A DNA stretch of 64,000 bases from Lucinisca nassula (Eukaryota > Mollusca > Bivalvia > Lucinida > Lucinidae): assembly GCA_963580285.1 (NCBI GenBank), contig OY757011.1, positions 156,415,245 through 156,479,244 on the forward strand, read 5' to 3'. The position numbers and the translations under genes were made by a program. Below are positions 1-64,000 of this stretch, one piece after another. The notes beneath the pieces were generated by a model. The model searched no databases and was not told the DNA's origin. It saw only the letters and a program-made list of their open reading frames with translations. The stretch's first letter is position 1. The number at the start of each line of letters is the position of its first letter.

Positions 1-1883
1 CGTATGTCTGGTGGCAACACTTTTAAACATCTTCTCCTCTGAAGCCAAAATTTTATCTGTAGCATCCTTGGGTTGGGGGATTGAAAGTTTGTGTTTTTTA
101 TGAAAATCGGCTCATTAGTTTGGTTGCTATGGCAACTTAGAGTTTCCATAGACTTATAATGGGGAAAATTGAAAAATGGCATTTACTGCCAAGTCATTGC
201 AGATATTTTGACAAAACTTTTATAGAAATGTTTCTTGAGTTAACTTCTCTCAGCCATATGCTTTTATGCCAACCTGAGGGTCCCCCAGGTTGTGCCGGGG
301 CCATGCCCCACCCCCTCCACTTCATAAAAGGCCATATATCACAAAAAACATTCAGATCCCGACCCCTAAACCATATATATTCTTGTTCCTATTGATAAGA
401 CGCATTCAGTGACACGAACCTGGGGGTCCCAAGGGATGCACAGAGGCCATGCCCCACCCCCTCCACTTAATAAAAGGCCCAATTTCTTGGAAACCATTCA
501 GATCCCCACCCCTAAACCATATATATTCTTGTTCCTTATGATAAGACCCATTCAGTGACATCAACCTTGGGGTCCCTGGGATGCGCCGGGGCCATGCCCC
601 ACCCCCTCCATTTCATAAAAGGCCCAATATCTCGGAAACCTTACAGATCCCCGCCTCTAAACCATATATATTCTTGATCCTTATGATCAGACACATTCAT
701 TGACACCAACCTGGGGGTTCTCAGGGATGCGCCAGGGCCTTGCCCCACCCCTTTACTTCACAAAAGGCCATACATGTATATCTCAGAAACTGTTCAGATC
801 CTCACCCCTAAACCATATATATTCTTGTTCATTATGATAGGACGCATTCAGTGACACCAACCTGGGGGTCCCCAGGGATGTGCTGGGGCCATGCCCCACC
901 CCCTCCATTTCTTAATCTCACAATATCTCGGAAACCCTACAGATGGCTACCCCTAAACCATATATATTCTTGTTCCTTATGATAAGACACATTCATTGAC
1001 ACCAACCTGGGAGTCTCCCGGGGCCTTGCCCCACCCCTCCACTTCACAAAAGGCCTTATATCTCAGAAACTGTTCTTAGCCCCACCCTAAACCATATATT
1101 ATCATCTTCCTTATGATAAGACGCATTCAGTGACACCAGCTTGGGAGTCCCTGGGGCATGCCCAGGCCATGCCCCATCGCTTTACTTCATTAAAAGCCAT
1201 ATATCTCAGAAATAGTTCAGATCCCAACCCCTAAATTATATACTTGTTCCTTATGATAAGACTCATTTAATCACACCAACCTGGGGGTCTCTTTGTGCTG
1301 AGGCAATGTGCCCCGCCCTTCCACTTCATAAAAGGCTTTATATTTCAGAAACCATTCAAATCCCCACCCCATAATCATATATGTTCTTGTTCCTTATTAT
1401 TAGCACACCTACCGGTACTGTAGTGGGGTCCGCAGGGGCCATTCCTATCCTTTCCACTTCATAAAAGGGCCTCAAATCTCAGAAACAGTTCAGATTCCCA
1501 CCCCTAAACCATATATATACTTGGTCCTTATGATAAGACACATTTAGGGACAACAATCTTGGGCTTTCCTGGGATCAACAGGGCATGCCCCAACCCCTCT
1601 ACTACTTAAGAGGCCTTACAGATCCCCACTGCTGAACCATATATATTCTTGTTCCTTATGATAAGACACATTTAGTGATATCAACCAGGGCTCCATTGGG
1701 TCCATGCCCCACCCCTCTACTTCATAAAAGGCCTAATGTTTCAGATACTGAGTCCACATGGGTGCTCATTTGGACATGGGGGTTCATTTGGTAGATTAAA
1801 ATGATACCGTGTTAAAATACATTGCTGCCATTGGGCAGTGCCCACCTGAGCTCTGGTGAGCATAGTGGCCCATGGCCTCTTGT
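1..1883 (+). mobile_element. Satellite-bearing element, left end cut off by the window
   Basis: About a dozen imperfect units of roughly 130-145 bp around the phrases AACCATATATATTCTTGTTCC, ATGATAAGACACATTCAGTG and CCCACCCCCTCCACTTCATA. The leading portion (1-250) matches 7085-7340 of the element at 6995. It ends with a GAGCTCTGGTGAGC..GGCCTCTTGT tail at 1883, followed by T. No coding potential. Confidence 0.75.
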
Positions 1884-2959
1884 TTCTTATTCTGCTCAAT
1901 TTTAGACACATATACTGTTAACTATTCCAGTGCAGATTCTTTTGTTATAAAACTCACAACTGCCCTTCTTGGATGCGTAGAAGGAAGAGTGTCATATTTG
2001 AAAGGATTTAATGTTCAATCTTCATGAAAAGATTCCTAGCAAGGCCATCATCAAACCAGTCACCTCCTGATGACCAGTGAGACGTGTATCCTAAAGATAT
2101 ATGTACTCAACATATTTTAATACAAAATTTCTTAAGCTGTATCCTGCTGAATAAATTAATTTAGTCACACCCATTCTGACTATCGAAGTACAAGCTATAT
2201 GTATAATGCATTCATTTAAATCAAAAACAACATGACAAGCAGTAAGTACAAGCAGTGTAGATCCTGAGGTTACTGGCTTGGCAGTTATCTAACCTGGGAC
2301 CTCCTGATGACCAGCCAGATAAACCATGTTTGACTAAATTTCTTTAGCAGAATCCTGCTGAATAAATTGTTTTAGTCACATTTCTGTCTATCAAACATCA
2401 AGTTACTAAGTATAATGTATTCATTTAAACCACAACGATAAGGCTAACAGTTAGTACGGCCAGTGTAGATCCCAGTCCATCTACATGTATGAAAATTGTA
2501 TAAAAAAGGCAATAAAATCGTTATTATTTCAAATTATTCTCCCAAACTTGGCCATAGTATCTGGTTACTTATCATTTAAACATGTATATGTCTTAATGTA
2601 CAATAATCATGGTATAATTGATGATATAGTTTGTTGTTGGTTATGAGATTTTGTTTTCGTTTTTTTTTTTCGGTAAAAGTTTGTTTTTGGTTTTCCCAAA
2701 TACCTGTAAATGATGCAGAACTTCAGTCATTATTAAATTGAAAACCTTTCCGCATTCTTAGCCCATTAATCGATTCTGGGGACGGTTCACTGACAGGTAA
2801 AACAGGTATAGGCTAGTCATTCACAGATCAATCAAATACAATGTACCACTTATCCATAGTTACCCTTAATTACCTATGATTGCCAATTACCTTCAAACAG
2901 ATGTGTCGGTGAATTGTCTTCAAAAGGTGTCGATGAGTTGTCGATGAATTGTCTCCAAA
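1884..2959. other. Intergenic stretch with decayed SINE and MITE fragments
   Basis: 1921-2095 resembles, in antisense, the tRNA-derived SINE also found at 21040-21215. 2130-2470 contains two diverged copies of a MITE-like segment (TCCTGCTGAATAAATT..., CAGTGTAGATCC). 2640-2700 is T-rich. Nothing coding is supported. Confidence 0.4.
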
Positions 2960-3395
2960 AACCGTGTAGATGATTTGTCTTGTTGATGAATTGTCTCGAT
3001 TCCACTACATTTGCCAATTGGCCTCCCAACATGCTAGGCTGTCCAGGTCATCTTGTAGGATAAGGCAGTCTGAAGGTGTACAAAACACAATCATCAGCAA
3101 ACAAACAGTCCTTAAAGAACTGGCAAATGAATTGGATCCAGTGGTCTCATACCTGTTTCAGCTATCTCTTGATACTGATGAAGCCTAAAAGAATGGCTTC
3201 TTGCAAACATTTGTCCCTTATTAAGAAAGGAGATAGAGCTCTTGCTTGCAACTATCATCCTGTGTTGCTGGCATGCATGCCATGTAAGTTGCTTTAGTAT
3301 ATTGTTTGGACAAATATTATGGCTGACTTGGATGAACACCAACTTTTATCTAACAGACAACATGCACTAGGAAAGAGCACAGTTGTGAAACTCAG
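2960..3395 (+). mobile_element. Non-LTR retrotransposon (LINE) remnant, 5' portion of the reverse transcriptase
   Basis: Frame-shifting fragments resemble the N-terminal part of a reverse transcriptase domain of the jockey/CR1-like kind: a SKQTVLKELANELDPVVSYL block, then a KNG..L..LIKKGDR..NYHPV-like block and a DEHQLLSNRQH-like block spread over two frames with stops. The remnant breaks at the 9-bp target duplication of the hAT-like element and resumes at 5140. Not functional. Confidence 0.75.
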
Positions 3396-3584
3396 CTGAC
3401 CACGGGTCTCTCTGATCACCGCAAGATACCACATGACACCGCGAGACACCACAGGTCACCTTTATTTACTATATATCTTTCTTTTCTCTTTCTCTTTTTC
3501 TTTCTCCTATTACCGCTACTTGCTCACATCTGAGCATTACGAGCAGGATTTCATGGATGGTAACCAGTACTTTTTTTTATTTTT

Positions 3585-3705
3585 AATCAATGTGGATGAA
3601 GTGCCTTGCTCAAGGACACAACACTTTGTTCAGCGTGAGGCTCGAACCCGCAACCTCTCGATCACAAATTAGATGCGCTACCACTGCACCAAAGCACTAA
3701 TACAT
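3585..3705 (-). mobile_element. tRNA-derived SINE fragment
   Basis: On the minus strand, a tRNA-like head (GTGCAGTGGTAGCGCAT, then GGTTCGAGCCTC as B box) lies within 3610-3700. It is not a folded tRNA gene: no convincing anticodon arm or acceptor stem. Confidence 0.5.
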
Positions 3706-4700
3706 TTTACCGTGAAAAATGTGTAGTACATGTAGTGAGTTTTTATATATTTGATAGTACTTTTCATTCCAAAATAGATCAAAATATTTCAAGCAGTTCT
3801 AAAGTTACAATGATTGTCTCAAACTGACCACAGGTGGACGGACAGACTAACGGAAGGTCTCACGAATGGATACTTAAGTGGCTAGGCGTCGGCATATTGA
3901 CTACTTAAGCGGCAAATTCTCTTAAGCGGCAAGCCACCTATGAGACAATATTTGCCACTTAAGTACCAAAATAACGGAATAAAGTCCATTTGGACTCACG
4001 AATATATACTTAAGTGTCAAACTGTCCAAATTTTTTGCCCCCTAAATGTTGTTTCGTTGGTGCGGACGGACTCACATGGTGATTATAGTGCAGACCCTTC
4101 GGGTTGTGCTGTCATATTTTTTTCTTATCATGAAATAAAGAAAATGGTTAAGGAGATCCCTATTGTTTAAATTGGCTTTATACCCCGAACTCCCCTAATT
4201 ATGCAGTATACATGAGTTAGCTTCCAATTACAGACTGCCTAATTCCCCCTAATTATACAATACATGAGAACATTTTTATTCCAAAGAGCCTTTTTCTTAC
4301 ACTAAATATAGGAGATATTTTATCTAAAATGGATTTCTACCCCGAATTATTGAGACCAATGTTATTACAAACACAGGTAACGAGATTAAAGTGGTAATCA
4401 TTTATCAGCGTGATTATTGATAAATGGATTACCTTAGGCAAACTCTAACGCTTGCATTATCAGGGTTAGTCCTAGGAAGTTAAATGAAGGCAGGTAAGTA
4501 TTTGTTAAAGGATTCTTTGTTTGTCGCAATAAAAGCTCTACAGAGCTTACGTTATTTGTTTCGGATATGTGACGTTAATTGAAGCTTCTTTATCTTTTAT
4601 AAGAACAAAACTTCTAAAACTTGTTCTTTCATATTATACTTTTTACATGTATAACTATCTGTGACCATTGACAATAATGAGCTGTAATAAATACAGTGTA

Positions 4701-4930
4701 CGGGCCTCCGTGGCCTAGTGGATAAGAGCGCTGACTCTTAGTCATTAGGTCTCGCACCGCCGTAGGTTCGAGCCTCGCTCGGGCCATGTGTGAGACGCCA
4801 AGTTCTGCAACGGAAGGTCAGGTGGTTTTTCTCCTCCGGGTACTCCGGTTTTCGCCCACCTCTGATTACGATCGGCTCGATATGAGTGAAATAATCTTGA
4901 AAGGGCCGTAAAACCAAAACCCCAAAAAAA
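4701..4930 (+). mobile_element. tRNA-derived SINE, near full length
   Basis: The head has an A box (TGGCCTAGTGGATAAGAGCG) and a B box (GGTTCGAGCCTC) with tRNA spacing. A body with TTTTCGCCCACCTCTGATTA follows, then the tail AATAATCTTGAAAGGGC and an A-rich end. Fragments of the same family occur at 6783-6965 and 23950-24055. Confidence 0.75.
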
Positions 4931-5148
4931 TAAATACAGTGTATGTCCTGTGGTGTCTTAACTCCGATCGTAACTATACGTGTACTATAAAGGCAGTATA
5001 CGAGACTAAAATATACGCATCATTTGTTTATTTTACAGCTTTTTATGCATTGTAGGGTATTTTTTTTTTGTTTTATTTGATGGGTAAAACATAGTAAATT
5101 AAGGAGTCCTGTGGTGTCTTGCGGTGAACAGAATGACAGGCTGACCAC

Positions 5149-6540
5149 AGTAATAAATGATTGGGTAAAAATCTTAGACAAAGGAGGACAGGTGGATACC
5201 TTTATCCTGGATTTTGAAAAAGCTTTTGATACCCCATCATGAACTACTAAAAAGCAAACTATATTGTTACGGCATTGGCAGAAATACCCTAAAATGGATA
5301 GATTCCTTCCTTTGCTACAGAAAACAGTGAGTTGTTGCAAATGGGGAAACTTCAGGGTGAGCTCCAGTTTTGTCTGGTGTCCCACAAGGGACTGTTTTGG
5401 GTCCATTGTTGTTTTCTTTTTATATAAATGACAATTCTACTGATATTGATTGCGAAATAAGATGACTGTGTTTGCTACCATGAAATTAGAAACGCAGCGG
5501 ACTCGTTGGAACTTCAGAGGGATACAGGTAGATTAGGCTGTTGGGCTAGAAAATGGGGAATGAGATTTCAGCCAGTTACCGTAAGTGCAATATCATGCAG
5601 ATAACTAGGAAAAGAACATACAAAATTTAGGCTTCTTACACTTTAGAGGGTATGGTCCTCGAAAATGTGGATTCCATTAAATAACTTGGTGTGACCATCT
5701 CACATGACTTGAGATGGAATACTCATATTAGCAACATGTGTACTATGGCTAATAGAACTCTTGGCTTCTTGAGGAGAAATCTTTATCAATGCCCAAAGAT
5801 GTTAAAGAAGCAGCATATAAGGGACTCGTTCGCTATATCTTGGAATATGGTAGTTGTGTCTGGGACCTTCATGGACTAGTCCTTCAGGAGATTGATAAAG
5901 TTCAGAATAGGGCTGCTAGATTTGTTACGAGCAATTACAGCATTGAAACTGGAAATATGACTGGAATACTGAAACTGAAAAACTTAGATGGGAGTCCCTC
6001 GAGAAAAGGAGGAGAGACAGTAGGCTAATACCCTTGTACAAAGGCCTAAAAGGTGCTGCCAGTATTCCAACAGATGACCTTATCCCTCCAATTAGGAGTG
6101 AGTGGCAGAAAGCATCACTCTTTGGCATTTCAGGTGCCCTCTGCAAGAACTGACATCTACAGGCAGACAATTAGAGATTGGAATGCCCTTCCAGATTCAG
6201 TTATTTCATCCACAGAAGGTGCTAAGGATAAGGTACATATAGCTAAGTTTACTTCTTTGGTGAGAGCTAGGGACTAACTTCCCTTTTCACAGGTTCTGGT
6301 GAATGACTTATTTGACCTGTCACCAGTAATGATTCAGATTCAGACTGACATCTACAAGGAATCATTCTTCCCTCAGACAATTAGAGGTTGGAATGCCCTT
6401 CCAGATTTGATTTTCTCATCTGCGGAAAGTGCTAAGGATAATGTAGCTAAGTTTACTTCTTTGGTGAGAGCTGGGAACTAACTTCCCTTTTCACAGGTCC
6501 TTTTGAGTTGATGTCATTTGATGTGTCACCAGTAGCGATT
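5149..6540 (+). mobile_element. Non-LTR retrotransposon (LINE) remnant, reverse transcriptase core and 3' end
   Basis: Continues the LINE after the hAT insertion. Visible blocks: FILDFEKAFDT (catalytic motif A region), SGVPQGTVLGPLLFSFYIND (motif B), a degraded FADD region with stops near 5460, LGVTISHDLRWNTHI, RRNLYQCPKDVKEAAYKGLV, YILEYGSCVWD and the C-terminal QTIRDWNALPDS. Several frameshifts and stops make it a dead copy. The last 190 bp or so of coding sequence is tandemly duplicated (6148-6276 and 6335-6481). Confidence 0.85.
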
Positions 6541-6782
6541 CAGATAGGCTTTCATCCGGCAAACCTGGAGTACATGTATATGCAATGTGCTCAGTGTAAA
6601 CCTGCGAGTTATGGTCAAATGTAATTGATCACAGTATCAGCAAAAAGGAAAACAGACTCATGTGGATTGCAGCATTTTAAGAGGACAAGTTAAGGGATTC
6701 CTGGACATCTTGCCTTCTTGGGGCCCTTAGCAAACTTGGCCTCTGACCAACTTGATTATGTTTGGGTTCAATGTCACGTCAG

Positions 6783-6965
6783 AAACGGACCTCCATGGCC
6801 TGGTGGGTAAGACTCATAATTATTAGGTCTCTCACTGCTTTGGAACGGAAAGTCAGGTGGTTCTTCTCTGGGCACTGTGTCAATGAACCTGCAATCCATG
6901 CAATCTAGGTACTGTGGTTTTCGCCCACCTCTGATTAACAATTGGCTCGAAATAAGCGTAATAAT
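6783..6965 (+). mobile_element. SINE fragment (same family as 4701-4930)
   Basis: Degenerate head (CCATGGCCTGGTGGGTAAGA), body GTTTTCGCCCACCTCTGATTA and tail TAATCTTGATTTG; internal rearrangement near 6860-6920. Confidence 0.6.
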
Positions 6966-6994
6966 CTTGATTTGTTTGATTTTTTTGTTGTTTT

Positions 6995-9825
6995 TAGCTC
7001 ACTAGAGCCGAATGCTCGGAGGGAGCTTATAGGATAGGCAGTTGTTCGTCGTCTGACGTCATATGTCTTGTGACGTCAAATCTTTCAAACAACATCTCCT
7101 CTGAAGCCACTGGGCAGATACAGCCCAAATTTCATCTGTAGCATCCTTGGGCTGGGGGATTGAAAGTTTGTGTTTTTAATGAAAATCCGCTCATTAGTTT
7201 GATTGCTATGGCAACTTAGAATTTCCATATACTTATAATGGGGAAAATTGGAAAATGGCATTTACTGCCAAGCCTTTGCAGATATTTTGATAAAACTTCT
7301 GTAGAAATGTTTCTTGAGTAAACTCTCAGTCATATTCTTTTATGCCCACCTGAGGGTTCTTGGGTTGTGCAGGGGCTCTGCCCCACCCACTCCACTTCAT
7401 AAAAGGCCATATATCTCAGAAACCATTAAGATCTCCACCCTTAAACCATATATATTCTTGTTCCTTACGATAAGATGCATTCAGACACACCAACCTGGGG
7501 GCCCCTGGGATGTGTCCGGGCCTTGCCCCACCCCCTCCACTTCATAAAGGGCCAAATATCTCAGAAACCTTTCAGATCCCCACCCCTAAACCATATATAT
7601 TCTTGTTATGATAAGACACATTCAGTGACACCAACCTGGGGGCCTCCTGGGATGTTGGGGCCCTGCCCCAGCCCCTCCACTTCATAAAAGGCCATATAAC
7701 TCAAACCATTAAGATCCCCACCCCTTAACCATATATATTCTTGTTCCTTATGATAAGAAACATTCAGTGATACCAACCTGGGGGCCGCTAGGATGCGCCA
7801 GGGCTTTGCCCTACCCCCTCCACTTCGTAAATATCTCGGCAACCTTACAGATCCCCACCCCTAAACCATACCTGCCAACTTTCACGCATTAGGAGTGAGA
7901 ATCACGATTTTTCCATGCATTTTGACCTCACGATCGTGTTGCCAAAATAAGGCAAAAATCACGATTTTTCCACCTCCTCACGCTTTGTATTTTTATCAGC
8001 CATATTGTTTGTGGATAGTCATTTGGAATATCTTGGATTTCTTCACTATCTATTTTTGAGATGGAAAAACCCGAGTATATTTTTAGCTGTTTTGACTATT
8101 TTTAACCAAAGGATAGACAAACAAATGCAAGTTGCCAACAGTTTTCTATCTGTATGAGCATGAACAGGGATGCCCTTTGCTGATCTTTTCATGTAAGTAT
8201 GCTTGAACAATTATTTAATCTCTCCCAGATGTAATGAAAGTAAATATTTACCTATGAATGAGCAATGTCACGTATTTTCGTGACTACGAAAATCGTAGTT
8301 TTTATCCCTCAAACTAACAATTGTTATGTTATTTGGTAATGAGTGTTCTAACACTTCAGAAACAATTGTTTTGCAAAATAAAGGCTGTTATAGTCAGACA
8401 TTAAGCACTCATTGCAATTGCATGAAAACTGTTTCTGAGCAAAAGAACCTAATTTCAGACAGATCATATATTCAGACAATCTTCAGTTATTGCAAATACT
8501 GTTAATTATTGAAGCTTAAGTATTATACCAGTGATTTATTGCATAATACATAAAATGTAAACATGATTGTACTAGTGGACTGGAGTGTGTCTTCTAGTTT
8601 GAAAAAAAAATCTCCCCCATGGAATTTTGGGGGAAAATATTCACCGCGCTTTATTCCATCGAAAAATGCCGTTACACGCAGAATCTCCCCCATGAAAAAT
8701 TTGAAAAGTTGGCAGGTATGCCCTAAACCATATATATTCTTGTTCCTTATGATAAGACACATTCAATGACCCCAACCTGGGGGCCTCCGGGATGCGCTGG
8801 GGCCTTGCCCCAGCCCCTCCACTTCATAAAATGCCCAATATCTCTGAAACCTTACAGATCCCTACCCCTTAACCTATGTATTCTTGTTCCTTATGATAAG
8901 ATACATTCAGTGACACCAACCTGGTGGCCCCTGGAATGCGCCGGGCCCTGCCCCAATCCTCTACTTCATAAAAGGCCATATATCTCGGAAACCATTAAGA
9001 TCCCCACCCCTTAACAATATAATATTATTTTCTTGTTCCTTACGATAAGACCCTTTCAGTGGCACCAACCTGGGGGCCCCGGGATGCGCTGGGGCATTGC
9101 CCAGCCCCTCCACTTCATAAAAAGGTCAAATATCTCGAAACCTTACAGATTCCCAACCCTATACCATATATACGCTTGTTCCTTATGATAAGGCACATTC
9201 AGTGACATCAACCTCAGGGTCTGCTTGGGTGTGCCAGGGCCATGTCCCAACCCCCAACTTCACAAAATGTCATATATCTGAGAAACTGTTCAGAGCCCCA
9301 CCCCTAAACCATATATATTCATGTTATTATGATTAGGGTCATTCAGTGACACAAAATGGGGTACCCCTGGGATGCCCTGGGCCATGCCCCACCCTTCCAC
9401 TTCATAAAAGGCCAAATATCTCGGAAACCTTACAGATCTCCACCCTTAAACCATATATATTCTTGTTCCTTATGATAAGACACATTCAGTGACACCAAGC
9501 TGGGGTCCCCCTGGGATGCGGTGTGGCCCTGCCCTACCCCCTCCACTTCATAAAAGGCCATATATCTCAGAAACCATTCAGATCACCACCCCTAAACCAT
9601 ATATATTCTTATTCCTTATGATAAGACACATTCAGTGACACCAACCTGGGGGCCTAGGGATAGATCGGGGCCTTGCCCCACCCCCTCCACTTCATAAAAA
9701 GGCCCAATATCTCGAAAACCTTACAGATCCCAACCCCTAAACCATATATATTCTTGTTAAAATACATGACTCCCAGTGGCCAGTGCCTGAGCTCTGGTGA
9801 GCATAGTGACCCATGGGCCTCTTGT
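6995..9825 (+). mobile_element. Satellite-bearing element, complete copy
   Basis: Begins TAGCTCACTAGAGCCGAATG after a T run and ends GAGCTCTGGTGAGC..GGGCCTCTTGT before TTT. The interior is tandem units of about 130-145 bp identical in type to 1-1883. It is interrupted by a hAT-like element at 7867-8720. The start (TAGCTCAC) and end (CTCTTGT) match those of the unrelated satellite families further right. Confidence 0.8.
7867..8720. mobile_element. hAT-like nonautonomous element with perfect 8-bp target duplication
   Basis: Terminal inverted repeats CATACCTGCCAACTTTC and GAAAAGTTGGCAGGTATG. Flanks are the 8-bp direct repeat CCCTAAAC at 7859-7866 and 8721-8728. Removing one repeat restores the satellite phrase CCCTAAACCATATATATTC. 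The 854-bp interior is noncoding. Confidence 0.85.
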
Positions 9826-10170
9826 TTTATTTAATGTCCCATCAACAATGTACAGGTCATTTTAGAGACGTTGCTTCCAATTTTGTGGGACTTTTACCCA
9901 ACATTGAGATGAAATGACATCTCAAGCCCTGCCACCCATTGAAACCAATAGGGTTTAAAAGCATGGATGGTCCCACTCACACCACTTTGCCTGGGTAGGC
10001 TTAGATCCTCTAAGCAGTTTACCAGTTCTCGTGTACGGTCGGTTTCAGCTCTGCCTGCATCATGCAGCCCATCTATTTCTTCAAGCCCCGATGGGCAGTG
10101 GCCCCAAAATAATCTTGAAAGGGCTTAAACCAGTACCCCCCCCCCCCCCCCCCCCAAAAAAAAATGAAAT
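9826..10170 (-). mobile_element. Antisense SINE body fragment ending in poly-C/poly-A
   Basis: 9840-10060 is the reverse complement of the SINE body seen at 16870-17095 (AATTTTGTGGGACTTTTACC, TGACATCTCAAGCCCTG). 10100-10170 carries a sense SINE tail, AATAATCTTGAAAGGGCTTA, then a run of about 20 C and an A run. Confidence 0.55.
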
Positions 10171-11639
10171 GTCAACCCATCATGAAAACAGGCCTAAATA
10201 ATTCTGACCCCCTGGAACCCCACTTTCATGTAGTAAAACTGGGGTTTACAGAGGCAAACCTTATTTTTCTTAATTGTGCTCTAAAATATAGATTATGGGT
10301 ACTCTTTAGAACCGCTTCAACACAATCTATATTTTGAGCAGCAATAAGAAAAATATCATTATTTTTCATCTTAAAATTTGCATTTTTTCGGCGGTTAAGC
10401 CTACAATATATTTGTATAGGCTTGTTTTCGTAATGCCTTGGGAGTCACTTTGTGTCATCTCCCAGAAAAAGATAGAAAAGGAAAAGGTAGTGGAGATGAA
10501 AATGAGAGATAGGTGAGACAGAGAAAAATGAATGGAAGTGTAGAAATTGAAGAAACAACAACATTCCCCCTCTACCCTAACCTGCTGAAAGGACAACAGG
10601 TCTTGCTCAAATGTAAGATTGGTAAGGCTGAACATGATGTTTCATGTCATTTTTGAAAGTTGATTTTTAAAATCAAGTTTCTTAGTCAACACATTTCTAC
10701 TTCCGGTACTGGACCGCATTATTCCACTTCCTCTGCTCGTTCGCTGCATAAAATAGTCGAAATGAACTCTTGAAAATTAATTTTGCCGGCAAATATTTCA
10801 GTTTTCAAGACTTTATACGGATTGAATATAAATTGGCACAGAAAGACGAATTCTGAAAAGAAAACAGTACTCTGGGACTATTTTCCTATGCGCTTTCCGA
10901 TGATATTTATGTTTTACTCTTTCATCCCTGAGTTTCTAAACAGGACTCCTCTCGCTTTGAATATATTCTTATAGAAAGGGATTTCTGATAAGTTCACTGA
11001 CATGATGACAATCAGTGTATAGGTAGATTCTGGCGAGACGTTCTAGCTACGTGCCGTCTTATTAGGATCTACAAGGTTTGCCCAGATACAGTGTATTTCT
11101 ACCTCGGCATCTGCACCGGTGTACAGTGTTAAAAGCGTTAGCTTATCAGTGACCAACTAAGTAACCCTTTACATACCTACAATTCGCCTGCTTTTGAGAG
11201 ATCTAATTGCAAAACACGTGTTGTAAGCTGTGAGTTTTAAATCAAGTTCCGTACTTTAGCGAAATAGTGAAGACACCGATCAGACGCAACATTCTGTGGC
11301 CTCTAAATAACCTCTTAACTATTTCAGAATGTCCCAGTATTGAAACAATCGGCATTTATGGGTTAATGTTTTTAGGACCTTGTACAGGTTGGAATAAACG
11401 TATTTTAATTCACCTTGGGTAAACGCAGCGTCTGATCAGGGTTATAATGTCTAAATCAAATGGTTTAAAAATGATCTTTCTTTTGTCAAGTTATTCTCCT
11501 TTTTATGTCCCGACGCCCGAAGGAAGATAGCTCCAAGCGGCTGCACAACATATGTGCATCGTCGTATCAATGCGAGGTTGCTAAGACATCATGAACTTCT
11601 CTGTAAGATTATTAGCAGATATGTACTGAGCTAATTTAG
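10171..11639. other. Intergenic stretch, nothing assigned
   Basis: No recognisable repeat or coding exon. At 10700-10735 there is an ACTTCCGG (ETS-type) motif and a nearby CACTTCC; these are isolated and could be chance. 11511-11545 (ATGTCCCGACGCCCGAAGGA) may be a degraded satellite-element end. Confidence 0.3.
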
Positions 11640-11934
11640 AAATTCATGGTTTGACCATGAAGACCATGTGGGTGACCCTGTAACAAAATTGCTCCAAATT
11701 TTGCTTCACTAAGCATGATGGCTCCAATCCCAAAATCTCAAACTGCAAACTACAAACCTCAAAATGACTTCTTCACCTAAACAGCCAGATTGATTTTGAA
11801 ATAATTTCATAGAAATGTTTCATTGGTCAATCAAAATTGCTCAAACCCTCAGCTCCATCATATTACCTACAATTTCATTAATTTTGTACAATATGGATCA
11901 GGTGAGCAATCCAGGGTTATCATGGCCCTCTTGT
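11640..11934 (+). mobile_element. Remnant of a 'TA...CTCTTGT' element (3' end)
   Basis: Ends with the CAGGTGAGCAATCCAGGG..ATGGCCCTCTTGT tail seen on the elements at 15-20 kb and 34-54 kb. The body is short and its 5' end is uncertain. Confidence 0.5.
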
Positions 11935-12011
11935 TTCCCGCTATTTCCTTGACAAGGAGGCCAACTTTTTGAACTTCCTGTTTGTATTCCTATTAATTTA
12001 AACCCTCTTAA

Positions 12012-12215
12012 CCTTTGACGTACTAAATATTTAAATACGCCACACCCACCACTGATTATCAACCAATCAGATTTCTTGATGCAAATCATTGCAACAAATT
12101 CATAAACTGAATGGCAAACAATGAAGATCCTGATCAGATGGCTTCTTCAGAAGCCATCTGATCTGGATCTGCATTGTTTGAAAGATCAGACATATCGGGC
12201 TCAGCAGGACAAGGG
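12012..12215. mobile_element. TTAA-flanked MITE, family A
   Basis: TTAA at 12008-12011 and 12216-12219. Internal CCACACCCACC...CCAATCAGATTTCTTGATG, then the palindromic core around GATCAGATGGCTTC/GAAGCCATCTGATC, and end GCAGGACAAGGG. Confidence 0.75.
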
Positions 12216-12334
12216 TTAAAAGGTGTCTACTTCCAACGTTAAAGGAAAGAATTTGCTCCTCAGAAATATTTTCAAACCAGTAGTCTCCCCTGAAGGTCTA
12301 TCAGATATTGGTGTTCATTGTTTTTGTGATTAAT

Positions 12335-13921
12335 TATAGCCCCGCTTTGAAAAAGTGGGGCTATATTGGATTTGCCATGTCCTTCTGTCATTCCGTGATT
12401 CCGTTAATTTGTGTTGGCTCCATAACTTTGTATCTGCTTAACATATTTTCATGAAACTTCACACAAATGTTAAACACCATAAGACAATGTGCAGAGCGAA
12501 GGAATTATAACTGTGGATTGCCTACTTTTGGAGTTATTGCCCTTTGAACATTTTCCGTAATTCCGTAATTCCGTAATTCCGTAATTCCGTGATTCCGTTA
12601 ATTTGTGTTGGCTCCATAACTTTGTATCTGCTTAACATATTTTCATGAAACTTCACACAAATGTTAAACACCATAAGACAATGTGCAGAGCGAAGGAATT
12701 ATAACTGTGGATTACCTACTTTTGGAGTTATTGCCCTTTGAACATTGAAAAATGGCAATTTTAATTGTGTCCGCTTCATAACTCGAAAACCGTTTAAGAT
12801 ATTTTTAGGAAACTTCACACAAATGTTAAGCACTATGAGACGATGTGCAGAGCGCAGGAACCATAACTCTGCATTGCTTATTTTTGGAGTTATTGCCCTT
12901 TAAACATTGAAAAATGGCAATTTTAACAGTGTCCGCTTCATAACTCGAAAACCGTTTGAGATAATTTCATGAAACTTCACACAAATGTTAAGCACTATGA
13001 GACAATGTGCAGAGCGCAAGAACCATAACTCTGGTTTTCGTATTTTCTGTGTGTCTGTCTGTGTCTGTTAACAATTTTCGTGTCCGCTCCATAACTTTAA
13101 AACCCATTCACATATTTTCATGAAACTTCACACAAACATTAAACACCATGAGATGGTGTGCAGAGTGCAGGAACCATAACTCTGGATTGCCTAATTTTTG
13201 AGTTATTTCCCTTTGAATATTGAAAAATATCAATTTTAGCCGTCTTTGCTCGATAACTCAAAAAACCGTTTGAGATAATTTTATGAAACTTCACACAAAT
13301 GTAAAGCACCATATTACGTGTGCAGAGCGCAGGAACCCAAACTCTGGATTGTCTACTTTTTCAGTTATAGGCTTTTGAATATTAAAAAATGGCAATTTTA
13401 ACTATGTCCGCTCCATAACCGTTTCTGATATTTTCATGAAACTTCAAATAAATGAAAAGCACCTTGAGATGATGTGCAGAGTGCAGGAACCATAACTCTG
13501 GTTTGCCTACTTTAGGAGTTATTGCCCTTTGAACATTTAAAAAGGCAATTTTGACTGTGTCGGCTCCATAACTCACAAACCATTTGAGATATTTTCATGA
13601 CACTTCACACAAGTGTAAAGCACCATGAGACAATGTGCAGAGCGCAGGAACCCTGACTCTGATTTGCCTACTTTAGGAGTTATTACCCTTTGAACATTGA
13701 AAAATGGAAGATGAAATTTAGTATAAACATGGACATTCTGGTAATGTATCATGCTCATTGAAATGAGGGACAAGGGCTCACAACTCTTAGAGTTTTTCCA
13801 GATAATGTAAAATTTTCAACAGTTATTTCTTGTTCATAACTGTTTTCTCTGCAGCTTAAATAACTTTCTTCTCTGACAGCGCTGAAGCGGGGCTATAGTC
13901 AGATCCTCTGACAGCTCTAGT
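12335..13921 (+). mobile_element. Satellite-bearing element, 'TATAGCCCCGC' family
   Basis: Starts TATAGCCCCGCTTTGAAAAAGTGGGGCTATA (a hairpin) and ends GCGGGGCTATAG..GACAGCTCTAGT, between T flanks (GATTAAT | TTGTCATTG). The interior has about nine units of 140-190 bp built on TTTCATGAAACTTCACACAA, GTGCAGAGCGCAGGAACCAT and GGAGTTATTGCCCTTTGAAC. 12540-12600 carries ATTCCGTA repeats. Noncoding. Confidence 0.8.
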
Positions 13922-14365
13922 TTGTCATTGTTCTGTTTATCTGTGACAGTTGTATTATGGCTTTAGTTTCCAATAAGCTCTCTGGATTTTTTCAGTTGCC
14001 ATGGTGACTGTAATTTCTATGCAAGTGTTACGTGATAACAGAAGAAAATTGTTTTCTTAAAGAAACCTGAATAATATGAGATGCAAGAAGAGATCTGAAA
14101 TACATGTACTGTTGAATGGATTATCAGCAATATGGTAAGCATTGCTATATACATGTACTTTGGTTCAGCAACTTAACTTCATATTTATCACTAAAAGTGC
14201 TACAGAAAATACTAGAGCAGAAGAGTATTTTTAGGTCATATAAACCTCTATGAATGTCAAAGGTCAAGGTCATTCAAATGTCTTTGGCCCCAGACCACTA
14301 TGAATGAATGTTCATCAACATTTAAAAGGACTTCATCTCTGAAAATGCTGGGCCAAGTCATTTTG

Positions 14366-14581
14366 ACCCATTTCAGACTGGAAACCCCTAAACAGGTAAC
14401 GTGGCAAACAGTGCAGGCCCAGATCAGAAGCCGCAGAACGCAGATCTGGGCCTCCACTGTTTGCTAATAGTTCAGTCATTTTCCAAATAAAATTTGATGA
14501 AAACACAACCTGACACCCCTAAATTTTGAAATGGACTCCTGCTATATATAAGGAGGAAGATTCCATTTGGTACAAAAAGGG
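14366..14581. mobile_element. TTAA-type MITE, family B
   Basis: GGAAACCCCTAAACAGGTAA, a palindromic core of the type GCAAACAGTGCAGGCCCAGATCAGA..., then AACACAACCTGACACCCCTA and TTCCATTTGGTACAAAAAGG, ending at TTAA 14582-14585. The left TTAA is mutated (TTGACC). Confidence 0.7.
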
Positions 14582-14924
14582 TTAATTTCATGCACAGCCT
14601 CCAGGCTAAGAAGAAGAAAAATTTTATTTCACTTGACTTAGATACCTGCAGTGACATATGTGGTACGAACCTGAAGAAATTTTTTTTCTCCAGTTCAGCT
14701 GGGCCAGTTGCTGGGGGTCTGACCGTGTTTCAAGTACACAATCCACCAGATAACACAGCTCTCAGAAACACAGGATTCTGCTTATTTTACACCAACTTTT
14801 TCCATTGTGTGCGCAAAAATTTACTATTGGCAATTCTCAGGTATACATGTTTTTATCACTTTTGGAAACATGGCTATACAAATACATTGTAAAGTTCACC
14901 CCCAAGAAAACGAAAATTTCAGTA

Positions 14925-14966
14925 AAATGCGCTGAAGCGGGGATATAGCCGTCAGACAGTCCTAGT
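14925..14966 (+). mobile_element. Detached 3' end of a 'TATAGCCCCGC' element
   Basis: GCGCTGAAGCGGGGATATAG..CAGTCCTAGT matches the end at 13880-13921. No matching 5' half is visible between 13922 and 14925. Confidence 0.6.
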
Positions 14967-15046
14967 TTAAACTGTCTAACATAAAGGCTATTTATTTATA
15001 GCGCAAAGGCTTTTTAGCTCACCGTCACATAGGCGCAAAGGCTTTT

Positions 15047-16097
15047 TAGCTCACCGTCACGTAGTGACGAGGTAAGCTTTTGGGATCACTTTTTGTCCAT
15101 CGTCAGTGCGTCCGTTTGTCCGTGCGTTAACAATTTCTTCAAACGAAATCTCCTCCTAAATCACTGATCAGATTTTGACCAAACTTCACAGGAATGATCA
15201 TTAGGTGGTCCCCTTTCAAAGTTGTTCAAATGGTTCCAGTCCGTTGCACATCTAGGTCACAGGAGCCAAAAATATTTTTTTTTCACCGAAAATTTAAAAA
15301 TCTTTTATTCTCTGAAACCACAAGTCCCAGGTCTTTGATATTTGGTATGAAGCTTCATCTAATGGACCCCTACCAAGATTGTTCAAGCTATAGTGCTCGG
15401 GCCAAAAATGCCCCGCCCCAGGTCCCTTTGGTTTTACATAGGATTATATAGGGAAAATCTTTAAAAATCTTCTTCTCTGAAACTGCAAGGCCCATGTCTT
15501 TGATATTTGGTATGGAGCTTCATCTAGTGGACCTCTACCAAGATTGTTCAAATTATAGCCATCGGGCCACAAATGCCCCCATCCCGGAGCCCTTTGGTTT
15601 TACATAGACTTATATAGAGATAATCTTTGAAAATATTCGTCTCTGAAACAGCAAGGCCCAGGTCTTTGATATTTGGTGTGAAGCTTCATCTAGTGGACCC
15701 CTATCAAGATTGTTTTAATTATAGCCCTGAGGCTAAAAATGCCCCCGCCCCAGGGCCATTTGGATTTACATAGGCTTATGTAGGGAATATCTTAACCCCG
15801 CCCCAGGGCCATTTGGATTTACATAGGCTTATGTAGGGAATATCTTTAAAAAAATTTTCTCCTCTGAAACCGCAAGGCCCAGGTCTTGATATTTGGTGTG
15901 TAACTTCATCTAGTGGACCTTTGCCAAGTTTGTTCAAATTATAGCCTTTGTTGATATTTGGTATGAAGCTTCACCTTGTTAGACCTCCTTCAACTTTATG
16001 CACATTATAGTCCTTGGATCAATAATGGCCCTCCCCGGGGCCCACTTGTTACTCTATGGATGAGGTGGGCGATCCAGTGCCATCATGGCCCTCTTGT
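15047..16097 (+). mobile_element. 'GCTCACC-hairpin' satellite element (LTVT-type), copy 1
   Basis: The 5' hairpin pairs GCTCACC with GGT(A/G)AGC and inner GTCAC with GTGAC. It is followed by GTCCGT-rich sequence, a fixed leader (AAACTTCACAGGAATGATC, GTTGTTCAAATGGTTCC) and satellite units of about 165 bp. It ends at a hairpin tail before CTCTTGT. The first 30 bp is preceded by an extra partial copy (15001-15046). Unit phrases: CAAGGCCCAGGTCTTTGATA, GAAGCTTCATCTAGTGGACC, GGGCCCTTTGGTTTTACAT. Confidence 0.85.
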
Positions 16098-16867
16098 TAT
16101 ATTGGTACTGTCACATGTTAAATACACAGCAAGTATAGGAAAAAATGGCGGACATGCGAGGATGTGTATTGAATCCAATACACCTCGCAGGTAGAATAGA
16201 AAAAAAATGTGAACCTCTGCTTTTTAAACAGCCGTAACTGTTTAGTTCATCTGGCCCAAGGTCATGGTGAGCTTTTGTGACCATAAGATGTCTGACCTCG
16301 TCATTTGTCTTCACAGCTTTGGTCCAATCATGATCAAACTTGGTCAGAATGATCATCATGACAATATCTCAGTCAAGTTTGAGTATGGGTCATGAATATA
16401 GGTCATGTCTGATCAAAAAGTAGGTCATTAGGTCAAATAATAGAAAAACCCGGTTAACACTCTAGAAGCCACAGTTTTGGTTCAGTCATTATCAAACTTG
16501 CTCAGAATGATCATCTTGGCAATATCTCTGTCAGATTCAATATGGGTCATGTGGGGTTAAAAAGTTAGTCAAGTAGATCCAATCATAGAAAAACCTTGAT
16601 AACACTTATAGGCCACAGTTTTGGTCCAATCATCAAAAACCTTGCTCAGAATGATCATCTTGACAACATCTCTATCAAATTCGAATATGGATCTTGTCTT
16701 CTCAAAAAGTAGGTCAGTAAGTCAAATCATAGAAAACCTTATTAACATTCTAGAGGCCACAATTTTTGTCCAATCATCATCAGATTTGCTCAGAATTATC
16801 ATTTGAAAATATCTTGGTCAAGTTCGAATATACATGTAGGTCATGTCGGTTTAAAAAGTAAGTCAGT

Positions 16868-17106
16868 AGCTGAATCCGGCCCGCACACTAGTACTGGTAA
16901 ACCGCTTAGAGGATCTAAGCCTGTCCAGGAACCAGGATGCGAGGCGGACCGTCCATGCTAATAAACCCTATTGGTTTCATTGGGCGACAGGGCTTGAGAT
17001 GTCATTTCATCTCAATGTCGGGTAAAAGTCTCACAAAATTGGAAGCAACGTCTCCAAAATGAGCTTTACAGTGTTGACGGGGACGTTAAACCTCAAATCA
17101 AACAAA
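16868..17106 (+). mobile_element. SINE 3' portion with (CAAA)n tail
   Basis: AACCGCTTAGAGGATCTAAG, GACAGGGCTTGAGATGTCAT, ACAGTGTTGACGGGGACGTT, then TTAAACCTCAAATCAAACAA and a CAAA-rich tail. It provides the unoccupied TTAA (17086-17089) for the MITE inserted in its sister copy at 17609. Confidence 0.75.
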
Positions 17107-17394
17107 CAAAAACAAACAAATCATAGAAAAAAACTTGTGAACACTCTAGAGGTCACAGTTTTCGTCCAGTCATCATCAAACTTGCCAGAATGATCATCTT
17201 GACAATGTCTTGATGCCTTTCAAATATGGGTCATGTCGGGTCAAAAAATAGGTCAGTAGTTCAAACCATAGAAAAACCTTGTGAAAACTCTTGAGGCCAC
17301 AGTTCTGGTCCAATCATCATCAAACTTGCTCACCCCCATTCATCTGGGCTTGAAGAAATAGATGGACTGCATGATGTTTCCACCCAGAGCTGAA

Positions 17395-17820
17395 ACCAAC
17401 TGCAGATGAGTACTGTTAAACCGCTCAGAAGATCTAAGCCTGCCCAGGCAAAGTGTTGCGGGTCGGACCATCCATGCTTATAAACCTTATTGGTTCCATC
17501 AGGCGACAGGGCTTGAGAAGTCATTTCCTCTCAATGTCAGGTAAAAGTCCCACAAAATTGGAAGCAATGTCTTCAAAATGACCTATACAGTGTTGACGGG
17601 GACCTTAACCCTTGTCCTGCTGAGCCCGGATATGTCTTTTCTTTCAAACTATATAGATCCAGATCAGATGGCTTTTGAAGAAGCCATCTGATCAGGATCT
17701 TCAGTGTTTGCCATTCAGTTTATTAATTTGTTGCAATAATTTGCATCAAGTAATCTGATTGGTTGGTAATCAGTAGTGGGTGTGGCATATTTAAATATTC
17801 AGCAGGTTAAACCTCAAAAC
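17395..17820 (+). mobile_element. SINE 3' portion split by a TTAA MITE
   Basis: Same SINE as 16868-17106 (CCGCTCAGAAGATCTAAGCC, TGTTGACGGGGACC). It is interrupted at TTAA and continues after the MITE as ACCTCAAAACAAACAAAAAT. Confidence 0.8.
17609..17806. mobile_element. TTAA-flanked MITE, family A (filled site)
   Basis: Exactly 198 bp between TTAA 17605-17608 and TTAA 17807-17810 inside the SINE. Starts CCCTTGTCCTGCTGA and ends TTCAGCAGG; the core is a palindrome around GATCAGATGGCTT. TTAA target duplication and CCC-starting ends are typical of piggyBac-type elements. Confidence 0.88.
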
Positions 17821-18097
17821 AAACAAAAATCATCAAACTTGCTCAGAATAATCATCTTGACAATATCTCTGTCAAGTTCGAATATGGTATATGGCAGGTG
17901 AAAAAAGTAGGTCAGTAAGTCTGTTAAAAATATCTTGTGAACACTCTTGAGAGCACAGTTTTTGTCTGATCATCTTCAAACTTGCTCAGAATGACAATCA
18001 TGACAATATTGGGGTCAAGTTTGAATATGGGTCATGTCTGAAGAAGCCATCTGATTAGAAGATGGAGATTAACATGAAATATTTTCTGTGGCCATTT

Positions 18098-18222
18098 TCT
18101 TCCTTCCGTTGATTCAAGCAGGGCAGTTGTCAGTTTCTGGAGAAAGAATGTGAACTGTACGGGAAACCACTTAATTTATAAGCCTGCCCAGAGTGTAGCC
18201 AGGTTAACAAACTGGCACCATA
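18098..18222 (+). mobile_element. SINE body fragment
   Basis: TTCCGTTGATTCAAGCAGGG, CAGTTGTCAGTTTCTGGAGA and AAGCCTGCCCAG match the SINE at 27470-27725. Confidence 0.55.
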
Positions 18223-18235
18223 TGCCCTACTTTAA

Positions 18236-18437
18236 CCCTTCCTTATCTTGCTGAATATTCAGTTTAGCCACACCCATTTCTGACTTTGAACCAATCAGAT
18301 TACTTGATGTAATTTATTCTTACAAAGCCATAAACTTAATTTCAAACAGTGTAGATCCTGATCAGATGGCTTCTGAATCTGATCTGGATCTACACTGTTT
18401 TCAAAGCTAGGGGTTGTCGTGAACAGCATAATAAGAG
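18236..18437. mobile_element. TTAA-flanked MITE, family A
   Basis: TTAA at 18232-18235 and 18438-18441. Contains CCACACCCATTTCTGAC, CCAATCAGATTACTTGATG, GTAGATCCTGATCAGATGGC and the mirrored GATCTGGATCTACAC. Confidence 0.8.
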
Positions 18438-18540
18438 TTAAAAAGTACTCACTCCAAGCAGTCAAACAAACAAACAAACAATTATTGCTCATTGGAGTGC
18501 TAACAAACAGTTATGAAAAAAAAGTTGTTCTGCATATGTA

Positions 18541-18560
18541 TTTTTCTCTTTTGTCTCTAG
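18541..18560 (+). promoter_or_regulatory. Splice acceptor of a probable 5' UTR intron
   Basis: A 20-nt pyrimidine-rich run ending in AG, only 44 nt before the GGCX start codon. It implies the first coding exon is preceded by a noncoding exon; no promoter or first exon could be placed with confidence in 1-18540. Confidence 0.55.
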
Positions 18561-18604
18561 AAGGTGATCTGCTGATCTGTGGTAGAAAGTAAACCAGGGT
18601 GACC

Positions 18605-18803
18605 ATGGGTATCTCTGACAGAAGACAGAAACAGGATGTTACCCAGTCTAGGAATAGACACACAGAACCAGTCAATGATGTTGGTAAATTTGAGAGATTA
18701 TTTGGCTTCAAGACCTCCGATCTTTCCAGCTGGGAGTCTTTTTATAAGCTAATGTGTCGCCCATGTGACCCTGCTTTACTGGGCTGGACTAGAGTCAGCT
18801 TCA
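18605..18803 (+). CDS. GGCX: GGCX coding exon 1 (N-terminus, residues 1-66)
   Basis: Begins at the ATG at 18605 in a strong context (ACC before, G after); an in-frame TAA at 18590-18592 lies just upstream, so this is the natural start. The exon encodes 66 codons plus 1 nt. The first 28 or so residues are polar and not conserved. They are followed by a GGCX signature, FERLFGFKTSDLSSW, then the CRPCDPALLGWTRVSF segment leading into the first membrane helix (human NRPTDPASLAVFRFLFG). The donor GTAAGT starts at 18804. The sequence before the ATG ends a good pyrimidine tract with AG at 18559-18560, so the exon probably starts at 18561 with 44 nt of 5' UTR, spliced from an upstream noncoding exon that I cannot place. 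Confidence 0.93.
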
Positions 18804-18882
18804 GTAAGTAGACTTCATACAGCATAATTTAATGTTTCTAGAACTATGGAAAATTGTAGACCAGATAACAAATACTTGTTTT

Positions 18883-20704
18883 TAGCTCACCGTCACGTAG
18901 TGACGAGGTGAGCTTTTGGGATCACTTTTTGTCCGTCGTCCGTGCGTCCGTCTGTCCGTAAACTTTTTCTTCAAACGACATCTCCTCCTAAACCACTGAG
19001 CGGATTTTGACCAAACTTCACAGGAATGATCCTTAGGTGGTCCCCTTTCAAAGTTGTTCAAATGGTTCCGGTCCGTTGCACATATGGGTCACAGGAGCCA
19101 AAAATAGATTTTTTTCACCGAAAACTTAAAAAATCTTCTTCTCTGAAACTGCAAGGCCCAGGTCTTTGATATTTGGTATGAAGCTTCATCTAGTGGACCC
19201 CTACCAAGATTGTTCAAATTATAGTGCTGGGGCCAAAAATGCCCCCACCCCGGGGCCCTTTGGTTTTACATGGGCTTATATAGGAAAATCTTTAAAAATC
19301 TTCTTCTCTGAAACTGCAAGGCCCAGGTCTTTGATATTTGGTATGAATCTTTATCTTGTGGACCCCTACCAAGATTGTTCAAATTATAGTGCTTGGGCCA
19401 AAGATGCCCCCGCCCCGGGGCCCTTTGGTTTTACATAGGCTTATATAGGGAAAATCTTTAAAAATCTTCTTCTCTGAAACCGCAAGGCCCAGGTCTTTGA
19501 TATTTGGTATGAAGCTTCATCTAGTGGACCCCTACCAAGATTGTTCAAATCAAAGTGCTGGGGCCAAAAATGCCCCCTTCCTGGGGCCCTTTGGTTTTAC
19601 ATGGGCTTATATAGGGAAAATCTTTAAAAATCTTCTTCTCTGAAACTGCAAGGCCCAGGTCTTTGATATTTGGTATGAATCTTCATCTGGTGGACCCCTA
19701 CCAAGATTGTTCAAATTATAGTGCTGGGGCCAAAGATGCCCCCGCCCCGGGGCCCTTTGGTTTTAAATAGGCTTATATAGGGAAAATCTTTAAAAATCTT
19801 CTTCTCTGCAACTGCAAGGCCCAGGTCTTTGATATTTGGTATGAAGCTTCATCTAGTGGACCCCTACCAAGATTGTTCAAATTATAGTGCTGGGGCCAAA
19901 AATGCCCCAGCCCCAGGGCCCTTTGGTTTTACATGGGCTTATATTGGGAAAATCTTTAAAAAATCTTCTTCTCTGAAACTGCAGGGCCCAGGTCTTTGCT
20001 ATTTGGTATGAAGCTTCATCTAGTGGACCCCTCAAAGACTGTTCATATTATAGTGCTGCGGCCAAAAATGTTCCCGCCCCGGGGCCCTTTGGTTTTACAT
20101 AGGCTTATATAGAGAAAATCTTTAAAAATCTTCTTTTCTGAAACTGCAAGGCCCAGGTCTTTGATATTTGGTATGAAGTTTAATCTTGTGGAGCTCTATC
20201 AAGATTGTTCAAATTATAGCCCTGAGGCCAAAATTGCCCCCGCTCCTGGGCCCTTTGGTTTTTCATAGACTTATATAGGGAAAATCTTGAAAAATCTTCT
20301 ACTCTGAAACCACAAGGCCTAGGTCTTTGACATTTGGTATGAAGCTTCAGCTAGTGGACCTCTACCAAGATTGTTCAAATTATAGCCCTGGGGCCACAAT
20401 GCCCCCGCCCCAGGGCCCTTTGGTTTTACATAGACTTATAATAGAGATAATCTTTGAAAATCTTCTTCGCTGAAACAACAAGGCCCAGGTCTTTGATATT
20501 TTGTTGTAGCTTCATCTAGTGGACCTTTGCCAACATTGTTCAAATTATAGTCTTTTGTTGATATTTGGTATGTAGCTTCACCTTTTTAGACCTCCCTCAA
20601 CATTATGCACATTATAACCCTGGGGTCAATAATGGCCCTCCCCGGGGCCCACTTGTTACTCTATGGATCAGGTGAGCGATCCAGGGCCATCATGGTCCTC
20701 TTGT
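18883..20704 (+). mobile_element. 'GCTCACC-hairpin' satellite element, copy 2 (GGCX intron 1)
   Basis: Complete: 5' hairpin after TTTT, GTCCGTCGTCCGTGCGTCC, the fixed leader, about nine units of 165 bp, then a 3' tail (GGTGAGCGATCCAGGGCCA, hairpin, CCTCTTGT). It lies 80 bp after the exon-1 donor, in the sense orientation. Confidence 0.88.
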
Positions 20705-21009
20705 CTTATTATTCAGAGAAAAAGTCTTGAATCATCTGCCCATGAAATGTCAAGCCTATTTTTCTCTGTACAATAGAACAGATACTTTAAAAAGTTATGA
20801 TTTAGCACCTGAAGGGTTAAACAGACATTACTGTAAAAATCATGACAATTCAGACATCTTGAGGACTTGTTGTAATTCTCCTAACATTTTAACAAATTTG
20901 TTTTATGATCCAGCAATTTGTATTGGAGTTTTACGGCCCAGTCAACACTATTTAGGTCATTTTTGAGTCGGTCAGTTTACCTATCAACACTTTCCTGGGC
21001 AGGCTTATA
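20705..21009. other. Intron 1 sequence, nothing assigned
   Basis: Unique-looking AT-rich sequence. A 79-codon open frame at 20727-20966 has no recognisable domain or splice support. Confidence 0.3.
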
Positions 21010-21216
21010 CGTAAGCAGTTAACCAGTACAGTGCACATTCTTTCGCCAGAAACTGACAACTGCCCTTCTTGAATCAGCGGAAGGGAGAGAATGACCGTAG
21101 AAAAGATTTCATGATCAATCTCCACGAAAGAATGTTGCCGACCCCGCCGGGAGTCGAACCCGCGTCCTCCTGATCACCAGTCAGACGCGCATCCGACTGA
21201 GCCACTGAGGCCGGCT
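21010..21216 (-). mobile_element. tRNA-derived SINE
   Basis: On the minus strand the head reads GGCCTCAGTGGCTCAGTCGG, then GGTTCGACTCCCGGC (B box). A body containing CTGATTCAAGAAGGGCAG follows. It looks like a tRNA-related head rather than a functional tRNA. Confidence 0.7.
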
Positions 21217-21330
21217 TTATGATCCAGCAAGTAGTCCAAAAAGTGCAGATGGAATGGCAAACAGTGTAGATCCTGATCAGACCGCAGGAGCAGTCAGATC
21301 TGGGTCTGCACTGCTTGCTTAGTCCTGTCT
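21217..21330. repeat. Palindromic MITE core fragment
   Basis: ATGGCAAACAGTGTAGATCC with a pairing TGGGTCTGCACTGCTTGC arm around CTGATCAGACCGCAGG; no TTAA flanks are visible. Confidence 0.55.
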
Positions 21331-21481
21331 GTCCCATGTATCATTATGGTAGTTTTTTTTTTTGTCTGTATTTGATTTTTGTCAAATTGATTAATGAATA
21401 GTATAAAATAAATATAACCTTTCATTGCATTTGTTTGTCAAGAACTTGACAAAGTAATCCCAGAATGTTACTATTTTTTAA

Positions 21482-21726
21482 CCCTTAAGATGCTGAGAAG
21501 AACTACATCTGAAAATGTTGTCTACTTATGTCGTCTGCTGAATCTTCTTGCAAACTTTCCAGGAATATTTATTCATACAGGCAAATAATGTGGACCAAGA
21601 TCAGACTGCTCCTAGAGGAGCAGTCTGATCTGGGTCCATGGGTCCATACTGTTTTCAAAAATGACTTTTAAAGTAACTGGCAGACGACAAAGCAGAGGAC
21701 AATTGTCGTGAGTGGTATCTTATGGG
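21482..21726. mobile_element. TTAA-flanked MITE, family C
   Basis: TTAA at 21478-21481 and 21727-21730. The core is the palindrome CAGACTGCTCC..GGAGCAGTCTG. Internal GTCGTCTGCTGAAT on the left and CAGACGACAAAGCAGA on the right form a second stem. Confidence 0.75.
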
Positions 21727-21870
21727 TTAAGGTGAGTCAATACATCATGTTGACGAGTCTTTGACTAAATGAGGCTGTATTAACGAGTACATACAATGTT
21801 GGAACAGAAATAAGGAAAATATTGGCATGAAAAATCACATCTAGTTCTTTTGATAAAAAGGCACCATTAA

Positions 21871-22092
21871 CCCATTTTTGTACTGGAAACCCCCCTAAAT
21901 GGGTACCCTGGCAAACAGTGCAGGCCCAGATCAGACGCTGCAGAACGTAGCATCTGATCAGGGCCACCACTGTTTGCTAAAAGTTCAGCCATTTTCCAAA
22001 TAAATTTTGATGAAAACACAACCTGACATCCTTAAATTTTGAAGTGGATTCCTGCTATATATAATGAGGAAGATTCCATTTGGTAGAAAGGG
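21871..22092. mobile_element. TTAA-flanked MITE, family B
   Basis: TTAA at 21867-21870 and 22093-22096. CCCATTTTTGTACTGGAAAC at the left, the GCAGGCCCAGATCAGACGC core, and TTCCATTTGGTAGAAAGGG at the right. Confidence 0.8.
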
Positions 22093-22315
22093 TTAAGGGG
22101 GATTGAATATATCTGGCATGTTTGCCACCATTTTTATGGAAAAGAACTTTTGTGACTGTCTGTTTGCTGTCTTGCAACTTTAAATACTCTCAAAAAGGGT
22201 CCGAACTAAAAGGAAAATGTTGACTCTCAAGGAGCATTTTGCTTTCTTTAAAAGTGGCTCCTAAAGTCAGATATTTTAGAAAGAGTTGCCAACCCTGAAG
22301 CTGAACCACTTTCAG

Positions 22316-22885
22316 TGTGGCTGGTTGTATCCCCTTACATTTGGGCTATATCCCCTTGAATTGAACTGTATCCCCTTGCATTGGGGCTGGTTGTACCACT
22401 TTAAATAAGGGCTGGTTGTACCCCCTTACAATAGGGCTGTATTTCCTTAAATTGAACTGTACCTCCTTGAATTGGGGCTGGTTGTACCCCTTTAAATTAG
22501 GGCTGGATTGTACCCCTTGCATTGGGGCCAAATCTAGTTAGATTGAAGTGTACTCCCTTAGATAAGGCTGGTACCCCTTTAAATTTGAGCTGGTTGTATC
22601 CCTTCAAAATTGGGCTGGTTGCAGTCCCTAAATAGGGCTATATCCCCTTTAATTGAATTGTACCCCTTAAATTTGGGCTGGTTGTACCCCATTAAATTAG
22701 GGCAGGTTGTACCCCTAAATTGGGCTTTATCCCCTGAAATTGAAGTGCCCCCCCCCCCCCCTTAAATTGGGACTGGTTGTACCCCTTCCAATTAGGGCTA
22801 GTTGAACCCCTTCAATTTAGACTACATCCCCTTAAATTGAAATGTACCCCTGTAAATTGTGGCTGTTTGTACCCCTTCACCTCAC
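22316..22885. repeat. Minisatellite of 30-36 bp units, C-rich
   Basis: About 17 imperfect units built on GGGCTGGTTGTACCCCTTAA and ATTGAACTGTACCCCTT, with a homopolymer C run at 22747-22760. Its minus-strand reading frame is a repeat artefact. Confidence 0.85.
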
Positions 22886-22974
22886 ATTCGATATCTTTTC
22901 TTTCTTTCTGTGGGAGATGACATAAAAGGGTTGACATGTTGTTAAACCATCCTTACCTGACAACCTGTAAAAGA

Positions 22975-23080
22975 GACCGGCAAACAGTGCAGACCCATGT
23001 CTGATGCAGCATAATGAGGCTTCTGATCAGACTGCTCCTTTAGAAGCACAGTCTGATCCAGGTCTGTACTGTTTGCTTAG
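22975..23080. repeat. Palindromic MITE core, family C-like
   Basis: GGCAAACAGTGCAGACCCAT and the mirrored CCAGGTCTGTACTGTTTGC flank CTGATCAGACTGCTCC. It lies just before the exon-2 acceptor. Confidence 0.6.
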
Positions 23081-23152
23081 GCCTGTCTGTCTCTATACTT
23101 AGGATCATTGCAGTATTTCACTTCGAACAAGTTCTTGATTTTCATTTCTTAG

Positions 23153-23308
23153 GTTTCCTGATGCTGTTGGACATCTGGCAGGAGAGGGGTTGGGGTGATC
23201 TGGTGGAACTGTTTGGTGATGAGGAGGAATGTAGGTTCCCACTGTTTGACTTCCTCAAGCCATTGCCACTGGAGTGGATGTATGTTGTATACCTCACCTT
23301 GTGTATAG
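23153..23308 (+). CDS. GGCX: GGCX coding exon 2 (residues 67-118)
   Basis: Acceptor TTTCATTTCTTAG ends at 23152 and donor GGTAATT starts at 23309; phase 1 in, phase 1 out. Encodes the rest of membrane segment 1 (FLMLLDIWQERG), a lumenal stretch, and DEEECRFPLFDFLKPLPLEW followed by the start of the next hydrophobic helix (MYVVYLTLCIG). The CRFPL..LKPLPL.WMY motif is diagnostic for the family. C93 matches human Cys99, which forms a disulfide with Cys450 in the human enzyme. If the intron were retained, translation would run on about 60 codons and end inside the palindromic MITE at 23414-23511. Confidence 0.95.
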
Positions 23309-23413
23309 GTAATTTCTGTTCTTATTCTACAATGAAATGTCATCTGAACAGTATCAGATATTTTCACTTGGCTGTTAAACTCCAAGCCAATAGCAAACTG
23401 ACTTCCCAGTTTA

Positions 23414-23511
23414 ACCCTTTAACCCTTATACCACACCCTACCTTTGCAAACAGTGAAGATCCAGATCAGATGGCTTCTGAAGAAGCCATCTGATCAGGAT
23501 CTACACTATTG
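23414..23511. mobile_element. MITE family A, truncated, 105 bp after the exon-2 donor
   Basis: TTAACCCTTTAACCC start, GCAAACAGTGAAGATCCAGA, the GATCAGATGGCTTC/GAAGCCATCTGATC palindrome, and an end near ACACTATTGATC. Confidence 0.7.
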
Positions 23512-23657
23512 ATCTTTTGATATATTTCAAATTTGCTAATATTCTTGTTAATGTAAAAGTTACTCACAGTTTTTCAGCCACATATCTATGTGTTATGTAT
23601 AATGTAATGTACTTTCTATGTGCTTTAATGGTTTGGCCACTAATGAGATAAAGTTAA

Positions 23658-23862
23658 CCCTTCTCTTGCTGAATATTCATTTTAGCCACACCCATCTCTG
23701 ACTTTGAACCAATCAGATTACTTGATGTCATTTATTCCTGCAAATTCATAAACTGAATGTCAAACAGTGTAGATCCTGATCAGATGGCTTCTTCAGAAGC
23801 CAACTGATCTGGATCTACACTGTTTGCAAAGATTGGGGTTGTCGTGAACAGCAAGATAAGGG
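23658..23862. mobile_element. TTAA-flanked MITE, family A
   Basis: TTAA at 23654-23657 and 23863-23866; starts CCCTTCTCTTGCTGA and ends GCAAGATAAGGG, with the standard interior and palindromic core. Confidence 0.82.
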
Positions 23863-23949
23863 TTAAAGAAGCTTTGACCAAGTGGACCCTGGTGTGAGTA
23901 GAGTAAAAATCCTAAAAATTTGGACACCTTGAGGACTTGCTGTAGTTAT

Positions 23950-24055
23950 CCTGAAACGCATATTTCTGATTAACGATCAGCTTGATATAAGTGAAATAAT
24001 CTTGAAAGGGCCGTAAAACCAAAACCAAAAAAAAAAAAAAAAACCACAAAAAAAA
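23950..24055 (+). mobile_element. SINE 3' end with poly-A, directly upstream of the exon-3 array
   Basis: GATTAACGATCAGCTTGATA, AATAATCTTGAAAGGGCCGT and an A run of about 17 followed by another A run. Same family as 4701-4930. Confidence 0.7.
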
Positions 24056-24060
24056 ACGCC

Positions 24061-27000
24061 TCTTTCTGTTATGCAAGACAACATGAACCTTTATGTTATG
24101 TGTTCTATTATTAACAGGAGAACTGGGTTTGATGTTGGGCAGCTTGGGCCTGTTCCACAGATAAAGCTGCCTGTTGTATGTCACATAATGTGGTATTTCA
24201 CTAGTATCTCTTCATGTTACACAAGAGAAGCTGAAACAACTACAGAACCTTTTGTGTTATTCTTTTTATATCAGGTGTTAGGCCTGTTCTACAGACTGAG
24301 CTGTCTACTGTATGTTATATGTTACTGGTATGTCTACCTTTTATACAAAATGAGATGTAACTAATCATACCTTTATGTTATGTGTTCTGTGATTTACAGG
24401 AGAACTGGTTTTGATGCTGGGCCTGTTCTGCAGATTGAGCTGTCTTCTATTAATTATGTACAGTAAAATTCTTATATTAAGACCACCTTTGGGAATGTTA
24501 ATCAGGAGAACTGGGTTTGATGTGAAGCCTGTTTTATCTATTGAGCTGTCTTCTGTATGTTGTCTGTTACTACTTGTATGTAATATGTTACTGGTACCTC
24601 TTCCTGTTAGACAAGACAAGATACAACAGCTACATGTTCCTTTATGTTATATGTTTTGTTATTACCAGGAGAACTGGGTTTGATGTTAGGCCTGTTCTAC
24701 AGACTGAACTGTCTACTATATGTAATATGTTACTGGTATCTCTTCCTGTTAGACAAGACTAGATACAACAGCTGCATGTTCCTTTATGTTATATGTTTTG
24801 TTATTACCAGGAGAACTGGGTTTGATGTTAGGCCTGTTCTACAGACTGAACTGTCTACTATATGTAATATGTTACTGGTACCTCTTCCTGTTAGACAAGA
24901 CAAGATACAACAGCTACATGTTCCTTTATGTTAAATGTTTTGTTATTTCCAGGAGAACTGGGTTTGATGGTAGGTCAGTTCTACAGACTGAACTGTCTAC
25001 TATATGTAGTATGTTACTGGTACGTCTTCCTGTTAGACAAGACAAGATACAACAGCTACATGTTCCTTTATATTATATGTTTTGTTATTGCCAGGAGAAC
25101 TGGGTTTGATGGTAGGTCAGTTCTACAGACTGAACTGTCTACTATATGTAATATGTTACTGGTACCTCTTCCTGTTAGACAAGACAAGATACAACAGCTA
25201 CATGTTCCTTTATATTATATGTTTTGTTATTTCCAGGAGAACTGGGTTTGATGGTAGGTCAGTTCTACAGACTGAACTGTCTACTATATTTAGTATGTTA
25301 CTGGTACCTCTTCCTGTTAGACAAGACAAGATACAACAGCTACATGTTCCTTTATATTATATGTTTTGTTATTTCCAGGATAACTGGGTTTGATGGTAGG
25401 TCAGTTCTACAGACTGAACTGTCTACTATATGTAGTATGTTACTGGTACCTCTTCCTGTTAGACAAGACAAGATACAACAGCTACATGTTCCTTTATGTT
25501 ATATGTTTTGTTATTACCAGGAGAACTGGGATTGATGGTAGGCCTGTTCTACTGACTGAGCTCTCTACTATATGTAGTATGTTACTGGTACCTCTTCCTG
25601 TTAGACAAGACAAGATACATGTTCCTTTATGTTATATGTTTTGTTATTACCAGGAGAACTGGGTTTGATGTTAGGCCTGTTCTACAGACTGAACTGTCTA
25701 CTTTATGTAATATGTTACTGGTATCTCTTCCTGTTAGACAAGACTAGATACAACAGCTGCATGTTCCTTTATGTTATATGTTTTGTTATTACCAGGAGAA
25801 CTGGGTTTGATGTTAGGCCTGTTCTACAGACTGAACTGTCTACTATAAGTAATATGTTACTGGTACCTCTTCCTGTTAGACAAGACAACAGCTACATGTT
25901 CCTTTATGTTAAATGTTATGTTATTTCCAGGAGAACTGGGTTTGATGGTAGGTCAGTTCTACAGACTGAACTGTCTACTATATGTAGTATGTTACTGGTA
26001 CGTCTTCCTGTTAGACAAGACAAGATACAACAGCTACATGTTCCTTTATATTATATGTTTTGTTATTGCCAGGAGAACTGGGTTTGATGGTAGGTCAGTT
26101 CTACAGACTGAACTGTCTACTATATGTAATATGTTACTGGTACCTCTTCCTGTTAGACAAGACAAGATACAACAGCTACATGTTCCTTTATATTATATGT
26201 TTTGTTATTTCCAGGAGAACTGGGTTTGATGGTAGGTCAGTTCTACAGACTGAACTGTCTACTATATGTAGTATGTTACTGGTACCTCTTCCTGTTAGAC
26301 AAGACAAGATACAACAGCTACATGTTCCTTTATATTATATGTTTTGTTATTTCCAGGATAACTGGGTTTGATGGTAGGTCAGTTCTACAGACTGAACTGT
26401 CTACTATATGTAGTATGTTACTGGTACCTCTTCCTGTTAGACAAGACAAGATACAACAGCTACATGTTCCTTTATGTTATATGTTTTGTTATTACCAGGA
26501 GAACTGGGATTGATGGTAGGCCTGTTCTACTGACTGAGCTCTCTACTATATGTAGTATGTTACTGGTACCTCTTCCTGTTAGACAAGACAAGATACATGT
26601 TCCTTTATGTTATATGTTTTGTTATTACCAGGAGAACTGGGTTTGATGTTAGGCCTGTTCTACAGACTGAACTGTCTACTATATGTAATATGTTACTGGT
26701 ATCTCTTCCTGTTAGACAAGACTAGATACAACAGCTGCATGTTCCTTTATGTTATATGTTTTGTTATTACCAGGAGAACTGGGTTTGATGTTAGGCCTGT
26801 TCTACAGACTGAACTGTCTACTATATGTAATATTTTACTGGTACCTCTTCCTGTTAGACAAGACAAGATACAACAGCTACATGTTCCTTTATGTTATATG
26901 TTTTGTTATTACCAGGAGAACTGGGATTGATGGTAGGCCTGTTCTACTGACTGAGCTGTCTACTATATGTAATATGTTACTGGTATCTCTTCCTGTAAGA

Positions 27001-27116
27001 CAAGACAGGCTGAACTGTCTACTATATGTAATATCTTACTGGTATCTCTTCCTGTTAGACAAGACTAGATACAACAGCTGCATGTTCCTTTATGTTATAT
27101 GTTTTGTTATTACCAG
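24061..27116 (+). repeat. Tandem array of truncated GGCX exon-3 copies in intron 2
   Basis: Each unit has about 47 nt of intron tail ending in a TTATTACCAG- or TTATTTCCAG-type acceptor, then the first 95 nt or so of exon 3 ([13 protein letters not shown].. to ..FLLDKTR). It then jumps back to intron sequence. The usual period is 142 bp. Acceptor-bearing unit starts are 24118, 24275, 24400, 24506, 24669, 24811, 24953, 25095, 25237, 25379, 25521, 25654, 25796, 25931, 26073, 26215, 26357, 26499, 26632, 26774 and 26916. A partial unit follows at about 27006, then the complete exon at 27117. The first four are diverged, the others nearly identical. No unit carries the WNNH codons or the real donor. 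Since 142 is not a multiple of 3, read-through changes frame and meets TGA (in AACTGGGTTTGA) within two units. Confidence 0.92.
24669..26631 (+). repeat. Higher-order repeat (about 980 bp, 7 units) inside the exon-3 array
   Basis: Units starting at 24953, 25095, 25237, 25379, 25521, 25654 and 25796 recur exactly 978 bp later (25931 to 26774) with the same private variants: GGATAACTGG at 25379 and 26357, GGGATTGATGG at 25521 and 26499, and a 9-bp deletion before 25654 and 26632. The 24669 and 24811 units recur at 985 bp. A seven-unit block was therefore duplicated recently as a whole. Confidence 0.9.
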
Positions 27117-27282
27117 GAGAACTGGGTTTGATGTTAGGCCTGTTCTACAGACTGAGCTGTCTACTATATGTAGTATGTTACTGGTACCTCTTCCTGTTAG
27201 ACAAGACAAGATGGAACAACCACAGCTATCTGTATGGTCTCCTGGGCTTCATGTTTCTTATCACAGATGCTAACAGATATTG
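27117..27282 (+). CDS. GGCX: GGCX coding exon 3, the only complete copy (residues 119-174)
   Basis: Acceptor TTATTACCAG ends at 27116; donor TG|GTAAAC at 27283. The exon is 166 nt, phase 1 in and phase 2 out. It encodes [19 protein letters not shown] and [11 protein letters not shown] (two hydrophobic segments), then [14 protein letters not shown] and ..LITDANRYW. This matches human residues 125-180, including His160 (here H154) in the WNNHSYLYG motif. It is the last and only full-length member of a tandem array. The preceding copies stop matching right after DKTR, lose the WNNH motif and have no matching donor. Only splicing from exon 2 to this acceptor gives an open reading frame that continues into exon 4. 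Confidence 0.95.
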
Positions 27283-27469
27283 GTAAACTCTTTAACCCTA
27301 AAAGTACCATGCACAACTGGAGCATATGACATTTTCATTTTTTTAAATATAATTTTGTGAATAAAATAAGGCTTGGAATTTCATGTCAGTCACCTACACA
27401 TCCCTCACTATCAAACAAAACAATCAGAATACTTGATAGAGTGTATTCATTCAATTCGCAAGCTGAATG

Positions 27470-27725
27470 AATGCTCGTCTGACTGGTGATCAGGAGGACA
27501 CAGGTTCAATATCTGCCGGGTTCGGCAACATTATTTCTTCGAGATTGGTCATGAAATCTTTTCTACTGTCATTCTCTTCCGCTGATTCAAGAAAGGCAGT
27601 TGTCAGTTTCTGACGAAAGAATGTGCACTGTACTGGTTAACCGCTTAAGTATAAGCCTGTCCAGGAAAAGTGTGGATAGATAAAATAGTGTTAACTGGAC
27701 CATTAAACCCCAAAACAAACAAACA
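27470..27725 (+). mobile_element. tRNA-derived SINE with (CAAA)n tail
   Basis: Head remnant CTGACTGGTGATCAGGAGGA, B-box-like GGTTCAATATCTGCC, body TCCGCTGATTCAAGAAAGGC and CTGGTTAACCGCTTAAGTAT, tail CCCCAAAACAAACAAACAG. A half-MITE (27400-27470) precedes it. Confidence 0.7.
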
Positions 27726-28641
27726 GAACCAAAGCAAGCTGAATGACATAATGTGTAGAGCCTGATTAAATGGCAAACTTGGCATCTGTGCAGTCTCAGC
27801 ACTGAAGATTTCTAGGTTATTGACTTTATATTGTGATATTCGGCATAAGTATGGCGAAGGACACAGGAGCTTGCGAGTGCATGTCCACCATATGAACGGG
27901 TGCGAATAATTTCTTAATATAAAGTCAATAACCATTTTATTATATACCCAAAACTTGAACTGTCTGTCAGAATTCAGGATTGCCTGACATAGAAATCTGA
28001 ACTTAAAATCAGATAAATATCTTTAAGTGGTTTTAAAGGGAAAATGATGCAGGTCATGAAGTATCTTCCTACATGTTGAAAAATCATGCCCAGTGGCACC
28101 AAACTTTTTTGAAAGGGAAGATGATGTTAACATTGGTGGGTGTGACGTCACTAAAAACACTGACATTTCCCAAAGCAGAATGCCATTTTTTTATGAAGTG
28201 TCTGTTTATTTCTTTCAAAATACACCTGATTTCCAGAAAGATATTTTTGAAACTCTAAACAGATTGCAGGTAGGTCATATTTGCCAGCATAAAATGCGCT
28301 TTATGCACTTTGTCACAGCCTCTATTCATTATGTTTTAAGTGTTTACAGTCAGTACCCACAACAAGATGGCTGCCCATTTTTAGTATCAAAAATGGGGAA
28401 ATTTGAAAGTAGTTGTATTATGAACAAGACTGCTTATCTACAGGCAATATGAACTTGACGGGCAATATGGAAAAATACAATACCTGCAGTTTCTATAACT
28501 AAAATTTCAAAGGCTCTTGCTGCTCAATCTAGCAGAGCAGACTGGTTTGTGTCACAAACCCAAAGATTGTTTTTCTTATGACCATAGTGACAGGGCTCAT
28601 ATTTTTATGCTTATAAATGTACAATTGAAAAACTTTGCATT
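27726..28641. other. Intron 3 sequence, nothing assigned
   Basis: A 119-codon open frame at 28093-28452 has no recognisable domain. It lacks a flanking acceptor/donor pair compatible with the GGCX reading frame, and GGCX residues 174/175 are already contiguous between exons 3 and 4. An inverted pair AATAACC..TTGACTTTATATTGTGAT / ATATAAAGTCAATAACCAT lies at 27814-27836 and 27917-27935, forming a 120-bp fold-back. Confidence 0.35.
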
Positions 28642-28645
28642 TTAA

Positions 28646-28910
28646 CCCATTTTGTACCAAATTGAATCATCCTCCTTCTGTAAAGCAGGAGTCCATTGCA
28701 AAATTTAGGGGTTGCATGTTGTGTTTTCCTTCAAAATTTATCTGGAAAATGGCTGATCTTTTTACAAACAGTGTAGGCCCTGATCAGACGCCGCATTCTG
28801 CGGTGTCTGATCTGGGCCTTCACTGTTTGCATCAGATGCCGCAGAATGTCTGATCTGGGCCTTCACTGTTTGCCAGGGTACCTGTTTTGGGGTTTCCAGT
28901 ACTAAATGGG
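28646..28910. mobile_element. TTAA-flanked MITE, family B, with duplicated core
   Basis: TTAA at 28642-28645 and 28911-28914. The GATCAGACGCCGCA..TGCGGTGTCTGATC palindrome is followed by a second half copy (GCCGCAGAATGTCTGATC). Confidence 0.8.
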
Positions 28911-28914
28911 TTAA

Positions 28915-29710
28915 TAATGTTTTTAATCATTTTTGGACTAGTTTTTCAAGGAAAAAATCCATCCTTTTGAATAGCGATGTCGGTGCGAGCGGTGGCTGGG
29001 CGGCCGCGTTCCACCTTTTGTTTAACCCTGAAAAACCCATCCATAATGCCATTTGGCGTTTTTCTTGTTCAGTAAAAGACTATAAAAAAAATGACTGGTA
29101 TAGATTAAGGAAAACCTTCAATATGACTTTTGATTCTTAAACTGACAAGCATGACATTTGCAGATGTCATTTTGAAATATTACTGCCTTATCTGAGAAGC
29201 CTTATTTTCTCTAAAAAATAATGAAAAAATAAATAATAAATAAATAAAATAAAATTGCTGTCCGCTGTCAAATTTTCTGTAGTGATTTAAGGGTTAATGA
29301 GCAAATTCAGATCAGCCTGCAGAAGAGAACAGTTTTTTTGTTTTTTTGTTATTGTTATTGGCCACTTAAGGGGATGGGTACACCTTCAGGGGAGGCAACT
29401 CCTGCAAAAGTATTTTTGTTTCCCATGTCAATAGGGATCAACTCTTAAAGAAAAGAATTTGCTTTTAGGAAGAAAGAGTAAATCCATTTTTCGGTGGGAC
29501 AGGCTTGTAGAAAAGCGACCAGGATGTCCCGAAAGTTGTCTCCCTTTGAAAATGGCAGAAAAATCTGCTAGTTGTTCCCATTCCCCTTAAAATACTATAC
29601 TCATTCAAACATCAGCACTAGGCTCAGACAAGGTGTCCTTGCAGGTTGATCTTGAAATCATCTTGTCCCTTACCAATGCCATTTTCCAGGTTTTTCTTTG
29701 CCACACTCAT
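28915..29710. other. Intron 3 sequence, AT-rich, nothing assigned
   Basis: Holds an AATAAATAAATAAAAT simple repeat at 29217-29262 and a T-rich run at 29330-29350. The segment AGCCTTATTTTCTCT near 29198 recurs at 63423, suggesting an old dispersed repeat. Confidence 0.3.
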
Positions 29711-30013
29711 TATACCCCCGCAAACGAAGTTTGAAGGGGGTATATAGGAGTCGGCTTGTCGTCTGTCGTCGTCGTCGGCTGTCGTCGTCGGTCCGTTACA
29801 AAAAACTTTAACATTGCTCATAACTTCCTTATTCTTTGACCGATTTCTTTAATATTCACACACCACATACCTTGCCACTAGTACTTAAGATTGATATACA
29901 CAAACCTGACCTTGACGTTTACGTTGACCTTCCTCAAGGTCAAATACTTGTAAAAATTTGTCTGACAACTCATGCGGGGGTATAATTGGCGCCCGTTAGG
30001 CGGCAGCTCTAGT
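29711..30013 (+). mobile_element. Small 'TATACCCCC' element
   Basis: Starts TATACCCCCGCAAACGAAG with the hairpin partner GAAGGGGGTATAT, contains GTCGTCGTCGG, and ends GCGGCAGCTCTAGT. Flanks are T on both sides (CTCAT | TGTAAAT). Same family as 46775-47066. Confidence 0.8.
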
Positions 30014-30235
30014 TGTAAATAAAAATATGCCAGACACTTGGCGTCATCTAGCTCACTTTCCGTGATGCAGGTTACAGTGTTAGGCAAAAAGTATAGATTG
30101 GTGTCACATTGTTCAGAGTTAAAGATGCTGTTAATTCACATATGGTTAAAACTTTTATTGTTTAATTTGTTATATACACCGGTATTTCTTTTAGTAGACA
30201 TACCACTAATGTCACTGGTTAACATATCATTTTAA

Positions 30236-30428
30236 CCCATTGAATGCAGGAAACCCCTAAAAGGGTATTTTGGCAAACAGTGCAGGCCCGGCGTCTAATC
30301 AGGGCCTGCACTATTTGCTAACAGAATTTTCCATCGAAAATAGAACAAAAATAGGCCTGGCAGCCCTTGACTGACAAATGGACTTGTCCAACATATACCA
30401 ATGGAAGAGTCCACTACCATATAATGGG
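30236..30428. mobile_element. MITE family B variant
   Basis: Left TTAA at 30232-30235. GCAGGCCCGGCGTCTAATC core, AATAGGCCTGGCAGCCCTTG, and a right end decayed to GGGTTGA. Same variant as 62711-62930. Confidence 0.65.
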
Positions 30429-30522
30429 TTGAAATGATTCTTTGAAGGGCATAAACTAAATGAAGATTTACCGGTAAACATCCAGAGGAGGTTTGGGTTA
30501 TGTTGTTCTGTCTTATATTTAA

Positions 30523-30745
30523 CCCATTCATTTCCAGAAACCCCTACCTTGGGTACCTTGGCAAACACTATAGGCCCAGATCAGACGCCGCAGAATGCGG
30601 CGTCTGATCAGGGCATACAGTGTTTGCAAAAAGTTAAGCCATTTCCCAAATAATTTTTTTAAGAGAACACAACCTGACACCCCTATATTTTGAAATGGAC
30701 TCCTGATATATATAAAGAGGAAGATTCCATTTGGTACAAAAAGGG
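30523..30745. mobile_element. TTAA-flanked MITE, family B
   Basis: TTAA at 30519-30522 and 30746-30749; core GATCAGACGCCGCA..TGCGGCGTCTGATC is a perfect inverted repeat. Confidence 0.85.
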
Positions 30746-31011
30746 TTAACCTTATCACTCATAAGTTTCTGAAGTGGACTCTTCCATCTTTGAATTTGAG
30801 CATGTCACGTCTTGTATATAGGGGTTTGGTCAAAATCGTTAACAGGATGGCATTAATAGCATGGCAAATGGTAATGGTAATGGACATATCATTTTTTCAT
30901 CTAAATGTAGGGTAAAAATCCCACAAAATCAGAAGCAACACCTCCAAAATGACCAAAATAGTGTCAATGTGAAAACTTAACACAAGCAACAAGCATGCAA
31001 CACAGATTTTT

Positions 31012-33305
31012 TATGCCCCCGGAATCAAAGATTCTGGGGCATATAGTTTTTAGCTCACCTGAGCCTTTAGGCTCATAGGTGAGCTTATAGTATAGCCATG
31101 GTCCGTCGTCCGTCCGTCGTCCGTCCGTCTGTCCGTCCACCATTTTCAAAGATCTTCTTCTCCTATACTGCAGGGCCAATCAAAGCCAAATTTCATATGG
31201 AGCCTCAGTGGGATGGGGGAACGAAAGTTTGTTCCCGGGGTCTGGATCACATGACCAAGATGGCCGCCATGCCCATATATGTTAAAAAGCCTTCAAAAAT
31301 CTTCTTCTCCAGAACCATAAGGCCAGTGGCCTTGAAACTTGGCATGTAGCATATGGTACTCGGGCCCATCATGGTTTGTACAAATGGTGACCCCGGGTTG
31401 ACCTTGACCTATTTTACAGCAATGTCAAATTTGCCAAAGTAGGCTTTTGCATGGGGCAAAGTGAAAATAATGGATTTATAGGAAAACCATTGAAGACAGT
31501 GTCACCAAAATTTGTAGATCAGGTAAAGTAACTGAATACATGAAGATCTAAGGTCATTAATTGGCCTTAGACCAAGGTCATTCAGGATCCATATTTCAAA
31601 CATTTTTTTCTCCAAAACTGCTGAGCCAATTTAAGTGAAATTTAATATGGAGCCTTTGTGAGTTGAACAAATGAAAAAATGCCAATACGGTCTAGATCAC
31701 ATGACCAAGATGGCCGTCACGCCTATATATATGGTAAAAAGCCTTAAAAATTCTTCTTCTCCAGAACCGTAAGGCCAATGGCCTTGAAACTTGGCATGTA
31801 GCATATGGTACTCAGGCCCATCATAGTTTGTACAAATGGTGACCCCGAGTTGACCTTGACCTATTTTACAGCAATGTCAAATTTGCCGACTTAGGCTTTT
31901 GCATGGGAAAAATTGAAAATAATGGATTTTTAGGAAACCATTGAAGACAGTGTCACCAAAATTAGTAGATAAGGTAAAGTAGCTGAATACATGAAGATCT
32001 ATGTGTAAGAAAGGTCAAGGTCATTAATTGACCTTAGACCAAGGTCACGCAGGTTCCATATTTCAAACATTTTTTCTCAGAAACTACTGAGCCAATTGAA
32101 GTGAAATTCAATATGGAGCCTTTGGGAGTTGAACAAATGAAAAGCTGCCAACATGGTCTAGATCACATGACCAAGATGGCCACCACGCCCATATATGGTA
32201 AAGAAACTTCGAAATTCTTCTTCTCAAGAACCGTAAGGCCAATGGCCTTGAAACTTGGCGTGTAGCATATGGTACTCAGGCCTATCATAATTTGTTCAAA
32301 TGGTGACCCTGGGTTGATCTTGACCTATTTTACAGTAATGTCAAATTTGCTGACTTAGGCTTTTGCATAGGAAAAAGTGAAAATAATGGATATTTAGGGA
32401 AACCATTGAAGACAGTGTCACCAAAATTTGTAGATTAGGTAAAGTAACTGAATACATGAAGATCTATGGGTAAGGAAGGTCAAGGTCATTCATTGACCAT
32501 AGACCAAGGTCACTCCGATTTCATATTTCAAAAAAAAACATTTTTTCTCAGAAACTACTGAGCCAATTTAAGTGAAATTCAATATGGAGCTTTTGTGAGT
32601 TGAACAAATGAAAAGTTGCCAGTACGGTCTAGATCACATGACCAAGATGGCCGCCACGCCCATATATGGTAAAAAGCCTTCAAAAATTTTCTTCTCCAGA
32701 ACCGTAAGGCCAATGGCTTTGAAACTTGGCATATATCATATGGTACTCGGGCTCGTCATAGTTTTTACAAATGCTGACCCTGGGTTGACCTTGACCTATT
32801 TTATGGCAGTGTCTAAATAATATGAAAAATTAAAAAAAATATGACAAATGGAATAAACCATAATGAAAGCATGGCCTTCGAACTGTCAGAAAGGTAGGAA
32901 TAGGTGGAAAGTTTTATCACATTGTTAGACATCAAAATTTTGTCCCCACAAGTTGTGTACCCCTGCTCTGAAGCTATATAGATATATAAAAACATTAAAA
33001 TGTACACCAGGACCAGGTGTCAGGTGAGCGTTTACAGGACCACTGGTCCTCTGGTTGGTCTGTCTGTCCGTCTGTTTGTCCATCGACAAAAACCTTAACA
33101 TTGGGCATAACTTTTGAATGGTAAGTGATAGGGCTTTCATATTTCACAGTGCATTCCTTGTCACAAGACCTTTCCAGTGATACCATAATTTTTGACCTCA
33201 TGACCTTGACCTTGACATTTGACCTACTTTTTAAAGTTTTAACATTGGCCATACTATTTCACATGCGCTGTCTGGGGGCATCAGTGTTTCACAAACACAT
33301 CTTGT
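31012..33305 (+). mobile_element. 'TATGCCCCCGG' element hosting a nested element
   Basis: Starts TATGCCCCCGGAATC with the pairing GATTCTGGGGCATATAG, and ends GGGGGCATCAG..AAACACATCTTGT followed by Ts. Its own body is 31012-31050 joined to 33056-33305 (GTCTGTCTGTCCGTCTGTTT, CATGACCTTGACCTTGAC). Confidence 0.78.
31051..33055 (+). mobile_element. 'GCTCACCTGAGCC' element nested at a T|T site
   Basis: The 5' hairpin pairs GCTCACCTGAGCC with GGCTCATAGGTGAGC. A GTCCGTCCG tract follows, then about four units of 400-450 bp (CCAGAACCGTAAGGCCAATG, GATCACATGACCAAGATGGC, GGGTTGACCTTGACCTATTT). The 3' hairpin AGGACCACTGGTCCT ends at CTGGT. Excision rejoins ATAGTTTT with TGGTCTGTC. Confidence 0.78.
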
Positions 33306-34607
33306 TTTTTAAAGAAAAAATAAAATGAAAAAAAAATCCTTCATTTATCCTCATCACTTAAGTTATAGTAGTCGCAGATAAGATTGACTAGGCGGAGCTA
33401 TGCAGGTGTTGTCAATATATGTCAAATTTGCTGATTCAACCAGAAGATTCGTTAGAGTGCCTTTGGCATGCTTTCTCCAAGCGGACCAAATGGCCTTGTA
33501 CGCCACAGCATTGTTTGTGTTACAGCTGAATTCACACAACCTGGCAACTTGCTTTACCTTTTTATCCCCCGACCGAATAGGTTCGGGGGATATAGCGATC
33601 AGCCTGGCGTCCGTCCGTCCGTCTGTCCGTCCCTCCGTCCGTCCGTCCGTCCGTCCGTCCGAGCGCATCCGTGGGCACATGTTGGGTAGACATAAGTTGG
33701 GTACTTGCCGTTTATTCCGTTGTTGTCCAAGAAAAGTAGCCAGTAGCCTGTTGGGTATTTAGCTGATTGTTGGGTATTTTTGAATGGGAAAATTAACACT
33801 GTAGTACCCAACAAATGTCCATCTGTAAGAACATCCGTCCGTCCGTCCGTAGACGCAACCTTGTGATGGCCATAACTCCTATACCCTTTGAGATTCATTG
33901 ATGGTTCTTGGCACAATTGTTCACAAGGCCGAGACGGCGTGTCATGCGCAAGAACCAGAACTCTGGATGCCATACTTTTTTAGTTATCTCCCCTTTTAAT
34001 AAAATAGAATGACTACTTTGTGATGGCCATAACTCCAATACCTTTTGAGGTATATTGATGGTACCTGGCACAGTTGTTCACAAGGCTGAGACGGCGTGTC
34101 ATGCACAAGAACCACAACTCTGGTTGCCATGGTTTTGGAGTTATCTCCCCTTCCAATAAAATAGAGTGACAACCTTGTGATGGCCATAACTCCTATACCC
34201 TTTGAGATTCATTGATGGTTCTTGGCACAAGTATTCACAAGGCTGAGACGGCGTGTCATGCGCAAGAACCAGAACTGTGGATGCCATACTTTGTTAGTTA
34301 TCTCCCCTTTCAATAAAATAGAATGACTACTTTGTGATGGCCATAACTCCAATACCCTTTGAGATATATTGATGATACCTGGCACAGTTTTTCGCAAGGC
34401 CGAGACGGTGTGTCATGCACAAGAACCACAACTCTGGGTGCCATGGTTTTTTAGTTATCTCCCCTTCCAATAATATAGAATCACTACCTTGTGATGGCCA
34501 CATCTCTAAGACTCTTTGAGATATATTGATGATACTTGGTACAGTTGTACATGAGGTTAAGCAGGTGTGTCCCGTGCAAGAGCCACAACTCTGGGTGCCC
34601 TGGTTTT

Positions 34608-36785
34608 TAGCTCACCGTCACGTAGTGACGAGGTGAGCTTATGGGATCACTTTTCGTCCGTCGTCCGTCGTGCGTCAGTGCGTCCGTGCGTCAGTGCGTC
34701 CGTGCGTCCGTAAACAATTTCTTTAAACGACATCTCCTCCTAAACCACTGATCGGATTTTGACCAAACTTCACAGGAATGATCCTTAGGTGGTCCCCTTT
34801 CAAAGTTGTTCAAATGGTTCCGGTCCGTTGCACATATAGGTTTTTGGGGCCAAAAATAGATTTTTTTCACCAAAAACTTAAAAAATCTTCTTCTCTGAAA
34901 CCACAAGGCCCAGGTCTTTGATATTTGGTATGAAGCTTCATCTAGTGGACCCCTACCAAGATTGTTCAAATTATAGTGCTGGGGCCAAAAATGCCCCCGC
35001 TCCGGGGCCCTTTGGTTTTACATGGGCTTATATAGGGAAAATCTTTAAAAATCTTCTTCTCTGAAACCGTAAGGCCCAGGTCTTTGATATTTGGTCTGAA
35101 GCTTCATCTAGTTGACCCCTACCAAGATTGTTCAAATTATAGTGCTGGGGCCAAAAATGCCCCCGCTCCGGGGCCCTTTGGTTTTACATGGGCTTATATA
35201 GGGAAAATCTTTAAAAATCTTCTTCTCTGAAACCGTAAGGCCCAGGTCTTTGATATTTGGTCTGAAGCTACATCTAGTGGACCCCTACCAAGATTGTTCA
35301 AATTATAGTGCTGGGGCCAAAAATGCCCCCGCCCCGGGCCCCTTTGATTTTACATGGGCTAATATAGGGAAAATCTTTAAAAATCTTCTTCTCTGAAACC
35401 GCAAGGCCCAGGTCTTTGATATTTGGTATGAAGCTTCAACTAGTGGACCCCTACCAAGATTGTTCAAATTATAGTGCTGGGGCCAAAAATGCCCCCGCTC
35501 CGGGGCCCTTTGGTTTTACTTGGGCTTATATAGGGAAGATCTTTAAAAATCTTCTTCTCTGAAACCCTACGGCCCAGGTCTTTGATATTTGGTATGAAGC
35601 TTCATCTAGTGGACCCCTACCAAGATTGTTCAAATTATAGTGCTGGGGCCAAAAATGCCCCCGCCCCAGGGCCCTTTGGTTTTACATGGGCTTATATAGG
35701 GGAAATCTTAAAAAATCTTCTTCTCTGAAACCACAAGGCCCAGGTCTTTGATATTTGGTATGAAGCTTCATCTAGTGGACCCCTACCAAGATTGTTCAAA
35801 TTATAGTGCTGAGGCCAAAAATGCCCCCGCTCCGGGGTCCTTTGGTTTAACATGGGCTTACATAGGGAAAAATCTTTTAAAATTTTCTTCTCTGAAACCG
35901 CAAGGCCCAGGTCTTTGATATTTGGTATGAAGCTTCATCTAGTGGACCCCTACCAAGATTGTTCAAATTATAGTGCTGGGGCCAAAAATGCCCCCGCTCT
36001 GGGGCGCTTTGGTTTTACATGGGCTTATATAGGAAAAATCTTTAAAAATCTTCTTCTCTGAAACCGTAAGGCCCAGGTCTTTGATATTTGGTCTGAAGCT
36101 TCATCTAGTGGACCCCTACCAAGATTGTTCAAATTATAGTGCTGGGGCCAAAAATGCCCCCGCTCTGTGGCGCTTTGGTTTTACATGGGCTTATATAGGG
36201 AAAATCTTTAAAAATCTTCTTCTCTGAAACCGTAAGGCCCAGGTCTTTGATATTTGGTCTGAAGCTACATCTAGTGGACCCCTACCAAGATTGTTCAAAT
36301 TATAGTGCTGGGGCCAAAAATGCCCCCGCCCCGGGCCCCTTTGATTTTACATGGGCTAATATAGGGAAAATCTTTAAAAATCTTCTTCTCTGAAACCGCA
36401 AGTCCCAGGTCTTTGATATTTGGTATGAAGCTTCAACTAGTGGACCCCTACAAAGATTGTTCAAATTATAGTGCTGGGGCCAAAGATGCCCCCTGCCCCG
36501 GGGCCCTTTGATTTTACATGGGCTTATATAGGGAAAATCTTTAAAAATCTTCTTCTCTGAAACCGCTATGCCCAGGTCTTTGATATTTGGTATGAAGCTT
36601 CACCTAGTGGACCCCTACAAAGATTGTTCAAATTATAGTGCTGGGTCAAAAAATGCCCCCGCTCTGGGGCCCTTTGGTTTTACATGGGCTTATATAGGGA
36701 AAATCTTTAAAAAAAATTTTCTCTGAAACCCTAAGGCCCATGTCTTTGATATTTGGAATGACTTCACCCCACAAGGCCGAGGTCC

Positions 36786-36816
<31 letters not shown>

Positions 36817-39800
36817 ACGCCCCGGGCCTTTTGGTTTTACATGGGCTTATGCAGGGAAAATCTTAAAAAAACTTCTTCTCTGAAACCTCAAGGCCCAGGT
36901 CTTTGATATTTGGTATGAAGCTTCACCTAGTGGACCCCAACCATGGTTGTTCAAATTATAGCCCTAGGGCCAAAAATGCCCCCGCTCAGGGGCCCTTTGG
37001 TTTTACATAGACTTATATATGGAAAATCTTGAAAAAACTTCTTCTCTGAAACCAAAAGGCCCAGGTCTTTGATATTTGGTATGAGGCTTAATCTAGTGGA
37101 CCCCTACCAAGATTGTTCAAATTATAGCTCTGGGGCCAAAAATTTTCTTCTCTGAAACTGTAAGGCCCATGTCTTTGATATTTGGTATGAAGCTTCACCC
37201 CACAAGGCCCAGGCCCTGGGGGCCAAAAATGCCCCCACCCCGGGGCCGTTTGGTTTTACATGGGCTTATATAGGGAAGATCTTTAAAAATCTTCTTCTCT
37301 GAAACCGTAAGGCCCAGGTCTTTGTTATTTGGTATGATGCTTCATCTTGTGGACCCCTACCAAGATAGTTCAAATTATAGTGCTGGGGCCAAAAATGCCC
37401 CCACCCCGTGGCCCTTTGGTTTTACATGAGCTGATATAGGGAAAACCTTTAAAAATCTTCTTCTCTGAAACCGCAAGGCCCAGGTCTTTGATATTTGGTA
37501 TGAAGCTTCATCACGTGGACCCCTACCAAGATTGTTCAAATTAAAGTGCTGGGGCCAAAAATGCCCCCGCTCCAGGGCCCTTTGGTTTTACATGGGCTTA
37601 CATAGGGAAAATCTTTTAAAATTTTCTTCTCTGAAACCGCAAGACCCAGGTCTTTGATATTTGGTATGAGGCTTCATCTAGTGGACCCCTACCAAGATTG
37701 TTCAAATTATAGTGCTGGGGCCAAAAATGCCCCCGCTCTGGGGCCCTTTGGTTTTACATGGGCTTATATAGGGAAAATCTTTACAAATTTTCTTCTCTGA
37801 AACCGTAATGCCCTTGTCTTTAATATTTGATATGAAGCTTCACCCCACAAGGCACAGGTCCCCCCCCCCCCCCCCCCCCAGGCCCAGCAGGGTCTTTTGG
37901 TTTTACATGGGCTTATATAGGGAAAATCTTTAAAAATCTTCTTCTCTGAAACCGCAAGGCCCAGGTATTTGATATTTGGTATGAAGCTTCACCTAGTGGA
38001 CCCCTACTAAGGTTGTTCAAATTATAGCCGTAGGGCCAAAAAAGCCCCCGCTCCGGGGCCCTTTGGTTTTACATGGGCTTATATAGGGAAAATCTTTAAA
38101 AAAAATTTTCTCTGAAACCCTAAGGCCCATATCTTTGATATTTGGAATGACTTCACCCCACAAGGCCGAGGTCCCCCCCCCCCCCACACACGCCCCGGGG
38201 CCTTTTGGTTTTACATGGGCTTATGCAGGGAAAATCTTAAAAAAACTTCTTCTCTGAAACCTCAAGGCCCAGGTCTTTGATATTTGGTATGAAGCTTCAC
38301 CTAGTGGACCCCAACCATGGTTGTTCAAATTATAGCCCTAGGGCCAAAAATGCCCCCGCTCAGGGGCCCTTTGGTTTTACATAGACTTATATATGGAAAA
38401 TCTTGAAAAAACTTCTTCTCTGAAACCAAAAGGCCCAGGTCTTTGATATTTGGTATGAGGCTTAATCTAGTGGACCCCTACCAAGATTGTTCAAATTATA
38501 GTGCTGGGGCCAAAAATTTTCTTCTCTGAAACTGTAAGGCCCATGTCTTTGATATTTGGTATGAAGCTTCACCCCACAAGGCCCAGGCCCTGGGGGCCAA
38601 AAATGCCCCCACCCCGGGGCCGTTTGGTTTTACATGGGCTTATATAGGGAAGATCTTTAAAAATCTTCTTCTCTGAAACCGTAAAGCCCAGGTCTTTGTT
38701 ATTTGGTATGATGCTTCATCTTGTGGACCCCTACCAAGATAGTTCAAATTATAGTGCTGGGGCCAAAAATGCCCCCACCCCGTGGCCCTTTGGTTTTACA
38801 TGAGCTGATATAGGGAAAATCTTTAAAAATCTTCTTCTCTGAAACCGCAAGGCCCAGGTCTTTGATATTTGGTATGAAGCTTCATCACGTGGACCCCTAC
38901 CAAGATTGTTCAAATTAAAGTGCTGGGGCCAAAAATGCCCCCGCTCCAGGGCCCTTTGGTTTTACATGGGCTTACATAGGGAAAATCTTTTAAAATTTTC
39001 TTCTCTGAAACCGCAAGACCCAGGTCTTTGATATTTGGTATGAGGCTTCATCTAGTGGACCCCTACCAAGATTGTTCAAATTAAAGTGCTGGGGCCAAAA
39101 ATGCCCCCGCTCCAGGGCCCTTTGGTTTTACATGGGCTTATATAGGGAAAATCTTTAAAAATTTTCTTCTCTGAAACCGTAATGCCCTTGTCTTTGATAT
39201 TTGATATGAAGCTTCACCCCACAAGGCACAGGTCCCCCCCACCCCCCCACCCCCCCCCCCCACCCCCCAGCCCCAGCAGGGCCTTTTGGTTTTACATGGG
39301 CTTATATAGGGAAAATCTTTAAAAATCTTCTTCTCTGAAACCGCAAGGCCCAGGTCTTTGATATTTGGTATGAAGCTTCACCTAGTGGACCCCTACTTAG
39401 GTTGTTCAAATTATAGCCATAGGGCCAAAAATGCCCCCGCTCCGGGGCCCTTTGGTTTTACATAGACTTATATATGGAAAATCTTGAAAAATCTTTTTCT
39501 CTGAAACCACAATGCCCAGGTCTTTGATATTTGGTATGAGTCTTCATCTAGTGGACCCCTACCAAGATTGTTCAAATTATAGTGCTGGGGCCAAAAATGC
39601 CCCTGCCCGGGGTCCCTTTTGTTTTACATGGGCTTATATAGGGAAAATCTTTAAAAATCTTTTTCTCTGAAACCGCAAGGCCCAGGTCTTTGATGTTTGG
39701 TATGAAGCTTCATCTAGTGGACCCCTACCAAGATTGTTCAAATTATAGTGCTGGGGCCAAAAATGCCCCCGCCCCGGGGCCTTTTGGTTTTACATGGGCT

Positions 39801-40918
39801 TATATAGGGAAAATTTTTAAAAATCTTCTTCTCTGAAAACGCTAGGCCCAGGTCTTTGATATTTGGTATGAAGCTTTACCTAGTGGACCCCTGCCAAGAT
39901 TGTTCAAATTATAGTGCTGGGGCAAAAAATGCCCCCGCTCTGGGGCCCTTTGGTTTTATATGGCTTATTTAGGGAAAAATCTTTAAAAATTTTCTACTCT
40001 GAAACTGTAAGGCCCATGTCTTTGATATTTGGTATGAAGCTTCACCCCACAAGGCCCAGGCCTTGGGGCCAAAAATGCCCCCACCCCGGGGCCTTTTGGT
40101 TTTACATGGGCTTATATAGGGAAAATCTTTAAAAATCTTCGTCTCTGAAACCCCTAGGCTCAGGTGTTTGATATTTGGTATGAAGCTTTACCTAGTGGAC
40201 CCCTACCAAGATTGTTCAAATTATAGTGCTGGAGCAAAAAATGCCCCCGCTCTGGGGCCCTTTGATTTTACATGGGCTTATATTGGGAAAATCTTTAGAA
40301 ATTTTCTTCTCTGAAACCGTAAGGCCCAGGTCTTTGATATTTGGTCTGAAGCTTCACCCCATAAGGCTCAGGCCCCCCCACCCCCCCACACACACACACA
40401 GGGCCTTTTGGTTTTACATGGGCTTATACAGGGAAAATCTTTAAAAATCTTCGTCTCTGAAACTGCAAGGCCCAGGTCTTTGATATTCGATATGAAGCTT
40501 CACCTAGTAGACCCTATCAAGATTATTCAAATTATAGCCCTGGGGCCAAAAATGCCACCACTCCAGGGCCCTTTGGTTTTACATAGACTTATTTATGGAA
40601 AATCTTGAAAAATCTTCTTCTCTGAAACCGCAAGGCCCAGGTCTTTGATATTTGGTATGAAGCTTCATCAGGTGGACCGCTACCGATATTGTTCAAATCA
40701 TAGTGCTGGGGCCAAAAATGCCCCCGCACCGGACCTTTGCCAAGATTGTTCAAATTATAGCCTTTGTTGATATTTGGTATGAAGCTTCACCTCTTTAGAC
40801 CTCCCTCAACATTATGCACATTGTAGCCCTGGGGTCAATAATGGCCCTCCCCGAGGCCCACTTGTTACTCTATCATATGGATCAGGTGAGCGATCCAGGG
40901 CCATCATGGCCCTCTTGT
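34608..40918 (+). mobile_element. 'GCTCACC-hairpin' element, array member 1 (giant, about 40 units)
   Basis: Starts with the full 5' hairpin, GTCCGTCGTCCGTCGTGCG and leader. It then has roughly forty 155-170-bp satellite units, several with C runs and CA runs (36785, 37860, 38173, 39232, 40374), and ends at the tail before CCTCTTGT at 40918. A segment of about 1.38 kb (36.72-38.10 kb) is repeated at 38.10-39.47 kb. Confidence 0.85.
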
Positions 40919-40919
40919 T

Positions 40920-43266
40920 AGCTCACCGTCACGTAGTGACGAGGTGAGCTTTTGGGATCACTTTTTGTCCGTCGTCCGTCGTGCTTGCGTCCGTGCGTCC
41001 GTCCGTGCGTCCGTGCGTAAACAATTTCTTCAAACGACATCTCCTCCTAAACCACTGAGCGGATTTTGACCAAACTTCACAGGAATGATCCTTAGGTGGT
41101 CCCCTTTCAAATTTGTTCAAATGGTTCCGGTCCGTTGCACATATAGGTCACAGGAGCCAAAAATAGATTTTTTTCACCGAAAACTTAAAAAATCTTCTTC
41201 TCTGAAACTGCAAGGCCCAGGTCTTTGATATTTAGTATGAAGCTTCATCTGGTGGACCCCTACCAAGATTGTTCAAATTATAGTGCTGGGGCCAAAAATG
41301 CCCCTCGCCCCGGGGCCCTTTGCTTTTACATGGGCTTATATAGGGAAAATCTTTAAAAATCTTCTTCTCTGAAACTGCAAGGCCCAGGTCTTTTATATTT
41401 GGTATGAAGCTTTATCTGGTGGACCCCTACCAAGATTGTTCAAATTAAAGTGCTGGGGCCAAAGATGCCCCCGCCCCGGGGCCCTTTGGTTTTACATGGG
41501 CTTATATAGGGAAAATCTTTAAAAATCTTCTTCTCTGAAACCGCAAGGCCCAGGTCATTGATATTTGGTATGAAGCTTCATCTAGTGGACCCCTACCAAG
41601 ATTGTTCAAATTATAGTGCTGGGGCCAAAAATGCCCCCGCCCCGGGGCCTTTTGGTTTTACATGGGCTTATATAGGGAAAATCTTTAAAAATCTTCTTCT
41701 CTGAAACTGCAAGGCCCAGATCTTTGATATTTGGTATGAATCTTCATCTTATGGACCCCTACCAAGATTGTTCAAATTATAGTGCTGGGACGTAAGATGC
41801 CCCCGCCCCGGGGTCCTTTGGTTTTACATAGGCTTATATAGGGAAAATCTTTAAAAATCTTCTTCTCTGAAACAGTAAGGCCCAGGTCATTGATATTTGG
41901 TATGAAGCTTCATCTAATGGACCCCTACCAAGATTGTTCAAATTAAAGTGCTGGGGCCAAAAATGCCCCCGCCCCGTGGCCCTTTGGTTTTACATGGGCT
42001 TATATAGGGAAAATCTTTAAAAATCTTCTTCTCTGAAACAGTAAGGCCCAGGTCTTTGATATTTGGTATGAATCTTCATCTTATGGACCTCTATCAAGAT
42101 TGTTCAAATTATAGTGCTGGGGCCAAAAATGCCCCCGCCCTGGGGCCCTTTGGTTTTACATAGGCTTATATAGGGAAAACCTTTAAAAATCTTCTTCTCT
42201 GAAACCGCAAGGCCCAGGTCTTTGATATGTGGTATGAAGCTTCATCTAGTGGACCCCTACCAAGATTGTTCAAATTATAGTGCTGGGGCCAAAAATACCC
42301 CCGCCCCAGGGCCCTTTGGTTTTACATGGGCTTATATTGGGAAAATCTTTAAAAAATCTTCTTCTCTGAAACTGCAGGGCCCAGGTCTTTGCTATTTGGT
42401 ATGAAGCTTCATCTAGTGGACCCCTACCAAGACTGTTCAAATTATAGTGCCTGGGCCAAAAATGCCCCCGCCCCGGGGCCCTTTGGTTTTACAAAGGCTT
42501 ATATAGGGAAAATCTTTAAAAATCTTCTTCTCTGAAACTGCAAGGCCCAGGTCTTTGATATTTGGTATGAAGCTTCATCTTGTGGACCTCTATCAAGATT
42601 GTTCAAATTATAGCCCTGGGGCCAAAAATGCCCCCGCTCCTGGGCCCTTTGGTTTTTCATAGACTTATATAGGGAAAATCTTGAAAAATCTTCTACTCTG
42701 AAACCACAAGTCCTAGGTCTTTGACATTTGGTATGAAGCTTCAGCTAGTGGACCTCTACCAAGATTGTTCAAATTATAGCCCTGGGGCCACAAATGCCCC
42801 TGCCCAAGGGCCATTTGGTTTTACATAGACTTATAATAGAGATAATCTTTGTAAATCTTCTTCTCTGAAACAAAAAGGCCCAAGTCTTTGATATTTGGTG
42901 TGAAGCTTCATCTAGTGGACCTCTATCAAGATTGTTTAAATTATAGCCCTGAGGCCAAAAATGCCCCTGCCCCGGGGCCATTTGGTTTTACATAGGCTTA
43001 TGTAAGGAATATCTTTAAAAAAATCTTCTTCTCTGAAACCTCAAGGCCCAGGTCTTTGATATTTGTTGTGTAGCTTTATCTAGTGGACCTTTGCCAAGAT
43101 TGTGAAATTATAGCCTTTGTTAATATTTGGTATGAAGCTTCACCTTTTTAGACCTCCCTCAACATTATGCACATTATAACCCTGGGGTCAATAATGGCCC
43201 TCCCCGGGGCCCACTTGCTACTCTATGGATCAGGTGAGCGATCCAGGGCCATCATGGTCCTCTTGT
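40920..43266 (+). mobile_element. 'GCTCACC-hairpin' element, array member 2
   Basis: Directly abuts member 1 (CCTCTTGT|TAGCTCACC). Complete 5' hairpin, leader, about 12 units and the tail ending TCCTCTTGT. Confidence 0.87.
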
Positions 43267-44733
43267 TAGCTCACCGTCACGTAGTGACGAGGTGAGCTTT
43301 TGGGATCACTTTTTGTCCGTCGTGCGTCCGTGCGTGCGTGCGTCCGTCCGTGCGTAAACAATTTCTTTAAACAACATCTCCTCCTAAACCACTGATCGGA
43401 TTTTGACCAAACTTCACAGGAATGATCCTTAGGTGGTCCCCTTTCAAAGTTGTTCAAATGGTTCCGGTCCGTTGCACATCTAGGTCACAGCAGCCAAAAA
43501 TAGTTTTTTTTCACCAAAAACTTAAAAAATCTTCTTCTCTGAAACTGCAAGGCCCAGGTCTTTGATATTTGGTATGAAGCTTCATCTAGTGGACCCCTAC
43601 CAAGATTGTTCAAATTATAGTGCTGGGGCAAAAAATGCCCCCGCCCCGGAGCCCTTTGGTTTTACATGGGCTTATATAGGGAAAATCTTTAAAAATCTTC
43701 TTCTCTGAAACTGCAAGGCCCAGGTCTTTGATATTTGGTATGAATCTTCATCTGGTGGACCCCTACCAAGATAGTTCAAATTATAGTGCTGGGGCCAAAC
43801 ATGCCCCCGCCTGGGGGCCCTTTGGTTTTACATAGGCTTATATAGGGAAAATCTTTAAAAATCTTCTTCTCTGAAACCGCAAGGCCCAGGTCTTTGATAT
43901 TTGGTATGAAGCTTCATCTAGTGGACCTCTACCAAGATTGTTCAAATTATAGTGCTGGGGCCAAAAATGCCCCCGCCCCGGGGCCCTTTGGTTTTACATA
44001 GGCTTATATAGGGAAAATCTTTAAAAATCTTCTTCTCTGAAACCGCAAGGCCCAGGTCTTTGATATTTGGTTTGAAGCTTCATCTAGTGGACCCCTACCA
44101 AGATTGTTCAAATTATAGTGCTGGGGCAAAAAATGCCCCCGCCCCGGGGCCCTTTGGTTTTACATGGGCTTATATAGGGAAAATCTTTAAAAATCTTCTT
44201 CTCTGAAACTGCAAGGCCCAGGTCTTTGATATTTGGTATGAATCTTCATCTTATGGACCCCTACCAAGATTGTTCAAATTATAGTGCTGGGGCCAAAAAT
44301 GCCCCCGCCCCGGGGCCCTTTGGTTTTACATAGGCTTATATAGGGAAAACCTTTAAAAATCTTCTTCTATGAAACCGCAAGGCCCAGGTCTTTGATATTT
44401 GGTATGAAGCTTCATCTAGTGGACCCCTCGCAAGATTGTTCAAATTATAGTGCTGGGGCCAAAAATGCCCCCGCCCCAGGGCCCTTTGGTTTTACATGGG
44501 CTTATACTGGGAAAATCTTTAAAAAATCTTCTTCTCTGAAACTGCAGGGCCCAGGTCTTTGCTATTTGGTATGAAGCTTCATCTAGTGGACCCCTACCAA
44601 GACTGTTCAAATTATAGTGCTGGGGCCAAAAATGCCCCCGCTCCTGGGCCCTTTTGTTTTGTTTTTAGACTTATATAGGGAACAATCTTGAAAAAATCTT
44701 CTACTCTGAAACCACAAGGCCTAGGTCTTTGGT

Positions 44734-45497
44734 TTAAACTGTATTTATTTGACTTTACAGTTAACATATACAATACACAATATTAGACATATATGTCACA
44801 GGATTTGACAGTAAGCACAAGTGCTTAATTTAAGTCATCTCCTGGAAGACAAAGACAATAAGTATGGAATGCAGCGTAAACATGTGATATGAATATAAAA
44901 AAACAAATATAGAAGGAAAGAAATAATGAAAGAAAGAATGATCAAGAACATCTCATTTTATACGTTTGATGAGAATACAATATCTAGAACTGATTAGCGA
45001 ATTAAGTGGCAGCTCAGTTATAAATACAGAAGAGAAATAGCTAAGATCTTGAAACGGTAATAAAACACAAGCATATTTTAGAGTTCTAGAGCTCAGATTC
45101 AACAGCTGTGAAATATTCTTGCGACAAATGAAAATACTATGGCTGATTCCCTGGACCCCCTCCCCCAATAACCCCACTCGAATCCATGGTTACATTTAGG
45201 GACTACAAGAATCTGCTGGATTTTACTATGTATTCTTGCGCTTTGAGAAATATACTTTCGTTTTCCTGGAACATTAATTTTCGTTGCCATGGAGAAAATC
45301 TTTTACCGTGTAGTTTCGGAGTGTGTCTGGTAAGCAATTTCTCTGAATATGAGCCAGCCTAGGGCATACAAAGAAAAAGTGATACGCACTTTCAAAATCT
45401 CCACACGCGCAAGTAGGACTGGAACGATATTTTTGCGATAGAGATCTGCGTTTAAGGAGCTGCATCCCAATCTTAGTCGTGCTTGGAGAATTTGTTA
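44734..45497 (-). mobile_element. LINE 3'-end fragment (C-terminal zinc-knuckle region)
   Basis: On the minus strand a 5'-truncated piece encodes SSPTCACGDFESAYHFFFVC, the C-x-C-G..H-x4-C motif at the C-terminus of many non-LTR retrotransposon polyproteins. This is followed by frameshifted sequence and an A/T-rich 3' end (44733-44760). Dead copy. Confidence 0.75.
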
Positions 45498-46130
45498 AAA
45501 TGGTTCCAGTCCGTTGCACATATAGGTCACAGGAGCCAAAAATAAATTTTTTTCACCGAAAACTTAAAAAATCTTCCTCTCTGAAACCGCAAGGCCCAGG
45601 TCTTTGATATTTGGTATGAAGCTTCATCTAGTGGACCCCTACCAAGATTGTTCAAATTATAGTGCTGGTGCCAAAAATGCCCCTGCCCCGGGGCGCTTTG
45701 GTTTTACATGGGCTTATATAGGGAAAATCTTTAAAAATCTTCTTCTCTGAAACAGCAAGGCCCAGGTCTTTGATATTTGGTATGAAGCTTCATCTAGTGG
45801 ACCCCTACCAAGTTTGTTCAAATTATACCCCTGGGGCCAAAAATGCCCCCGCTCCGGGGCCCTTTGGTTTTACATAGACTTATATATGGAAAATCTTGAA
45901 AAATTTTTCTCTGAAACCGCAAGGCCCTGGTCTTTGATATTTGGTATGAAGCTTCATCTAGTGGACCCCTACCAAGATTGTTCAAATGATAGTGCTGGGG
46001 CCAAAAATGCCCCCGCCCTGGGGCCCTTTGGTTTTACATAGGCTTATATAGGGAAAAGCTTTAAAAATCTTCTTTTCTGAAACTGCAAGGCCCAAATTCT
46101 TTGATATTTGGTATGAAGCTTCATCTAGTG

Positions 46131-46291
46131 AGTGAGTGAGTGTTTCAGTTTTACGTCCAACCAACAGCTAAGGTCATACGGAGACGGGACCTCGGTTTAA
46201 AGACTCATCCGAAAGTCTGAAGCCCGGAATCGAACCTGCGACCCCTGGTTTACAAGGCGAGTAGCGTAACCACTCGACCACGGAGGCTTCT
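46131..46291 (-). mobile_element. tRNA-derived SINE with CACT-repeat tail and 14-bp target duplication
   Basis: Minus-strand head GCCTCCGTGGTCGAGTGGTT and GGTTCGATTCCGGGC; the tail is (CACT)n. The direct repeat AGCTTCATCTAGTG flanks it at 46117-46130 and 46292-46305. Removing it restores a normal satellite unit. Confidence 0.88.
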
Positions 46292-46774
46292 AGCTTCATC
46301 TAGTGGACCCCTACCAAGATTGTTCAAATTATAGTGCTGGGGCCAAAAATAACCCCAACCCGGGCCCTTTGGTTTTACATAGACTTCTATTGGGAAAATC
46401 TTAAAAAATCTTCTTCTCTGAAACTGCATGGCCCAGGTCTTTGATATTTGGTATGAAGCTTCATCTTGTGGACCCCTACCAAGATTGTTCAAATTATAGC
46501 CCTTGGGCCGAAAATGCCCCTGCTCTGGGGCCCTTTGGTTTTACATAGACTTCTATAGGGAAAATCTTGAAAAATGTTCTTCTCTGAAACCACACGGCCT
46601 AGGTCTTTGATAGTTGGTATGAAGCTTCATCTAGTGTACCTCTACAATTATTGTTCAAATTATAGCCCTGAGACCAAAAGTTGCCCCGCCTTGGGGCCCA
46701 TTGGTTTTACATAAACTTATATAGGGAAAATCTTTAAAAATTTTCTTCTGTGAAACCACAAGGCATAGGTCTTT

Positions 46775-47066
46775 ATACCCCCACAAATGAAATTGGGGGG
46801 GTGGGTATATTGGAGTGAGCTTGTCGGTCGGTCTGTTGACTTGGTTTCCAGACAATAACTCAAAAAGCGCTTCACCGATTTTTATAATTTTTGGTCCACT
46901 GATGTAACATCATAAAATACAGGTCAAGTTCGATTTCCACTACAATTCGTCAATTTTCGATATAGTTATGCCCCCTTTCAAGTGAAAAAATTGCAAAATG
47001 CCGCTGTTGTACTATCAAGGCAGTTTTTGTGGGGGTATTCATCACCTTTAGTGATAGCTCTAGTTG
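46775..47066 (+). mobile_element. 'TATACCCCC' element inserted at a T|T site
   Basis: Starts TATACCCCCACAAATG with the pairing GGGGGGTGGGTATAT, and ends GTGATAGCTCTAGT. Left flank GGTCTT and right flank TGATATTTGG rejoin to the satellite phrase GGTCTTTGATATTTGG with no duplicated bases. Confidence 0.85.
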
Positions 47067-47772
47067 ATATTTGGTGTGAAATTTCATCAAGTGGATCTCT
47101 ATCAAGATTGTTCAAATTATATCCCTGGGGCCGAAAATGCCCCCGCATCGAGACCCTTTGGTTTGACATAGGCTTATATTGGGAAATATTTAAAAATCTT
47201 CTTCTTTGAAACTGCAAGGCCTAGGTCTTTGATATTTTGGTTTGGAGCTTCATCTAGTGGACCTCTACCAATATTGTTCAAATTATAGCCCTCGGGCCTC
47301 AAATGCCCCCGCCCGGGGCCCTTTGGTTTTACATAGACTCATATAGAGATAATCTTTGATAAATCTTCTTCTCTGTAACAGCAAGGCCCAGGTCTTGGAT
47401 ATTTGGTGTGAAGCTTCATCTAGTGGACCTCTATCAAGATTGTTTAAATTATAGCCCTGAGGCCAAAAATACCCCCGCCCCGGGGCCATTTGGTTTTACA
47501 TAGGCTTATGTAGGAAATATCTTTAAAAAAATCTTCTCTGAAACCGCAAGGACCAGGTCTTTGATATTTGGTGTCTAGCTTCATCTATTGGTCCTTTGCC
47601 AAGATTGTTCAAATTATAGCCTCTGTTGATATTTGGTATGAACCTTCACCTTTTTAGACCTCCCTCAACATTATGCACATTATAGCCTTGGTGTCAATAA
47701 TGGCCCTCCCCAGGGCCCACTTATTACTCTATGGATCAGGTGAGCGATCCAGGGCCATCATGGCCCTCTTGT

Positions 47773-49886
47773 GATTAATATTAGGATCACTTTTTGTCTG
47801 TCATCCGTGCGTAAACAATTTCTTCAAACGACATCTCCTCATAAACCACTGATTGGATTTTGACCAAACTTCACAGGAATGATCCTAAGGTGGTCCCCTT
47901 TCAAAGTTGTTCAAATGGTTCCGGTCCGTTGAACATATAGGTCACAGGAGCCAAAAATAGATTTTTTCACCGAAAACTTAAAAAATCTTCTTCTCTGAAA
48001 CCGCAAGGCCCAGGTCTTTGATATTTTGTATGAAGCTTCATCTAGTGGACTCCTACCAAGATTGTTCAAATTACAGTGCTTGGGCCAAAAATGCCCCCGC
48101 CCCGGGGCCCTTTGGTTTTTTCATGGGCTTATATAGGAAAATCTTCAAAAATCTTCTTCTCTGAAACCACAAGGCCCAGGTCTTTGATTTTTGGTATGAA
48201 GCTTCATCTAGTGGACCCCTACCTAGATTGTTCAAATTATAGTGCTGGGTCCAAAAGTGCCCCTGCCCCGAGGCCCTTTGGTTTTACATGGGCTTATATA
48301 GGGTATCTGTAAAAATTTTCTTCTCTGAAACCGCAAGGCCCAGATCTTTGATATTTGATATGAAGCTTCATCTAGTGGACCCCTACCAAGATTGTTCAAA
48401 TTATATTGCTGGGGCCAAAAATGCCCCTGCCCCGGGGCCCTTTGGTTTTACATAAGCTTATATAGGGAAAATCTTTAAAAATCTTCTTCTCTGAAACTGC
48501 AAGGCCCAGGTCTTTGCTATTTGGTATGAAGCTTCATCTAGTGGACCCCTACCAAGATTGATCAAATTATAGTGCTTGGGCCTAAAATGCCCCCGCCCCA
48601 GGGCCCTTTGGTTTGACATGGGCTTATATAGGGAAAATCTTTAAAACTCTTCTTCTCTGAAACCGCAAGGCCCAGGACTTTGATATTTAGTATGAAGCTT
48701 CATGATCTCGTGGACCCCTACCAAGATTGTTCAAATTATAGTGCTGTGGCCAAAAATGCCCCCATCCAGGGCCCTTTGGTTTTACATGGGCTTATAAAGT
48801 GAAAATCTTTAAAAAATCTTCTCTGAAACAGCAAGGCCCAGGTCTTTGATATTTGGTATGAAGCTTCCTCTTGTGGACCCCTACCAAGTTTGATCAAATT
48901 ATAGTGCTGGGGCCAAAAATGACCCCGCCCTGGGGCCCTTTGGTTTTACATGGGCTTATGATTGTAGGGAAAATCTTTAAAACTCTTCTTCTCTGAAACC
49001 GCAAGGCCCAGGTCTTTGCTATTTGGTATGAAGCTTCATCTGATGGACCCCTACCAAGATTGTCCAAATTATAGTTCTCGGGCCAAAAATGCCTCCACCC
49101 CAGGGCCCTTTGGTTTTATATGGGCTTATATAGGGAAAATCTTTAAAAATCTTCTTCTCTTAAACCTCAAGGCACAGTTCTTTGATATTTGGTATGAAGC
49201 TTCGTCTTGTGGACCCCTACCAAGATTGTTCAAATTATAGTGCTGGGGCCAAAAATGCCCCCGCCCCGAGACCCTTTGGTTTTACATAGACTTATATAGG
49301 GAAATCTTTAAAAATCTTCTCCGAAACTGCAAGGTACATGTCTTTGATATTTGGTATGGAGCTTCATCTAGTGGACCTCTACCAAGTTGTTCACATTATA
49401 GCCCCCGGGCTACAAATCCCCCGCCCCGGGGCGCTTTGGTTTTACATAGACTTATATAGAGATTATCTTTGAAAATCTTTTTCTCTGAAACAGCACGGCC
49501 CAGGTCTTTGGTATTTGGTGTGAAGCTTCATCTAGTGGACCTCTATCAAGATTGTTCAAATTATAGCCCTGAGGCCAAAACGCCCCAGCTCTGGGGCCAT
49601 TTGGTTTTACTTAGGCTTATATAGGGAATTTCTTTAAAAAAATCTTCATCTCTGAAACCGCAAGACCCAGGTCTTTGATATTTGGTGTGTAGCTCCATCT
49701 AGTGGACCTTTGCCAAGATTGTTCAAATTTTAGCCTTTGTTGATATTTGATATGAAGCTTCACCTTTTTAGACCTCCCTCAACATTATGCACATTATAGC
49801 CCTGGGGTCAATAATGGCCCTCCCCGTGGCCCACTTGTTACTCTATGGATCAGGTGAGCGATCCAGGGCCATCATGGCCCTCTTGT
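47773..49886 (+). mobile_element. 'GCTCACC' family element, array member 4, lacking the 5' hairpin
   Basis: Begins GATTAATATTAGGATCAC immediately after the CTCTTGT of member 3, in place of the hairpin. Then GTCTGTCATCCGTGCGTAAA, leader, about 11 units and the complete tail. Confidence 0.83.
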
Positions 49887-52219
49887 GTTTAATATTAGGA
49901 TCACTTTTTGTCTGTCATCCGTGCGTAAACAATTTCTTCAAACGACATCTCCACCTAAACCACTGATCGGATTTTGACCAAACTTCACAGGAATGATCCT
50001 TAGGTGGACCCCTTTCAAAGATGTTCAAATGGTTTCGGTCTGTTGCACATATAGGTCACAGGAGCCAAAAATAGATTTTTTTCACCGAAAACTTTAAAAA
50101 TCTTCTTCTCTGAAACCACAAGTCCCAGGTCTTTGATATTTGGTATGAAGCTTCATCTAGTGGACCCCTACCAAGATTGTTCAAATTATAGTGCTGGGGC
50201 CAAAAATACCCCCGCCCCGGGGCCCTTTGGTTTTACATGGGCTTATGTAGGGAAAATCTTTAAAAATCTTCTTCTCTGAAACCACAAGGCCCAGGACTTT
50301 GATATTTGGTATGAAGCTTCATCTAGTGGACCCCTACCAGGATTGTTCAAATTATAGTCCTGGGGCCAAAAATGCCCCCACCCCGGGGCCCTTTCGTTTT
50401 ACATAGACTTATATAGGGAAAATCTTGAAAAATCTTCTTCCTTGAAACCACAAGGCTTAGGTCTTTGATATTTGTTATGAAGCTTCAGCTCGTGGACCTG
50501 TACCAAGATTGTTAAAATTAGAGCCCTGAGACCAAAAATGCCCCCGCCATGTGGCCTTTTGGTTTTACGTAGACTTATATAGGGAAAATCTTTAAAAATC
50601 TTTTTCTCTGAAACCACAAGGCTTAGGTCTTTGCTATTTGGTATGAAGCTTCATCTAGTCGATCCCTACCAAGATTGTTCAAATTATAGTGCTGGGGCCA
50701 AAAAAGCCCCCGCCCCGGGTCCCTTTGGTTTTACATAGGCATATATAAGGAAAATCTTTAAAATCTTCTTCTCTGAAACTGCAAGGCCCAGGTGTTTGAT
50801 ATTTGGTGTGAAGCTTCATCTAGTGGACCTCTACCAAGATTGTTCAAATTATAGCCCTGGGGGCCAAAATGCCCCCGCCCCGGGGGCCTTTGGTTTTACA
50901 TAGGCTTATATAGGGAAAATCATTAAAAATCTTCTTCTCTGAAACCAGAAGGCCCAGGTCTTTAATATTTGGTGTGAAGCTTTACCTGTTGGACCTTAAC
51001 TAAGGTTGTTCAAATTATAGCCTTGGGGCCAATAATTCCCCCACCCCGGGGGCCTTTGGTTTTACATTGGCTTATACATGGAAAATCTTTAAAACTCTTC
51101 TTCTCTGATATTTGATATTTGGTGTGAAGCTTCATCTAGTGGACCTCTACCCAGATTGTTAAAATTATAGCCCTGGGGGCCAAAATACCCCCGCCCCAGG
51201 GGCCTTTGGTTTGAAATAGGCTTATTTAGAGAAAATCATTAAAAAATCTTCTTCTCTGAAACCACAAGGCCCAGGTCTTTAATATTTGGTGTGAAGCTTA
51301 TCCTGGTGGACCTCTACTAATATTGTTCAAATTTTAGCCTTGGGGCCAAAAATGCCCCTGCCCCAGGGGCCTTTGGTTTTACATAGGCTTATACTGGGAA
51401 AATCTTTAAAAATCTTCTTCTCTGAAACCACAAGGCCCAGATCTTTGATATTTGGTGTGAAGATTCATCTAGTGGACCTCTTTCAAGATTATACAAATTA
51501 TAAAGCCCTGGGCCTAAAATGCCCCCACCCTGGGACCCTTTGGTTTTTCATAGGCTTATATAGGGAAAACCTTTAAAAATCTTCTTCTCTGAAACCTCAA
51601 GGCCCAGGTCTTTGATATTTGGTATGAAGCTTCACCTAGTGGACCTCTACCAAGATTGTTCAAATTGTAGCCCTGGGGTCAAAAATGCCCCCACCCAGGG
51701 CATAACCTTAGCTTATGTAGGGGAAAGTTTTAAAACTTTGCTTCTCTATAACCGCAAGGCCCAGGTCATTGATATTTGGTGTGCAGCTTAAGCTAATGGA
51801 CCTCTACCAAGATTGTTCAAATTATAGCCCTGGGGCCAAAAATGCCCCTGCCGTGGGGGCCTTTGGTTTTACATGGAAAATCTTTAAAAATCTTCTTCTC
51901 TGAATTCGCAAGGCCCAGATCTTTGATATTTGGTGTGAAGCTTCATCTAGTGGACCGCTTTCAAGATTGTTCAAATTATAGCCCTGGGGCCAAAAATGCC
52001 CCCACCCCTGGACCCTTTGGTTTTTCATAGGCTTATATAGAGAAAACCCTTAAAAATCTTCTTGTCTGAAACCAGAAGGCCCAGGTCTTTGATATTTGGT
52101 ATGAAGTTTCATCTAGTGGACCATTACCAAGTTTGTTCAAATTATAGCCCTTGGGCCTAGAATGTACCAGAGACAATATTTCTCAGGTGAGCGATTCAGG
52201 GCCCTCTGGGCCCTCTTGT
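49887..52219 (+). mobile_element. 'GCTCACC' family element, array member 5, lacking the 5' hairpin
   Basis: Begins GTTTAATATTAGGATCAC. About 13 units, many with the GGTGTGAAGCTTCATC variant. The tail is a variant hairpin, CAGGGCCCTCTGGGCCCT, then CTTGT. Confidence 0.82.
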
Positions 52220-54003
52220 GATTAATATTAGGATCACTTTTTGTCTGTCATCCGTGCGTAAACAATTTCTTCAAATGACATCTCCTCCTAAACCACTGAT
52301 CGGATTTTGACCAAACTTCATAGGAATGATCCTTAGGTGGTCCCCTTTCAAAGTTGTTCAAATGATTTCGGTCTATTGCACATCTAGGTCACAGGAGCCA
52401 AAAATAGTTTTTTTTCACCGAAAACTTAAAAAATCTTCTTCTCTGAAACCACAAGGCCCAGGTCTTTGATATTTGGTAAGAAGCTTCATCTAGTGGACCC
52501 CTACCAAGATTGTTCAAATTATAGTACTGGGGCCAAAAATGTCCCCGCCCCGGGGCCCTTTGGTTTTACATGGGCTTATATAGGGAAAATCTTGAAAAAT
52601 CTTCTTCTCTGAAACCGTAAGGCCCAGGTCTTTGATATTTGGTAAGAAGCTTCATCTAGTGGACCCCTACCAAGATTGTTCAAATTATAGTACTGGGGCC
52701 AAAAATGCCCCCGCCCCAGGGCCCTTTGGTTTTATATGGGCTTATATAGGGAAAATCTTAAAAAATCTTCTCTGAAACCGCAAGGCCCAGGTCTTTGCTA
52801 TATGGAATGAAGCTTCATCTAGTGGACCCCTACCAAGATTGTTCAAATTATAGTGCTGGGGCCACAAATGCCTCCGCCCCGGGACCCTTTGGTTTTACAT
52901 GGGCTAATATAGGGAAAATCTTTTAAAAATCTTCTTCTCTGAAACCGCAAGGCCCAGGTCTTTGATATTTTGTATGAAGCTTCATCTTGTTGACCCCTAC
53001 CAAGATTGTTCACATTATAGCCCTGGGGCCAAAAATGCCTCTGCTCCGGGGCCTTTGGTTTTACATAGACTTCTATAGGGGAAATCTTTAAGAATTTTCT
53101 TCTCTGAAACCACAAGGCCTAGGTCTTTGATATTTGGTATGAAGCTTCATCTAGTGGACCTCTACAAAGATTGTTCAAATTATAGCCCTGAGACCAAAAA
53201 TGGCCCGCCTCGGGGCCCTTTCGTTTTACATAGACTTATATAGGGAAAATCTTTAAAAAATTTTCTTCTGTGAAACCGAAAGGCCTAGGTCTTTGATATT
53301 TGGTGTGAAATTTTACCTAGTGGACCTCTATCAAGATTGTTCAAATTATAGCCCTGGGGCCAAAAATGCCCCTGCCAGAGACCCTTTGGTTTTACATAGA
53401 CTTATGTAGGGAAATATTTAAAAATCTTCTTCTCTGAAACTGCAAGGCCCATGTCTTTGATATTTTGGTATGGAGCTTCATCTAGTGGACCTCTACCAAA
53501 ATTGTTCAAATTATAGCCCTCGGGCCACAAATGCCCCGCCCCGGGCCCTTTGGTTTTACATAGACTTATATAGAGATAATCTTTGAAAAATCTTCTTCTC
53601 TGAAACAGCAAGGCCCAGGTCTTGGATATTTGGTATGAAGCTTCATCTAGTGGACCTCTATCAAGATTGTTTAAATCATAGCCCCTGAGGCCAAAAATAC
53701 CCCCGCCCCTGGGCCATTTGGTTTTACATAGGCTTATATAGGGAATATCTTTAAAAGAATCTTCTTCTCTGAAACTGCAAGGCCCAGGTCTTTGATATTT
53801 GGTGTGTAGCTTCATCTATTGGACCTTTGCCAAGATTGTTCAAATTATAGCCTTTGTTGATATTTGGTATGAACCTTCACCTTTTTAGACCTCCCTCAAC
53901 ATTATGCACATTATAACCCTGGTTTCAATAATGGCCCTCCCCTGGGCCCACTTATTACTCTATGGATCAGGTGAGCGATCCAGGGCCATCATGGCCCTCT
54001 TGT
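52220..54003 (+). mobile_element. 'GCTCACC' family element, array member 6, lacking the 5' hairpin
   Basis: Begins GATTAATATTAGGATCAC, has about nine units, and ends CAGGGCCATCATGGCCCTC then TTGT. It is followed by TTAATTATCTCCCC, the continuation of the outer satellite element. Confidence 0.83.
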
Positions 54004-54836
54004 TTAATTATCTCCCCTGACAATATAACCTTGTGATGGCCATAACTCCAATACCCTTTGAGATATATTGATGGTACTTGGCACAATTGTATACAACATT
54101 GAGACTGGGCTTCATGTCTAAGAACAACAACTCTGGGTGTTATGATATTTGAGTTATCTCCCCTTCCGCTATAACAGTTTGACAACCTTGTGATCATCGT
54201 ACCTACAATACCCTTTGAGATATATTTGTGGTACTTGATGCAGATGTACATGAGGTTAAGCAGGTGTGTCATGCTCAAGAATTACAACTCTGGGTGCTCT
54301 GGTTTTTTAATTATCTCCCCTTGTGATGGCCATAACTCCAACACCCTTTGAGATATATTGAAGGAACTTGGCACTATTGCATACAAGGTACAGAAGGGAT
54401 GTCAGGTGCAAGAACCACAACTGTTGGTGCTGTGGTATTTGAGTTATCTACCCTTCCAATATAACAGTATGACCAGCTTATGATCACCATATCTCCAATA
54501 CCTTTTGAGACATATTGATGGTACTTTGTACAGGTATACATGAGCTTAAGCAGGCATGTCATGCGCAAGAACCACATTTCCAAGTGCCCTGGTTTTTTAG
54601 TTATCTCCCCTGACAGTATAATCTTGTGATGGCCATAACTGCAATACTTTTGTGATATATTGCTGGTTTAATTCTGGTGTACTTTCTATTGGTGAACAAT
54701 CTTCTGAAGGCCATATTGGCTTTTGGTCGGGGGATTTGCCATCTCTTCCGATGGCTATTTTTGTTAATAGATCATTCCAAAGGCAGGTGCAAACGATAGC
54801 TCCGCCTAGTCAATTTTATCTGCGTCTACTATACTT

Positions 54837-55255
54837 CACCTTTATATGAGCTATATCCAGCTATGTCTTTCTCCTACAAAGACAACATATTCATTGTGCC
54901 AGTAGAATAGAATTGAAGGATCACAACCTTCTCCAAGTACACAAATCATCATTGCAGCAGACAGTATTCTAATTGTTTATTATTTTTCAGAGAAAATAAT
55001 GCTGATTTTCTCTGAAAAACAGGAAAAATATTTTTTTAATGTTGTCTTCTGCATATATACGAGGGCACATATACCAATGTAAAAAGTGTAAATCCTGATG
55101 AGGTGTCTTATGATGAGCCATCTCATCATGATCTGCACTGCTTGCCATCCTGTTGACTAAATGCACTTTTTAATGGAATTGATGTGCCCAAATTCAATGA
55201 TGGAAGAGTGTTAGTGCTTTTTAGAAACCTGAGTGTAAAGGGGAAAGGATTATAG
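54837..55255. other. Intron 3 sequence with a MITE core
   Basis: 55080-55150 holds a palindromic core (GTGTAAATCCTGATGAGGTG ... CATCATGATCTGCACTGCTT). The remainder is unassigned. Confidence 0.35.
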
Positions 55256-55662
55256 TACAGTGAGCCCTCTTTATACCAACATTCGTTATAACAGCAAAAC
55301 CCCTTAGTACGACAATTTCAATGGAATGAATTCTTATCTCAAGGCTTAGCCTCGATTCCGAGCAACATGGGCTTCCCTCAGCTTGGAAATGCCCAAATAG
55401 AATCAATAGTCATGAAAGATTCTTGTAATTTAATACTCCAAGAAATAAATGTTATAGATATTTGTTAGAATCGCCTCAGCGAGGCGATTCTAACAAATGT
55501 CTATAACATTTGTTTCTTGGAGTAATGATGTGGAAAAGACCTTTTATAACCTATCATACTCCTAACTGGAATTCATTAAAACGGCAAATTCATTATAACA
55601 GCACAATAATAGGGAACAAATACATGTACTGTCGTTATAACGCGGTTCCTCTGTATATTTTA
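55256..55662. mobile_element. Tc1/mariner-like MITE containing a fold-back
   Basis: Left end TACAGTGAGCCCTCTTTATA..CGTTATAACAGC and right end CGTTATAACGCGGTTCCTCT..GTATA are inverted relatives. It contains the 91-bp palindrome at 55434-55524. TA flanks are plausible. Confidence 0.5.
55434..55524. repeat. 91-bp near-perfect palindrome
   Basis: Arms run from TACTCCAAGAAATAAATG to TTAGAATCGCCTC and mirror around AG to GAGGCGATTCTAA..CTTGGAGTA. Confidence 0.9.
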
Positions 55663-55701
55663 GTATTTTCTCATGTAATCTACCAATTTGATTTTCTACA
55701 G

Positions 55702-55780
55702 GTCTTTAGATGGCCTTCTGTTCAAGAGAAAGAGAAACTCTCATATACCATTGTGGAACTATACACTGTTTCGCTTCCAG
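55702..55780 (+). CDS. GGCX: GGCX coding exon 4 (residues 174-200)
   Basis: Acceptor ATTTTCTACAG ends at 55701 and donor CAG|GTAATG at 55781. The first G completes the split Trp codon from exon 3. The exon then encodes SLDGLLFKRKRNSHIPLWNY and TLFRFQ, matching human [20 protein letters not shown]. It is separated from exon 3 by a 28.4-kb intron filled with nested mobile elements, and ends in phase 0. A Tc1/mariner-like MITE ends about 40 bp upstream of the acceptor. Confidence 0.93.
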
Positions 55781-55824
55781 GTAATGTCATTATTACGGTA
55801 TTTTGTACAGAAAATTCCAAAATG

Positions 55825-56005
55825 GGATACTGGCAAACATTGCAGGACCAGATCAGATACCACAAAATTGTCTGAGCAGGGGCATACACTGCAAAACATT
55901 CAGCCATTTTCCAAAGTTTAAAGATAACACAATTTGACACGCTTGAATTTTAAAATGAACTCATGCTTTATATATGGTGGAAGATTCCATTCAGTAAAAG
56001 TGGAT
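55825..56005. repeat. MITE family B, degraded, just after the exon-4 donor
   Basis: TACTGGCAAACATTGCAGG, CCAGATCAGATACC, ATTTGACACGCTTGAATTTT and GAAGATTCCATTCAGTA, ending near TTAA 56005. Confidence 0.6.
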
Positions 56006-56044
56006 TAACAAAGTGACAAAAGGGTCCTGTTGTTGAAGCTGGAG

Positions 56045-56211
56045 AGTGAGTGAGTTAGTTTTAGCTTTACGTCCCACCAACAGCTAAGGTCATACGGAGA
56101 CGGGACCTCGGTTTAAAGACTCATCCGAAAGTCTGGAGAAGCCCACGATCGATCCTGCGATCCCTGGTTTACAAGGCGAGTAGCGTAACCACTGCACCAC
56201 GGAGGCTTCTA
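56045..56211 (-). mobile_element. tRNA-derived SINE, CACT-tail family, with 12-bp target duplication
   Basis: Same family as 46131-46291; TTGAAGCTGGAG flanks it at 56033-56044 and 56212-56223. Confidence 0.88.
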
Positions 56212-56271
56212 TTGAAGCTGGAGAAGAAATCGGCATTTTGCTGCAAACAAATGTAAAACATCAATGGCTGA

Positions 56272-56475
56272 GTCGGCCATAGCCACAGATAAGAGGGGGT
56301 ATTCACAAATTATTTTTCTTATTTTTGCATGAAAACATATGTTGTGGGTATTCATTAGAAGCGCCTTGGCAAGGCGCTTCTAATGAATACCCACAACATA
56401 TGTTTTCGTGCAGAAATTATAAAAATATCCCTACTTTTCGGGTGAAAAAAGCGCCTTATCTGGAGCTATGGCTGA
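56272..56475. repeat. Fold-back element with an 87-bp inner palindrome
   Basis: Outer arms GTCGGCCATAGCCACAGATA and the mirrored TATCTGGAGCTATGGCTGAC. The inner palindrome at 56326-56412 (TGTTGTGGGTATTCATTAG..GCGCCTTGGCAAGGCGC..) has one mismatch. Confidence 0.88.
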
Positions 56476-56541
56476 CAATACTCTTGGAACTGTGGGTATT
56501 TGTTCCAGACAGAGGTAGTTCAAGTCACTGAGGGCAAAACA

Positions 56542-58057
56542 CATACATGTGATATCTCCCGATTTCGTCGGGATATCCCGATTTCGAACCCCATCTCCCG
56601 GTCTCCCGTCCGACGGCCCTAATCTCCCGACACGACAATTTTCCTATAGTAGTTTTCCGCCGACCGACCAATTTAGTGTTAACCACTGTAAAATACCTAT
56701 GCGGTTAACCGTCAGTGTATTTACGCTAGGCGGTATGCAGGTAAATTGCAATACACACCTGCACAAGTATAATATCGCAATATGGAAAGAACGTACCGGT
56801 AAATACAATTATTAAAATGCAACCCGCAAACAAGCCGCAAACAATGTGATAAAAAGCGAGAAATTCAATAAGGAAGAAATGTGATGTTTGCATACATTTA
56901 TTACTGATCACCGATTTGCTTAAGTTGCCAACGCTATTAAACCGTTTACACCCGAGGCGGGCCTTATAAGCCGACAATTAACAATGTGACAAGGTGTGAA
57001 AACTAGTCAATCAAGATATACCAGTTATAGCTTGTTTAATCCCTTTGTAATTGACACGTGTAGACGCTAAATATTATTCCCGCCAAAACAGAGCAAAGCA
57101 GACGCTTTTTTTTTTCTACACGTCTGTAAACCGTTATTCTTTTATTAATCGTAGAACTGGGTAATTACTTAGTAACATTTTCTATTTAAACCCGAGAAAA
57201 ATATTTTTGCCGTTTTTAACGGAAGAAAGAAATATGCCCCACGTGACACCAATGAAAATTCGTGCATGCTTTTTGGCCTTTGACAGGTGAACGCGCTAAA
57301 TATTTTTCCCGCCAAAACAGAGCAGAGCAGACGCTGGTATTTTCTAAGCATCTACATGTAGTTTTTCATTTATTAATAAACATAGAACCGGAGTTTTGCA
57401 GGGTGAAATTTTCTATTCAAACCTGTTTCATTTTTAGCTTGCGAGAAAAAATATTTTTGACGTGTTTTTAATGGATCTTTTATGAAAAAAATATGCCCCC
57501 AAGTTAAATCAATAAAAATTATGCATGCTTATTAGTTCCGACTAAGTTCCGAGGCACGTTTTGGGGATGATAAGAGAAGGGGTGTAAGAGTATGAGTAAT
57601 TTTTTGCTATGCGGGTATTCTGAACGTTGTTTTTTTCTGCCAGGTGCTAGGTGGGTATTTAACACCGATCTATTGGTCAGTGCTTGTTCTTTGATCGTTC
57701 TTCCGAGAAATTGTCTCTATTAAAATACAAAATGGAAGTTTGTCGTCTGCTGCTTTCTTTTTCCAAGCTTTTATAACATATTTTTGCAGAAAGGCAAACA
57801 GTGTGGACCGTCATCAGAATGCTCTGCAGTCTGATCTGGGCCCATACTGTTTTCAAAAAAAAGATTTTTAATGCAGATGACAAAGCAGACAACAATTGTC
57901 GTGTTGGCATGTTATGGGGAAAAAGTGCTTCAGAGGTAATTTTACACCAAAAATAACATCACTTTTTACCGCGGAAAAATCCCCGATTTGGGACCCCAAT
58001 CTCCCTATCTGAAAATCAAAATCTCCCTATTTGGGTCCAAGAAAATATCACATGTAT
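56542..58057. mobile_element. hAT-like nonautonomous element, 1.5 kb, perfect 8-bp target duplication
   Basis: GCAAAACA at 56534-56541 and 58058-58065 flank ends TACATGTGATAT and ATATCACATGTAT. The interior is noncoding: TCTCCCGATTT-rich ends, and a duplicated segment of about 230 bp (57060-57150 and 57290-57390, both with TCCCGCCAAAACAGAGCA). Confidence 0.78.
57785..57925. repeat. MITE family C fragment inside the hAT-like element
   Basis: GGCAAACAGTGTGGACCGTC, GCAGTCTGATCTGGGCCC, ACAATTGTCGTGTTGG. Confidence 0.55.
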
Positions 58058-58188
58058 GCAAAACATAGCCTCGTATCAGAAAGTATAATCAAGATAAATG
58101 AGAGATGTCTTTTAAGTGTTAAATAAATCAAAGCACTGAGAGCACTGGTGGGTTGATTGTCTCTGATTGTAGGCTGAGAAAATACAGT

Positions 58189-58255
58189 AAAATTCCTATA
58201 TTTAGAGCACCTTTTGGACTGTTCAAAAGTGGTCTTTAAGAATTTCACTGTAGTC
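58189..58255. mobile_element. Very short TIR element (ACAGTAAAATTCC family)
   Basis: ACAGTAAAATTCCTATATTT at the left and CTTTAAGAATTTCACTGTA at the right, 67 bp in all. A fragment of the same family sits in the exon-3 array (24468-24500) and a longer one at 62197-62371. Confidence 0.65.
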
Positions 58256-58319
58256 CTGGTCTGAGACTTATAATATCGTGTTTTGTTTTACACTTATTTA
58301 GCTTAAATTCCAGTTTTAA

Positions 58320-58405
58320 AGCAAAAATTGTAGACCCTGATGTATAGTCCCTGTTCAGACACTGCAGTCTGTGGCCTCTGATCTGGGTCTACCCTGTTTT
58401 TCAAG
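58320..58405. repeat. Palindromic MITE core fragment
   Basis: Core CAGACACTGCAGTCTGTGGC with GTAGACCCTGATG..GGGTCTACCCTGTTT arms. Confidence 0.5.
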
Positions 58406-58630
58406 CCCAACCCATAATTGCAGCCAAGATTCTATCGATAACCCTATTATGCAACACTCTGACCTCACTGCATTAAAATTAACACTGCTATTTTCTATAA
58501 ATGAGTTACGTGTCAGTGACAGTCATGTGGACTTTGAAACCCTAATGTGCTTTATAACTTGGGGTTCGAATGACAAACAATATATATCTTCAGGATGAAA
58601 TAAGAAAAAAATCTCCCTATGTTATGTAAT

Positions 58631-58793
58631 AGATATATCCATTGTTTTTGTGAAATATTGGTAAATATTTGTACTGATTGATATCTGTACAGGATAATTT
58701 GACGAGCCCACCAGGGCGAGTCTTATTATCCTGTACAGATGTCAATCAGTACAAATATTTACCAATATTTCTCAAAAACAATTGGATATATCT
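58631..58793. repeat. 163-bp fold-back with about 70-bp arms
   Basis: AGATATATCCATTGTTTTTG ... CTGTACAGGATAAT pairs with ATTATCCTGTACAG ... AAAAACAATTGGATATATCT; the loop contains GACGAGCCCACC. Confidence 0.88.
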
Positions 58794-59189
58794 GTTTTAA
58801 TCCACAGCTTTTTGTAACTTCCACTTAAAGGTAATAGATAAAACCTATTAAAGCATATTTGTTTTATTTACTGTTAATTTTAATTGCTTTCATTTGACCT
58901 GATTTACCCCGTCTGGAAAATGGATTGTCCTGTCTGAAAGGACACTGTCAGCTTCTCTGCTTCATTAATATTCAATTGGATTTGATTGGTCTAAATCCAA
59001 CTGACCACAGGTTATTTGATCATGCTTTTTCAACCTGATGTTTATCACTGGGGCATTTTAATGCTGAAGCTTCAAGTGAAAGGACTTACTTTGAACTTTT
59101 GCTGCATGCAAATGTTTCATAAAATGTTTGGCACCAGTAAATGGGAGTTTATTTTGTGATAATTCAGGGATATTTTTTCTCCATAAAAA

Positions 59190-59800
59190 GGTATGTAGTG
59201 GGTACTCATTTGAACTGCCTCATCCCACAAAAACATGTTGTGGGTACTCATCAACTTGCCTAGATGAGGCGGTTCTAGCGAGTACCTACAATTTGATTTT
59301 ATAGAGAATTTGAGAAACTTAATCAGAAGGAGCAGTCTGATCAGGGTCTGCACTGATTGGGTAAAAGCTATTTTAAATGTTGGTACTCATTCAAATAACC
59401 TCGGCGAGGCAATTTTAATGAATACCCACAATGTTAATTTTGTCATGCAGAGCTAGAAGCCCCTTCCCATTTTAAGATCAGAAGGAGCAGTCGGATCAGG
59501 GTCTGCACTGTTTGCCATCAAGTAAGAGCTATTTCATATGTGGGTACTCATTCAAATAACCTTGGCGAGGCTATTTTAAGGAATACCCACAATATCTATT
59601 TTGTCATGCAGAGCTAGAAGCCCCTTCCCATTTTAAGATCAGAAGGAGCAGTCTGATCAGGGTCTGCACTGTTTGCCATTAAGTAAAAGCTATTTTAAAT
59701 GTGGGTACTCATTCAAGTAACCTCGGCGAGGCAATTTTAAGGAATACCCACAATGTTAATTTTGTCATGCAGAGCTAGAAGCCCCTTCCCATTTTAATTG
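59190..59800. repeat. Tandem repeat (about 190 bp) of palindromic segments
   Basis: Three units (about 59290, 59480 and 59645) each contain GTCATGCAGAGCTAGAAGCC, AGAAGGAGCAGTCTGATCAG and a GTGGGTACTCATT..CCTCGGCGAGG..TACCCAC hairpin. A diverged fold-back precedes them at 59190-59295. Confidence 0.82.
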
Positions 59801-59936
59801 TAGCTCAGCTGATTGGTCCATTCAAAACTGTACATGATAACAGTACATGATATCAGTACATGATAACAATACATTTATCAAAATTTATCAGTACTGCCAA
59901 CATCAAAGGAAAGTACTGGGAGCTGTGGATTAACTC

Positions 59937-60563
59937 CAAAAAATGTTTTATCATATTCATGTAAAAGATTGCTTCATTTGTATGATTACAGGCCTCTGTA
60001 GCATAGAGGGTAAGAGCACTGTCTCTGAATCATTAGGTCTCTCTCCGCTGTGGGTTTGATCCTTACTCGGGTCACATGTGTACCCCATTAGGGGTTTCCC
60101 GCATGCAATAGGTTAACCACTGGTACATTTCTTCGGTCAGAATAACACCCATATTGTTGTTTATAGGTCAGTATTCTGCAACTACAACAGATTTTTATGT
60201 CCAGGGTATTGTAAATTTTTTCTAGGGTCTCAAGAACAAATAAGCCATGGTAAACAAGCCATTGGTGGTCTGTTGATCTTGTGTAGTAAATTGTTCAGCA
60301 AAAAATGTTTTATCATATTCATGTAAAAGATTGCTTCATTTGTATGATTACAGGCCTCTGTAGCATAGAGGGTAAGAGCACTGTCTCTGAATCATTAGGT
60401 CTCTCTCCGCTGTGGGTTTGATCCTTACTCGGGTCACATGTGTACCCCATTAGGGGTTTCCCGCATGCAATAGGTTAACCACTGGTACATTTCTTCGGTC
60501 AGAATAACACCCATATTGTTGTTTATAGGTCAGTATTCTGCAACTACAACAGATTTTTATGTC
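59937..60563 (+). repeat. Direct duplication of about 265 bp (offset 362) carrying a tRNA-like SINE head
   Basis: 59937-60201 and 60299-60563 appear identical. Each holds CTCTGTAGCATAGAGGGTAA (A box), CATTAGGTCTCTC and GGTTTGATCCTTACTCGG (B box). The tRNA fold is poor, so it is a SINE relic rather than a gene. Confidence 0.85.
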
Positions 60564-61691
60564 ATTGCTAATATAAGATCAAGCAATGGTAGCATGTGGT
60601 TGGGGGAATAATATTTTACAAACACCTGCCCCAGCTGTGCAAAAGGTTAACATATTGTTAGAACTAAGATCATTTAATATGGCAGATATAGAGGATATTT
60701 GATTTTTTCAGTGTCCAATCGAATTTTATTTCACCGAATGAACACCAAAACCAATATTTTCAAGAGTGGTGTAGCCACCAGTGAAAATACCAGTTTTGGT
60801 GTTCATGAGTGAAATAAAATTTGATCTTAGACTAAAAAAATCTAAATTTCTGTTTCTTACATGCTTCAAAATGGCAATATTTAGCTTCACTAATCGTGTC
60901 ACTCACCCTCAGAGAAAACTAACTTTGTTCCTTGTCATTTCCCGTCAGTTTAACGTATTTACTTGGTAATATTGGATGTAAACTGAAAATTTGCACCTGA
61001 GAATAGCCTGGGATGGCATTTCTATGAATTGTTACTGAAATAATGGAGAGATTAGTTTCCCAAAGAAGGTGCGGACAGATCTAACGTCCAGGGACAAAAT
61101 ATGTGACGTCAGCGTAAAAAATGATGTCATTAACATCCTCGTGACGTATGAACGGGCTTAGCTTCAATTCTAATACAGTTCATTAATTTTCAATCATCTG
61201 ACAATGAAAAACCGACCACAGAATTAGATTTCGAGAAAAAAGGAGTCCCAAACAGTGGAATATAAAATTGATATCAGTCACTGTTTGAAACACCAAATCT
61301 CTGTATTTCATTGAAAAGCATGTAAGAAATGCTAATATTTTTCCTAAAAGATATGAATAGCTCTGGCAAAAGCTTTTCGAATTTTTCCAGCAAAAATACC
61401 AGCATAAATATTGTACTTCCAAGAACAGTTTACATTTTGAAAACTAAAAAGTTCATAAAGCTAATGATACTTCGAACAACTGATCCGTGTTGAAAATTAA
61501 AAATGTTTTTAGTTGACATTTTGTCTGAACTTTGATCATTTAATATAGCAAATATGCTAATAACTTTGGCAAAGGCTACTCACAATTTTTCGGCAAATAA
61601 AACAGAATATATATTGTACTTTCTAGAATACTTAACATTTTGACAAGTACGAGTTCCATAACTTAATTTTACTAGTAAATTTCTTTTTCAG
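60564..61691. other. Intron 4 sequence with inverted-repeat remnants
   Basis: 60716-60825 is a fold-back (TTTATTTCACCGAATGAACA / TGTTCATGAGTGAAATAAAA). TTCTTACATGCTTCAAAATG near 60857 recurs inverted near 61310. ACTTTGATCATTTAATATAG at 61530 repeats ACTAAGATCATTTAATATGG at 60663. Probably a decayed TIR element; no gene. Confidence 0.45.
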
Positions 61692-61798
61692 ACATTTCTG
61701 CTGTATTTTATTGCTGGTCTGAAGAAGCTAGACTTGGATTGGGTATCAGGATATTCCATGCATAAAATAGCTCATAGCTATGTCTTTGCTCCTTTCAA
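61692..61798 (+). CDS. GGCX: GGCX coding exon 5 with the catalytic lysine (residues 201-236)
   Basis: Acceptor TTCTTTTTCAG ends at 61691; donor AA|GTAAGT at 61799. Phase 0 in, phase 2 out. Encodes TFLLYFIAGLKKLDLDW followed by VSGYSMHKIAHSYVFAPF. The AGxKKLDxDWxxGYSM motif contains the lysine pair equivalent to human K217/K218; K218 is the active-site base that deprotonates vitamin K hydroquinone, and K212 is its counterpart here. This indicates the encoded enzyme is catalytically competent as far as it can be seen. Confidence 0.95.
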
Positions 61799-61825
61799 GT
61801 AAGTTTGATTCCTCTCAGATCTTAA

Positions 61826-62030
61826 CACATATCCTGCGGTTCGCGACAACCCCTAACTTCACAAACAGTGTAGATCCAGATCAGATGGCTTCTGAAGAAG
61901 CCATCTGATCAGGACCTACACTGTTTGACATTCAGTTTGTGAATTTGTAGGAATAAATTACATCAAGTAATCTGATTGGTTCAAAGTTAGAAATGGGTGT
62001 GGCTTAAGTAATTATTCAGCAGGATAAGGG
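61826..62030. mobile_element. MITE family A, 24 bp after the exon-5 donor
   Basis: Left TTAA at 61822-61825, right TTAA decayed to TTAC. The interior is in inverse orientation (CTGATTGGTTCAAAGTTAG, GGGTGTGGCTTAA) with the palindromic core. Confidence 0.75.
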
Positions 62031-62196
62031 TTACGGTTGCATGTACAAAAATACAGTTGAACTTCAGTGGCTTGAACACCTTTGGGACTGAAAAATTGTT
62101 GGAGACAGGGGTAGTTTGAACCCTTGAGAGTTAATCATAGTGTCATCCTCATCAGGAATCAATATAGGGATATCTTTTCCGTTTTCTTTAAAATAC

Positions 62197-62371
62197 AGCG
62201 AAATTCCGCCAATAAGACCACCAAAAATTCAGACTAATTCTGTTTTTAAAAGCTTATTTAGTAGGTTGCAGTTGTTCTTTCTTTGTGATTTCTGCATACA
62301 GTGTCCTCTGGTCAACATATTACTTTTGGACAGTCCCAAAGGTGGTCTTGATATAGGAAATTTACTGTAAC
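62197..62371. mobile_element. TIR element, ACAGTAAAATTCC family
   Basis: ACAGCGAAATTCCGCCAATAAGACCACC-type left end and GGTGGTCTTGATATAGGAAA..TTTACTGTA right end, 175 bp. Confidence 0.65.
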
Positions 62372-62710
62372 AGATTGTCATATTTTCTCATTAGAATTTC
62401 CTCTTTGAGATGATTCTAATGAGTACACACAATATTTCCAAGATAAAAAAGAAAGTAATCACATATATCTGCTTTTATGGGAAATTTTTCCTTCCTAGGG
62501 ACTGAAGAACAAGTTGGAAACAGACATGCTAATTTAGCCATCAATGTTTGAGCCATTGAAGGTTGACTAGCTAAACTCAAATTTTATGATCAGACTGGTT
62601 ACAAGTACAGACTGATGTGTTATTTCACTATACACACATGACATTTTTGCTTATTTGAGCTCATTTGCTGTGTCATATTTGTCATTTAAAGAATTTTCTC
62701 CTGCAGACAC

Positions 62711-62930
62711 TAACCCATTGCATGCAGGAAACTTCTAAAGAGGTACCTTGGTAAACGGTGCAGGCCCAGATCAGACGTCGCAAAATGCGGCGTCTGATCA
62801 GGGTCTGCACTATTTGCTAACAGAATTTTCTGTCAAAAATAGAATAAAAAGGAAAGAATAGGCCTGACACCCCTTATATGACAAATGGACTTGTCCAACA
62901 TATACATGTAGCAATGGGAGACTCCACTAG
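62711..62930. mobile_element. MITE family B variant
   Basis: AACCCATTGCATGCAGGAAA, GATCAGACGTCGCA..TGCGGCGTCTGATC core, TAGGCCTGACACCCCTTATA; flanks decayed. Same variant as 30236-30428. Confidence 0.65.
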
Positions 62931-63077
62931 CATACAATTGGCAAATAAACATTTTGTAGTCAATAACCACTTCTTCTGTACAGATAACATTGTTGTGCAT
63001 ATCAGAGCATTCTTTACTTGGCATACTAAGCCTTCAGCTGCTATTCAGATTCTTAGAGCAGATGACAGTCTGATTTT

Positions 63078-63355
63078 TATGCCCCGTAGGAGGGCATATA
63101 GTTTTTGCACTGACCGTTTGTGGGTTTGTGCGTTTGTAAGTCCGCACTTCTTTTGTGATGCGAACTTCTTCCTCATTTCTTCAACGAGCAGAAACTTTGC
63201 ACATGCATTTCTTGTGAGGTGAAGGGATGCCTAACACAATTTTCGTGTTGGTCCTATCATTTTCGAAGGAGTTACAGCCCTTTCCTATCATTTTCGAAGG
63301 AGTCCTCAAATTTGCTCCCACGGGGGCATTGCTCACTTATAGTGACAGCTCTTGT
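63078..63355 (+). mobile_element. Small 'TATGCCCC' element
   Basis: TATGCCCCGTAGGAGGGCATATAG hairpin start and GGGGGCATTGC..GACAGCTCTTGT end between T flanks; 278 bp, 140 bp before exon 6. Confidence 0.78.
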
Positions 63356-63496
63356 TTTTAAAATATTTTTTCATAGTAAATAAGGTCTGAAATTATATGT
63401 GAATCAACTCCTGTAATGTCAAGCCTTATTTTCTCTGAAAAATATGAAAAACATGATATTTGCCATCTGCAAACCATGGTTTGAATTGTTTTTCAG

Positions 63497-63660
63497 ATTA
63501 CTTCTAACAGAAGATCAGATAGGATATTTTGTGGTGCACCTGGGAGGCCTCATAATAGATCTGTTTCTGGGGTTCTTCCTTTTCTTTGACGGGACCAGAA
63601 AGATAGCATTCCTTGTAGGATCATCATTTCACCTTATGAACTCACAGTTATTTAGTATAG
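63497..63660 (+). CDS. GGCX: GGCX coding exon 6 (residues 236-290)
   Basis: Acceptor TGTTTTTCAG ends at 63496; donor ATAG|GTCAGT at 63661. The first base completes Lys236. Encodes LLLTEDQIGYFVVHLGGLII, then DLFLGFFLFFDGTRK (hydrophobic, membrane) and FHLMNSQLFSI, the FHxMNSQLFSIG family motif. H281 corresponds to human H287. The exon ends in phase 1; later exons lie beyond the window. A TTAA-flanked MITE begins only about 15 bp after the donor, so intron retention would append a MITE-encoded tail. Confidence 0.94.
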
Positions 63661-63678
63661 GTCAGTATACGTATTTAA

Positions 63679-63861
63679 CCCTTATCCCGCTGTTCACGAC
63701 AACCTCTACTTTTGCAAACAGTGTAGATCCAGATCAGATGGCTTCTTCAGACTGTTTGTCATGCAGTTTGTGAATTTAACAAATATATTATGTCAAGTAA
63801 TTGGATTGGTGGATAGTCAGAAATGGGTGTGGCTATATTAATTTATGCATCGGAATAAGGG
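63679..63861. mobile_element. TTAA-flanked MITE, family A, directly after the exon-6 donor
   Basis: TTAA at 63675-63678 and 63862-63865; one arm of the core is partly deleted (GATGGCTTCTTCAGACTG). Confidence 0.78.
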
Positions 63862-63940
63862 TTAAGAGGAATGCTCACCCCATCAGGTGAGGTTTCCCAT
63901 TCAGAGCTCTTTTTGTTGAGAAGCAAATTCTCTTCCTTAA

Positions 63941-64000
63941 CTCGTGTCCTGCTGAATGAAATAATTAAGCCACACCCATTTCTGACTTTCAACCAATCAG
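63941..64000. mobile_element. MITE family A, cut by the window end
   Basis: TTAA at 63937-63940, then CTCGTGTCCTGCTGA and CCACACCCATTTCTGAC. Confidence 0.65.

Follow-up and report, generated by a model that had tools for sequence, protein, structure and literature searches.

Where many near-identical splice acceptors lie upstream of a single donor, which site does the spliceosome pick, and does the number of decoys matter? The question is posed by the GGCX gene of the bivalve Lucinisca nassula, in which an array reaching from ~24059 to ~27080 consists of 21 truncated copies of the intron 2/exon 3 boundary, placed 5' of the complete exon 3. All positions are those of the window, i.e., the whole stretch of DNA that was analyzed (64,000 nt).

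The array in intron 2 of GGCX

Five coding exons, all on the plus strand, were joined into a stop-free frame of 235 residues: i) the first coding exon in the window at 18605-18803 (MGISDRR...TRVSF), whose frame is open into the later exons and within which, at residue 27 of the joined protein, the alignment to the PDB GGCX chain begins; ii) exon 2 in the numbering of the initial annotation, at 23153-23308 with the donor TAG|GTAATT; iii) exon 3 at 27117-27282, the sole complete copy, with the donor TTG|GTAAAC; iv) exon 4 at 55702-55780; and v) exon 5 at 61692-61798. Exons 2, 4 and 5 were placed by the joined-frame reading and the PDB match, and exon 3 by PDB and Pfam matches. Intron 2 spans 3808 nt and intron 3, which precedes exon 4, spans 28.4 kb. 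In sequence comparison, residues 27-235 of the joined protein aligned with residues 32-241 of the PDB GGCX chain 13ib_A (which we take to be human GGCX) at E 2.2e-77, thus the gene had been correctly identified as GGCX from the start. Exons 2 and 3 taken alone also matched PDB GGCX chains and, at E 8.8e-43, the Pfam HTTM family; the HTTM/vitamin K-dependent carboxylase signature of GGCX was found via both Pfam and PDB. Among the best matches, the named proteins belonged to snails, a fish and an insect and were much alike in identity (52-55%), and the sole named bivalve match (Pecten maximus, P0061) covered exons 4-5 only. At Rfam gathering scores the region of 18-34 kb yielded nothing beyond one tRNA match in intron 1 (RF00005, 32.8 bits; 21139-21211, minus strand), possibly a tRNA-derived short element.

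Scanning for the motif AG|GA(G/T)AACTGG returned 21 boundaries, of which 20 are truncated and one, at 27117, is the real one; a further truncated copy, whose exon side runs from 24275, has lost ~14 nt 3' of its CAG. The count of 21 truncated copies ahead of one complete exon, as first annotated, was thus borne out, and so was the CAG acceptor ascribed to every copy (present at 22 of 22 boundaries). Tandem Repeats Finder (TRF) reported 24577-27007 at a score of 4148 (period 142, 17.3 copies, 93% matches), so the array is not due to chance. The young unit measures 142 nt, composed of ~47 nt that include the whole acceptor and of the first 95-96 nt of exon 3. Spacing between successive boundaries was 142 nt in 13 of 21 intervals, the rest being 133 nt (twice), 135 nt, 201 nt, and 106 to 163 nt for the four that begin at old units.

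From left to right on the plus strand, the array starts with the tail of one further, otherwise lost copy (24059-24088; 26 of 30 aligned positions identical to exon 3 at 27187-27217 with one gap, and none of 2000 shuffles as good). It is followed by four older, more diverged truncated copies (24089-24632; exon sides from 24118, 24275, 24400 and 24506), the first two of which retain more of exon 3. Two near-identical blocks of seven young copies each come next: one at 24633-25617 (exon sides from 24669, 24811, 24953, 25095, 25237, 25379 and 25521) and the other at 25618-26595 (exon sides from 25654, 25796, 25931, 26073, 26215, 26357 and 26499). The last three truncated copies (26596-27004; exon sides from 26632, 26774 and 26916) are separated from the gene's own boundary by a 65-nt acceptorless unit fragment that is part of a local 59-nt duplication (27005-27069). 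The intron tail with the authentic exon 3 acceptor occupies 27081-27116.

The competing acceptors had been described as near-identical. Over positions -20 to +3 the authentic acceptor is indeed the same as that of nine of the 21 truncated copies (three of 21 over -40 to +3), but two copies depart from it, the one at 24275 at 10 and the one at 24506 at 13 of the 23 positions. Similarly, the claimed absence of the WNNH motif is right for the young units but wrong for the oldest-looking copies, in which the exon was kept through the WNNH codons: at the junction of the first and second units an ungapped match to exon 3 (38 of 46 nt) runs through 27225, amounting to 109 nt of exon with these codons included, and at the junction of the second and third units the alignment also extends beyond them. 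In all 21 copies exon 3 is cut short at its 3' end by 57 nt or more, and the exon-3 donor is missing. To that extent the description of the copies as donorless stands, except that a donor-like site is present at +17 in 11 of them. A search of the window at E 0.1 revealed no unit copies beyond 24059-27211. The boundary pattern had no exact match in viral contigs and none in bacterial and archaeal genome contigs, while the read-through ORF of the array, compared with 5.8 billion proteins, gave two candidates, neither of them at E 0.001.

Divergence and splice signals of the copies

The leftmost four units are the most diverged of the array: their exon sides matched the real exon at 67/82, 65/73, 50/56 and 72/80 aligned positions, with 19, 0, 5 and 21 gap positions respectively. 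On the other hand, units 5-11 and units 12-18 form blocks of 985 and 978 nt that share 974 identical positions and are set apart by four mismatches and seven gap positions, while units inside one block are up to 10 of 123 positions apart. The match through 27225 at the first junction indicates that the unit, in an early form, comprised 109 nt of the exon or more, WNNH codons included, and the young units have since lost part of that stretch. The seven-unit block repeat would reflect unequal exchange or slippage, or else an assembly error that falsely duplicated one block (the copy number is that of one assembly); given the differences within a block, the array as such is not the product of an error of this sort. 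An intronic CAAGACAA stretch, considered as the seed of the duplication, was dropped, being the tail of another copy.

Constraint on the copies was assessed in units 5-22 from -36 to +87, where 20 columns are variable. Relative to the real exon, the exon-side changes comprised four synonymous, eight missense and four stop changes, against opportunities of 58:175:19. Synonymous changes were as expected (p 0.77), whereas stop changes were slightly above expectation (binomial p 0.028, few events); by these counts units 5-22 gave no sign of coding constraint. Nor was extra conservation of the acceptor side detectable in units 5-22, with four of 36 columns variable on the intron side versus 16 of 87 on the exon side (p 0.42). 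Such a pattern of variation fits drift, and weak constraint is possible, the events being few and shared among duplicated units. If anywhere, the excess of stops leans to a poison role.

Translation predicts the outcome of splicing into a copy: from exon 2 through any truncated copy toward the real donor, a stop is reached first in 21 of 21 cases. It had been expected within two units (284 nt), which is the case for 11 of 21; eight more need up to 12 nt extra (19 of 21 within 296 nt), and the remaining two need 431 and 497 nt. In terms of exon length, the real donor lies 166 nt from the acceptor at 27117, 367 nt from the next acceptor and 509 to 3165 nt from the rest.

The donor-like site 17 nt 3' of the acceptor reads ATG|GTAGGT in eight copies (e.g., the 17-nt stretch at 24953-24969, plus strand) and ATG|GTAGGC in three. 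Eight of these 11 copies have a second donor-like site at +21, and in six the resulting 21-nt piece encodes GELGLMV in frame. Moreover, three copies offer CTG|GTAYGT, at +53 (24275) or +67 (24953 and 25931), delimiting candidate pseudo-exons of 53-67 nt (e.g., 24953-25019 on the plus strand, ending at CTG|GTACGT; also 25931-25997), all three of which would shift the frame to a stop. The +17 sites scored 7.8 or 6.2 versus 3.8 for the real exon-3 donor, a rough comparison made with a frequency matrix. Some copies could thus be recognized as small exons, with the +17 site outscoring the real donor. Around GGCX exon edges, seven comparisons for degenerate boundary copies gave no convincing array; a strong match at the exon 4 acceptor was discarded as a query overlapping its own subject range, and a lone 20-nt match upstream of exon 5 had E 0.013.

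Boundary arrays in relatives and in other animals

Protein searches with the joined exons and with exons 2 and 3 retrieved 63 and 18 proteins respectively (75 distinct), and a scan of all 75 for internal repeats flagged five. In one, the predicted protein P0045 (identical to the present exon 3 at 47 of 51 residues), exon 3 runs on into six additional copies of its 3' end with the donor region, which are spaced by 55 nt and read in three frames. In two others, P0059 and P0072 (identical to the present exon 2 at 44 and 45 of 52 residues), additional copies of the exon 2 3' end with its donor region come after exon 2 at intervals of 36 nt, five in P0059 and two in P0072; in both proteins the final copy is diverged. 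The donors in these copies are deduced from the peptides, because such peptides need those codons. Counting the real one, P0072 has three exon-2 copies versus six in P0059, on two contigs, an apparent difference in copy number; P0045 and P0072 may come from one genome. Of the remaining flagged proteins, P0051 and P0052 have short internal repeats upstream of exon 3, read from peptides only, and P0071 and P0073, which also represent exon 2, passed the scan unflagged. These peptide readings suggest repeated gains of boundary arrays in this one gene, which here affect the acceptor side and in a relative the donor side. They also suggest that, wherever an array is present, acceptor and donor lie closest together in the complete exon.

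The closest known systems are the "mirages" of lancelets, reported in Adh3, the globins BflGb6 and BflGb9, TnC and PGBD5 (PMC3087553, PMC3902484), which like the present array are tandem repeats across an intron/exon boundary (PMC3087553). Four elements of mirage anatomy were found in GGCX: i) tandem units joining an intron end to the adjoining part of an exon; ii) splice signals in many copies (CAG in 22/22, the authentic 23-mer in 9/21); iii) an authentic exon beside the copies (27117-27282, which continues the frame of exon 2 into exon 4); iv) homogenized units from which edge copies are excluded, the left edge being diverged and the central blocks near-identical. AG/GT signals in many copies and homogenized clusters with the edges left out are likewise described for mirages (PMC3087553). 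The likeness is greatest to BflGb6, where the unit also joins the intron 3' end to the 5' part of the exon, on the same exon side and at a similar size (150-160 bp), but where six and three copies are given, versus 21 truncated copies here (PMC3087553). Further differences from the mirages are the gene itself, the apparently different lineage and the donor-like site in half of the copies, and also the kind of evidence: a splicing outcome is reported for the lancelet arrays, while the GGCX array was read from DNA.

Other arrays resemble it in part. The dual-specific splice-site array of human polyubiquitin UBC also consists of splice-signal-bearing tandem repeats in one gene; there, as reported, the sites are used and give isoforms with variable numbers of ubiquitin units, whereas the GGCX copies are partial and lead to stops (PMC10809524). 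Fourth-exon duplications in the earthworm metallothionein clone Lr6F14 are described otherwise than as a boundary-spanning minisatellite (PMC12783039). Outside lancelets, boundary-spanning arrays were not found in the open-licence literature searched, and the lancelet cases have few copies. Mutually exclusive exon arrays such as the Dscam clusters are built of complete exons, each with its own donor. The GGCX array is like them in its many tandem exon copies with an acceptor in each; an array of this type was nevertheless ruled out, 21 of 21 copies being incomplete and without the exon end and donor. What is new is thus a case of the mirage kind in GGCX and, apparently, outside lancelets; the kind itself was already known.

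Explanations for the array

The array is probably an exon-boundary minisatellite with the anatomy of a lancelet mirage, grown by unequal exchange or slippage and mostly skipped as a passenger in intron 2. The probable skipping follows from geometry, as 27117 is the only acceptor whose distance to the real donor is that of a normal exon. Exon 3 would be recognized across the exon, the real donor after 27282 being paired with the nearest acceptor at 27117, and the 21 acceptors further upstream, with neither the second half of the exon nor its donor behind them, would be mostly ignored. Occasional use of an array acceptor would give transcripts with early stops, probably removed by nonsense-mediated decay. 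The copy number would then be free to vary at little cost, because the final, complete exon stays where it is when exchange occurs within the array. Of the three readings in the initial annotation (lowering or tuning GGCX output, a decoy sink, and tolerance owing to the single real donor), tolerance fits best since only 27117 gives a normal exon, while the other two find no positive support here. The copies show neither a sign of constraint nor detectable extra conservation of the acceptor, but the donor-like sites in 11 of 21 leave some room for these two readings.

Published splicing results point the same way when carried over to this array, a step that is itself inferential. Among competing human splice sites with both flanking introns above 250 nt, the upstream acceptor is preferred to a significantly lesser degree, from which the authors conclude that the sites closest across the exon are favored (PMC9225289); in the section concerned, the upstream preference of 3' sites in long introns is stated as reduced rather than reversed, and the preference for the shorter exon is one found for 5' sites (PMC9225289). 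In lancelets the AG/GT signals of mirage copies could act as cryptic sites and give aberrant transcripts (PMC3087553), and yet regular splicing is reported as undisturbed (PMC3087553, PMC3902484): the Adh and TnC mirages are reported to produce no aberrant mRNAs, and the same is suggested for PGBD5 (PMC3902484).

In an alternative model, the array is a splicing attenuator: some transcripts would use array acceptors, or an acceptor with an internal donor as a poison exon, and be degraded, so that copy number sets GGCX output. The exact match of nine decoys among the 21 with the authentic acceptor over -20 to +3, the stop that splicing into any of the 21 copies would reach, the +17 donor-like site in 11 of 21, the candidate 53-67-nt exons at 24275, 24953 and 25931 and the slight surplus of stop changes (p 0.028) are all in line with it. 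However, retention of the acceptors bears no sign of selection, exons of 17 nt are generally recognized poorly, and the donor-bearing subtype, lying within the duplicated blocks, may have hitch-hiked. Moreover, the lancelet arrays are reported to leave regular splicing unaffected (PMC3087553, PMC3902484). We therefore consider attenuation unlikely, and a regulatory role of the array, though possible, is equally unlikely and without support over drift. A broader and speculative version, in which boundary duplication recurs at GGCX exon edges of this animal group on both sides of an exon (the acceptor side of exon 3 here, the donor sides of exons 2 and 3 in relatives), the arrays are length-variable attenuators and the copies that gained donors are poison exons, strikes us as improbable; if it were true, GGCX output would differ among individuals according to their copy number.

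The array, or one seven-unit block of it, might instead be a false duplication in the assembly, such as two joined haplotypes. The blocks, only four mismatches and seven gap positions apart, could be allelic, and one lancelet mirage was apparently misassembled in a draft genome (PMC3087553). Yet units within a block differ at up to 10 of 123 positions and the old units at more, so the array itself cannot have been made by joining alleles, and similar arrays occur in the same gene of relatives; an artefact is hence quite improbable. Should the copies with gained donors be turning into new exons, intron and exon birth would be under way, as proposed for lancelet globins. The acceptor and donor-like site in 11 of 21 copies are compatible with that model, which is set out in PMC3087553, and in humans dual-specific sites are overrepresented in introns that lie within tandem repeats (PMC10809524). 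However, these exons are putative and the changes look neutral, which makes exon birth very improbable. Least probable of all is an in-frame microexon array, in which a 21-nt exon ending at the donor TAG|GTCAGT, available in six copies, would insert GELGLMV ahead of exon 3 and so create protein variants. Six of the eight copies with TAG|GTCAGT do stay open through exon 5 after the 21-nt insertion, while the other two give a stop; the insertion point, however, falls inside a stretch aligned gap-free to the PDB GGCX chain, and a higher-scoring donor 4 nt upstream (by the same rough matrix score) would cause a frameshift.

With the tolerated minisatellite as the preferred reading, the 21-copy case and the donor-side arrays of the relatives suggest that boundary minisatellites are a wider feature of repeat-rich animal genomes. 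Such arrays provide a natural series in which one donor is preceded by many near-identical acceptors, or one acceptor is followed by many donors.

Tandem arrays with units of ~90 nt or more make up ~48% of the window (30875 nt in 18 selected TRF intervals, 269-59797), and the 166-nt satellite arrays of intron 3 account for 17163 of those 30875 nt. Short palindromic stretches of the AGATGGCTTCTTCAGAAGCC type were seen by eye in intron 2, at 23440-23530 and 23760-23830; similar sequence recurs elsewhere in the window as NSVDPDQMASEEAI-like translated ORFs, and because of this recurrence the palindromes are probably a short mobile element. Broken ORFs at 5081-6274, judged by eye from their translations, look like a non-LTR reverse transcriptase.
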